A stretch of 46,480 nucleotides of DNA, taken from IMG/VR virus record IMGVR_UViG_3300036781_000198, positions 1-46,480 of that record. One strand, 5' to 3'. Origin of the DNA: a virus. A model generated the notes under the pieces. It was given only the letters and a program-made list of their open reading frames with translations. It searched no databases and was not told the DNA's origin. Both the position numbers and the translations under genes were made by a program. Of the stretch, positions 1-46,480 are shown in pieces; the stretch's first letter is position 1, and each line of letters starts with the position of its first letter.

Positions 1-5185: not shown

Positions 5186-7399
5186 TTAGAATGGTTTAGG
5201 TGCATCTGGGTCGGCGTCGTAGTTCATTTCAGATTGTCCAGGGCTTGCACCTCTGAGCGCAGCCCAGTAGCCGCGTACCGGTCTGCCGCTTACTTTCTTT
5301 ACGTGCTGAACGAATCCAATTTGTTTTAACGCCTTTGGTATAGCGTACTCATTTATTTTTACTTTGTTGTCTGTCTTCTTTTGCAGCTCCATTAAAAAAT
5401 CTGTGGTGTGCATGAAGTTACCCTGGCCCGCAGCGCAAGGCTTGTAATAGGTTAAGATTAAATTTTTCTCGGTGCTTGACAGCTCGTACATTTTATTGAT
5501 AGCGTCACGCTCGGCGCATTCCTCGGCGCTCAGTGTATAATCGAATCCAGAATGATATAAGGCATAAGCTTGCGCCCAGACATTCTTAATATCAATTTCG
5601 TAAATGTTAGCTTTGTAATTTCCGTAATTGTGATTAATGCTTTTCACGTTAAAGCATACCCAGCGCGTATTTTGATCGTCTGTTAAGAATTCGTCTTTAT
5701 TAGTGGAAGCCCAGAAGTTTACCCGGCGCGGGTTACTCTGGGCGTGGGCGTCGTAGCTGTGGCGTTGCTTAACAATTGACTTTGAAATAATAGCCTTCAG
5801 TTTGTTCACCTCGATATTTGAAAGTGCGGAAAGTTCTTCGAGGTTCCACATAAAATTCTCTGACAGTTGTATATCAGAATCTTTGCCGCCGTCCATTGCC
5901 GCCTCAGTATAGTAGGCTTTGAGTTCAGGCGGGCAAAGGAACCGTATAAAAGAGGTCTTACCTGTTTCCTGGTTCCCGCCTATCATTGTCATTACGATAC
6001 GGTTTTCTTTATGCTCGACTGAGCAGGCTATCGACCTTACGAGCGCTTTTTTAAATTGTATTCGCCAAAATTTTTGATTATCGGTAGTAACATAGTCGGC
6101 GAGCTCGGTTATATGGTCTACGCCATTGTCTGGCCAGGCTGGCAGGCTTTCAAAGTATGAAACGAAGGGGTTGTATTTCGCCACATAGTTAGAGCGCATT
6201 AAGCTTTTTATTTTGTCCAGCGGGAATTTAAACTGGGCGTACTGCAATTCCCTATTAATGGTATCTGAATTTAAATTCTCGTACTTGTCGGTACCCTTTT
6301 CCTTAAATTCCACTTGCTGCGAAACTTCATTTTTTATAATGTCGTAGCGCTTCTTAATGAACAATTCTATTTTATATATTTCCGGTTTGCTATCCAGGTT
6401 CCATTCATCTACCGCGTCACGCTTAACCTTTTCAAAGATACCCCTAACAGCGTCCTTACTTATAAGATGCTCGGCACACATTGAATTTATATCGCCGTCG
6501 TTGTATTTCCTCCCGGAAGAATTGACCTTGTAGGCAAAAGCAAAAATCTTTTTTATGCCCTCGCTGAACTCATCAGGCAGGTCGCTCGTTTTCTTGCTTA
6601 TGGCGAAGGTCCCGAAATCTAAATGATTCTTATAGGCGTAAGTAATTATTTTTGTTACCTCGTCAGTGCCTTTGTCTTCGTTGGTGAAATCAGATAAAAA
6701 TTTACCGGTGGTATATTCCTGACTAACCCCGCACTTGTTCAGGAAGAAAGCAAGGACCATTAAGTAATGGTGCCGGTTACCCTCGATGAAGCTTTCTTTT
6801 TTATTGTGAACATTCAGCACCCAGTTATATTTTTCCTCGTCCCCGTCGATAAGCGCAGAAGGTAGCGTCACGAAGGCGCAATCTGGGTTATGGTATAAGT
6901 CAGGGTCGTAGGATATGTAGCGAGGCCGTGAAACGTCTTTACATGACTTGTCAATTGTCAGGCCGTAGGTGGTAGAATAATATTTTTCAAGAAACAGGAA
7001 GCTTTCTAAATGCTTTAGCGGGTCAATGCTCACCACTACAGCGAGGCCCCTGCCGGTACATGAATGGAAAACGTACTCGGAATATTTATCGCTTGTTAAT
7101 TTCTCCCTGGTTTCCTGTAAATTTTCCAGCTTGTCAAAGTCAATAATAAGCTTCCCAGAATGAACCTTCAGCCCGTCGTTATTCCTTACCGAGAACGTCC
7201 CGGACCCGGCAAAGTACGGCAGCTTCGTCTTTAATGTTTCAATGGCTTTTGGCGTAGCCCCGTCTTTTATTTTTTGCTGTAACGCCTCTATTTTTTCTTT
7301 CCACTTTCCCGCACGTACGCATTCCAATATATCGGCCAGGTCGCAATCTGCGCCGTTCTGCGTTTCCTTAATATGCGGGTACATTGTTACTAAGCTCAT
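5186..7399 (-). CDS. replication primase/helicase (BT4734/VirE N-terminal domain plus virulence-associated-E ATPase)
   Basis: The product is 737 aa. Residues about 60-180 look like the BT4734-like/VirE N-terminal domain: GKLIIDFDKL, then SCTGRGLAVVVSIDP, then DVSRPRYISYDPDLYHNPD. These resemble the catalytic strands of archaeo-eukaryotic-type primases. The C-terminal half is a VirE-type ATPase, with Walker A GGNQETGKTS near residues 468-480 and a Walker B-like FMWNLEEL near 520. This two-domain form is typical of phage and mobile-element replication proteins in Bacteroidota. It is the only replicative primase or initiator candidate here. No DNA polymerase is present, so the host's is presumably used. 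It follows the HNH-like gene and is followed by a membrane micropeptide. Confidence 0.85.
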   Translation of the reverse strand: MSLVTMYPHIKETQNGADCDLADILECVRAGKWKEKIEALQQKIKDGATPKAIETLKTKLPYFAGSGTFSVRNNDGLKVHSGKLIIDFDKLENLQETREKLTSDKYSEYVFHSCTGRGLAVVVSIDPLKHLESFLFLEKYYSTTYGLTIDKSCKDVSRPRYISYDPDLYHNPDCAFVTLPSALIDGDEEKYNWVLNVHNKKESFIEGNRHHYLMVLAFFLNKCGVSQEYTTGKFLSDFTNEDKGTDEVTKIITYAYKNHLDFGTFAISKKTSDLPDEFSEGIKKIFAFAYKVNSSGRKYNDGDINSMCAEHLISKDAVRGIFEKVKRDAVDEWNLDSKPEIYKIELFIKKRYDIIKNEVSQQVEFKEKGTDKYENLNSDTINRELQYAQFKFPLDKIKSLMRSNYVAKYNPFVSYFESLPAWPDNGVDHITELADYVTTDNQKFWRIQFKKALVRSIACSVEHKENRIVMTMIGGNQETGKTSFIRFLCPPELKAYYTEAAMDGGKDSDIQLSENFMWNLEELSALSNIEVNKLKAIISKSIVKQRHSYDAHAQSNPRRVNFWASTNKDEFLTDDQNTRWVCFNVKSINHNYGNYKANIYEIDIKNVWAQAYALYHSGFDYTLSAEECAERDAINKMYELSSTEKNLILTYYKPCAAGQGNFMHTTDFLMELQKKTDNKVKINEYAIPKALKQIGFVQHVKKVSGRPVRGYWAALRGASPGQSEMNYDADPDAPKPF

Positions 7400-7488
7400 C
7401 TATAAAAAAATTTATTTAAACATTTCAAACAAAACCCGGTATAACCCGGTTAAAGTAAAGCCGAAAACTGGCCCTATAAAAAAAATTG

Positions 7489-7923
7489 CTAAAAAGGAAC
7501 CTCTGAATAATCCCGCTTGTGTTTTGCATACTTATATACATTCTCCCGCAGGGTAATTGCTTTTATATTTTTGTAAGTATATCCGTGGTCTTTACAGAAT
7601 GGCGGGCATCCCGGTATACATTCTTTGTCTCGGTCCATTTGCAGCGACTTTGCTGACGTCCCCTTCTTTCTCATATAGTCAGTATTGCCGACAAATCTTT
7701 TAAACTGCGCAAAGGTGAGGTCAAAGTATTTTTTCTTTCTGCGGGCGTTCCTTCTTTTGACTCCGAACGCATATTCTAACGGGTGGTTTTTTATATATAC
7801 TTTCTTGGCGCATGACATACAGATATTTCTTTTATGCCTGCTTTTCTTCATACAAAAAAGAGTTATGCAAATGCCTCTTTTTTTCTTCGCCTTCTGTGTA
7901 TCTGTTAACGTTGCTTTTGACAT
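7489..7923 (-). CDS. zinc-binding HNH-like protein
   Basis: The product is 144 aa from the ATG at 7923; the longer frame would need an ATT start. It has several cysteine pairs (CxxxxxxC near 18-25, CMSC near 35-38, C-x3-CPPFC near 103-110) and is extremely basic. The segment YFDLTFAQFKRFVG followed by LQMDRD and the late ITLRENVYKYAK matches the order seen in phage HNH-type nucleases. The HNH residues themselves are not clear-cut. A nuclease or zinc-ribbon DNA-binding role is likely. It lies between the SF2 helicase and primase genes. Confidence 0.5.
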   Translation of the reverse strand: MSKATLTDTQKAKKKRGICITLFCMKKSRHKRNICMSCAKKVYIKNHPLEYAFGVKRRNARRKKKYFDLTFAQFKRFVGNTDYMRKKGTSAKSLQMDRDKECIPGCPPFCKDHGYTYKNIKAITLRENVYKYAKHKRDYSEVPF

Positions 7924-7953
7924 AGGGGAAATCAATTTAATTAAAAAATGTTG

Positions 7954-9606
7954 TTATGCAAACTGCGCAGGGTCCTTTTTGTATAGTTCTGCGTTTTCCA
8001 GTATTTTAGGCATTAAAATATTTATTTCACTTTGCTTGTGCGACGCCTTTAATTTTTTATAGGCATGTTCTTCTATAACGTTAGCTTCCAGGTGCGAATT
8101 ATCCTTTATGAACGCCCAGATTTCAGCTTTCACCTTGACCCTGTTTTCCTGTGCCTCGGCAAGCTGCCTGCGGGTCCAGCCGTCGGTATATCCTTTTAAC
8201 TTTGCATATTCTTTTATCGCCTCGTCGCCTCGGCTCCATAGCTGACGCACTACCCAGCCCAGCTTATATTCTTTTATCTCCCGGTACTTTTCAAGTTCGG
8301 GTATGGTCATTTTATAGACCTCTTTTTTTAGTTCCTTTGGAATGTTCCCGGACTCGATTAACGTAAACTCACCGGTTAACAATTTCTTTTCTTCCTGAAC
8401 TGCCTTCGTCTGGCCGTGGTTACAGTACTGGCATATCATTGAGGAAACAGGTATCAGCGCCTTGCAATGTTCGCACTCCTTAATAGGGGCTACGCCTATG
8501 GTCCTGGTCACCCTGACAGGGTCCAGGTTCCATTCCCTTTCATCTTCCCACCTTCCGAGCCGCCAGATATTACCGCCCTGGTCAATGCCTATAAAATACT
8601 GCTTACCGATTTCGTCGCAGATTCTGCCGCCCCTTCCCATCATTTGGAGGAAAAGCGTAAGGCTCATTGTGACCCTGTTAATGATTACGCACTCGATAGT
8701 AGGCTCATCGTAGCCGGTGGTAGCTATACCGCAATTGCACAGGACCATGTAGCGCCCGGCGGCGAAGTCTTCAAATATCTTCTTTCTTATCTTCTTTGGG
8801 GTCTTGCCGTCGACGTGAATAGCCGGTATACCCCTACTGTTAAATTCTGCGGTTTGCTTTTTGGAGTGCTTAACGTTGATATTGAAGCATAGGGCCTTTT
8901 TGCCTTTGGCCAGCTTCAGATAATTATCTACCGTCCCGGCGTATAGTCCTGGCTTGTCAAAGACCTTGTATAAGTCACTTTCTTTATAATCGACCCCGAA
9001 GTCCGTTTCAGTTGTTTTAAGGTCACCTGGGTCAAATTCCGGGCCATAGCAGACCGCAGGGACTAGGTAACCTTCCCCAATAAGCTTGGTTATGGTGGTA
9101 GGGGTGACAATTTCTTCATAAATGTCGCATAACTGGCCTGTATAATCGGGGTAATCCTTTAGGAAAGCTTTGCCGGTCCTGTCTGGGGTTGCTGTGCATC
9201 CTATAACGATAGCGCCACGCCTTTTGTATTCTAACGCTATCTCGTCGAAGTCTCTTAAATGGGCTTCGTCAATTATCACGACCTTGACGTCTGGCAGCCT
9301 GCGGTTGACCAGGGTATCAATAGAGGCCAGGTATAAGTTTGAATAATGATCTATGTAGCCCGGAACTATCAGCGTAGGAAAGACCCCGAATTCATTAAGT
9401 TTTTTATTCGCCTGGTCAATCAGCTCGACACGGTTGCAAAGTATAAGGACCGGCCAGCCTGCGGCCAGACAGTCCTTTGTCATGTCTGCGAACATTACGG
9501 TTTTCCCGCCGCCGGTAGGCACGCAAAGAATTACATAATAAATTAACCTCTGAAAGCAGGCAGAAATTAATTGTTTGCCTAAAGCCTGGTAGTCCCGTAG
9601 CGTCAT
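7954..9606 (-). CDS. SF2 DEAH-box helicase with C-terminal zinc ribbon
   Basis: The product is 550 aa. Helicase motifs are in order: Walker A PTGGGKT (30-36), DEAH (113-116), TATP (138-141), and a motif VI of the form QMMGRGGR near 330. After the helicase core, a CEHC...CQYC zinc ribbon lies near 380-400. A charged helical tail follows. This is the SSL2/UvsW-like class, which remodels replication forks and recombination intermediates. The start ATG overlaps the stop of the preceding 48-aa membrane peptide by one base (TAATG). Motif VI has GRGGR where many relatives have GRxxR, so it fits. Confidence 0.9.
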   Translation of the reverse strand: MTLRDYQALGKQLISACFQRLIYYVILCVPTGGGKTVMFADMTKDCLAAGWPVLILCNRVELIDQANKKLNEFGVFPTLIVPGYIDHYSNLYLASIDTLVNRRLPDVKVVIIDEAHLRDFDEIALEYKRRGAIVIGCTATPDRTGKAFLKDYPDYTGQLCDIYEEIVTPTTITKLIGEGYLVPAVCYGPEFDPGDLKTTETDFGVDYKESDLYKVFDKPGLYAGTVDNYLKLAKGKKALCFNINVKHSKKQTAEFNSRGIPAIHVDGKTPKKIRKKIFEDFAAGRYMVLCNCGIATTGYDEPTIECVIINRVTMSLTLFLQMMGRGGRICDEIGKQYFIGIDQGGNIWRLGRWEDEREWNLDPVRVTRTIGVAPIKECEHCKALIPVSSMICQYCNHGQTKAVQEEKKLLTGEFTLIESGNIPKELKKEVYKMTIPELEKYREIKEYKLGWVVRQLWSRGDEAIKEYAKLKGYTDGWTRRQLAEAQENRVKVKAEIWAFIKDNSHLEANVIEEHAYKKLKASHKQSEINILMPKILENAELYKKDPAQFA

Positions 9607-9752
9607 TAATATAACTTTCTCAATTTCTTTTCTGCCTCATCTGCCATTAGGAACGCTACAATTATTAAAAATAACTTAAGGTCGTACCAAAAAAGGCAGG
9701 CAAATACCGGTACAATATAAAGGGCGAACCCCAAAAGTTTATATTTATTCAT
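9606..9752 (-). CDS. 48-aa membrane micropeptide
   Basis: The ORF starts MNKYKLLGFALYIVPVFACL. It has two hydrophobic stretches (about residues 5-21 and 25-36) and a charged helical tail (DEAEKKLRKLY). Its ATG overlaps the stop of the upstream 60-aa gene by one base, and its stop overlaps the helicase start by one base. Translational coupling on both sides makes it a very likely gene. The function is unknown. Confidence 0.7.
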   Translation of the reverse strand: MNKYKLLGFALYIVPVFACLFWYDLKLFLIIVAFLMADEAEKKLRKLY

Positions 9753-9934
9753 TATCTAAGATTTATTACCGGTCTGCGGTGCATGAACTGTTTAACAAAA
9801 ATTGCCCTGCGGGTACATGTACAAGAATTAAGGGTACGTTTATCAAATGGTACCTTGTGAATGTCGCAAGCGAGTGCGTGCAATTGCTCTGAAGCTTCAG
9901 AGTCTTTTGCGTATTGTGGTGTATCTATAGACAT
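9752..9934 (-). CDS. 60-aa unknown protein
   Basis: This is read from the ATG at 9934 (MSIDTPQYAKDSEASEQ). The same frame extends upstream, but that part only shadows the overlapping membrane-protein gene. Cys residues cluster (SCTC), and the C-terminal half is basic. It overlaps the end of the upstream membrane-protein gene by 10 bases. No family is recognised. Confidence 0.55.
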   Translation of the reverse strand: MSIDTPQYAKDSEASEQLHALACDIHKVPFDKRTLNSCTCTRRAIFVKQFMHRRPVINLR

Positions 9935-10329
9935 ATTATAAAAATAATTATTGAAATTGTCATGGAAATAATTTTGAAGATTAACATTAGCTCGCTTCCT
10001 TTTATAAGCGTGTCCATCCAGGCGGTACGGCCAACATAAAGCAGGGGTAACTTTCTTTTTATGTTCAGCCCCATATCGAAGCCCAGCCAGTAACAGGATA
10101 AAAACAAAGGCAGAAAGCAAAGCGAATGAAAATTTAAAATTGATATGTAGGAGCCAAATAATATTCTATTCGCCGCGTCGGCTGAGTGCCACAGGTGGGA
10201 ATTGTTAAGTATATGGCCGCCGTCGCGCTCTACGCATAAGAAAATAGTTAGCGCGGTCACTAAAAATAAAATCAAATTGCTTTCGCCTTGCGTAAGCGTA
10301 TGACTGTGGTTAAAGAGGTTATAGTACAT
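9925..10329 (-). CDS. membrane protein, about three transmembrane segments
   Basis: The product is 134 aa. The hydrophobic stretches are roughly residues 18-34, 57-86 and 113-134. The C-terminus ends in a very Ile-rich span. It belongs to the run of small membrane genes between the two helicases. It overlaps the upstream 27-aa micropeptide by 11 bases. The function is unknown; membrane proteins in phage early regions often alter host membranes or block competing phages. Confidence 0.6.
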   Translation of the reverse strand: MYYNLFNHSHTLTQGESNLILFLVTALTIFLCVERDGGHILNNSHLWHSADAANRILFGSYISILNFHSLCFLPLFLSCYWLGFDMGLNIKRKLPLLYVGRTAWMDTLIKGSELMLIFKIISMTISIIIFIICL

Positions 10330-10402
10330 AGGTTATATATAAGATTGCCAGCAATAGACCTATAGCCAGTTGCAACCAATCGGGTAACTCTGAATTTTTC
10401 AT
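10319..10402 (-). CDS. 27-aa membrane micropeptide
   Basis: It starts with ATG at 10402, overlapping the TGA of the upstream 72-aa gene as ATGA. The product begins MKNSELPDWLQLAIGLLL and is one transmembrane helix with a short polar N-terminus. It overlaps the next membrane gene by 11 bases. The coupling and amphipathic layout support it in spite of its size. Confidence 0.6.
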   Translation of the reverse strand: MKNSELPDWLQLAIGLLLAILYITYVL

Positions 10403-10617
10403 AATTTACGTTTAATTAATATTCTCCTTTTACGTGGCATTCCATTTTTATTTTTGGTTTGCTCTGTTAATGCTTTTGCTGTTTCTGCGAGCCTGTTAAT
10501 ATCGACATTTAATTTAAACTTAAAATTGTCTTTGAAGTATATTACCTCGCTGCCTACTTGCTTGACTTCGCCGTATGATAATTTCAGCTTGTCAACAATC
10601 CAGTTATAATTTTCCAT
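10399..10617 (-). CDS. small basic unknown protein
   Basis: The product is 72 aa. The N-terminal part is mixed alpha/beta (IVDKLKLSYGEVKQVGSEV), and the C-terminus is very basic (PRKRRILIKRKL), suggesting nucleic-acid contact. It overlaps the DUF4031-like gene by 14 bases and the micropeptide by 4. No family is recognised. Confidence 0.6.
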   Translation of the reverse strand: MENYNWIVDKLKLSYGEVKQVGSEVIYFKDNFKFKLNVDINRLAETAKALTEQTKNKNGMPRKRRILIKRKL

Positions 10618-10867
10618 TCTCTATTCTCGCTTTCATTATATCAGCGAACTCCCGCCATGTCACTAATTTTGCGCCTAACTCAATGGCTCTTTTATTCTTT
10701 GTTAAGCAAATATCAAAATGCTCTAGGTGCGTACCTGGGTGCTGAATCCATTTTCTTTTAACTCCAATTTTATCAGCCATTTCTAAAAGTTCTTGCGTGG
10801 TGTCTGCGACCATGTGGCACATAACCATATTACCAAACTTTGCGGCCATTGAATCGACGTATACCAT
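10604..10867 (-). CDS. DUF4031-like protein
   Basis: The product is 87 aa from the ATG at 10867 (MVYVDSMAAKFGN). A further upstream in-frame ATG is less likely because it lies inside the 29-aa micropeptide gene, whose stop is one base before this start. The pattern MVYVD, then MCHMVADTTQELLEMADKIGVKRKWIQ, then HFDICLTKNKRAIELGA, matches the DUF4031 family as I remember it. That family is widespread in phages and bacteria, with unknown activity. Conserved His, Asp and Lys residues suggest an enzyme. Confidence 0.7.
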   Translation of the reverse strand: MVYVDSMAAKFGNMVMCHMVADTTQELLEMADKIGVKRKWIQHPGTHLEHFDICLTKNKRAIELGAKLVTWREFADIMKARIENGKL

Positions 10868-10868
10868 G

Positions 10869-10958
10869 CTATTTAAAATTTTCCATGTACCAACAAAGCC
10901 AGAAAGCATAAAGGCAAATCAGCAAAACGAATATTGTTAAGGCTCTATACTTTTTCAT
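10869..10958 (-). CDS. 29-aa membrane micropeptide
   Basis: It begins MKKYRALTIFVLLICLYAF: a basic start and one hydrophobic helix. Its ATG overlaps the TGA of the Pif1-like helicase gene (ATGA). Its stop lies one base before the DUF4031-like start. That coupling makes translation likely. The function is unknown. Confidence 0.6.
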   Translation of the reverse strand: MKKYRALTIFVLLICLYAFWLCWYMENFK

Positions 10959-12244
10959 ATTTTGTGAAAGTCTAAAACATTCCTATTATAAATTAAGTCC
11001 TTCTGGTTAATGCGGCGTCTGAGTATAAGCCCCTCCATTGACGTACACCGTGACAGAGCTACGTACACCTGGCCATGAGCAAAGGCCCCACCTTCGCCCA
11101 GGTCAACGATAACCTTATCGAAGGTCTGACCCTGGCTTTTATGAATAGTAAGCGCATACGCTACCTTTATAGGGTACTGAATGAACCAGCCGGTTACTGC
11201 ATGCTTAATCCTATCTGTCTTTTCGTCGAAGGCGTAATCAATTGACTCGAAGGTAAAAGGGCTTAACGCAATATCTTCCCCGTTATCCATATTTATTAAA
11301 AGGTCCCCGTTGTCGGCTCGGCCCCCTAAAGTTCCTATGCTGCCATTCTGGAATCTGTTTTCCGGGTCATTGCGCATAGTCATTACACGGCAGCCAATTT
11401 TCAAATCAATAATAGGTTCTACCGGGCAATTCTTAGGATTAAAACTTCCTTTTATTTTTCCTTCAAGTCTGATTAGGTCCCCTTCCAGGCGGTCAATCAT
11501 TACGCTATTGACCTGGTTAGCGGTCTTGTTCGTGCTGCATAACATTATACCGTCGTTAGGCGTGAACTTTTCCTGGTCCCTGTAGCAAGTATTATTTAAC
11601 CTGTCAAGGTCGAACGGTGCCAGCCTGTTATTTTTTATATCGTTAAGCAGGTTAACAAAAATCGGGTCGGACTGCCTGAATACGTGCGTTAGTGCTATTG
11701 TTTGAAATTTATTGTTTTCCCAGCATTTAGCATGAAAGAAGAATTCAGATTTGTACCTGGCATAAATCATTTTCTTTTCTTCCGGGTCTACCAGCACCGG
11801 CGGGAGCTGGTCAAGGTCGCCGACCATAATAATTTTAAGCCCGGCAAACGGTTCTTTATTGGGCCAGTTCTTTTTAAAGAACCATTCTACTTGGTCCATG
11901 ATGTCAGCCCGGACCATTGAAATTTCATCTATAATTAAATACTTCGCACACTCTATAACAAGGCGCTTTGCTGCGTCGTTCTCATCTTCCCAGTTCAAAT
12001 ATTTAATGCCTGAAAAAGCAAGCGGCACAGTGGGGAAGTGAAAAAACCTGTGAATGGTTACCCCGCCAATATTTACCGCAGCTATACCGGTGGGCGCTAA
12101 AACTATACATTCGTGCTTATGCTCCATTATAAATTCACGAATCAATGTACTCTTACCGGTGCCTGCATTACCGGTTAATAAAATATGACCGGTGCGCGTC
12201 CGTAGCATTTCTTTTGCGTACTCTAAATTATTATTTGTTTGCAT
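10955..12244 (-). CDS. Pif1/RecD-like SF1 helicase
   Basis: The product is 429 aa from the ATG at 12244. It contains Walker A GNAGTGKS (25-32), motif Ia VLAPTGIAAVNIGGVTIHRF, motif II IIDEISM near 100, and motif III VGDLDQLPPV. At the C-terminus are the RecD/Pif1 signatures TIHKSQGQTFD and VYVALSRC. Pif1-type enzymes unwind DNA 5' to 3' and help with replication and recombination (family knowledge). It sits in the early operon controlled by the operator at 13225-13242. Confidence 0.92.
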   Translation of the reverse strand: MQTNNNLEYAKEMLRTRTGHILLTGNAGTGKSTLIREFIMEHKHECIVLAPTGIAAVNIGGVTIHRFFHFPTVPLAFSGIKYLNWEDENDAAKRLVIECAKYLIIDEISMVRADIMDQVEWFFKKNWPNKEPFAGLKIIMVGDLDQLPPVLVDPEEKKMIYARYKSEFFFHAKCWENNKFQTIALTHVFRQSDPIFVNLLNDIKNNRLAPFDLDRLNNTCYRDQEKFTPNDGIMLCSTNKTANQVNSVMIDRLEGDLIRLEGKIKGSFNPKNCPVEPIIDLKIGCRVMTMRNDPENRFQNGSIGTLGGRADNGDLLINMDNGEDIALSPFTFESIDYAFDEKTDRIKHAVTGWFIQYPIKVAYALTIHKSQGQTFDKVIVDLGEGGAFAHGQVYVALSRCTSMEGLILRRRINQKDLIYNRNVLDFHKI

Positions 12245-12254
12245 TTGCTTTTGA

Positions 12255-12602
12255 TTAACTAAATAAATTATCTGTATTCCTACCTTTTGCCAGCACTGGC
12301 ATAACCGGCTCTGTAACTTTTGGCGGCAGCTTCGCACCGACTGAGTCCCATACCCAGGGCGGCAGAAGATTAGGGTTAAACTGCTTTGCCTTCGCGTAGA
12401 AAAATTCTATAACCCTGACCTTTGTATAATCTTCATTGAATACTATATCTAAGTCGTCCAGCGTCCGGGTATCAACAATATGCTTGACATGAAAAATAAA
12501 CTTTTCCGGATCGTCGGTCAAGTCGATAACATTATATGTTATGTCGTCCTTGCTGTTAAAAAAGTCCCGCAGCATATCGCTGTACGCCTGGTCGATTTCC
12601 AT
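12255..12602 (-). CDS. unknown acidic protein
   Basis: The product is 115 aa. The N-terminal half is acidic (NVIDLTDDPEKFIF), and a Pro-rich segment follows (NLLPPWVWDSVGAKLPPKV). No domain is recognised. It lies between the 106-aa gene (3-base gap) and the helicase (10-base gap), so it is probably part of the same early transcript. Confidence 0.6.
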   Translation of the reverse strand: MEIDQAYSDMLRDFFNSKDDITYNVIDLTDDPEKFIFHVKHIVDTRTLDDLDIVFNEDYTKVRVIEFFYAKAKQFNPNLLPPWVWDSVGAKLPPKVTEPVMPVLAKGRNTDNLFS

Positions 12603-12605
12603 ACT

Positions 12606-12926
12606 TTAAAAAGTAGTAGGAACGAATGCCTTTGTTCTGTCGTCTTGCATAGGCTGAATTTCTTGTACCTTACGGAAGACAAAATTAAATTTTATACCTT
12701 GCTGCCTTAATGCGTTCTCGACTGCATTAAATAACGGGGCGCTTACCGGTATTTCGTCTGTGTGTGCTATCACAAATAAATTTAAGTGCTGAATATAAAA
12801 CACTTCATACACTACGCCCCTTTGTTGCGCAATGCGCGGGGACAATGAACCTATACAGGTGGCCAGTGAGTCGCCTATGTAGTCGGTAATCGTCATTAAT
12901 TCAACCGGGAATCTTTTACCTCGCAT
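12606..12926 (-). CDS. unknown protein
   Basis: The product is 106 aa. It looks like a compact alpha/beta protein with alternating hydrophobic strands (YEVFYIQHLNLFVIAHT) and a helix (LFNAVENALRQQ). No family is recognised. It sits 4 bases after the operator-proximal 93-aa gene. Confidence 0.6.
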   Translation of the reverse strand: MRGKRFPVELMTITDYIGDSLATCIGSLSPRIAQQRGVVYEVFYIQHLNLFVIAHTDEIPVSAPLFNAVENALRQQGIKFNFVFRKVQEIQPMQDDRTKAFVPTTF

Positions 12927-12930
12927 AATT

Positions 12931-13212
12931 TTAGTTTTTTACGTTTTTAAATACGCCTTGCTTATATATTAAGCCGTCGGCTACTACCCTCATTCGTTCA
13001 CTTCTGGAAAGGTGCATATAAAGCCCCTGCATATCCTTGCTTGCGCTCCAAGGGAAATTTTTATTTTGTTTGATTAAAACTTCCTCAAACTTCAGTAAGC
13101 AATCTAGCAAGTTCATTGACTTATACTTTCTGATTCTTAAGATATAAGCATCCAGCTTTTTATCTGCGTCTGCCCTTTTTCTTCTTTCGATAAATGCTTT
13201 TATGTAACTCAT
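12931..13212 (-). CDS. small basic unknown protein, first gene after operator O2
   Basis: The product is 93 aa from the ATG at 13212 (MSYIKAFIERRKRADADKK). It is helical and very basic. It is the first gene downstream of the promoter/operator at 13225-13252, so it heads the leftward operon carrying both helicases and the primase. A nucleic-acid-binding role is possible from charge alone. Confidence 0.65.
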   Translation of the reverse strand: MSYIKAFIERRKRADADKKLDAYILRIRKYKSMNLLDCLLKFEEVLIKQNKNFPWSASKDMQGLYMHLSRSERMRVVADGLIYKQGVFKNVKN

Positions 13213-13224
13213 GCTATAAAAGTA

Positions 13225-13252
13225 TATCAAAATATTTTGATAAGCAAATTTA
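13225..13252 (-). promoter_or_regulatory. promoter with palindromic phage operator O2
   Basis: The perfect palindrome TATCAAAATATTTTGATA lies at 13225-13242, 13 bp before the ATG at 13212. The minus-strand flank CTTATC...GATATACTTTT is shared with O1 over 27 bp. On the minus strand, TTTG (plus 13245-13248), a 20-nt spacer filled by the operator, then TACTTTTA makes a Bacteroidota-type promoter with the operator inside the spacer. An alternative -7 element, TAAATTTG, lies at plus 13245-13252, which would put the operator at the start site. Confidence 0.75.
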
Positions 13253-13265
13253 TTTTAAAAATATT

Positions 13266-13991
13266 TTATTGCGGCAAGTCGTTGTCTTGCCATTCCTTGG
13301 TATTTGCGGGTTTAGCTGAATATCTAAGGGGTACCGGCGGCACTTCAGATATAAACTTTATTTTATCTTCGCTTACTGAGGCCCCCAATTGTTCCCCCTT
13401 TTCTACAAGTACCACCTTGTCAGGCGAGGCAGAAACGAACTCTTTAATTATTTCGTCGGCGACCTTATTTTTAACCTTCTTAGCTTTCTTCTTAACCGGT
13501 GGGTTCATTAAAGCCCTTTCAATTATTGGCGCAAGTTGCTCGGCTGAAATGGTAGGTAAGTCGAAAGGTTCTGGTTCAGGTTCTGAGGTAGCTGCGTCCA
13601 TTTTTTCAAGTTGTGCCGCAGCCTTGTAAACTGATACCGGCAGAATGATTGTAAACCCTAGCGCTGGTATAAGGTCCCACCATGTCAGGTCAGGCCGGTT
13701 ATTGATAACGCGAATATAATAATAGGTACTCACCATTATTTCAAAGTAGGCGTACCACTTCGCTACCTGGTATTCCTTCAGCAATGTATAGACCATAATA
13801 AAGCCAGCAACCACGAAGGCCGAGGCTACGCCTATAGATGTTTTCCAGAACGGCGTAAAGTCAGAGAACATACAGTATACGTAAAACGTATTCGGCATAG
13901 TTATAATAACGGTCAGGAAAACAAAAAACACCATTGCATTTTTACTTTTCAAGTAGCCGGTTAAACCTGAGTCTTGTTTAATTTTTGTCAT
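13266..13991 (-). CDS. four-span membrane protein with a long charged tail
   Basis: The product is 241 aa. The hydrophobic spans are about residues 18-43, 48-71, 76-96 and 103-126. A cytoplasmic-looking tail of about 115 residues follows, with an acidic Pro-rich part (SEPEPEPFDLP) and a Lys-rich part (PPVKKKAKKVKNK). Its start overlaps the stop of the 39-aa ORF as ATGA. It is the last gene of the operon headed by the Cys-repeat gene, just upstream of operator O2. The role is unknown. An effect on the host inner membrane, such as superinfection immunity, is a possibility from location only. Confidence 0.7.
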   Translation of the reverse strand: MTKIKQDSGLTGYLKSKNAMVFFVFLTVIITMPNTFYVYCMFSDFTPFWKTSIGVASAFVVAGFIMVYTLLKEYQVAKWYAYFEIMVSTYYYIRVINNRPDLTWWDLIPALGFTIILPVSVYKAAAQLEKMDAATSEPEPEPFDLPTISAEQLAPIIERALMNPPVKKKAKKVKNKVADEIIKEFVSASPDKVVLVEKGEQLGASVSEDKIKFISEVPPVPLRYSAKPANTKEWQDNDLPQ

Positions 13992-14107
13992 AGTGGTAGG
14001 ACTTCGCAGTCGTCTTTTATTAAGTACTTTTTATTTTTCTTAAACGGTTTCTTTTTATCAATGTATACCAGGTACTTTTCATTTGTACCCTGTCGGACTC
14101 TAGCCAT
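13988..14107 (-). CDS. 39-aa basic ORF coupled to the membrane-protein gene
   Basis: It starts with ATG at 14107 (MARVRQGTNEKYLVYIDKKK) and ends with TGA overlapping the next start as ATGA. It is very Lys-rich. The coupling favours it over the overlapping 48-aa frame, but both are open across the same DNA. Confidence 0.5.
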   Translation of the reverse strand: MARVRQGTNEKYLVYIDKKKPFKKNKKYLIKDDCEVLPL

Positions 14108-14166
14108 ATAGTGCGTTGCTCGCTTTCTGTATTACCGCGCCTGGAAACGAATTTTACTTTCTCCAT
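14020..14166 (-). CDS. 48-aa basic ORF overlapping the 39-aa ORF
   Basis: The ATG at 14166 lies inside the end of the 65-aa gene. It begins MEKVKFVSRRGNTESEQRT and covers most of the 39-aa ORF in another frame. Without it, 14108-14153 would be non-coding. It may be a true overlapping gene, or only its first part may matter. Comparison with relatives would decide. Confidence 0.35.
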   Translation of the reverse strand: MEKVKFVSRRGNTESEQRTIWLESDRVQMKSTWYTLIKRNRLRKIKST

Positions 14167-14351
14167 TTTGCTATATAGCACCTTTTGTAAAACTCGCAAT
14201 TAGAATGATAAACACAGACTTCGCAAGGTAACTTTTTGGTTATAATTATTCCGAACATTGGCACAGGGAAGAAATACAAAGCTTTCTTTTTCTTGTCATA
14301 AAATAACCCTACCCATAAATCGAACCAGGCAAATATAAATTTTATTTTCAT
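14154..14351 (-). CDS. small Cys-containing unknown protein
   Basis: The product is 65 aa. It has an aromatic N-terminal part (FIFAWFDLWVGLFYD) and then CEVCVYHSNCEFYKRC near the C-terminus. Those four Cys and one His could bind a metal. It lies 2 bases after the exonuclease stop. The family is unknown. Confidence 0.6.
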   Translation of the reverse strand: MKIKFIFAWFDLWVGLFYDKKKKALYFFPVPMFGIIITKKLPCEVCVYHSNCEFYKRCYIAKWRK

Positions 14352-14353
14352 AG

Positions 14354-15028
14354 TTACGCAGCCTTCATTAACTCATAAAAATTAACCCCTTGCTTTTCGT
14401 ACTCGATAAGCTTGTCCAAAAGGAATTCATATTCGGCCCTGCCTTCTTTAATTAACAGCTCGTCGTAGTTAAACGTATGGGTAAATGTATGGTAAGGATA
14501 TTTTTTAGAAACCCCTATCACAATAAATTTATTTGCCTCTGTAGCGTCCATATAGAAAGCCCCCTGCCTGTGATAGCCATACTTTACTATGCTGGCCTTG
14601 AATTCTTCGTTGCTATTGCAGGAGGTGCTTTTGAGGTCCCCTATCGTTTTGACCAGGTGAATATCTGCCTTCAATTTGCATTGTAGGCCGGTGCGTTCGT
14701 GAATGAAGAAAGTATCTTCCTCTTTTTTCGTCCTTGGGTTGTCAAGCAAGAACTTTAAAAGAAGGTTACCCCTTGCGCTGGCCGCCATGCCCTTTACCTT
14801 ATCTTTATATTCCTGGTAGAACGGCGCATTGATTGACAGTTTATAAGCGTACTTCTCAGGCTCTAACACAGCCTCATGCAGTTGCTTCCCAAATTCTAAG
14901 GTGCTTCGCTTGCACTTCATAAGCGGCGCCCCGTCTACCATGCTCTTAACAAGTCCCAGGCGGGAATTGCTAACCATGTTTAAATCATAATAGTCGATTT
15001 CTGCCTCGGTCATTTTACCTTGAAACAT
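14354..15028 (-). CDS. PD-(D/E)xK exonuclease, RecE/Cas4-like (DUF3799-type)
   Basis: The product is 224 aa. The motif order fits the RecE/Cas4-type nucleases: EFGKQLHEAVLEP with His51, then LKADIHL with Asp122, then IGDLKSTS with Asp131 and Lys133, then a Gln-Tyr-type helix (YHRQGAFYMDA) near 155. Such 5'-3' exonucleases resect double-stranded ends for phage recombination and usually pair with an annealing or SSB protein. It overlaps the upstream coiled-coil gene by 14 bases, and an SSB-like gene lies nearby, giving a plausible recombination module. Confidence 0.85.
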   Translation of the reverse strand: MFQGKMTEAEIDYYDLNMVSNSRLGLVKSMVDGAPLMKCKRSTLEFGKQLHEAVLEPEKYAYKLSINAPFYQEYKDKVKGMAASARGNLLLKFLLDNPRTKKEEDTFFIHERTGLQCKLKADIHLVKTIGDLKSTSCNSNEEFKASIVKYGYHRQGAFYMDATEANKFIVIGVSKKYPYHTFTHTFNYDELLIKEGRAEYEFLLDKLIEYEKQGVNFYELMKAA

Positions 15029-16136
15029 TGGTTACCTTCTGATAAATATTAACCCCTGGAATTTCTTTTCTCCCGCCAGTGATAGCGGCTTTAATTTTCG
15101 CTTTGTCGTAGGTATGGAATTCAGCCGGTAGCAAACTCATGTCGATAGTTTCCTCGTCAAATACCCAAGGCAAGGAAATCCCTTTCGCCTTTGGTACTAT
15201 AGAAGTCTTTAGCTCGGCTTCCATTTGAATATTCGATGCTGCGCTTTGAGATTCTTCTAAAATGGCGTCGTTAACCTTTTCTTCTTTTTCCGCAAGCGCT
15301 TCCCGGTCCTTCCTTGCTTGTTCTTCTGCCTGTAGCTGTAGGGCTGCAGCCTCAGTAGCGTTAGCCTGTGCAATCTTCTTTAGTTCAGCGCTGCGGGTTT
15401 CAAACTTGGCTACCATTGCCTTATACATTTCGTAGGCTTCTGTAGTGAACTCCTGGTATATCGCAGTATCAAAGGTGAACGTTGCCAGTTGCTTTATTTT
15501 CATGTCTATACTCATGACGTTAGCTTCCTGAAGGGCATTTAAACAGTTCTTTTCAAACTCCAAAATATAACCCTTAATTGTAGCCTTACGCTGAATTTCT
15601 GCATTCTCGGCTAGCAACTTAGTTTGTTTCTCCTTTTCTATGTCGTCAGCAATCTTTTTTAATCTGGCCTGTTCTGCTATCTGAAAAGTGGTAATAGCAT
15701 TGTTTACTATATCGACCATACTGACCAGGTTGCCGGTGACTTCCTTTTCATAACGCATTGTATCGGCTTTTTCCTCGTCAAGCACTGAGGTCATTAGGAG
15801 CCTTTCAGACGATAGCGTTTTAATAAGGGTCTTTGCCTTCTTTAGTGTTACGTTCGCCTTTACAGCGTCGTCCTGTGAAGAAATAGCCTTGATTTCCTTT
15901 AATTCAATCTCTAGTTCTTCAATTTTTTCCTTTATAAGCGGGTTAAACTCCTTACTTACTATAATTCCCTTAGACCCTTTCGGGACAATTACCACCTGCG
16001 ACCCTACCCGTAAAGCTTCCTCAATTGAAGCCTTCAGCGCTGCATAGTTAGAGCTTTCTGATATATGGACCGGTGTATTTAAATTTAACGGGTCTGCATT
16101 TTCTGGCACCGTATCGAATGGATTTCTTTTGTTCAT
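15015..16136 (-). CDS. coiled-coil protein of the recombination module
   Basis: The product is 373 aa. Long Lys/Glu-rich helical stretches (about residues 70-120, 155-195 and 245-290) predict coiled coils. The N-terminus has a small beta domain (VGSQVVIVPKGSKGIIV). The C-terminus ends in a short globular segment (KAAITGGRKEIPGVNIY) seen in phage proteins encoded next to RecE-type exonucleases. It may be an exonuclease partner, but no annealase motif is visible. It overlaps the exonuclease start. Confidence 0.65.
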   Translation of the reverse strand: MNKRNPFDTVPENADPLNLNTPVHISESSNYAALKASIEEALRVGSQVVIVPKGSKGIIVSKEFNPLIKEKIEELEIELKEIKAISSQDDAVKANVTLKKAKTLIKTLSSERLLMTSVLDEEKADTMRYEKEVTGNLVSMVDIVNNAITTFQIAEQARLKKIADDIEKEKQTKLLAENAEIQRKATIKGYILEFEKNCLNALQEANVMSIDMKIKQLATFTFDTAIYQEFTTEAYEMYKAMVAKFETRSAELKKIAQANATEAAALQLQAEEQARKDREALAEKEEKVNDAILEESQSAASNIQMEAELKTSIVPKAKGISLPWVFDEETIDMSLLPAEFHTYDKAKIKAAITGGRKEIPGVNIYQKVTNVSR

Positions 16137-16147
16137 TTTAATTTAGA

Positions 16148-16312
16148 TTAACTATGTAGATATGTTTTATGAAAGCGGTAGATATACCCCTGGGGTTGAA
16201 TTGACCTATAACAGAGTATAGAGGTAAATTGCTGGTAATGTTCGTACTTTTGGGCCATCTTAAAGGAAGTTGGCGGCGTGCCTTTCCCGGCCATTGGTTT
16301 AAATATTGTCAT
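16148..16312 (-). CDS. 54-aa ORF upstream of the coiled-coil gene
   Basis: It starts with ATG at 16312 (MTIFKPMAGKGTPPTSFKM) and ends 11 bases before the coiled-coil gene. The composition is protein-like with several Tyr and His. It has an A/T-rich leader similar to other genes here. No family is recognised. Confidence 0.5.
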   Translation of the reverse strand: MTIFKPMAGKGTPPTSFKMAQKYEHYQQFTSILCYRSIQPQGYIYRFHKTYLHS

Positions 16313-16702
16313 TTGCTTTTGATATTTAAATTTAATTCCAGTAAAAATAAAAAATTAAGGAGCGGTACGGGGCGTTTGTTCGTTTCCCGGCGGCGTTAAC
16401 ATCCCAGGAAGCAAATTTATGTATTCAAAATACAAAACCACTTGCATCCTATCCGTATCGGTTGTAATCCCGCTCCTTAATTTAATCATACAATGGATTG
16501 CCCGTTTATCTACGGCACTGTATGGCCCTATGAACTCTTTACATTTTGCTTTTCACATCGTCAACCCTGCCGGGTCATTAAGCTACTTAACAAATTGCGT
16601 TCGTTCTTGGTCTTTGGCTCCCTGTGTTGAATTTGATTCGTAAGTCTGACACTTACACAGGGAGTTTATTAGCCGCAGTTTCCTAGCCCTGCGGGTAACG
16701 TC
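16313..16702. other. 390-bp region with inverted repeats and only one weak ORF
   Basis: This gap before the SSB-like gene is structured. A perfect 14-bp inverted repeat, AAATTAAGGAGCGG (16352-16365) and CCGCTCCTTAATTT (16470-16483), is about 105 bp apart. CTCCCTGTGT (16618-16627) pairs with ACACAGGGAG (16655-16664) and encloses a GTAAGT/ACTTAC hairpin. CCGCAG/CTGCGG forms a further stem near 16673-16693. One short minus-strand ORF lies at 16355-16489. A structured RNA or regulatory region is possible. Confidence 0.5.
16355..16489 (-). CDS. possible 44-aa ORF between inverted repeats
   Basis: It starts with ATG at 16489 (MIKLRSGITTDTDRMQVVL) and ends at 16355. Its first and last codons lie in the two arms of the 14-bp inverted repeat. 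The reading is protein-like, but it is isolated and uncoupled. It may be incidental to the DNA structure. Confidence 0.3.
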   Translation of the reverse strand: MIKLRSGITTDTDRMQVVLYFEYINLLPGMLTPPGNEQTPRTAP

Positions 16703-17362
16703 TTAGAACGGAACGTCTAGCCTCTTATTGACAGGCGAAGCGTTGCCGGTCGTTGTCGTATTAGTAGGCTGTGTAATCGTACCCTGCGCACTGGCTCCGT
16801 AAAGTTCCTTGTATTCGTCAGAGCTTTTAATGTCGTCCTGAACGAACTTCGCAAGCTTGTTAAACACTTCCGTTTTAAATGGCGGTGTAAATGAGAACAA
16901 GAAAGATTTATTAACCATGTCAGCAATCGGCTCGGTATCGGCCAACTTAATAAGGGCCTGAACTTCCATTCTTTTGTTTCCTGTCTTAGAAGTTACAGCA
17001 ATTAAATTGATTTGCAGGCAGCACCCTAACAGCTTGAAAATGTTAAAGTCTTTTGCTTGCTGGTCCGTAAAGTCGCCGCCTTTCAAGCCGGTCAATAATT
17101 TACGAAGCGTAGCGTTAGCACCCATTGAAACAGTGAATTCCTGTTCGTGAATAAAATTCTTTGGGCCTTCCTCTGGCTTCCAGGTATGCTTCTGGTCAGC
17201 AAGCTCGAAATAAATTCTAACCTTCTTTTGTCTTTTGGTGTGACCCTCGAAGGTCCTGTCTACTGTGCCGATCATTACGACCCCGATAATCCAAGCTTTG
17301 TGCAATCCTGCGGGCGGTAAAACTCTGTTTACGACTTCCCCCTTTAATACTTCCTCTTCCAT
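16703..17362 (-). CDS. SSB-like single-strand DNA-binding protein
   Basis: The product is 219 aa from the ATG at 17362 (MEEEVLKGEVVNRV). The upstream extension would need a TTG start. A beta-rich core (about residues 10-150) contains KKVRIYFELADQ and NATLRKLLTGLKGG. A Thr/Asn-rich linker follows, and the protein ends in LDVPF. That ending resembles the acidic SSB C-terminal peptide that recruits partner proteins, with bulk Pro-Phe last. Phage proteins of this type coat single-stranded DNA. It lies between the Cys-repeat gene and the exonuclease module. The assignment rests on overall pattern and C-terminus. Confidence 0.6.
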   Translation of the reverse strand: MEEEVLKGEVVNRVLPPAGLHKAWIIGVVMIGTVDRTFEGHTKRQKKVRIYFELADQKHTWKPEEGPKNFIHEQEFTVSMGANATLRKLLTGLKGGDFTDQQAKDFNIFKLLGCCLQINLIAVTSKTGNKRMEVQALIKLADTEPIADMVNKSFLFSFTPPFKTEVFNKLAKFVQDDIKSSDEYKELYGASAQGTITQPTNTTTTGNASPVNKRLDVPF

Positions 17363-17402
17363 AATTATAAAATGCAATGCGCTGCATTAGGCGTTTAGTT
17401 AA

Positions 17403-18395
17403 CTATTTACTTGCTGTTAAAATTTCAGCGTCTGCGCAGGCTTTCATTTCTGCTAATGCTTCAGTATTTCCTAAGAAAAAAGAACAAGGCGAAACCCTTA
17501 TTTCGGGAGACGACTTCTTATATATCTGCATTGCGGCGAATAAGGTAGAAGTTTTTTCAGCCAGTATTCTACCTTGTTCACCTGCCAGGAATTCAACCCA
17601 CCCGGCCCGGCAGTGCGTAGTATCGCAGGTGTGCCATTTAGACATATCCAAACTATTAGGACCGGAAGCGGCAGCCAATACCTTTTGATGAATATTTTCA
17701 ATAATTGGTATCTCAGGGAAACCATTTTCCTCTTTATTTTCTTTTTCGGTTTTGAAAACCATTGAGCTGCAATCGCTGCAATCGCTGCAATCGCTGCAAT
17801 CGCTGCAATCGCTGCAAGAGCTGCAAGAGCTGCAAGAGCTGCAAGAGCTGCAATCGCTGCAAGAGCTGCAAGAGCTGCAAGAGCTGCAATCGCTGCAAGA
17901 GCTGCAAGAGCTGCAATCGCTGCAATCGCTGCAAGAGCTGCAATCGCTGCAAGAGCTGCAATCGCGGCAATAGCTGCAAGAGCTGCAATCGCTGCAAGAG
18001 CTGCAATAGCTGCAATAGCGGCAATAGCTGCAATAGCGGCAAGAGCGGCAAGAGCTGCAAGAGCTGCAATCGCGGCAATAGCTGCAATCGCTGCAAGAGC
18101 TGCAATCGCTGCAAGAGCTGCAATCGCTGCAAGAGCTGCAATAGCTGCAATAGCGGCAATAGCTGCAATAGCTGCAATCGCGGCAATAGCTGCAATCGCT
18201 GCAATCGCTGCAATCGCTGCAATCGCTGCAAGAGCTGCAAGAGCGGCAAGAGCGGCAATTCCATGAACCTTTGTTCGTTTCATTGTCGTTCTCATAATTG
18301 GGATTTTGTTTAGCGAATGCGGGGCTTACCCCATTTATTTGCTTATCGGTTCGATTAACGAACTCAGAATAATCTTTAAATATAAGTGTTTTCAT
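17403..18395 (-). CDS. cysteine tripeptide-repeat protein
   Basis: The product is 330 aa in three parts. Residues 1-45 are an ordinary N-terminal domain (MKTLIFKDYSEFVNRTDKQ). Residues about 46-210 consist of about 55 consecutive tripeptides of the form (S/D/Y)-C-(S/R), so every third residue is Cys. The C-terminal about 115 residues form a folded domain with WHTCDTTHCRAGWVEFLAG, which I recall from uncharacterised phage proteins (not checked). Fifty-five phased cysteines could ligate a metal chain, form a cross-linked three-residue helix, or bind a thiol-reactive target. The gene is the first one downstream of the double operator at 18430-18463. All three minus-strand frames are open through the repeat, but only this one has flanking domains. 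Confidence 0.85.
   Translation of the reverse strand: MKTLIFKDYSEFVNRTDKQINGVSPAFAKQNPNYENDNETNKGSWNCRSCRSCSSCSDCSDCSDCSDCSYCRDCSYCSYCRYCSYCSSCSDCSSCSDCSSCSDCSYCRDCSSCSSCRSCRYCSYCRYCSYCSSCSDCSSCSYCRDCSSCSDCSSCSDCSDCSSCSSCSDCSSCSSCSSCSDCSSCSSCSSCSSCSDCSDCSDCSDCSDCSSMVFKTEKENKEENGFPEIPIIENIHQKVLAAASGPNSLDMSKWHTCDTTHCRAGWVEFLAGEQGRILAEKTSTLFAAMQIYKKSSPEIRVSPCSFFLGNTEALAEMKACADAEILTASK
17766..18260 (-). repeat. 9-bp tandem repeat, about 55 units, inside the cysteine-repeat gene
   Basis: On the minus strand each unit is (GAT/TCT/TAT)-TGC-(AGC/CGC). The Cys codon is always TGC. The first codon chooses Asp, Ser or Tyr, and the third Ser or Arg. Arg units almost always follow Tyr or Ser. Such a repeat should gain and lose units by slippage without changing frame, so repeat number may vary between isolates. 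It is not a CRISPR array because it has no spacers. Confidence 0.95.
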
Positions 18396-18421
18396 TTTCA
18401 GATTTTGTTTTGTTGTTGTCT

Positions 18422-18463
18422 CAAAAGTATATCAAAAAATTTTGTTATCAAAATATTTTGATA
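18422..18463 (-). promoter_or_regulatory. promoter with tandem phage operators O3a and O3b
   Basis: O3b at 18446-18463 is the perfect palindrome TATCAAAATATTTTGATA. O3a at 18430-18447 is the variant TATCAAAAAATTTTGTTA, 16 bp away centre to centre. On the minus strand, TTTG in O3b (plus 18449-18452) is followed after exactly 19 nt by TACTTTTG (plus 18422-18429), a textbook Bacteroidota promoter. O3a fills the spacer exactly. It sits between the HTH gene's stop and the Cys-repeat gene, and should drive the early operon from 18395 to 13266. Confidence 0.8.
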
Positions 18464-18469
18464 ATTATT

Positions 18470-18715
18470 TTAAGCAATCTTTTCCACACTGATATTTTCA
18501 GCTATATAAACCTTAACCCTTTGTACCAGGCTGGCCGTAACATAGTCAGGGTCGCCACTCATAAATTTACTTAACGTCCTTTGGGAAGTGCCTATCCTTT
18601 CAGCGTGAACGCCTTGCTTAATTCCTGTTTCCTGTAAAATAGCTGATTGCTTCGCAGCCTCTTTTAGTAAGTTCTTTTTATCCTTTTCCCTTTGTGTTTG
18701 AATTTTTTGTTTCAT
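18470..18715 (-). CDS. HTH regulator, candidate phage repressor
   Basis: The product is 81 aa. Residues about 38-65 (HAERIGTSQRTLSKFMSGD) form a Cro/C1-type helix-turn-helix. The N-terminal 30 residues are Lys/Gln-rich and helical. It is too short for a CI-like protein with an oligomerisation domain and closer in size to Cro. It lies between operator O4 upstream and the double operator O3 immediately downstream of its stop. That makes it the natural candidate for the protein that reads the TATCAAAATATTTTGATA sites, and it is probably autoregulated. The binding itself is inference. Confidence 0.7.
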   Translation of the reverse strand: MKQKIQTQREKDKKNLLKEAAKQSAILQETGIKQGVHAERIGTSQRTLSKFMSGDPDYVTASLVQRVKVYIAENISVEKIA

Positions 18716-18717
18716 AA

Positions 18718-18909
18718 TTATCTAATCCTTTTTAAATCCCAATACTCTATATATCCTATCCTTTCGGCGTTGACTGAGCTAATCAAAAATTGCGCTTCCT
18801 TTGTTAACAAGTTGTATTCTGGGTCGCACTTGGTACATAATAATTTAGTTCCGATAACCCTATCAACGTGGCCAATAGTCCCAGACTTTGATTTTATTAT
18901 TATACCCAT
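18718..18909 (-). CDS. small unknown protein in the control region
   Basis: The product is 63 aa from the ATG at 18909 (MGIIIKSKSGTIGHVDRVIG). The longer frame would need a TTG start inside the operator. It has one C-x2-C pair (CTKC) and a beta-rich start like a small SH3 or zinc-ribbon fold. It precedes the HTH gene by 2 bases and shares its promoter, so it may assist the regulator. Confidence 0.6.
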   Translation of the reverse strand: MGIIIKSKSGTIGHVDRVIGTKLLCTKCDPEYNLLTKEAQFLISSVNAERIGYIEYWDLKRIR

Positions 18910-18915
18910 ATTTAA

Positions 18916-18939
18916 CAAACCTATCAAAAATATTTGATA
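18916..18939 (-). promoter_or_regulatory. phage operator O4 with overlapping promoter element
   Basis: TATCAAAAATATTTGATA at 18922-18939 is a variant of the operator palindrome. On the minus strand TAGGTTTG (plus 18916-18923) directly follows, matching TAnnTTTG. TATTTTTG within the operator is another match. It lies 13 bp before the ATG at 18909 and right after the lysis terminator, so it should control the small gene and the HTH gene. Confidence 0.65.
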
Positions 18940-18945
18940 TAAAAA

Positions 18946-18980
18946 AATAAAGCACTCGAATTATTTTCAAGTGCTTTATT
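18946..18980 (-). terminator. terminator after the lysis operon
   Basis: An 11-bp stem, AATAAAGCACT (18946-18956) with AGTGCTTTATT (18970-18980), has a 13-nt loop that can pair further (GAA/TTC). On the minus strand it runs into TTATTTTTTTATA. A second small hairpin (CCGGGGG...CCTCCCGG) lies at about 18995-19015. It separates the lysis genes from the regulator unit. Confidence 0.85.
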
Positions 18981-19022
18981 AAACTAAACCTAACCGGGGG
19001 CTAACAACCTCCCGGCTATATT

Positions 19023-19625
19023 TTAAAGTGCCTTCCTTATCCCTTTATAGACCGCAAGCGCAAGCAGAAGGAATAAAAAGCTACCAATAATTATTAACAT
19101 GTCTTTTCCTACCCACATAAAAAGGCGCTGGTACCAGGTGGGTACAAATTTGGCGCTTACTTTATTTATGGCTACCGGGACCTTAATGTCTTGCTTTGTG
19201 GTATCTGTTTCCAGCTCTATTTTTAAACGCCCGGCTTTCTCTGTTACGTGATACCTGGCGCGTCCTGTCTTTAGAATGGTATCGAAGGTCGTAGCTTTTA
19301 CAAGTATCGTCTTAAAGCCTGTATTAAGCGAATCCAGCGTAACCGTGTCAACCTTGGCCGCGAAGTGCTGCGTAAGTGAATCGACCGCAGAAGTATCGGG
19401 CTTTGTATCAAAAGCGACAGAGTCAACAATCCCAGGAGTAACGACGGTTATGGTTTTAGTAACGGTATCGGTACCGGTTAATTCAGGATGCTTTTTAAGA
19501 ATCCTGTTTAACTTCCTTTGCGAAGACCTCGCCTTTTGTTCTGGGGTGCATCCAGCCATAGCCAGGGCCAGCATAAGCCCCCAGGCGAAAATAAGACAGT
19601 AGATAATTGTTTTTCTATTTTTCAT
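19023..19625 (-). CDS. u-spanin candidate (lipoprotein signal plus C-terminal membrane anchor)
   Basis: The product is 200 aa from the ATG at 19625 (MKNRKTIIYCLIFAWG). The N-terminal signal ends in MAGC with Cys26 as the lipid attachment site. A Thr/Asp-rich extended periplasmic part follows (about residues 40-165). The last 26 residues are a transmembrane span (MLIIIGSFLFLLLALAVY) with a short basic tail. Outer-membrane lipid plus inner-membrane anchor in one chain is the layout of unimolecular spanins such as T1 gp11, which fuse the two membranes in the last lysis step. Its position right after the endolysin and a holin-like gene supports this. It overlaps the holin-like gene by 11 bases. 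Confidence 0.75.
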   Translation of the reverse strand: MKNRKTIIYCLIFAWGLMLALAMAGCTPEQKARSSQRKLNRILKKHPELTGTDTVTKTITVVTPGIVDSVAFDTKPDTSAVDSLTQHFAAKVDTVTLDSLNTGFKTILVKATTFDTILKTGRARYHVTEKAGRLKIELETDTTKQDIKVPVAINKVSAKFVPTWYQRLFMWVGKDMLIIIGSFLFLLLALAVYKGIRKAL

Positions 19626-19830
19626 CTTCTTTTTTAGTTTGTGCCTGACTGAAGCCCGCGACAATAAAGCAGATTCCTAAAAGCCAGTAAGAAGCTTTTA
19701 CCAGGCCGTCAGGCATAGGTTGAACAAAATTAAGCATCAAAAAAGCTGCTATACTTGCTTTCAATGACAGGCACACACCAATAATTATTTTAAATAATTT
19801 CGGCGGTTCTGAGAAATACTTTTTTAACAT
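19615..19830 (-). CDS. small two-span membrane protein, holin candidate
   Basis: The product is 71 aa. Two hydrophobic stretches (about residues 14-34 and 42-60) are followed by a charged tail (QTKKEDEK), the usual form of a class II holin. It lies 4 bases after the endolysin and overlaps the spanin candidate. Holins make the inner-membrane lesions that time lysis. An antiholin role is also possible because a second candidate precedes the endolysin. Confidence 0.65.
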   Translation of the reverse strand: MLKKYFSEPPKLFKIIIGVCLSLKASIAAFLMLNFVQPMPDGLVKASYWLLGICFIVAGFSQAQTKKEDEK

Positions 19831-19834
19831 ATAT

Positions 19835-20407
19835 TTATTTTGTAAAATGGTTATAAGCTAACTGTAAATTTTCCGGGTAGTGATTGACTGCGCACTGTGG
19901 GCCATTGTAATAATGAGCGAATACGTCGAAGTGCCTTTCTTGCAATGCATGAAATACTACCGGCTGATTCTTTATAAAAGTAAGGGCGCCTATCAATTGG
20001 AAATATTCAGAGGTCGCATAGTCTTCTACCATCTTTTCAACCGAATCGAAACCGCATAGTTTATAATTTTCCCCCATTGTCTGGCCGAGCCCCCAGGAAG
20101 CAGACATCAAAGCCGCGTGCTTGTCTAAGGTCATGGCCAGCGTTAACCGGTCGTATTCCTTTTCTGAATCCCTCATATAATGCGACGAGGTCCATTTAGG
20201 ATATGAAATAGTCGGGTGCGTGGCGTCATACTTCCCACCGGTTAACCGGCTGAAATAATGCCCTTCAAATAAAATCTTAGTTCTACCGGAAGGCAAAAAC
20301 CCGCCGTTTTTAGTTTCAACCTGTAAGAAGGATAAAACCAAAGCTAATTCAAGGTTGAACGATTTTGCAATCGCTGCCTTATCCTGGTCCGATAGTATTT
20401 TATTCAT
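19835..20407 (-). CDS. endolysin, N-acetylmuramidase (DUF3380-type)
   Basis: The product is 190 aa. The family signature is clear: FLQVETKNGGF with catalytic-candidate Glu31, then ILFEGHYFSRLTGGKYD, then SASWGLGQTMGENYKLCGF and YYNGP near the C-terminus. The enzyme cuts glycan strands of peptidoglycan. No signal peptide or cell-wall-binding domain is present, so it should need a holin to reach the periplasm. It overlaps the upstream holin-like gene by 4 bases. Confidence 0.9.
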   Translation of the reverse strand: MNKILSDQDKAAIAKSFNLELALVLSFLQVETKNGGFLPSGRTKILFEGHYFSRLTGGKYDATHPTISYPKWTSSHYMRDSEKEYDRLTLAMTLDKHAALMSASWGLGQTMGENYKLCGFDSVEKMVEDYATSEYFQLIGALTFIKNQPVVFHALQERHFDVFAHYYNGPQCAVNHYPENLQLAYNHFTK

Positions 20408-20682
20408 TTTGTGATTTTGTTTTTAATAAGTTTCATTAGCTCGATAGTAGACCATGAGAAAATAGCTAAAATTACAGCTACGATTACCTGGGGTATGAGG
20501 TCGCTAAGTTCAGGCAGTAGGCTATTGTGATGCTGCGGCAGATTTATTTCATTTATGTCTACGGCTGCGGCCACCTTATCAATGAAGCCCGAAATTTTTG
20601 TACAAATGAAAAGCGAGGCCCAAAGAATCCAATAAAAAATATTTAATCCATTCTGTGGGTCCGGGTGTAAATGGTGCGACAT
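20404..20682 (-). CDS. small membrane protein upstream of endolysin, holin candidate
   Basis: The product is 92 aa. Hydrophobic spans are about residues 13-33 and 63-84, with a His/Pro-rich N-terminus (MSHHLHPDPQNG) and a basic C-terminus (KLIKNKITK). The loop between them is polar. It is the first gene after the tail-operon terminator and overlaps the endolysin gene, so a lysis role is likely. Which of the two small membrane proteins is the holin cannot be told from sequence. Confidence 0.6.
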   Translation of the reverse strand: MSHHLHPDPQNGLNIFYWILWASLFICTKISGFIDKVAAAVDINEINLPQHHNSLLPELSDLIPQVIVAVILAIFSWSTIELMKLIKNKITK

Positions 20683-20724
20683 AACTTATATAAGGTTAAA
20701 AAGTTCAGATATAAACATAAAAAA

Positions 20725-20758
20725 AAATCCCTGAAAATCAAAACACTTTCAGGGATTT
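20725..20758 (-). terminator. terminator at the end of the tail operon
   Basis: A perfect 12-bp stem, AAATCCCTGAAA (20725-20736) with TTTCAGGGATTT (20747-20758), has a 10-nt loop. On the minus strand the stem is followed by an extended T run. It marks the end of the structural operon just before the lysis genes. Confidence 0.9.
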
Positions 20759-20762
20759 GCAG

Positions 20763-21362
20763 TTATTGCGCCTTTTTCGGCGGTTCTGGCCAGGTTATTT
20801 TATCCGGAAAACCATTTTGTTTAGGTAAATCCCTTAATTCTTTACGGTAGGCGGCCCAAAGTGGGCCGTTCCCGGTAAAATCCATTACTTGGGTATAATC
20901 AGTTTTCAATAATAAATAATCTCTTTGCGCCCTTGCTTCTGCGGCCAGGTCTTTTTTAATTTCTGCCTTTTCTTCCTTGGTAGGTTTAGGAGGTGCAACA
21001 TTCATCCATTTATTTTTAACAGGGCTGAAAGTAGGAAACTCCATTTTGTCCGGGACCGGTTCTTCTGTGGTGCCTGCCGGTAAATGAAACACACCTTTTT
21101 CTAAGGGACATTCGTGAGCTGTGGCCATACCGGTAAATTTTCCGTCCTGGTCATAAGCGTACACCTGCTTGCTGCCTGGGTCATGCGCTATCACTTCCGG
21201 GTTAGGCTCAAATTTTTCGGTTATCACTTCCGGGGCTTCTACCTTTTGCTTAGTAAAGTCAGCAATCTTTCTTGTAGCCTGGTTTACGTCGGTAGCTTTA
21301 TTTATTGTGACGCTAAATTCTTCGCCTGACTCAATTTTTTCGGTATCAATATTTTTCTTCAT
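20763..21362 (-). CDS. tail fibre assembly chaperone
   Basis: The product is 199 aa. The C-terminal third carries the hallmark of phage tail assembly chaperones: an RAQRDYLLLKTDYTQV stretch, then WAAYRKELRDLPKQ, then GFPDKITWPEPP. The N-terminal part is acidic and variable. These proteins help trimerise or attach fibre proteins and lie next to the fibre gene they serve, here the collar fibre at 21368. Confidence 0.85.
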   Translation of the reverse strand: MKKNIDTEKIESGEEFSVTINKATDVNQATRKIADFTKQKVEAPEVITEKFEPNPEVIAHDPGSKQVYAYDQDGKFTGMATAHECPLEKGVFHLPAGTTEEPVPDKMEFPTFSPVKNKWMNVAPPKPTKEEKAEIKKDLAAEARAQRDYLLLKTDYTQVMDFTGNGPLWAAYRKELRDLPKQNGFPDKITWPEPPKKAQ

Positions 21363-21367
21363 GGCTC

Positions 21368-22372
21368 TTAATATTTAACGCACGCTAAAAGTGCAATGTT
21401 TCTAGGTCTGGTTTCTACCGCAGAACCGCCGGTATTGTTTGAGGTTGTTTGACTTGTAGCCGTAAAAGAGGCTGCACCCCCCGTTGATACGCCCCCCGCA
21501 GCCGTGTCCCTAACATCTACGTAAGGGTGTGTGTGGTTTTTGATGATATCAGCCTGGAATGAGCCAAATGTACGGCCACTGTCTACGCCTCGGCCATTGT
21601 CCCAGCCTCTGATAAATTCACCTCGACCGTCAGGAACGTTAAACGTGGTAGTTCCGTTACCCACTCCATGAGTCACGCCATAGAAGGCAAACAGACGGGC
21701 GTATGTTGTACGGCTTACCGCAGCCCCATCGGCAGCAATGTAACCGGTAGGCGGTGAGCTTACCCCGAAATATTTAACTTCACCTATAGCCCCGCAATCG
21801 CTTTGCTTAAAGCCGTTCATTATGGCCCAGGTACCCGCGCCGGTAACTATAAATGCCACTGTATCGCCGACGCTGAAGTCCAGTAAGTTCCCTGTTACGG
21901 TACCGTCTACAGTCGAGAACGTAATTTTAGCCGTTTTACGGGACCCTGACGAATCAATGATAAGAATATCGAACCTTGCCCCTACGGTTAAACCTGTAAG
22001 GGTAGGAAGCAATGCTGTGACACTTGTACCGGGAACATCTAAGATAGTAAGCTTTCCGTATGCGGTAGCTGGCACGATCATAGGGGAACCGGAATTTACG
22101 GTAACTATACCGCGCACGAAGTTATTTCCGATCAATTGGAACTTGGCCGCTTCAATTAACGCTATTCTGGTTTCTTTGTCTGTCAGCGAGGCCGCAGCCG
22201 CTATGATGTCAGCTTCCGCAGTGTCTACGTGCTGTTTTAAATATGTAGTACGATTAGCCAGGGCAATAGCTTGTTTATTTGCTATACCTGTAGGCCCACC
22301 GATAACGCTGTCACCTGTTTCTATTTGATAGACACCGGCGTCGAAGCTTGCTGTTTCTGATAAGTTTGACAT
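21368..22372 (-). CDS. tail-collar-type fibre protein, likely receptor-binding tip
   Basis: The product is 334 aa. The C-terminal part has the phage tail collar signature (IGEVKYFGVSSPPTGYIAADG, FNVPDGRGEFIRGWDNG, FQADIIKNHTHPY) and ends in VETRPRNIALLACVKY, as in many receptor-binding fibres. The middle is a beta-rich shaft, and the N-terminus (TGIANKQAIALANRTTYLKQHVD) resembles the attachment repeat of related fibres. It lies between the small tail protein and the fibre chaperone, the usual order at the end of a P2-like tail operon. Confidence 0.88.
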   Translation of the reverse strand: MSNLSETASFDAGVYQIETGDSVIGGPTGIANKQAIALANRTTYLKQHVDTAEADIIAAAASLTDKETRIALIEAAKFQLIGNNFVRGIVTVNSGSPMIVPATAYGKLTILDVPGTSVTALLPTLTGLTVGARFDILIIDSSGSRKTAKITFSTVDGTVTGNLLDFSVGDTVAFIVTGAGTWAIMNGFKQSDCGAIGEVKYFGVSSPPTGYIAADGAAVSRTTYARLFAFYGVTHGVGNGTTTFNVPDGRGEFIRGWDNGRGVDSGRTFGSFQADIIKNHTHPYVDVRDTAAGGVSTGGAASFTATSQTTSNNTGGSAVETRPRNIALLACVKY

Positions 22373-22383
22373 AATTTATTATT

Positions 22384-22812
22384 TTAAAAAAATATTTTCC
22401 ATGCACCCGTTAAGGTAAAATCAGCTTCTTTGTTAATGGCCGCGCGAACTTTACGGGCAAACAAGTCACCGTTATTGCTCAATAACCCAAATTCAGTTAT
22501 AGCCATTCCGTTACCTTCTGTTTCGTCAAGGGACCAATTAAACTGCACGCTTGTAGCGTCTGGGTAGGTAATCGAATCGAAACCTTTGGTAATTGAAGAT
22601 GTTAATACCAGGTCGGCCACGTCTGCGTCTGTAGTGCCAAGGCCAAAACCTATAGAGCTGATATAATAAGGATTTGTCGAAGCGCTTATCAACCTGGCCA
22701 TGTTAAACCTGGCTTTGTCAACAATTAAATTTAGTTCCTCGAATTCTTCTATTAGGTTCCCTTCAAGGTCAAACTTTTTAAGGGTAAAAACTCCTTTTAA
22801 CATTTTTTTCAT
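22384..22812 (-). CDS. small baseplate/fibre-associated protein
   Basis: The product is 142 aa and beta-rich. Its form (DLEGNLIEEFEELNLIVDKAR near the start, then repeated strands ending in FTLTGAWKIFF) resembles short tail proteins found between gpI and the collar fibre in P2/Mu-like phages. A fibre-adaptor role is likely. It overlaps gpI by 4 bases. Confidence 0.6.
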   Translation of the reverse strand: MKKMLKGVFTLKKFDLEGNLIEEFEELNLIVDKARFNMARLISASTNPYYISSIGFGLGTTDADVADLVLTSSITKGFDSITYPDATSVQFNWSLDETEGNGMAITEFGLLSNNGDLFARKVRAAINKEADFTLTGAWKIFF

Positions 22813-23672
22813 AAAGGTATTATTTCAAATTCTGTAATTACTTCCTTATTATCTTCCGTAGTGACGCGTTCACCTGTCTCTAAAATTATAAATTTAAAAA
22901 TGGAAGTTACAATATTTATACTTAATTCACTATCGTTAGGCGTTCCGAACGTATCGCTATCCAGAAGCAAGTTAACAAAAAGCCTGAATTCTTCAGTATC
23001 TACGCCGTATTGTTTTGAGCCGTCATAATTAAAAATACCGTCATATCTGAATGAGGTGTTAAGCGAGTCAATAAATGAAAGGGCCAGCAAAGAAGTAAAT
23101 TCGTCTGTTATGTCAATGAAATCGGTATTTGAGGCGGTTAAAAGAACCTCCAAAAGTTTAGACCTGGCATTCTTATACCTGTCGACCATTAATTCTATAC
23201 TGGCCAGGTCAGAGGTAGAAAACCCTTTCGTTTCTCCAAGGTCTATGAGCTTCAAGCTGAAGTTAGCCCAGTTCCCGGCACCGTAATTTATTTCACCGTC
23301 ATAATTATAGATTCCATTGTATTTAAAACCGCCTACGCCTTCCTCTATAATCACGTCTGCATAACCCACAGATTTAAGAGCCTCGCGAACCGCCCAGGGT
23401 GTACCCCTTGACCTCTTTAACTCAATAGCTCTTTTTATCAATTCCCTGCGGTCAGCTTCGTTACTGGTCAAGAACCAGCCATTGAACCCCAGTACATCAA
23501 ATTGCTGTGCAAGCGCAGGCAGCGCAGCGACAGGCGCCACGTCGATAAGGTACATTAACAAGGGCGTCAAATCTATATTTGCAAACCGTTCCCTTACTAT
23601 GTCGTCGAATACGGCTAGATGCTCTTTAGAAATTAATGAACTTGATAAAATATTTTTTTCGTTAGCCGCCAT
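22809..23672 (-). CDS. baseplate/tail protein I (P2 gpI-like)
   Basis: The product is 287 aa. It has the gpI pattern: LPALAQQFDVLGFNGW, then ADRRELIKRAIELKRSRGTPWAVREALKSVGY. It then has a Gly/Tyr repeat (YNGIYNYDGEINYGAG) and a later repeat of the same kind (YDGIFNYDGSKQYG). gpI joins gpJ and gpW in the baseplate wedge. It overlaps gpJ by 11 bases. The C-terminal about 90 residues go beyond the core family and may contact the fibre. Confidence 0.88.
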   Translation of the reverse strand: MAANEKNILSSSLISKEHLAVFDDIVRERFANIDLTPLLMYLIDVAPVAALPALAQQFDVLGFNGWFLTSNEADRRELIKRAIELKRSRGTPWAVREALKSVGYADVIIEEGVGGFKYNGIYNYDGEINYGAGNWANFSLKLIDLGETKGFSTSDLASIELMVDRYKNARSKLLEVLLTASNTDFIDITDEFTSLLALSFIDSLNTSFRYDGIFNYDGSKQYGVDTEEFRLFVNLLLDSDTFGTPNDSELSINIVTSIFKFIILETGERVTTEDNKEVITEFEIIPL

Positions 23673-24768
23673 TGCTTCCAGTTACAGTTATATTTAAAGT
23701 AGTACAATATGCGTACTCTGTTTCGGCAATAATTAAATCAGTGAATCCTACTAAGGCAACGTCATAGATGCCGTCAGGTAGCGCAGCCATAGACAGCGAC
23801 TTTATTTTTGTACCAAGAACATCCCGGCCCATTTTTTTCGCTTGCGTCTGAGTGAATAAGGCAAGCGAGGCGGTAACGGCGTCGATTGCGTCCTGTGCCA
23901 CGGTTCCGGTAATAGTTGTTAAATGAACGGTCAGGGTATATTCTATTTTTGTAGGAGCTATAACATTCACTGTATCGGTAAGCGGCCTGATTTTATCGTC
24001 ATTAAGAATAGCGCTTACAAGGTCAAGTATTTCCGTAGGGGTAACGTCAGCGCCTGAAACAAGCGGGTAAACATTTACCGTACCAGGCACCGGCTGGGTT
24101 ATGGCCACGTCGATAATTAACGAACTGGCAGACTTTGCAAAAAAGATATATGCATCCTTTGGCCCGGCCACACTGAAGGAAGCAGGGGCCAGCATAATAC
24201 GCGCCCTTAGTTGGTCGTCTGTTTCGGCGTCAGAACCTGCGGCAGAAGTATCGGTATTTGCAGCAGTCACTAAAAATGGGTGCGGGTCCAGAATATTATT
24301 AATTTGCCCCGCTGTGAATCCGTTACCAGCAGCGCCAGGCGTAAGCGAGGTTGCTGATATATTGGCCGTCAAAGTTCCCGCAGCTACAAAGACGTCGTTA
24401 TCAATTCCAAATGTTCCTATTCCGTCCTGTGACTGTATACGGGTCCCTTCCGGGATAATGGTATCTGTATGGTCAGAGGTAAGCGTAAGTAAAATATTGC
24501 ATTGAGCATTTGCAGGCGAAAGCCTGGACACGCCTACGAGCTGGCCGAGGGCGTCAAGTATAGGAGCTGAAGAAAACGGTACCAGCATTTGAAGCCCGGC
24601 GCTCTGTATCGCAGAACGTACTAAACCTTCCCTGTAGGCAATTGAATTAAACAACCCCATTTCAGGGGAGCCCGCAGCTACCACCTTACCGGTTCGGGTT
24701 TCATATTCCGCTTTTATCTCAGCTACTATTTCAGTGGTATCGTTGCTGATTAATACAGGTGCTTCCAT
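23662..24768 (-). CDS. baseplate assembly protein J (P2 gpJ-like)
   Basis: The product is 368 aa from the ATG at 24768 (MEAPVLISNDTTEIVAEIK). That start overlaps the gp25-like stop by one base (TAATG) and is preferred over an upstream start inside that gene. Family features include LVGVSRLSPANAQCNILLTL, EGTRIQSQDGIGTF, AAGNGFTAGQINNILDP and AAGSDAETDDQLRARIMLAP. gpJ forms the main wedge that holds the baseplate together. Confidence 0.92.
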   Translation of the reverse strand: MEAPVLISNDTTEIVAEIKAEYETRTGKVVAAGSPEMGLFNSIAYREGLVRSAIQSAGLQMLVPFSSAPILDALGQLVGVSRLSPANAQCNILLTLTSDHTDTIIPEGTRIQSQDGIGTFGIDNDVFVAAGTLTANISATSLTPGAAGNGFTAGQINNILDPHPFLVTAANTDTSAAGSDAETDDQLRARIMLAPASFSVAGPKDAYIFFAKSASSLIIDVAITQPVPGTVNVYPLVSGADVTPTEILDLVSAILNDDKIRPLTDTVNVIAPTKIEYTLTVHLTTITGTVAQDAIDAVTASLALFTQTQAKKMGRDVLGTKIKSLSMAALPDGIYDVALVGFTDLIIAETEYAYCTTLNITVTGSNGG

Positions 24769-25130
24769 TATTGTAAATTTATAGGTATAATAGTCTGTGA
24801 GCTTCCGAATGAAGATTTCCAATATATAGAAAAAATCACAGTAGATAAGTCAAGCTGGTAAGTTATTTTGGTCACTTCGGCCCTTGGTTCCCATTTGTCA
24901 ATAGCTACGCTGATTTCACGAATCATATTAGGAATAGCAACGTTCACCGGCTTATCTAACCACTCCCAAAGCCCGCAGCCGAATTGAACCCTTAACGGGT
25001 CAGTGCGCTTTACGGTAGTTACAATAATATAAATGCACTGGTTAATATCGTCGACATCTGTGACGATTTCCCCTTGCACATCTTTGCTTATGCTCCAATT
25101 CTTTGACGTTATTTCGCTTACTAAAGTCAT
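24768..25130 (-). CDS. baseplate wedge protein (P2 gpW / T4 gp25-like)
   Basis: The product is 120 aa. Motifs include DVDDINQCIYIIVTTVKRTDPLRVQFGCGLWEWLDKP and IREISVAIDKWEPR. These match the gp25/gpW fold found in all contractile tails and related injection systems. It joins gpJ and the sheath initiator. The spacing to gpV is 6 bases. Confidence 0.9.
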   Translation of the reverse strand: MTLVSEITSKNWSISKDVQGEIVTDVDDINQCIYIIVTTVKRTDPLRVQFGCGLWEWLDKPVNVAIPNMIREISVAIDKWEPRAEVTKITYQLDLSTVIFSIYWKSSFGSSQTIIPINLQ

Positions 25131-25136
25131 ATATCT

Positions 25137-25679
25137 TTATGCTCCAAAAAATGCGGTTACTCTTATTTTTATAGCTTCAAAAGTCGCTAGATTATTAGGC
25201 GGCCCAGTAGGTGAACCGAACGAACTGGCCGTAACCGTTAATGCTACTATACCGTCTAACGTATCGTTTATTAATGCGGCCAGGTCTTCACTACCTTTTT
25301 TTAATTTAAAGCCGGTATTTTTATTAAACACAAACTCAGTAGTTCCGTTTTTAATAGAGTATTCATTAGCGGTACGATCATATTTAAAAACTGTGCCGTC
25401 TTTAAACTTTCTCATGGTAACGTCGGCACCTACACCGTCCGGTGGGGTATCTGCCTGGCTGTACATGGCCCCCAGGATAACCCCGTCTTCCAAATTTGAA
25501 TCCATTACACAAGCAACGTGCTCGCCTTCCTCCATAGGGTCGCTTACCTGGTCCTTAAAGGTCCTTGGGTAGATTATAGGAAGCTTCTTACTTGCTATAT
25601 CCCTGTCGTCGAAATTAACTACGGCAAGCCCCTCGCTGGGGTAAACTTTCGTAATGGTTCCGTAAATTAATATCGACAT
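25137..25679 (-). CDS. baseplate spike protein V (P2 gpV-like)
   Basis: The product is 180 aa from the ATG at 25679 (MSILIYGTITKVYPSEGL); the longer frame would need a TTG start. An N-terminal OB-fold (GLAVVNFDDRD...LPIIYPR, EGEHVACVMDSNLEDGVILGAMYS) is followed by a repeat-rich beta-helix (FKDGTVFKYDRTANEYSIKNG). This is the membrane-piercing spike of contractile tails. The helix is short, and no apex metal-binding HxH motif is obvious. Confidence 0.88.
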   Translation of the reverse strand: MSILIYGTITKVYPSEGLAVVNFDDRDIASKKLPIIYPRTFKDQVSDPMEEGEHVACVMDSNLEDGVILGAMYSQADTPPDGVGADVTMRKFKDGTVFKYDRTANEYSIKNGTTEFVFNKNTGFKLKKGSEDLAALINDTLDGIVALTVTASSFGSPTGPPNNLATFEAIKIRVTAFFGA

Positions 25680-25754
25680 AATCAAATATAGTAAAAAAAT
25701 ATTCTTATATTGCAGGCGCTTTTGATAATTACTTTTAATTTTGATTATTCATGG

Positions 25755-25782
25755 AAAGATAGGGCCTAACGGTCTTATCTTT
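25755..25782 (+). terminator. hairpin with T run between gpD and gpV
   Basis: AAAGATAGGGCC (25755-25766) and GGTCTTATCTTT (25771-25782) form a 12-bp stem with two G-U pairs and a TAAC loop. It is followed on the plus strand by TTTTT (25783 on). In that direction it is a strong terminator. On the minus strand, the direction of the genes, the following bases are CC, so it may only attenuate or protect the transcript. Confidence 0.6.
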
Positions 25783-25785
25783 TTT

Positions 25786-26865
25786 TTATTTCACCACGCT
25801 AACCGTATACTTCGCTGGCTTCCGCTTTTTCTTAGATTTAACCTTTTCCTTCACAACAAAGCCCACTCTTTTTATATCGAGTACCGCAACCCAGCCAGCC
25901 CCACGTACTACCGTATGGGTAGCTTTCATTATATGGAATACACCCGATATTTTACCCATACCGGTAAGAGAAAAATTATTCCCGGCCACTAAATACGGGT
26001 TACCCTGAACTGAGATAGTCCCTTCCTGTTGTAATGAATTCTTCCTGTACAGCGCTGCCTTTGCTTTTGCTTCTGCTTGCTGGTTATTTTCAGCCTTTAC
26101 TTTTACGTTAAGCTCGTCGCTGGGAACAATGAATTTAAACGGCACCGTGTCGGCGTTATTCCTGGTTTCGATTTTATATTCAGAAACTTTTTTGTTCGCT
26201 GGGTTATGGTATTTCACAGTAGCAGAAGTATAAGTCTGCAAGGTCTTATCTAAAATATCGTAGCTTTTTAAATCTGTGCGGTCAATGGTAACAACCGGCG
26301 CAAGGTTCTCAATTTCGTAGATGCTTGTAAAAGTTAATTTATTACCCCTAATTGAAAATATATAGCCGTATTCAGTACTAAGACGATTAAGGAAAGCGAG
26401 GTCAGTTTCGTTATTTTGCGTAACCCTTTCTATAACTATAGGTGCTATGGTTCCCTGAACAGTTAAGCCGTTTTTTTTCGCTACTGCGTCGGCAATCTGC
26501 TTTATGGTTTTATTTTCGTGGGCTACACTTGTCTTTGTTCTTAGGGTTCCTTTTATGCCAGCGCCCAGAGCCTGAAGCGAAACAACGTCAGGCGGCCCGC
26601 TTAATTTTATCTGGTCAATCTGGAATACCCCGCAGTCCATAAAAATACCATTATACCCCATAGACAAAGTCAGCTCGGCGCCCTTGTCCGGGTACCAATC
26701 ATTGCGCCAATTAGCGTCAACGTCTTCCAGGTTAATTTCTATTTCGTCGCTCTGACCTTCTGTATTGTCGGTATAAGAAACAGACGTAACGAACTTAGAA
26801 ATTTCCTCCGAAATATCTTTTCCGTTGTATTTTAATTTCGCTATAGGTTTACTTATCTCAGCCAC
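25786..26865 (-). CDS. baseplate hub protein D (P2 gpD-like late-control protein)
   Basis: The product is 359 aa with a GTG start at 26865 that overlaps the gpX gene by 13 bases. The family features are clear: SYTDNTEGQSDEIEINLED, then ELTLSMGYNG, then KQIADAVAKKNGL, FLNRLSTEYGYIFSIRGNKLTF, and a late FHIMKATHTV. gpD forms the trimeric hub on which the spike sits (like T4 gp27). The C-terminal 20 residues are very basic. Confidence 0.92.
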   Translation of the reverse strand: MAEISKPIAKLKYNGKDISEEISKFVTSVSYTDNTEGQSDEIEINLEDVDANWRNDWYPDKGAELTLSMGYNGIFMDCGVFQIDQIKLSGPPDVVSLQALGAGIKGTLRTKTSVAHENKTIKQIADAVAKKNGLTVQGTIAPIVIERVTQNNETDLAFLNRLSTEYGYIFSIRGNKLTFTSIYEIENLAPVVTIDRTDLKSYDILDKTLQTYTSATVKYHNPANKKVSEYKIETRNNADTVPFKFIVPSDELNVKVKAENNQQAEAKAKAALYRKNSLQQEGTISVQGNPYLVAGNNFSLTGMGKISGVFHIMKATHTVVRGAGWVAVLDIKRVGFVVKEKVKSKKKRKPAKYTVSVVK

Positions 26866-27065
26866 GGCGGTAATAGCTCTTTATTTATTTGCACAATGTC
26901 AAGAACCGGAATTCTTAAAAGTGTCCCCGCAGGGATAGGAACATCCAGGGCAATTTCTATATTTGCGTCTGCTATTTTGTTCATATATTTTTCGTCACCA
27001 TAGGCGTCATACGCTATAGAGTCCCACCGGTCGCCTTGCTTGCTTGTATATGGTATGTATTCCAT
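26853..27065 (-). CDS. tail protein X (P2 gpX-like, LysM-like)
   Basis: The product is 70 aa: YTSKQGDRWDSIAYDAYGDEKYMNKIADAN, then IPAGTLLRIPVLD. This is the LysM-like fold of gpX, a small protein joining tube and hub. It starts one base after the end of gpU and is followed by gpD with overlap. Confidence 0.9.
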   Translation of the reverse strand: MEYIPYTSKQGDRWDSIAYDAYGDEKYMNKIADANIEIALDVPIPAGTLLRIPVLDIVQINKELLPPWLR

Positions 27066-27902
27066 TTATGCGGTCTGTCTTAAAGCGTAAGTCTTAGTAA
27101 AAACAGAAGATAGGGCCGTAAGCCCCCTGACGCTTCCTTGAAAAGCGGTCATTGCTAACCTGGCACCTGCTACGTCCTTAAAAGTAGCTGCATCCTTCAG
27201 TGTCTGTAAAAGCGTCTGAGTGGTTTTTATTCGCTGCCTCATATTCTGCGCTTCGTTAATCAAATTAAATACATTGGAAGTCAAAATATAGGTAGCCTTC
27301 AGCTTGGCATCTATTAATTTTATTTTATTCAATGTATCTTTTAACTTTTTGTCTTTCTGTTTAGGGCTTTTTTCGGCAAGCGTTAAATTTGTATTCATTT
27401 CCTCTGTCAGATTTGAACAATCAGTAACGTTTCCTGTGATTTGCCCCGCTAAAGATTTCTGAACGGCCACAGACTTAACAGAGGCGGGGTTATTTGAAAG
27501 GACCGCAGTACCTTTATTTTCCTGAATGTCGCTTATGAATTCAACCGCATTTAATTCTAAGGTACACTGAACTATACCACCGGACGCGTCTGTCTGGTCT
27601 ACGACCTTTTTTATTTTTGTTAAAATAAAATTCCCCAGAAATTCACCGGTACCCAGCGTAACAGGAACGACCGTAGAATCAGAAACTAATTTATTCCATC
27701 TTGCAGTTTCGGCCTCAATATCAACGAACCCACGATTTAAGTTTACGCTAAAATTAAATTTGTCCAGCTCATCGCCTATCTTTTGTAAACGTGGCTTTGA
27801 CTCTATTAAAGGATGCTCGATAATGTTGCTACCCTTCTCGTCTGACCAGGCGGTAAACCCGTAATGCCCCGATAAAATTATGTCACCTATTTGAGCGTAC
27901 AT
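27066..27902 (-). CDS. tail protein U-like (P2 gpU family) with a long C-terminal extension
   Basis: The product is 278 aa, longer than P2 gpU. The N-terminal about 130 residues fit the family (IGDIILSGHYGFTAWSD, IIEHPLIESKPRLQKIGDELDKFNFSVNL, TGEFLGNFILTKIKKV, VQCTLELNAVEF). The remaining half is helical (coiled-coil-like around 165-245) with no recognised domain. gpU-like proteins link the sheath-tube end to the baseplate. It shares an end-to-start overlap with the tape-measure gene. Confidence 0.8.
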   Translation of the reverse strand: MYAQIGDIILSGHYGFTAWSDEKGSNIIEHPLIESKPRLQKIGDELDKFNFSVNLNRGFVDIEAETARWNKLVSDSTVVPVTLGTGEFLGNFILTKIKKVVDQTDASGGIVQCTLELNAVEFISDIQENKGTAVLSNNPASVKSVAVQKSLAGQITGNVTDCSNLTEEMNTNLTLAEKSPKQKDKKLKDTLNKIKLIDAKLKATYILTSNVFNLINEAQNMRQRIKTTQTLLQTLKDAATFKDVAGARLAMTAFQGSVRGLTALSSVFTKTYALRQTA

Positions 27903-29872
27903 TAGTATTTACCCCTTTCCATTTTAGCCCCTGCATTTTTTATCATTCTCATTAACTCGTCTGCATTGTCACGAAGTAATTTTACGAAGTCTTCTTTATT
28001 GGCCCCCACTCCAAGGGTAACCACCGGCGCGTAATGTATAGTGATACCACCGGCGCCACGGCCTGAATTAGCCCCCAGGGAGCGACCACCGCCCGCAGTG
28101 GACGATAACCCTACCGCCTTAGACATTGCGTTAACCATAGGCCCCGGACGCATTGCCCCGGCTATTGTTTCAATGATCTTAACTTTATGCAGGTCCTTAA
28201 AAGGGCCGGTCTTGGCCGGTGAGAATGGCAAAAAGTCCCGGACCTTCTGAACTATGCCCGCTATTGCTTCTACCGGCTTATTGGCCATTGACTTTACACC
28301 TTCCCAGATTGACTTAACAATATTTTTACCTGCATTATAGAAACGTGACCCCAAGTTCATGATTCTATTAGGCAGACCACTAAAGAAACTTATTATTTCA
28401 TTCCAGTAAACTACAATAAGCATAAGAGGCGCCAAAAGTATAGCGGCAATTCTCAATAACGGGTTATTGCTAAAGAATTTCTTTATTTCCGCTCGCCAGA
28501 TAATCAAGGCCGCAACTATGGCAATAAAAGCGAGGGCCAGCAAAACATAAGGGTTTGCAGCGCAGACAATATTAAAGGCTATCATTGCAGATTTTAATAT
28601 CATAAATATTTTCCATACCCCCATTAACATAAGGCCAGCCGAAACGACTGCAAGCATAAGCATAACCATTTTTGCCAGCTTTGGGTTAGCCTCAAAAAAG
28701 GCAGTTGTTGCGGCAAGTATTTTACCGAGTATGGTAAATATTTTTATAAGCGTAGGCGCAAGCGCTGCCCCCATTGTAGCAAGGAAGTTTGTAGCTGTAC
28801 CGGTAAGGGCTTCCCATTGATTTTTCAAGGAAGACATTTGTATATTTACCTTCTCGTCTAAAGTCGCCTGCCTGCTCATGGCGTCGGTCATCTCATTGAA
28901 GCCAGCAACGCCTTTGCTAACTAAGATATTCATAAAGTTTGCATCGGCGCCAGGACCCAAAAGCATACGAGTCAAGGCCCCTTGTTCTTCTACCCCTAAT
29001 CCTAGTTTTTTGATCTTATCAAATTGAACCATTAAATTTTCAACGCCCTTAAACTTCCCGGTTTTCTTATCTACAAAATCGACCTGTATTCCATATTTCC
29101 GTAATGCATCATTAAATGCGTTTACTTTTTCAGGGTTCGTGATTGAATTAAAAATTGATGTCATACCGGTACCGATAGTTTCACCGGACGCACCTGTTTT
29201 TACAAGCATGGCGTAAAGCGCAGACGTAGACTTCGCCGCAGCAAGCCCTTGAATTCCCAGTAGTTTTAAGGAGCCCGCAGAACGTGCAAAAGCAAAACCC
29301 ATTTCTGAAGCGTCAACCCCTAGCTGCCTGGTCCTGGCAATGGTGTCCATGAACTTAATCATTTCGTTGTCTGCTATGCCTGTGGCTTCCTTCATTTTTG
29401 CAGCAAACTTACCAGCTTCGTCGTATGGCATTTTAATTGCAACGGCCAAATAGGCGGCAGACTTACCAACGCCATTTAAAACACTGTCGGCGCTAATGCC
29501 GGTTTGCTCCATAGTATTAAACATATTGAGAATGTCGGCAGTGGTACCAGGTAGATAATCGGAAAGGTCTTTTGCTAATTTTGTAGAAGCTTCAAACTGC
29601 TTAGTATCCATAATACCGCCGTCCCTGGTCATTGTAGACTGTAGGTTCTTCGCAGCTTCGTCTAGGTCGGCAAAAGCTTGTTCAGTTTTTACGATTGCGT
29701 TAACGCCCACCATACCGGCGCCAATAAGGCCGACGCCTGAAGCGAATTCGCTGCGTGCATGGTTTTTTAAATCCGTCAGCTCCTTTTTACTTTTTCCTAC
29801 TGCCGCCTGTATCTCCCTACTCATTTGATCGTAGGCAGTTAACATTATGGCTATTTTAAGAAGATTGTTCAT
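27902..29872 (-). CDS. tape measure protein
   Basis: The product is 656 aa. The N-terminus has the tape-measure pattern (YDQMSREIQAAVGKSKKEL, then EQAFADLDEAAKNLQST, ATGIADNEMIKFMDTIARTRQLG). Two hydrophobic blocks (about residues 400-425 and 435-460, plus one near 480) can become membrane-inserted during DNA ejection. The C-terminus is Gly-rich (SSTAGGGRSLGANSGRGAGGI). This length suggests a tail of roughly 90-100 nm by the usual length rule (inference). It overlaps the small chaperone ORF by 17 bases. Confidence 0.92.
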   Translation of the reverse strand: MNNLLKIAIMLTAYDQMSREIQAAVGKSKKELTDLKNHARSEFASGVGLIGAGMVGVNAIVKTEQAFADLDEAAKNLQSTMTRDGGIMDTKQFEASTKLAKDLSDYLPGTTADILNMFNTMEQTGISADSVLNGVGKSAAYLAVAIKMPYDEAGKFAAKMKEATGIADNEMIKFMDTIARTRQLGVDASEMGFAFARSAGSLKLLGIQGLAAAKSTSALYAMLVKTGASGETIGTGMTSIFNSITNPEKVNAFNDALRKYGIQVDFVDKKTGKFKGVENLMVQFDKIKKLGLGVEEQGALTRMLLGPGADANFMNILVSKGVAGFNEMTDAMSRQATLDEKVNIQMSSLKNQWEALTGTATNFLATMGAALAPTLIKIFTILGKILAATTAFFEANPKLAKMVMLMLAVVSAGLMLMGVWKIFMILKSAMIAFNIVCAANPYVLLALAFIAIVAALIIWRAEIKKFFSNNPLLRIAAILLAPLMLIVVYWNEIISFFSGLPNRIMNLGSRFYNAGKNIVKSIWEGVKSMANKPVEAIAGIVQKVRDFLPFSPAKTGPFKDLHKVKIIETIAGAMRPGPMVNAMSKAVGLSSTAGGGRSLGANSGRGAGGITIHYAPVVTLGVGANKEDFVKLLRDNADELMRMIKNAGAKMERGKY

Positions 29873-30011
29873 TAGGGGCCTTATTTATTTCTTTGTGTAT
29901 CTTTAGCGCCTCATGGTACCAGAAAAGACAGTCGCTTACAGATTGTTCGAACCAATATTCTAAGGGGCAATTTGAAAAATGCGCAAGGAACATTAAGTCC
30001 CCTGCGCTCAT
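29856..30011 (-). CDS. small second tail assembly chaperone (gpE'-like)
   Basis: The product is 51 aa. Its ATG overlaps the stop of the 98-aa chaperone as ATGA. It reads MSAGDLMFLAHFSNCPLEYW and continues with a charged helix, like the second member of phage tail chaperone pairs (P2 E', Mu gp42-type). In many phages this is made by -1 frameshift. Here the ATGA overlap suggests re-initiation instead, because I see no good slippery heptamer. It ends inside the start of the tape-measure gene. Confidence 0.75.
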   Translation of the reverse strand: MSAGDLMFLAHFSNCPLEYWFEQSVSDCLFWYHEALKIHKEINKAPNEQSS

Positions 30012-30304
30012 TGCTTTGCGTCACCTGAAGAATTGAATTCAGCCATTAGCGCCAATACGTCCCAGCCGTCCATTTCTTCCACATCTTCCATAATAACGGT
30101 TCTACCGTCGAATGTAGTTGTTAACGCAATCAGTGCAAATAAATATCTTTCGGTTTCGGTACCGACAAGTTTTTGAGACTCCCGGATATGTCGGCCCTTA
30201 AAAATTCCAATAACGGCAGTTACCCCGGAAGGCAATACCTTCGTTCTTGCTGCGGGTATTTTTTTAACAGGTGCTTCCCCCTGTGCTTTTGTTAATTCAT
30301 CCAT
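30008..30304 (-). CDS. tail assembly chaperone (Mu gp41-like)
   Basis: The product is 98 aa. It contains LPSGVTAVIGIFKGRHIRESQKLVG and FALIALTTTFDGRTVIMEDVEEMDGWDVLALMAEF, matching the gp41 tail-assembly family. It wraps the tape-measure protein during tail building. It lies between the tube and tape-measure genes, the standard position. Confidence 0.88.
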   Translation of the reverse strand: MDELTKAQGEAPVKKIPAARTKVLPSGVTAVIGIFKGRHIRESQKLVGTETERYLFALIALTTTFDGRTVIMEDVEEMDGWDVLALMAEFNSSGDAKQ

Positions 30305-30325
30305 TTTGTCTATTGTTTAAAAAAA

Positions 30326-30850
30326 TTAAATTCCAAGGTTGGCCCTGTATTTAGCCATTAGGTCGACCCCGTTAGCTTTGTAGATGTTGGCCATAATATC
30401 TATTTCGATAATTTCCTCGCCGTTAATTTCTTGCTTGAAAGCAAGAACGTTTAGGGTAGTTTCCAGCTCGACGTTGTCATGTTGCTTGAAATTTCCTAAT
30501 GGGAAATCTTTGTATTGAGCTGTAACAGTCAATACCATTGGGGACTCAGCGCCCCGCCCGGCTGAATTATATTCTTCTACAGAAGCACGAATCTGAATAT
30601 TAACAGTCTTCGTAAAGTCTGCATTCTTTTTAAGAACGTCAGCATAAAACGAATTCCATTTTATTTTCATTTCCATTTTTTCTATACCGCTAAAATGCTC
30701 CATAGTAGCAATCATACCGATTGCTTTATGTTCAGAAGTCTTAGTCTTAACCGTCGGCAAAGAAAATTCTTCAGCACGACCTAAAAATGAACTACCGTCA
30801 ATATATATATTGGCGTTAGTTGTTCTATTAATTGCAATTTTCTGACCCAT
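30326..30850 (-). CDS. tail tube protein (P2 FII-like)
   Basis: The product is 174 aa. The N-terminus (NANIYIDGSSFLGRAEEFSLPTV) and GIEKMEMKIKWNSF match the major tail tube of P2-like contractile tails. It forms the inner tube through which DNA passes. It follows the sheath gene by 4 bases. Confidence 0.92.
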   Translation of the reverse strand: MGQKIAINRTTNANIYIDGSSFLGRAEEFSLPTVKTKTSEHKAIGMIATMEHFSGIEKMEMKIKWNSFYADVLKKNADFTKTVNIQIRASVEEYNSAGRGAESPMVLTVTAQYKDFPLGNFKQHDNVELETTLNVLAFKQEINGEEIIEIDIMANIYKANGVDLMAKYRANLGI

Positions 30851-30854
30851 TGGA

Positions 30855-32288
30855 TTAAACGGTTATAAGTTGAGAAAGTAAAGACGTATCTACAAAAGTC
30901 TGGAAGGTAATTTTTTCCAATGGAGTAGGACCCATTATAATAACGGTAAAAGTTGCATGACCTGCGGCCAGCTCGTCGACTGAGTTTACACCTGGGTCAA
31001 AGATACATTTAGAGCCCGGAAGCAATGCGCCCCTTTGTATCAATATACTGATAAACCCATTTACTGAAGCTCTTACACTGTCTAAAGTAGCCTGGTTTAT
31101 TGGCTGGTCCATATATGGCACCATTGCTGCGCTGATTGAGTCTTCTACAATATCCTTTATTCTTTGGATATTAAGGAAGTTCACCGCCTGGGTATCGCTT
31201 GGGAACATTGCAGACCTGTTACCGAATGTTCTGGTTCCGGTTCCGAATGCATTGAAATAAGTAACAATACCCGCAGCGTTCAATTGCTGATTTTGCGCCG
31301 TTGAATCTTCAAGGCTGCAAGTGATAACTCTTTCAGGTGAAATTATTTTGCCTATTTCTTTATTTGACGGCGAAGTCCAGTAACCATTATCTTTGTCATT
31401 GGCAGAAATTACACCGGCCATTAATGAGCTATACCATTCTAATTTAGTGGCACCTACTGCGGCCCTTGGGTCTGGGTCAGCGACATTAAAAAGAGGGAAT
31501 AATAGGAAGCTTCGCGAGTTCGCTACATTCCAGCCAAAAGCCCCGGAAGGACCACGGCCAGCGATTGCACCGGCTACGGTTGTTCCCGCAGGTGCGTCGA
31601 TTAGTCCTACACCCTTATATGCGTTCTCATAAGTCAGCATAGCGGCAGACACCGCAGGCAAGGAAGAATACCCAGGACAAATAAATAACTTTGGTTTGAA
31701 GCCAAATAAGTTTAGAATTAAATCTATACACTTTAAACCTGTTCTCGCTTCGCTCGTCCCGTCAACCGTTCCGATAATCTGAGAAGTTGAAATAGTAGTA
31801 GCGTCAAGTTTATGATATACCATTTTCGCGTTTCCGTCTGGTATACTGGTCGCATTTAAAACGGTACCGTTTCCGAATTCGTCCAGTGTGTAATCTGTGC
31901 CCAAGCTATAGGTAATTGACAGGTCGGTATTTTTTACTGCTGCAGGCGTAGCGCCTACGGGCGCATAAGCAGATTTGAATTTACCATTTAAAACCACAAT
32001 CGTTTCCGAGGCTATTGCCGCAACGTTTGCGGTTGAATCAAAAGTATTGATAACAATAACAATACCTGAACCCATAGAAAAAATTGAGTCAAGCGCTTCA
32101 GGAATATTGAAGCCAGGAAGACGAGCGCCAAAAGCTGCGGCCTCTGTCGGATTTGTTACAAGCGTAGGAACGTTAACCGGTCCAATTGGTGCAATACCTG
32201 TTAAAATAATTATCGAAGAAGGCACCGCCTGAATAGTTCGGGGGCCAACTCTTAAAGTGACGGTTTCGAAGCCATGTAAAAAATTCAT
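30855..32288 (-). CDS. tail sheath protein (P2 FI / Mu gpL-like)
   Basis: The product is 477 aa. It shows the sheath features VPSSIIILTGIAPIGPVN near the N-terminus, then a variable insertion. The conserved core follows (FICPGYSSLPAVSAAMLTY, GRGPSGAFGWNVANS, GYWTSPSNKEIGKI, LNAAGIVTYFN, NIQRIKDIVEDSISAAMVPYMDQ). This defines a contractile tail. It lies at the head of the tail module. Confidence 0.94.
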   Translation of the reverse strand: MNFLHGFETVTLRVGPRTIQAVPSSIIILTGIAPIGPVNVPTLVTNPTEAAAFGARLPGFNIPEALDSIFSMGSGIVIVINTFDSTANVAAIASETIVVLNGKFKSAYAPVGATPAAVKNTDLSITYSLGTDYTLDEFGNGTVLNATSIPDGNAKMVYHKLDATTISTSQIIGTVDGTSEARTGLKCIDLILNLFGFKPKLFICPGYSSLPAVSAAMLTYENAYKGVGLIDAPAGTTVAGAIAGRGPSGAFGWNVANSRSFLLFPLFNVADPDPRAAVGATKLEWYSSLMAGVISANDKDNGYWTSPSNKEIGKIISPERVITCSLEDSTAQNQQLNAAGIVTYFNAFGTGTRTFGNRSAMFPSDTQAVNFLNIQRIKDIVEDSISAAMVPYMDQPINQATLDSVRASVNGFISILIQRGALLPGSKCIFDPGVNSVDELAAGHATFTVIIMGPTPLEKITFQTFVDTSLLSQLITV

Positions 32289-32345
32289 AGAGACAGGGTT
32301 TAAATGTTGGTTACAATATAAATGATTTTTGTTATACTAGCAAAT

Positions 32346-32810
32346 TTAAATTTCTATAAGGACGTCTAACAGGCTGGAATAGTCTACCCCGTCCAGTATG
32401 CCCTTTTCATTCAATTCCATTATTTTAGCCTTTGGAAGCGGCTTGTAGTCCCATTCGATTAATTCTTCATTCATTTTTTTAACGGCTTCTTGTCTTTCCT
32501 CGGCCCTTTCTGGGTCAAACTTATTACCCCACTGGGTACCTTCTGCAAGCTCCAGGTTCGCGTCAAAAGGAATATCTTTTACAATCATACCCTTTGAATT
32601 AACAAGAACTTTTACGGGCTCTCCAGAACCGTCTTTTACGATAAACGAATTTTCAATTTCCTTAAATCTGGCTGACCAATCTTCGATTTTCAACCTAACC
32701 CTGAATAGATTTAAATTCAGTTCATACCCCAGGCCGTGCCCCTTAAGCAGAATTAATTTTTCAAGTGCTTGCCTTTGTTCAATCGCTTTTGATATATTTC
32801 TTTTGATCAT
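32346..32810 (-). CDS. unknown protein before the sheath
   Basis: The product is 154 aa, helical and charged (RQALEKLILLKGHGLGYELN; EERQEAVKKMNEELIEWDYK). No family is recognised. It lies between the NlpC/P60-like gene and the sheath, separated from the sheath by 57 bases, and may be a structural or assembly factor. Confidence 0.6.
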   Translation of the reverse strand: MIKRNISKAIEQRQALEKLILLKGHGLGYELNLNLFRVRLKIEDWSARFKEIENSFIVKDGSGEPVKVLVNSKGMIVKDIPFDANLELAEGTQWGNKFDPERAEERQEAVKKMNEELIEWDYKPLPKAKIMELNEKGILDGVDYSSLLDVLIEI

Positions 32811-32835
32811 AATTATTTTTTTTGATAAATATAAT

Positions 32836-33309
32836 TTAAAGTTTACCGTTATCCAAATTCCTTGGAGTCCATAGCCAGGGCGAAGGCTTTTTACATAGTA
32901 TTGCTATAAACTGAGCGCATTGCACTTTTTTATTTGCTTTGTCGCCTTTTGGTCCTATCCATAAATCAAACACCTGGTAGATTAATTGATAAAACATAGT
33001 TCCTAAGAAATTGTACTCAGTCCAGCCAGCCATAGATAAAGCCTTATGCCTCGCGAAGCCTGCGTCATAATCAGCAAATGGCTCAATGAACGAATAAGTA
33101 TAACCAGGACGAAACCACTTATCTAATGGCGTAATTATTACACGGCGCCAAGCCTCGAATACATAAGGTTCATTGTCAATATAAATAATTATTGCTGCGT
33201 GATTTTTTGTAACGCCATTGAAATACCTTACGCAAACAGAAAGGTAAGTTTTTAATTTCAATGGATTAAATGGCGTTCGTTCCCGAATGATTGTTCCTTC
33301 TTTTCTCAT
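32836..33309 (-). CDS. circularly permuted NlpC/P60-like cysteine hydrolase
   Basis: The product is 157 aa. A His comes first (NHAAIIIYIDNEPYVFEAW, His37), and the candidate nucleophile Cys comes later (KKVQCAQFIAIL, Cys131). This order is that of the permuted YiiX/LRAT-type branch of the papain-like fold. Such proteins cut peptide or ester bonds in cell-wall or lipid substrates. No signal peptide is present. Its place among fibre and tail genes suggests a virion or adsorption role and not host lysis. It overlaps the 146-aa gene by 4 bases. Confidence 0.6.
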   Translation of the reverse strand: MRKEGTIIRERTPFNPLKLKTYLSVCVRYFNGVTKNHAAIIIYIDNEPYVFEAWRRVIITPLDKWFRPGYTYSFIEPFADYDAGFARHKALSMAGWTEYNFLGTMFYQLIYQVFDLWIGPKGDKANKKVQCAQFIAILCKKPSPWLWTPRNLDNGKL

Positions 33310-33746
33310 AATTCGTAAGTATCAAAAGCTCCTTTGTTTGCCTGGTCCTGTATATTAGCGTCTAATACGTCCCAGAGAATTTGAGGCAATGTAAAAGCGT
33401 AATACCAGTACATGTATTCGGGTATAGAATTTAAAGGATAGTGGGCTGGCGTAAGCTCTACGTTATTCTCGTCGTAGGTGGCAGGTATCAATTGAACCCT
33501 TGTTCCATTACCATCTACGTACCTATTCATATTAGCCTCTAATACTACCTGGTCGTCCGGGGCAATTTGAGGCAGTGATATTTCTGCGCCATTAAGTTCT
33601 ATTACGTGAATCCTGGAAACAATTATTTGAATAATCTTTTGTTTCTCATTATGGCCGTGGCCTTCATATAGTACATACCTTTTAACTGGCTGCCCTTCTA
33701 CGCTGTCAATTTTTGGATGATTAGAAATAGGTTTCCTTTGTGCCAT
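33306..33746 (-). CDS. unknown protein in the fibre region
   Basis: The product is 146 aa with beta-strand-like repeats (KIIQIIVSRIHVIELNGAEISL) and an aromatic stretch (EYMYWYYAFTLPQILWDVLD). No family is recognised. It lies between the autotransporter-like fibre and the NlpC/P60-like gene and may be a fibre-associated factor. Confidence 0.55.
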   Translation of the reverse strand: MAQRKPISNHPKIDSVEGQPVKRYVLYEGHGHNEKQKIIQIIVSRIHVIELNGAEISLPQIAPDDQVVLEANMNRYVDGNGTRVQLIPATYDENNVELTPAHYPLNSIPEYMYWYYAFTLPQILWDVLDANIQDQANKGAFDTYEL

Positions 33747-33751
33747 AATTT

Positions 33752-34996
33752 TTATACAACTATTATTTGATATTTTTTATTTACTGTATCGTGAAAAAAA
33801 GTTATTGTTCTTCCTGTACTGTTTGTTCCTAATGTTAATGCTGTTACAGTCCCCGTACCCGTATATGTTATTATGTCATACGTACCAGTATTCAATGAGG
33901 CATCTGGAAAATTAGCGGTTCCCCTTATTGTTACATTTCCAGTTACCGCAATTTTTGAAACAGTTGAGCCACTTGTACGAACTGTAACAAATCCAGACGC
34001 TCCTAGAATAAGAGTATTAGTAAATGTAAATGTTCCGGGTGTGCTTACTCCATCACTTGCCTCTATTGTTCCGGTAGAAGGTAATGTCGTTGCTTTTGCT
34101 ACACTTCCATTACCTTTTATACTTAATCCTGTAATAGTGCCTGTTGAACTTGTTATACTACCTGTTATAATAAACACAGGATTGTTAATTGAAGGTGCTA
34201 TATTTCCAGTACCAGAGTGAGTACCGGAAATTTTATGAGTGCCAGAAGTAAAACTCAACGTGCCAGACAATGTAATACTGCCTGAATATTCAAGAGTAGA
34301 AGAACCATTTGCGGTACAGTTTAAAGCAATAGAGCCGGAAATTGTACCAGAAAAAACACAATTTCCGGAAGACGATAATTTAGAGCTTGTAGCTACAACG
34401 CTCATATTTCTTGCGCTTGTTATACCTGATGTAAAATTTAAAGTTCCCCCATTAAAAACAATAGCGTTTGAAGAATCCCCTAAAGCTGTGTCTGCACCAC
34501 AGCCAAGTGTCCCCGCAGTGATAGTAATGGTAGCTATAAAAGTATTTAGCCCTGAAAGCGTTAGTGTGCCTGCGCCTGCTTTTATAAAATCAGAAATAGT
34601 ACCGCTAAATATTCCGCTCATTGATAAAATACCGGTATCTTTTGTTAATGTTATAGATTGCATAAAAACACAATCCGCACTTATACTTAAAGTATTTGAA
34701 TTACCAGCCGTAAAAGTTATGGCACATGTTGTTTTACTATTAAAATATATTTTTTTCCCCGCTGACGCGAGGATAGTAATTGCCCCCCCTGTATAATTCA
34801 AAAATAAATTTCTTAATGTAACATGATCGTTTATAGTTATTACCCTACCTGAAGTTAGAACATTGGCTATTGTTGCGTCCCTATCATAACCACCGGGAAC
34901 GTTCTGAGGTGTCCAATTGGAAGCTGTAAACCAAGTACCATTAGCGTCTACATTCCAATTTATTGTTCTTACGTCAGGAGTTATTAAATACCTCAT
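33752..34996 (-). CDS. beta-helical fibre protein with autotransporter-type repeats
   Basis: The product is 414 aa, rich in Thr, Ser, Gly and Ile. It contains KAGAGTLTLSGLNTF, then TITAGTLGCGADTALGDSS, then NAIVFNGGTLNF. This is the autotransporter-associated beta-strand repeat (PATR) pattern of bacterial adhesins. Other repeats (SGTISGS, SSTGTITGLS) continue the beta-helix. No autotransporter barrel or signal peptide is present, so it should be virion-borne. It overlaps the upstream fibre gene as ATGA. Its source may be a bacterial surface-protein gene (inference). Confidence 0.75.
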   Translation of the reverse strand: MRYLITPDVRTINWNVDANGTWFTASNWTPQNVPGGYDRDATIANVLTSGRVITINDHVTLRNLFLNYTGGAITILASAGKKIYFNSKTTCAITFTAGNSNTLSISADCVFMQSITLTKDTGILSMSGIFSGTISDFIKAGAGTLTLSGLNTFIATITITAGTLGCGADTALGDSSNAIVFNGGTLNFTSGITSARNMSVVATSSKLSSSGNCVFSGTISGSIALNCTANGSSTLEYSGSITLSGTLSFTSGTHKISGTHSGTGNIAPSINNPVFIITGSITSSTGTITGLSIKGNGSVAKATTLPSTGTIEASDGVSTPGTFTFTNTLILGASGFVTVRTSGSTVSKIAVTGNVTIRGTANFPDASLNTGTYDIITYTGTGTVTALTLGTNSTGRTITFFHDTVNKKYQIIVV

Positions 34997-37122
34997 CTTG
35001 TCATTGATATTGTAGACCTTAATTTTACCGGCGAAGCTGCGCTCGTCACTATTATAGAAACTTCGTCACCTATAGAAATAGAGTTAGCTGAAATTGCATC
35101 TATGTCCTGCGGGGTGCTTGTAACACTTATAGTAGTTACCGAACCAGTCCAGGTTATAGGGGTAGAATTTATATTTATCTGTATTGTGCAAGTTCCCGAA
35201 GTTACCTTTAAACCTTTAAGAGAATTTATTGTCTCAGCAAAAGTTTTTTTAGAAACAAGGTAATAAGTGTCATTTGTAGGCCCCTCTAAAACAAACTGAA
35301 AACCTTCTTTTAATCCGACAATACTGCCGGGAGTTGTCAGCGTAACACCTGCGGCAAAAGCTACATTTTGCGCCTGGTCTAAAGTAAACCCCAGGGTTAA
35401 GGCGCCTGCCGAATTCATAGTATATAATTCCAGTTTGGCGGGCGTTATACCTGTGCTTATAGTTCCCACAGACGTAACCCTGACCGCAGCGCAATTTAAA
35501 AAGTTTGTGCCATCGTGCGCCCAGGAATTAACATTCGAAATAATATCAGCCGTTACTATAGTGGTAGGTAAGGCATACGTACCCCTGGCCTTTCGCATAT
35601 TGGCCTGTGAGCTGTTTGTGCCAGTGCTATATTGATCTAAAATAGTGCCGCGAGGCGTAGACGTTCCGGTTTCAACTACATGAAATTTAGCGCCCGGCGC
35701 TGACGCATTACCGATCATAATACCGCCGGTAGAATAATAAATATCTGAACCGGTTGTCGTCCATTGAGAAGACGCAGCCCCCCAGCGCAAGCCGGTTGTT
35801 TGCGTGCTGTCTGCAAACAAAACGTAACCGTCGGTTCCCGCAGCGAGTCGCGCGTTAGTTGTACTATAAATATAAATATCTCCCTTTGTTGTAAGAGGGG
35901 AAGACGTAGGAAAAGCAACCCAGGACCTAACGCCGCCGGTTGTTGATACCAGCGCATAGCCATTGCTTGCAGGTGTCCCCAGTACTGGTTCATAAGCTAC
36001 CAGGTCGGACACCCTGGCAATAGTCCCCGAACCGTCTGGAAATTCCAGTGTCGCAATTCCTGACGAAACGTTCGTAGTTTTAAAGAACCCAAAGAAGCCC
36101 GCACCTGTGCCGACCCCTAACCCGTTTGTTCTTGACTGCCAGTTTACAATTGTATTACCTGACGAATCCTTTAGCAACCTTGTTGATATTGCGGCTGATA
36201 TAACCGACCCGTCATATATAGAACCTACATTTTTTATGTCATGCGCCCCCATTAATATATCCCCTGTCATTGTACCACCGGCAAGCGGTAAGTATGCCGA
36301 TAAATCAGAGGTTAATGCTATAGTGCCGGTTGCATTAGGTGCGGTTAAAGTTCTATGCCCGGTTAATGACAGTAAAGACAATGTTAAATAATCAGATATA
36401 CCAGGGGCTTTAAAATCCCAGCCGTCGCGGCTGCCATTGGTAGCAAAGTAACCGGTAACAATTGCATTTTCCTCAATAGAAAACCCAGTACTTGACCCCG
36501 ACGCGGTTAACCCGCCTTTGTTAAGTAAAATATATTTATCTGTTACCTCGACATTGGTAACCTGGTTACTGAAGACAGAGCCTTGTATCACGACTTGCGC
36601 ACCTGACCAGCCAATATTTATTATATCAGCGTTTGAGGTTCCTATATTCAGGACGTCACTACCACCGGTTGCGGTAACATCTACGCCACCGTCTGCCTTT
36701 ATAACCTGGGTAAAACTTTTTATTCCCGTAATGCTTTGAGAAGACCCCAAATAAACGACCGTTCCAAGTGTTGAATTAATGGTAGCTATATCGGCCACTG
36801 CGGCAGCTATTGCGGTCGTATGTGCATTGATTTGCGCCTGGGCCTTACCGAAACCCTGCAAAACGTTGTCAGTGTCTACAATGGCCGCATTTGCCCCCAC
36901 AGTATAGCCCGTTAATAACTTATCTTGCTTCAGTGCCAGGTTAGCGGCAATTTCCTGTAAAGTGTCAAGGTCTGAGGGAGCCAGGCCAATAAGGGCGGCG
37001 ATAGCGCTATCGACGTAGGAGGTCGTAGCTATAGAAGCAACCGGAATATTTGCAACAATTTCACCGGCAGAATTTACCCGGACAAAATTATCCGGTGTTA
37101 TTACTTGCGCTTCTATTAACAT
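34993..37122 (-). CDS. long tail fibre protein
   Basis: The product is 709 aa. The N-terminal part has attachment-type repeats (VASIATTSYVDSAIAALIGLAPSDL and DLDTLQEIAANLALKQDK), typical of phage fibres. The shaft is Gly/Thr/Ala-rich with internal repeats, for example LSAYLPLAGGTMTGDI near 280, which is the common fibre 'GGTMTG' motif. The C-terminus looks beta-rich and may bind host. It overlaps the pectate-lyase-like fibre by one base and is followed by the PATR fibre. Confidence 0.85.
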   Translation of the reverse strand: MLIEAQVITPDNFVRVNSAGEIVANIPVASIATTSYVDSAIAALIGLAPSDLDTLQEIAANLALKQDKLLTGYTVGANAAIVDTDNVLQGFGKAQAQINAHTTAIAAAVADIATINSTLGTVVYLGSSQSITGIKSFTQVIKADGGVDVTATGGSDVLNIGTSNADIINIGWSGAQVVIQGSVFSNQVTNVEVTDKYILLNKGGLTASGSSTGFSIEENAIVTGYFATNGSRDGWDFKAPGISDYLTLSLLSLTGHRTLTAPNATGTIALTSDLSAYLPLAGGTMTGDILMGAHDIKNVGSIYDGSVISAAISTRLLKDSSGNTIVNWQSRTNGLGVGTGAGFFGFFKTTNVSSGIATLEFPDGSGTIARVSDLVAYEPVLGTPASNGYALVSTTGGVRSWVAFPTSSPLTTKGDIYIYSTTNARLAAGTDGYVLFADSTQTTGLRWGAASSQWTTTGSDIYYSTGGIMIGNASAPGAKFHVVETGTSTPRGTILDQYSTGTNSSQANMRKARGTYALPTTIVTADIISNVNSWAHDGTNFLNCAAVRVTSVGTISTGITPAKLELYTMNSAGALTLGFTLDQAQNVAFAAGVTLTTPGSIVGLKEGFQFVLEGPTNDTYYLVSKKTFAETINSLKGLKVTSGTCTIQININSTPITWTGSVTTISVTSTPQDIDAISANSISIGDEVSIIVTSAASPVKLRSTISMTR

Positions 37123-37976
37123 TATATTACAGTTACGGCGGTATCAACTACAAAGTTACCTATCTTAATAGTGATATTCGAATTTTTAGTTTTGTTACTT
37201 GTAAGCGTTCCGTAAACATAAATATTCAAGGCGGCAGAAGAAATAATACTTTCAGTATGGCCGCACTCGATTACAGAATCTTTTATTTTAAAAATACCGG
37301 TAGCGTTAAGGTCTACCGCACGCTGAAAAGTAGACGAGCATTTAAATTGACAGTTATCAACAATGAATGTTGAACCGTCACCAATATACGCAAGCGAATA
37401 ACCTGAAGTAGCTTCGAGAGTCTGTATTGTAGAATTTGAAAGCTTTAATTTTGCGCCCGTGGTAACCACTATAGCCCGAATGGCTGCGGTGGTTGACATA
37501 TACAAATCAGAAACTTTAATATCAGAGGTGGCGCAATCTAAAATAATTCCATAATTGCATATAAATTTACCACTAATCGAGCAAATAACTTGTACCGAGT
37601 TATCAGTAAATCCAAATGCCTTGCAAGCGTCACCGCCAAGGAAAACAATATTAACACCGTCTTTTAATGTTGTCTGAAAACCTGTTTCGTCGCAACTAAA
37701 AACGAATATAGTGTCACCTGAAGACGCTGCGGTTATAGCTGTAGGCAAATCGGAAAATGGCTTATTTATATTACCTCTTTCAGCAACACCGGCAACCGCA
37801 GCCAGGTCAACAAACAAACAATTAGAACCTAAGAACTTCCCGTCAGCGATAACTTTTTGAGCGACCTTTAAGCCAGAAATAGTTTTATTTACGCCATCTT
37901 GCACAATAGGGAAAATATCGTCGTCGCCTAACGCTGTGGCTACTGTCATTCCTGAAATTTTTATCTCGTCTGCCAT
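37122..37976 (-). CDS. fibre/tailspike protein with pectate-lyase-like beta-helix
   Basis: The product is 284 aa. The N-terminus (EIKISGMTVATALGDDDIFPIVQDG) is the short adaptor motif found in phage fibres. Residues about 70-280 are a right-handed parallel beta-helix pattern (DTIFVFSCD, VNIVFLGGD, CNYGIILDC, IKVSDLYMS, LKLSNSTIQ). No clear catalytic residues are seen, so it may only bind. It starts the fibre block and overlaps the tail-terminator gene by one base. Confidence 0.78.
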   Translation of the reverse strand: MADEIKISGMTVATALGDDDIFPIVQDGVNKTISGLKVAQKVIADGKFLGSNCLFVDLAAVAGVAERGNINKPFSDLPTAITAASSGDTIFVFSCDETGFQTTLKDGVNIVFLGGDACKAFGFTDNSVQVICSISGKFICNYGIILDCATSDIKVSDLYMSTTAAIRAIVVTTGAKLKLSNSTIQTLEATSGYSLAYIGDGSTFIVDNCQFKCSSTFQRAVDLNATGIFKIKDSVIECGHTESIISSAALNIYVYGTLTSNKTKNSNITIKIGNFVVDTAVTVI

Positions 37977-38446
37977 TATTGAGCTGTAGTATTAAAAGTA
38001 AGTTGACTTAATATTATATCGGCTGCCTCGTCTGGCGCTTCCACTTCCACACAATTCGCAGAATAGAAAGCCCGGTAATTCCAAATATTCTTAGCGTCAT
38101 AATCTGCTAATTCTTCTTTTGTAACCCACATCTTGCCGCAGGCGTCAGGCTGAAAGCCTAACAAGTACAATTTAACTAATTTTATTAAATTATATATTCC
38201 GTTGCTGCCTCTTTTCTTTCCCCATTGAATTGTTATCTCAAAATTAACTGTAGACCTCTGAACTATGGCGCTGGTAGATTGCGAAGGGTCGGCGTCTGTG
38301 CCATTCCAGGCCACCGTTATACGGGGCTTATCAATGACCTTTAATAATTCTCCTTGCGTATCTGGCAATGGTACAACCTCGCAGCCCGCAGTTACCAACG
38401 GGGCAAGCTTGGTTACTATATCAGCCTCTGCCTGCTCGTAGTCCAT
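37976..38446 (-). CDS. tail terminator/connector (Mu gp37-like)
   Basis: The product is 156 aa. The pattern VTKLAPLVTAGCEVVPLPD, then KPRITVAWNGTD, then QRSTVNFEITIQW and YNLIKLVKLYLLGFQ, matches the gp37/DUF1834 family. It caps the tail and joins it to the head. It overlaps the preceding gene by one base. Confidence 0.75.
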   Translation of the reverse strand: MDYEQAEADIVTKLAPLVTAGCEVVPLPDTQGELLKVIDKPRITVAWNGTDADPSQSTSAIVQRSTVNFEITIQWGKKRGSNGIYNLIKLVKLYLLGFQPDACGKMWVTKEELADYDAKNIWNYRAFYSANCVEVEAPDEAADIILSQLTFNTTAQ

Positions 38447-38808
38447 TAATATTTTTCTATTAAAGCGTGTAAGGTTTTGCCGTCAAACATTGCCTTGAAT
38501 GAATCAACTTTAAACCTGGTCCCGGTACTAACATCGGCACCGATTTCGTAAATAAAAATATGTTCAAAAGTATTTGCTTGCACTGACTCGTAAAGACCTG
38601 GCAGGTCCTTGCTTTCGTATTCGAACTGAAAAGAATTAGGCGAGTATTCGACCTCGCCTAATTTGTATTTCTCTGTAGGTTCTTTATAACCGCATTTCGC
38701 TGTTAATGTAGGGCCACCACCGGCAGGCGTCCAGGAAACCATATAGCCAAACGTATTATAAATAGTTTGTACGGTTTTACTCTGTAGCTTATCAAATAAG
38801 TTTCCCAC
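38446..38808 (-). CDS. head-tail connector (lambda FII-like)
   Basis: The product is 120 aa with a GTG start at 38808. It contains TLTAKCGYKEPTEKYKLGEVEYS and FEHIFIYEIGADVSTGTRFKVD. Small beta-barrel head-tail proteins of this size at this position are FII-type. It fits between the decoration protein and the tail terminator. Confidence 0.6.
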   Translation of the reverse strand: MGNLFDKLQSKTVQTIYNTFGYMVSWTPAGGGPTLTAKCGYKEPTEKYKLGEVEYSPNSFQFEYESKDLPGLYESVQANTFEHIFIYEIGADVSTGTRFKVDSFKAMFDGKTLHALIEKY

Positions 38809-38819
38809 TTAACCACTGA

Positions 38820-39311
38820 TTAAGAAGCAGCCATAACCCCCGCATTGATTAGCGAAGTTAATAAGGCATTGACAGTTGCTTTATTTTGATTTGCCAGAGC
38901 TTCAGCCGTAGGCAAGTCAGTAGCGTTAACCGTAGCAATTTGAGCAACGAAAGCGGCTTGCGCAGTTTCTAACCCCTGCTCGCCTCTTTTTGGAACTAAA
39001 AGAACTTCGATAGTAGTGTCGTTGGTTAAAGCAGACTGCCAGGCAACACCAAGGCATTTATCTGTTTTAGTTTTTGTTACTTTTCCAGTACCAGTATTAA
39101 AGTACACTTCGTCGCCTGCGGTAATAACTAAGCTGGTAGTTTTAGGAAGCGTAAAAACACCTCTTAATTTTACCGCAATAGTATCGCCTGTAGACCCGCT
39201 ATTCATGGCAACCCCAGACATTGCAGCGCCGATATTAATAATGTCACCTGCCAAGCAATTGGCAGCCAAAACAAACTGTATGGTGTCGCCACCTAAGACG
39301 TAATTTTTCAT
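38820..39311 (-). CDS. capsid decoration protein (DUF2190-like)
   Basis: The product is 163 aa. It contains GDTIQFVLAANCLAGDIINIG, GVAMNSGSTGDTIAVKLRGVFTLPK and GDEVYFNTGTGKVTKT, matching the DUF2190 capsid cement family. These trimers stabilise the head. A helical C-terminal extension (about residues 115-163) is extra. It follows the capsid gene. Confidence 0.82.
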   Translation of the reverse strand: MKNYVLGGDTIQFVLAANCLAGDIINIGAAMSGVAMNSGSTGDTIAVKLRGVFTLPKTTSLVITAGDEVYFNTGTGKVTKTKTDKCLGVAWQSALTNDTTIEVLLVPKRGEQGLETAQAAFVAQIATVNATDLPTAEALANQNKATVNALLTSLINAGVMAAS

Positions 39312-39333
39312 TTTTTTTTATTTAAAAGGTTAA

Positions 39334-39352
39334 GGGGGCTTTTTAGACCCCC
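39334..39352 (-). other. hairpin after the capsid gene
   Basis: GGGGG (39334-39338) and CCCCC (39348-39352) form a stem just after the protease-capsid stop codon (39361). On the minus strand CTTAACCTTTTAAAT follows, so it is not a strong terminator. It may reduce read-through or stabilise the abundant capsid mRNA. Confidence 0.5.
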
Positions 39353-39360
39353 AATTATTT

Positions 39361-41328
39361 TTAAGCTCCTACGTTTTTAAATAAACCTCTGTGGTCTATT
39401 ACACCGGCACCAAATACCATTCTAGCCTTAATTTCCATACCGTCAGTATTGAAACCTTGTCTAGTTTCGGTAAATAATTCACCCTCACCGTCAAGGAAAG
39501 CATACTCAATAGTGTCAATAATATTTGGATTTGCAGCCAAATACCAAGCGTTACCGCTATCGAAAGCATCTAACCTAGGCTCAACAATTACCTTTAAGCT
39601 CTTGTTAAAGTCTGGGTTAATGTCGGCGTTTTTAGTAGCCACATAATTCGCAGAAGTATACTGATTTGCCACCCCTTCAAGGTTTGAACCTACGATCAAA
39701 AATTCAGGTGTAAGGTTTAACACGTCGCCGGTTAAATCTGTTTGTTTTCTCATGTACTTACGACCTTCTGTAAGGTTCGCCACATCTATAACACTTCCTG
39801 AATCTACATAATTGGCATGGTCAGTACTGAATACGTTGAACGTATCAGCCATTGCAGCATTGCCAGTGATAAGACCCCAGACAATGTTAGACTGCATTTG
39901 TTTTGACTTCATGGCAATAGAAGCAGGTACACGGCTGAACGCATCCAGGACGTCGTTAACAATAGCTTCCCAGGTAATCGGTACAATCATACCATACTTA
40001 GCTACCTTGTATTTTTCCTGTGCATCACCGAAAGAAGCCATTTCGTATTCACCACCTTCGACCACTTTTTTAAAGCCGGTCAAGTCCCCCATTTGAGTAC
40101 GTAACATATCCCTGAAATCCGGGGCAATTGACGCGCGGGTAAACTCCCTGAAAGTTTGCGGCAGAACGCCGTAAGCTTTTCTAAGCATATTGTTGAAAAC
40201 ATTACCAAGAATGAAAGGAAAGTCTGTAGTAGACATTGCCCCACCTGAACGATATTCTAACGCCTGGCGTGCAATTTCCCTACGCTCCATACCTGCGGTT
40301 TTAACGCCTTTGGATTCAAGAAAATTTCTTGCCATGTCGCCCAGGTTACCACCTGCATACGGTTTACTGAGCTCAGTAAGCTTTACGCTTTTATCGAGCC
40401 TGTGCATTAAGGATTCTTCTAACCCTCTAGCAAGCTTTTCGTTTTCTTCCATACCATTACCAACGCTTACAACCTGGTTTCTCATTGGAGAGTCAGCCTT
40501 GCTAAATTCCTCAATAATTAACGCCCTTGCATCAGACAAGGCGGTCCCGTCAGTGATAAGCTTTTCAGCGAATTCGGGTTTCAAATTTGATTTTCTACAA
40601 GCCAGAAGAATCTCAGACGAGCGGGTTTTTTCTTCCGCTACGGCAAGCTTTCTGTTTGCTTCAATTTGCTCTACCGTTAATCCGGGAGCTGGGTTTTTTT
40701 CAAGCTCTAATTTTCTTAGTCTTTCCAATTCCCTTTTTTCTTCGTCTGTAAGTGGCATTGTTTTTTTATTTAAATTTGTAATACTGAACTCATTTTCTTC
40801 TAACCCTTCCTCGAACCTAACGCCCGCCTTGTAGTCTGCGGGAATAGATACGGAAGACACTTCGTAAGGTTCCCAATCAGTAGCCGTATAAGTAGGGATA
40901 TAGTTTTCGCCCCTCATTTCTTCGGGGACTGATTCTTCTACGTATGCGTAAACTCTATAACCTACGCTTATGGATTTTCTAATTCCATCTTTTACGTCCT
41001 GGAATAAACGTTCACCGCTTTGACTTTTGCTAAAACGGACCGTAGCCACGCCTTTTGTTCCATCTACAGAGGCAGACACCACGACGCCCCTTTGCTTGTC
41101 TGGTCTATGATCTTTTAAGAACGGAGCCCCAGAATTCAGGCGGGCCATTCTTACGTTTTCTTTCTTGAAGGAAAGCACTTCGTAGTATGACCCATCCCAG
41201 CCGCGCATTAAAATAGGTTCGTTGGTTCCGAAAGTAACGTCGACGGTTCTTTGTTCCTCATTAAGGGAGTCTGGGACGATTTGCAAAGCCCTGTAAAGTG
41301 GCTTAATTTTTTTGCTATTTAGCGGCAT
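39361..41328 (-). CDS. prohead protease-major capsid protein fusion
   Basis: The product is 655 aa. Residues 1-180 are an HK97/S78-type prohead protease, with His74 in FLKDHRPD and a catalytic Ser in SISVGYRV (Ser119 or Ser121). Residues about 191-260 are a charged coiled-coil scaffold (TDEEKRELERLRKLELE). The rest (about 290-655) is a gpT/HK97-fold capsid protein (EFTRASIAPDFRDMLR, VPITWEAIVNDVLDAF, LVFGAGVIDHRG-type end). Such fusions are known in other phages; cleavage frees the capsid protein. An internal ATG at 40758 (Met191), preceded by an A/T-rich leader like a normal gene start, may produce extra scaffold-capsid protein. Confidence 0.9.
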   Translation of the reverse strand: MPLNSKKIKPLYRALQIVPDSLNEEQRTVDVTFGTNEPILMRGWDGSYYEVLSFKKENVRMARLNSGAPFLKDHRPDKQRGVVVSASVDGTKGVATVRFSKSQSGERLFQDVKDGIRKSISVGYRVYAYVEESVPEEMRGENYIPTYTATDWEPYEVSSVSIPADYKAGVRFEEGLEENEFSITNLNKKTMPLTDEEKRELERLRKLELEKNPAPGLTVEQIEANRKLAVAEEKTRSSEILLACRKSNLKPEFAEKLITDGTALSDARALIIEEFSKADSPMRNQVVSVGNGMEENEKLARGLEESLMHRLDKSVKLTELSKPYAGGNLGDMARNFLESKGVKTAGMERREIARQALEYRSGGAMSTTDFPFILGNVFNNMLRKAYGVLPQTFREFTRASIAPDFRDMLRTQMGDLTGFKKVVEGGEYEMASFGDAQEKYKVAKYGMIVPITWEAIVNDVLDAFSRVPASIAMKSKQMQSNIVWGLITGNAAMADTFNVFSTDHANYVDSGSVIDVANLTEGRKYMRKQTDLTGDVLNLTPEFLIVGSNLEGVANQYTSANYVATKNADINPDFNKSLKVIVEPRLDAFDSGNAWYLAANPNIIDTIEYAFLDGEGELFTETRQGFNTDGMEIKARMVFGAGVIDHRGLFKNVGA

Positions 41329-41341
41329 AGGTAAAAATAGT

Positions 41342-41359
41342 TATCAAAAAATTTTGATA
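41342..41359 (-). promoter_or_regulatory. phage operator O5 upstream of the capsid gene
   Basis: TATCAAAAAATTTTGATA is a variant of the phage operator palindrome, 14 bp before the capsid ATG at 41328. On the minus strand it is followed by AACTATTTTTA, where TATTTTTA is close to TAnnTTTG. So the operator again lies just upstream of a -7-like element. It suggests that the capsid gene has its own repressible promoter within the head operon. Confidence 0.6.
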
Positions 41360-41361
41360 TA

Positions 41362-41388
41362 TAATATATTTTGTTATAAAATATATTA
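41362..41388. repeat. 11-bp inverted repeat beside operator O5
   Basis: TAATATATTTT (41362-41372) and AAAATATATTA (41378-41388) surround GTTAT. It may be part of the promoter, or a hairpin at the end of the portal message. Confidence 0.6.
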
Positions 41389-41432
41389 ACAATAGTAAAT
41401 TATTTATTAAAAAAAAGCAAACAATAGTTAAT

Positions 41433-43016
41433 TTATTTTGTTACTGTCTGCTTTTTGGCCTGTTTCTTGACCTGCTTTTTAACTTGCTTCTTTATTGACT
41501 TGCCGGGCGCCGCAGGCGGTACCGTCCCAGGTGGGGGCGGCGGCGTCATAGGGTCATTTGTCCGGGTTGCGTCATAACGAGGGTCAGAAGCCAGCATTAA
41601 TTCAGCCTCTTTAAATTTCCTGGCCTCGTTCGTTAGCTCTATTAAGAGTTCTTCAGGGTCGTAGCCAAGTTCTGCCACCTGGTCGCCCCAGGAGCAAAGC
41701 CCCGCACGTATTTCGTCAGTCATACCCTTAATTTCCTTAACCGGGTCGATCATTTCCCTACGCGGTGAAATCCATGAAACCGGTATTACCTCAGTAGAAG
41801 TAATACCCTGAATATTACACCCGTCTAAAAACCACCTCCAAGCCCGGTCACAGCATTGAGGAATAATTAAATTATTCTGCCAGGCTTGTACCTGCCTATG
41901 GAATTCTAGCCAACCCATTCGGCCAGACGAAAAGTTAACATTTGACAGGTCGCCGGTTAAGGCTTCATAGGTTATACCCACGCCCGCAGCAATACCCCTT
42001 AACTGAGTCTTTGAGTACTCAGCGTAACCGGTGGTGCCAGGAGGGGAAGCAAAAGAAACCGTCTTGCCTGCGGGCAAATGTTCAATTATGCCAGGCTGTA
42101 CCCTTTCAGATAAATTACCCTTGCTGTCTCTTTTTGTATTCTTAATTCCCCCTACTAAATTCTCGCTACTATCGGTAATAAAAACAGAAAAACAGGCGGC
42201 AATTTTCTGACGCATTAATTGCGCGTCTTCATAATCGTCGAAGTCTCTTAACTTCATTGCGGAGGCAGAAAGGAAAGGGACGCCCCTAACCTGACCCGGT
42301 CTTTCAACGGAAAAAATATGTATTACCTCGCTTATCGGAACAAGCGTAGATACTAAACCATTGGCCAAGACATCAAACGGGTGACGATCAAAAAGCCAAT
42401 AGCCTACTTTCCTACCTGAAGCGTCAAACTGAACGCCTTGAATTGTATATGGCTCATTAACGCTGCCGCCTGTATTTCTTGTATGGTCTAAAAAGTCACC
42501 TTCGCAAACTTGCAACTTTATAGGAATGATATTTTTTTGATTATCTTTTCCGTTGGTGCTTACCCTCCTTTGTCTGATTATCACGTCGCCCGATTCTGCT
42601 ACAGCTTTCATAATTAAAGCTTGTATACCATAAAAATTTAAGTTCCCTTCGAAATCGCATTCAGTTGTTTCGGCCCACGCCTTCCAGGCTTTTAAAATAT
42701 TTACCTGGTCCCTCTTTTTTGCATTGGTGAGCTTTGGGCGAATACCCATTCCTATAACATTGTTGGAAATTATCTGAATAGCTTTTTTAGCGTATGGATT
42801 ATTTCTAACTAACTCCCTAGACCTATTGCGCAACGTAGACAGTGCGCCAAGGATTTCCACGTTAGAGCTGCCGCCGTTTGCCTGCCAGCCCTTTGTACGA
42901 TTGCTGTGACTTCCAGCGTCGTACTTTCTTATTTGCTCTAAAGCAAAAAAAGACCTGGCACGCCCCAGCGCAAGCGAGGGAGAAAGGAAGCTGATAAATT
43001 TTTCAAATCTATTCAT
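41433..43016 (-). CDS. portal protein (lambda family)
   Basis: The product is 527 aa. It shows the lambda-type features RNRSRELVRNNPYAKKAIQIISNNVIG, then DIIRQRRV-like strands, VEGDFLDHTR-type segments, QVRGVPFLSASAMKLRDFDDYEDAQLMRQKIAACF, SFASPPGTTGYAEYSKTQLRGIAAGVGITYEALTGDLSNVNFSSGRMG, and QNNLIIPQ. It forms the dodecameric channel at the head vertex. The C-terminus ends in repeated KKQ(V/A)KKQ tracts. It overlaps the joiner gene by one base. Confidence 0.95.
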   Translation of the reverse strand: MNRFEKFISFLSPSLALGRARSFFALEQIRKYDAGSHSNRTKGWQANGGSSNVEILGALSTLRNRSRELVRNNPYAKKAIQIISNNVIGMGIRPKLTNAKKRDQVNILKAWKAWAETTECDFEGNLNFYGIQALIMKAVAESGDVIIRQRRVSTNGKDNQKNIIPIKLQVCEGDFLDHTRNTGGSVNEPYTIQGVQFDASGRKVGYWLFDRHPFDVLANGLVSTLVPISEVIHIFSVERPGQVRGVPFLSASAMKLRDFDDYEDAQLMRQKIAACFSVFITDSSENLVGGIKNTKRDSKGNLSERVQPGIIEHLPAGKTVSFASPPGTTGYAEYSKTQLRGIAAGVGITYEALTGDLSNVNFSSGRMGWLEFHRQVQAWQNNLIIPQCCDRAWRWFLDGCNIQGITSTEVIPVSWISPRREMIDPVKEIKGMTDEIRAGLCSWGDQVAELGYDPEELLIELTNEARKFKEAELMLASDPRYDATRTNDPMTPPPPPGTVPPAAPGKSIKKQVKKQVKKQAKKQTVTK

Positions 43017-43258
43017 TAATCAAAGAATAAAATGTCATGTTCATTGTCCCCACAGTTCAACCCCTTTTCAAAAATACCGTTAGCGCGGCCCCCATTTTCT
43101 GGTATCAATCCTAAATCGTCTTGCATCATACGCAAAGCCTGAAACATTTCAGCATTTGATTTGTATTCGACCTTCTTATCTGCATACTCAACCTTGCGAA
43201 CCCCTTGCGCAATGGCCTTTTTTAATTCGTTGACGTCGTCGAGTGTGAAAATTGACAT
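43016..43258 (-). CDS. head-tail joining protein (lambda gpW-like)
   Basis: The product is 80 aa. Residues 1-50 fit gpW (TLDDVNELKKAIAQGVRKVEYADKKVEYKSNAEMFQALRMM). The remaining 30 residues extend beyond lambda gpW (68 aa). It binds the portal and stabilises DNA-filled heads. It precedes the portal gene, which is the lambda order. Confidence 0.85.
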   Translation of the reverse strand: MSIFTLDDVNELKKAIAQGVRKVEYADKKVEYKSNAEMFQALRMMQDDLGLIPENGGRANGIFEKGLNCGDNEHDILFFD

Positions 43259-43341
43259 ATAAACAAATTTAAGTTATTTCAGTTAATATACAATTTTTTT
43301 GCTTATAATTGATTTTAAATAGCTCACAAAGCCAATTTTTT

Positions 43342-43716
43342 ATGAAAAATCTAATTTTTAGCCTCTGCCTGGTCTTCCTATTGGGAACACTGTGCGGCGT
43401 AAGTTACGGTAAGACTGACGAAACAAAAAAGACCGAATTAGTAAAATATGACGCTGCGCATATTGATTACGCAATCGCAGCCCCTGCCGTTGTGCATTCT
43501 ACGCCGTTTGTTATCGGCATTATGAAGTACAAAGAAGCGGAAAGCGCAAAACTGTCTATTATTACTAAACTGTTTTACCAGATATTGAAGCCAGATAAAA
43601 ATAGCAGACATTCGAATTATATGCAGGTTAACAGATATTGGAAAACTAATAAAAACAAGAACCTAAAATTATGTTCCGGTTATCACAGTTACCGAGTGAT
43701 AAATAAGCTTTGTTAA
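43342..43716 (+). CDS. small secreted protein, the only plus-strand gene
   Basis: The product is 124 aa from the ATG at 43342 (MKNLIFSLCLVFLLGTLCGV). It has a clear signal peptide, with cleavage likely after VSYG. The mature 100 residues are basic with no recognised domain. An upstream in-frame ATG would disrupt the signal. It is inserted between TerL and the head genes on the opposite strand, with its own terminator. This is the 'moron' pattern. A role in host surface change, superinfection exclusion or lysogenic conversion is possible (inference). Confidence 0.75.
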   Translation: MKNLIFSLCLVFLLGTLCGVSYGKTDETKKTELVKYDAAHIDYAIAAPAVVHSTPFVIGIMKYKEAESAKLSIITKLFYQILKPDKNSRHSNYMQVNRYWKTNKNKNLKLCSGYHSYRVINKLC

Positions 43717-43734
43717 ATATTACACACATCTTAT

Positions 43735-43773
43735 AAATAAAAAATCCACTTCCTAAGAGTGGATTTTTTATTT
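43735..43773. terminator. bidirectional terminator between the secreted-protein gene and TerL
   Basis: A perfect 16-bp stem, AAATAAAAAATCCACT (43735-43750) with AGTGGATTTTTTATTT (43758-43773), has a 7-nt loop. T runs lie on both sides, so it works in either direction. The stem overlaps the TerL stop codon (43772-43774). It ends both converging genes. Confidence 0.92.
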
Positions 43774-45754
43774 AGTGCCTAGCCCAATAATCCGAACCAC
43801 CTTTCTTTTTTGGTTCGTCTTTTTCTTCCTCGCCTTCGTGAGCGTCACGCATTTCGTCCCACTGGTCCGGGGTTAACCTATCCATTCCCACGACCGCAGC
43901 CGCAGCCCTGGCGTATACCCGGCAGTCAAGCGGCTCGTTTCTTTCGAACTTCTTAACCCACTCGTATTTTTTATAGCCCTTTACTATTTTGTATTCCATG
44001 TTTTCCGCAGTGATACCTTTAAAATATTCGGGACCATACTGCGGGAAATAACAATATCCGTCTGGGGTGCCGCCCTCTATATTTTCCTGTCTCAGCCAGC
44101 CGTATAGCTCGGACTTAATTACGCTTACCCCGATATGCCACAGCTTTATAGTTCCCACCTTCTGGCCGGTACTTAAACTGACGTCTACAGTCGACGGCGT
44201 ACGTATCACTGTAGGCATTGAGTCTTGGCCCTTGGTCGGTATTACCCGGCTTGCGTCGAACTTCCTACAGAACTCGTAAACGATATTTGTATTATATCCG
44301 CTATCTATAGCCAGCATTGAAATACCTAAAGCTGCGCCATTCTCTTTATGGAATTTTTTATTTACATAAGCAGACAGGTCCTTCCAGACTTTGTTAGTTA
44401 TTGCTGACGTGTCACCGGCGAAGACCTGGTAATCTATGGAATACGTTACCTTACCTTTGCACCACCCTACGACTTCGATTTCTATACGGTCCCTTTGCAC
44501 GTCAGCGCCAGCCGTTAAGAATGAAACTTCACTGGCCACTGAACAAATTGCATAATGCGACCTGCGGTTATATAAATTCTCCCAGGGCGGCGCGTCTGAC
44601 TTCTCGGCATACGACTCACCTAATACCGTGTTTGTCCAGGATTTTAATTTTGTAGGGTCGTCTTTCACTTCCTCGTATTCCTTTACAATTTGCGCCCAGG
44701 ATAACCAGCCCAAGGGGGAATACAGCCCGTTGATTATAAACCCAGCCAGTTCCCTATTTGCGTTTTCCGGGGCCGTAGCTACCCAGTGAGCGTTAGCGTA
44801 ATCCAAAAATTTAGGCTTATATCTTTCCTCGACGAGCGCCCCGCAGTTCGCACAGCAATATTTAACCTCTGAATATTTACCGACTTCATAAATTAAATTT
44901 TCAAATTCAAGTACCTGCCTGGGACCTTCGCAGCAAGGGAGTTGAACAAAATATTTTCTAGTGTCAGTCTTTTCGACTTCATTGTCAATTGCAGAAGCCC
45001 CCTGAATGGTAGGGGTACCAAGTATAAATATTTTTCTATTGCCGAATGTCTGCGTTCTTTTTTCAGCCAGCGACATAGGCGACCCCTCACCTTCCACGTC
45101 AAGCGGGTACCGGTCGACCTCATCTTCCAATAAAACACGTATAGCCCTCGAAGCTAATTCCGTGGAAGAATTCGCGCCGGTTAAAGTTATCTGGCCACCT
45201 GGGAATGATTTTTCTAAAGTGGTATTGTCGGCGTCACGCTCCCGGTTACTCTTAATTTTTTTATTAAGCCTGGGCGTGTTATCAATCATTGGTTTTAACC
45301 TAGTCTTAGAAAAACTTTTGGCCAGGTCCTTAGTAGGCATAATATACAGAATGGGGCAAGGGGAAATATCCGCATAGGTGCCAATAACATTTAGTGCGCA
45401 CTCTGTAGCCCCCACTTGCGACGACTTTTTAAATACCACTTTTTTATATGGCGAATTGGGTGAAAGGCATTCTAAAATTTCTTTAAGGTATGGCGTCCGG
45501 GAGGTTCGCCACTGGCCGGGCTCGGCGCTGGCCTCTGTAGTTAGTACCCTGTGCATATCGGCCCACTCAGCACACGTTAGCGAAGGCGTAGGACGTAGCC
45601 CGTCAAGAAACCCGGTAATTAATTTCAAGCTTACCGGCGGCGTTTCCTCGGCTTCGTGTAATTCGACTTGCGCCGGTGTTTCTTGCACCCGTCTTGGTCT
45701 TTTAACGACATGTCCCACGCTTCTTTTTCTGCTTTTCTTTTTATTGCTTCCCAT
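43772..45754 (-). CDS. terminase large subunit (lambda gpA-like)
   Basis: The product is 660 aa. Walker A SSQVGATE is at 111-118 and Walker B LLEDEVD at 208-214. The nuclease motifs are AGADVQRDRIEIEVVGW near 425, LAIDSGYNT near 495 and DCRVYARAAAAVV near 615. The leading segment TCAEWADMHRVLTTEASAEPGQWRTSRTPYLKEI is typical of the gpA family, which cuts at cos sites. The start is uncertain: ATG 45754 lies 20 bases after TerS and overlaps a separate 47-aa frame, and residues 1-40 are unusually basic. Confidence 0.95.
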   Translation of the reverse strand: MGSNKKKSRKRSVGHVVKRPRRVQETPAQVELHEAEETPPVSLKLITGFLDGLRPTPSLTCAEWADMHRVLTTEASAEPGQWRTSRTPYLKEILECLSPNSPYKKVVFKKSSQVGATECALNVIGTYADISPCPILYIMPTKDLAKSFSKTRLKPMIDNTPRLNKKIKSNRERDADNTTLEKSFPGGQITLTGANSSTELASRAIRVLLEDEVDRYPLDVEGEGSPMSLAEKRTQTFGNRKIFILGTPTIQGASAIDNEVEKTDTRKYFVQLPCCEGPRQVLEFENLIYEVGKYSEVKYCCANCGALVEERYKPKFLDYANAHWVATAPENANRELAGFIINGLYSPLGWLSWAQIVKEYEEVKDDPTKLKSWTNTVLGESYAEKSDAPPWENLYNRRSHYAICSVASEVSFLTAGADVQRDRIEIEVVGWCKGKVTYSIDYQVFAGDTSAITNKVWKDLSAYVNKKFHKENGAALGISMLAIDSGYNTNIVYEFCRKFDASRVIPTKGQDSMPTVIRTPSTVDVSLSTGQKVGTIKLWHIGVSVIKSELYGWLRQENIEGGTPDGYCYFPQYGPEYFKGITAENMEYKIVKGYKKYEWVKKFERNEPLDCRVYARAAAAVVGMDRLTPDQWDEMRDAHEGEEEKDEPKKKGGSDYWARH

Positions 45755-45774
45755 TCTTCAGAATCATTATTCAT
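45631..45774 (-). CDS. 47-aa ORF overlapping the start of TerL
   Basis: Its ATG at 45774 is one base after the TerS stop (TAA-C-ATG), closer than the TerL ATG. It reads MNNDSEEWEAIKRKAEKEAW and then a basic end (KPRKRRR), and overlaps the first 41 codons of TerL in another frame. Translational coupling to TerS makes expression plausible. It could be a small packaging accessory, or it may only help ribosomes reach the TerL start. Confidence 0.45.
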   Translation of the reverse strand: MNNDSEEWEAIKRKAEKEAWDMSLKDQDGCKKHRRKSNYTKPRKRRR

Positions 45775-45775
45775 G

Positions 45776-46393
45776 TTATTTTTTAGCGCTTGGTTTTATT
45801 ACGACCTTTTCTTCAATCTTTGTTAATGCTGTCAGTGCGTTTTTTATGGCCAGCGTCAGAATTAAATGAGCTTCCCCCCGATCATTGGCAGAAAATATAT
45901 TGTCTATTTCCCTGTCTGGTATTGCCTCTAAAGCCAGGCGTATTTCAGCCCCGAAACTATGCAGTACTTTTTTTACCTCGTCAAAATTCACAAGTAAGCC
46001 CAGAGCTTTATTTAAATTCAATTCTGCTAACTGTGCCTTTGCCGATTTCTCCCGGCGTTCAGACTCCAATAATTCTAATTGTTGACTTGACGGCCCGGCC
46101 TTTTCCTTCTTTGGCTTTTTATCCTTTGGTTCCTTATTTTTTTTTTCTTCCTCTTTTGGAAGCTCCAGGAAGTTTAAGCACTCAGGATTCTCTAAAACAT
46201 ATTCAAGGTTTTTAACTTCGTTGTATATAGCCCAGTACTGGAAGGCTGTTTCAAAAAGTATCATTCGCCTACCATTCTTTTCGTTCAGCTCCCACGCGTC
46301 CGGCCCAATCTTTCCAGCATCTATATACCGGTGTATCATTGTGTCTGAAATTTCTACCCGTCTGGCAAATTCTTTTATGCTAATCGACTCCAT
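45776..46393 (-). CDS. terminase small subunit (lambda Nu1-like)
   Basis: The product is 205 aa. The N-terminal about 55 residues are a winged HTH (SIKEFARRVEISDTMIHRYIDAGKIG), as in Nu1, which binds cos. The middle is a Lys/Glu-rich stretch (KEEEKKNKEPKDKKPKKEK), and the C-terminal helices (ELLESERREKSAKAQLAELNLNKALGLL) probably bind TerL. It is the first gene of the packaging operon, about 90 bases from the window end. Confidence 0.88.
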   Translation of the reverse strand: MESISIKEFARRVEISDTMIHRYIDAGKIGPDAWELNEKNGRRMILFETAFQYWAIYNEVKNLEYVLENPECLNFLELPKEEEKKNKEPKDKKPKKEKAGPSSQQLELLESERREKSAKAQLAELNLNKALGLLVNFDEVKKVLHSFGAEIRLALEAIPDREIDNIFSANDRGEAHLILTLAIKNALTALTKIEEKVVIKPSAKK

Positions 46394-46418
46394 TTTATAA
46401 TTTTCAAAAATTCAAACC

Positions 46419-46440
46419 TTTAGGCGTTTGCGAACCTAAA
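46419..46440. other. inverted repeat upstream of TerS
   Basis: TTTAGG (46419-46424) and CCTAAA (46435-46440) frame a 10-base centre in the TerS upstream gap. It may be part of a cos recognition site (lambda cosB has repeats next to the nick site) or of the TerS promoter. Confidence 0.4.
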
Positions 46441-46468
46441 AAAATACTGGCAAAATTTAAATTTCGGG

Positions 46469-46480
46469 GCTGCAAGCACC
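46469..46480. repeat. 12-bp terminal direct repeat, right copy (candidate cos overhang)
   Basis: This is identical to 1-12. It lies 75 bases upstream of the TerS ATG in transcription order, where lambda-type phages keep cos. Confidence 0.7.

Follow-up and report, generated by a model that had tools for sequence, protein, structure and literature searches.

We identified in phages a gene whose product joins an N-terminal cap, a long array of Cys-x-x triplets and a C-terminal helical domain. The array is exchanged for other repeat rods among relatives and is hypervariable in units of nine bases. The example analyzed here lies in a 46,480-base virus record, the whole of which is referred to as the window. 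Sequence comparison suggests that the Cys-triplet protein is one of the repeat-rod proteins of phages. The explanation that we propose, and in which we place about even confidence, is that an early phage protein consisting of a cap, an interchangeable Cys-solenoid rod and a helical domain presents a fast-changing binding surface. A full-text search of open papers, part of which were opened, returned no description of the protein by title or abstract; PMC7379824 is unrelated.

The Cys-triplet gene and its reading frame

The gene is located at 17,403–18,395 on the minus strand and consists of an ORF of 330 aa with an ATG start, supported by PHROG matches and by relatives. Residues 1–46 (18,258–18,395, minus strand) form the N-terminal cap, which belongs to type A of the two cap types found among the relatives and whose residues T3, F12, R15, N21, G22, F27 and N41 are invariant in an alignment of 25 sequences (A3). 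Residues 47–211 (17,763–18,257, minus strand) are 55 uninterrupted triplets, 165 aa with Cys at every third residue. The C-terminal helical domain (the C-domain; 17,406–17,729, minus strand) was defined by an alignment of 68 sequences (A1) and by AlphaFold. The initial annotation, which described about 55 Cys triplets between two ordinary domains, was thus exact. The protein contains 59 Cys in total. Within the array the position after Cys is Ser (46) or Arg (9), and the second position after Cys is Ser (23), Asp (21) or Tyr (11). The underlying DNA has a 9-base period in 55 copies (TRF) with the unit TGC-(AGC or CGC)-(TCT, GAT or TAT). The last unit ends in TCA, the only silent change among the 55.

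Relatives were found by tblastn in Flavobacterium phage FL-1 and in Vibrio phage 1.238, where the protein carries the annotation 'insect antifreeze protein'. IMG/VR was scanned as well and contributed 155 candidate relatives, of which 80 were retained. Arrays could be read in 81 loci, among them the window and both named phages, but not in L067 and one further locus. The frame read for L027 is of low complexity, and this locus is excluded from later array counts. Arrays in these loci range from 9 to 59 triplets. Ser dominates the position after Cys (1956 occurrences), the third position is most often Asp (1155), Gly (635) or Arg (431), and aromatic residues are also present between the Cys. 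The C-domain is absent from some members (L004, L082 and L083).

Other reading frames are also open across the repeat, and the initial annotation had allowed that one of them might be the expressed frame. However, N- and C-terminal domains that match relatives occur only in the Cys frame. Across the 81 loci, 2528 of the 2535 in-phase positions hold Cys (TGC 2194, TGT 334; counted on the best tract per locus with ends trimmed by scoring), whereas all six Ser codons are in use. Since the flanking domains match relatives and Cys is kept while Ser codons vary, the Cys frame is real, and the array is neither a product of chance nor a stray frame. A plus-strand ORF opposite the repeat (17,762–18,313) is open as well, with Cys at most third positions, and is a by-product of the TGC-AGC unit.

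The window protein matches phrog_31265 (E 2.4e-26) over residues 227–327, which is the C-domain only. A second match, to phrog_15341 (E 4e-16, residues 119–221), covers low-complexity repeat and so says little beyond the pattern itself. No Pfam family was matched at E ≤ 1, so there is no match to the pentapeptide family PF00805 or to a metallothionein family, and NCBIfam likewise gave no match.

Several further features of individual loci were observed. In FL-1 (L003, 4001–4817) the Cys gene is split into two CDS, and the frame breaks within the C-domain, either through sequencing error or through decay. Cys-triplet paralogues, tandem or dispersed, occur within one phage in L229 (four, 4051–9687), L267 (2–1615), L011 (3972–5765), L228 and L250. 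A census by DNA pattern gave at least 120 stretches, many of them low-complexity frames; 80 were examined (L216–L295), and only loci with recognizable flanking domains were used. Viral contigs also contain short ORFs of 11–15 Cys-Ser-Gly triplets, several with similar flanks (L220, L238, L240, L259, L278 and L286); these may represent a different repeat gene read in another frame.

Distribution of the C-domain

The C-domain contains four invariant residues, His33, Cys35, His39 and Cys40 (A1 numbering), that form an HxCxxxHC motif in all 68 sequences. A total of 70 sequences were extracted for this alignment; L001 is represented by the window sequence, while L027 and L081 are omitted. The domain occurs at 34 loci in genomes that range from Bacteroidota to Planctomycetes. 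The domain is also present in 414 of 417 IMG/VR pattern matches, and the 80 viral loci kept are a biased set, ranked by likeness to the C-domain of the window. In sampled genomes of two classes the domain was found in 2 of 395 and 1 of 385, all three already known carriers, and the gene is therefore not a housekeeping gene.

Chromosomal copies were examined at five of the 34 genome loci (77 ORFs). Among the first 25 of 101 families, the neighbors of these copies include integrases, repressors, anti-repressors, NinB, NinG and DnaB, which indicates that these copies are prophage. The Cys-triplet gene, with its phrog_15341 and phrog_31265 matches, belongs to phages and prophages. A Bordetella plasmid carries a pentapeptide member of the C-domain family.

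Exchange of rods on common end domains

A script-based classification of the rods attached to the C-domain at the 34 genome loci gave 15 Cys arrays, 14 pentapeptide rods and five others. Two of the five are cut by contig ends (L091 and L107), L108 is a pentapeptide protein according to Pfam (E 2.4e-20) and raises that class to 15 of 34, L104 has an LRR-like repeat and is also cut, and L118 is Ala-rich. At the 80 viral loci the corresponding numbers are 73 Cys arrays, four pentapeptide rods and three others, namely a very short Cys array (L141) and two loci that are cut (L184 and L192). PF00805 scored above its cut-off in all six pentapeptide members run against Pfam, and in such members the phrog_31265 match reaches over the repeat (L102, profile 74–252). 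Comparison of the homologues, proposed with the initial annotation, thus gave a divided result: many keep Cys arrays, but the pentapeptide relatives (14/34 genome and 4/80 viral loci) do not.

A second C-domain (phrog_20532/phrog_7964) shows a similar range of partners. L270 and L291 combine it with Cys triplets (phrog_20532 E 1.7e-11 and 6.2e-17), and L078 combines it with YdcK-type repeats (phrog_20532 E 1.2e-19; PF18836 E 1.3e-10). By tblastn and reading of the translations, YdcK-type repeats also accompany it in gp34 of Ruminococcus phage phiRM10 and in Paenibacillus phage Pd_22F, and gp3 of EBPR siphovirus 1 has it with pentapeptides. The direct pairwise match between L291 and L078 is weak (E 2e-4, a single comparison), and the two are linked by their common PHROG profile instead. 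In L078 a gene of this YdcK type lies immediately upstream of the Cys gene. In L072 a YdcK-type solenoid gene lies directly downstream of the Cys gene (about 5752–6977); its cluster has 11 members in five loci, and L072–L074 carry the same protein.

Two unrelated end domains are thus each found on Cys-triplet arrays as well as on established beta-solenoid repeats, and it is mainly for this reason that we interpret the array as an exchangeable solenoid rod. Phages attach pentapeptide, YdcK-type and Cys-triplet rods interchangeably to the same end domains. Such exchange does not prove a beta-solenoid, given that L104 has an LRR-like repeat and that in L118 (7617–8234) the C-domain is joined to a helical-looking, Ala-rich Trp/Arg/Asp repeat, another rod type. 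Pentapeptide proteins (PF00805, including Qnr and MfpA) resemble the Cys-triplet proteins in having a repeat rod and, in phage members, the same C-domain, as well as few unit types, variable exposed residues and nearly fixed silent sites. However, their unit has five residues with a central Leu, while the Cys array has a unit of three, a near-invariant Cys and no Pfam match. The YdcK-type phage proteins (PF18836) have the second C-domain in common with Cys-triplet proteins but contain another repeat and no Cys array.

These relatives bear on the idea that the protein is a metal or thiol buffer, in which CxxC units would bind Zn, Cu(I), Cd or Fe-S clusters, or would absorb oxidants early in infection. 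The near-absolute conservation of Cys, with flanking residues that vary freely, and the invariant HxCxxxHC of the C-domain are consistent with such a role. Cys is in fact kept far more strictly than a generic solenoid core needs, which favors thiol or metal chemistry, and chemistry of this kind in the array core is possible. However, the same C-domain is found on pentapeptide rods without a Cys array, aromatics occupy outward positions, and Cys numbers do not favor multiples of two or four (73 even, 68 odd). The window encodes a phage PAPS reductase (3,760–4,503; phrog_424 E 2.1e-37), which was considered as a linked sulfur supply and rejected: the enzyme is no more common in phage records with the Cys gene (2/22) than in those without (2/20). 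A metal-binding rod or thiol sink, as suggested in the initial annotation, is not borne out as the common function of the family, and the relatives without any Cys array weaken a metal or thiol role generally. We consider the buffer a tentative and rather unlikely alternative.

Fold of the array

AlphaFold was run on the full-length protein with a 30-row alignment and separately on the array alone. The ends folded: pLDDT was 77–89 in blocks 1–40 of the cap and 93–98 over most of residues 231–330 of the C-domain, which is all helix, with one block of ten at 62. The structure prediction proposed in the initial annotation produced no fold for the array, with pLDDT of 26–42 in the full model, below 50 over residues 49–220, and a mean of 41 for the array alone. 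Foldseek against the PDB gave nothing at E ≤ 0.001, the best VIA-align Z was 2.7 (on the C-domain), and a single match, at E 0.56, came from a PDB profile search with the C-domain; a missing entry for this protein among listed folds is not evidence of a new fold. The single BFVD match at E ≤ 0.001 is A0A1P8VWG3, an unnamed protein of 74 aa that is 55% identical over 69 columns.

The initial annotation described the residues between the Cys as ordered rather than random. This description holds for the small number of unit types (six in the window array), but not for a higher period. Raw lag signals of the arrays are strongest at 3 and 7 triplets, and once local duplicate units are excluded the lag tests show no superperiod, including none of four triplets. 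Pentapeptide repeats have four units per turn, and the pentapeptide control was equally flat, so that the tests are blind to four-sidedness.

The array shares a 3-residue rule for Cys with the Tenebrio-type antifreeze proteins. A phmmer search placed PDB entry 1ezg in register with the array, a weak match of E 0.0081 with a bias of 37 that reflects composition. In 1ezg, however, Cys is mostly at every sixth position, while the phage array has Cys at every third, and no 12-residue period was seen in it with the same lag tests. The T-C-T motif is the ice-binding face of the Tenebrio-type proteins, and this face is missing here; the window array contains no Thr. By analogy with the Tenebrio protein, the Cys side chains probably point inward. 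The array would then be a beta-solenoid-type rod in which each triplet turns its Cys inward and two residues outward, and the Ser/Arg and Ser/Asp/Tyr positions would form a long patterned outer surface.

The same likeness allows a rod locked by disulfides, with Cys paired as in the insect protein. The Cys spacing is compatible with that protein, and the annotation of the Vibrio phage relative points the same way. However, odd and even Cys counts are about equal, and the bacterial cytoplasm is reducing. We regard a disulfide-locked rod as quite improbable.

Hypervariability of the array

Two pairs of loci differ chiefly within the array. The IMG/VR contigs L018 and L019 can be aligned over 10,756 bases, and their only differences, a single mismatch and a 27-base gap, fall within the array and amount to three triplets and one Asp/Gly switch. 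L010 and L167, with arrays of 50 and 30 triplets, have 9 mismatches in about 3677 bases outside the array vs 29 in 264 aligned array bases. In L026 and L069 the triplets are shuffled, and the wider DNA is also diverged (98.2% over 2.1 kb).

Variation within arrays was examined in 141 distinct arrays (3950 triplets) picked by recognizable flanking motifs. Silent codon differences are absent in 50 of the 141, whereas about half of the unit pairs differ at exposed residues. After two units were trimmed from each end, 135 arrays remained, of which 130 have pN greater than pS and 92 have a pS of zero (median pN 0.255, median pS 0); in the C-domain control the median pN/pS is 0.555 (48 pairs). Mutational steps were counted in 103 distinct unit sets between those unit types that occur two or more times; 35 of the steps are silent and 351 replace a residue, against an expected silent share of 0.273. 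With all units counted, 96 of 787 are silent. Because the arrays are related, p-values should not be read at face value. The pattern in pentapeptide arrays is alike (20 arrays, median silent difference 0, exposed 0.465).

Wobble bases are near-uniform inside an array and different between arrays. This suggests that each array was recently re-expanded, with exposed residues kept or made diverse. Selection for diversity or mutation focused on exposed positions would each explain the pattern, and the low silent variation could stem in part from recent array expansion and local mutation bias. In the explanation that we propose, the arrays lengthen, shorten and reshuffle rapidly in 9-base units, with change concentrated on outward residues.

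The array might instead be a selfish or neutral minisatellite without a role in a dispensable gene. The wide range of array lengths and the instability seen between L018 and L019 fit this idea. However, Cys is strictly kept, replacement changes are far above silent ones, and the gene is retained in distant phages; we find a minisatellite very doubtful.

Two further possibilities are that the array is the target of a diversity-generating retroelement, as its directed-looking variation might suggest, or a thiazole/oxazole precursor of the heterocycloanthracin type. No reverse transcriptase is present in any of 17 virus records, which may be fragments. Cys-Xaa-Xaa repeats are known in such precursors, and the heterocycloanthracin precursors (TIGR03601; PMC2674419) resemble the phage array in their tandem Cys-Xaa-Xaa units and in-frame length variation. 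However, they are short bacterial peptides with maturation enzymes, and none was matched for the window protein: YcaO (PF02624) has no match in the window, though maturation genes may sit elsewhere in the host, and the Cys-triplet protein has no counterpart in NCBIfam. Moreover, the array lies in the middle of a large protein rather than at the end of a short one. Both readings are largely refuted and appear extremely improbable.

Genomic context and regulation

The Cys gene is located among genes of replication and recombination. The next gene downstream encodes a replication initiation protein of the NGO0469 family (16,703–17,377, minus strand; NCBIfam NF046043 E 5.4e-35) and is followed by exonuclease-like genes, helicases and a primase-like protein. 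The same region includes an exonuclease VIII-like PD-(D/E)XK protein (14,354–15,028, minus strand; PF12684 E 3e-12, phrog_412 E 1.3e-27). Just upstream of the Cys gene are two adjacent operator-like palindromes (18,430–18,463). With up to 3 mismatches allowed, the window contains six copies of the palindrome, TATCAAAATATTTTGATA, where 0.08 are expected; in addition to these two, the sites are 5,010–5,027, 13,225–13,242, 18,922–18,939 and 41,342–41,359. A small HTH protein at 18,470–18,715 (minus strand) is a candidate regulator (HTH_3 E 0.0034, short of the Pfam cut-off; PHROG transcription regulator E 4.4e-4). One TATCAAAATATTTTGATA copy overlies a promoter-like site upstream of the HTH gene.

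The initial annotation placed the Cys gene first in an early operon under a double operator. The two palindromes and the position among replication and recombination genes agree with this, but on the same strand the HTH gene precedes the Cys gene. That the Cys gene is the first of an operon is plausible, and its position together with the operator-like sites suggests an early gene. No conserved gene cluster was found beyond the Cys gene in more than six of the loci compared. Among 105 proteins encoded next to the Cys gene in relatives, all named functions in the first 25 of 84 families are in DNA metabolism; the 20 Pfam families listed for these proteins also include one glycosyltransferase, ProQ, HTH and YdcK.

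A further possibility is that the protein is a DNA mimic, like the pentapeptide proteins MfpA or Qnr, acting on gyrase or on a DNA-binding defense or repair enzyme. MfpA is described as a DNA mimic in PMC10886550. The exchange with pentapeptide rods, the neighboring families and the similar net charge per residue (−0.062 in 141 Cys arrays vs −0.057 in 21 pentapeptide arrays) are in keeping with mimicry. However, the charge is only mild, and some arrays are net positive (95th percentile +0.032). We judge a DNA mimic unlikely. By analogy with MfpA (PMC10886550), DNA-handling enzymes are our guess as the most likely targets.

Implications for phage biology

The proposed protein would be built of a cap, a repeat rod and a C-terminal helical domain, and its surface would bind, or have to avoid, a changing host or rival factor early in infection. 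The role against host defense raised in the initial annotation is hypothetical. A more specific hypothesis, which we advance with considerable doubt, is that these proteins are hypervariable phage rods. Each would be a minimal Cys-cored solenoid that shuffles 9-base units without a reverse transcriptase and turns a changing Ser/Asp/Arg/Gly/aromatic surface toward a host target, with replacement changes selected and the rest of the unit uniform.

If this is true, the hypervariable Cys-cored rod would represent a new fold class, with a 3-residue unit and an all-Cys core, and a new engine of diversity in phages. If the explanation proposed above is right, the smallest possible solenoid unit, with one inward residue per triplet, would be widespread in phages. 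That this unit can be swapped for pentapeptide or YdcK rods without a change of end domain would in turn point to a common, undescribed job of orphan phage proteins. The Cys array would also be an inexpensive model in which to test thiol-cored protein rods. Given the contrast between silent and replacement changes, the array may be regarded as a natural library, and comparison of sister phages could reveal the binding partner.
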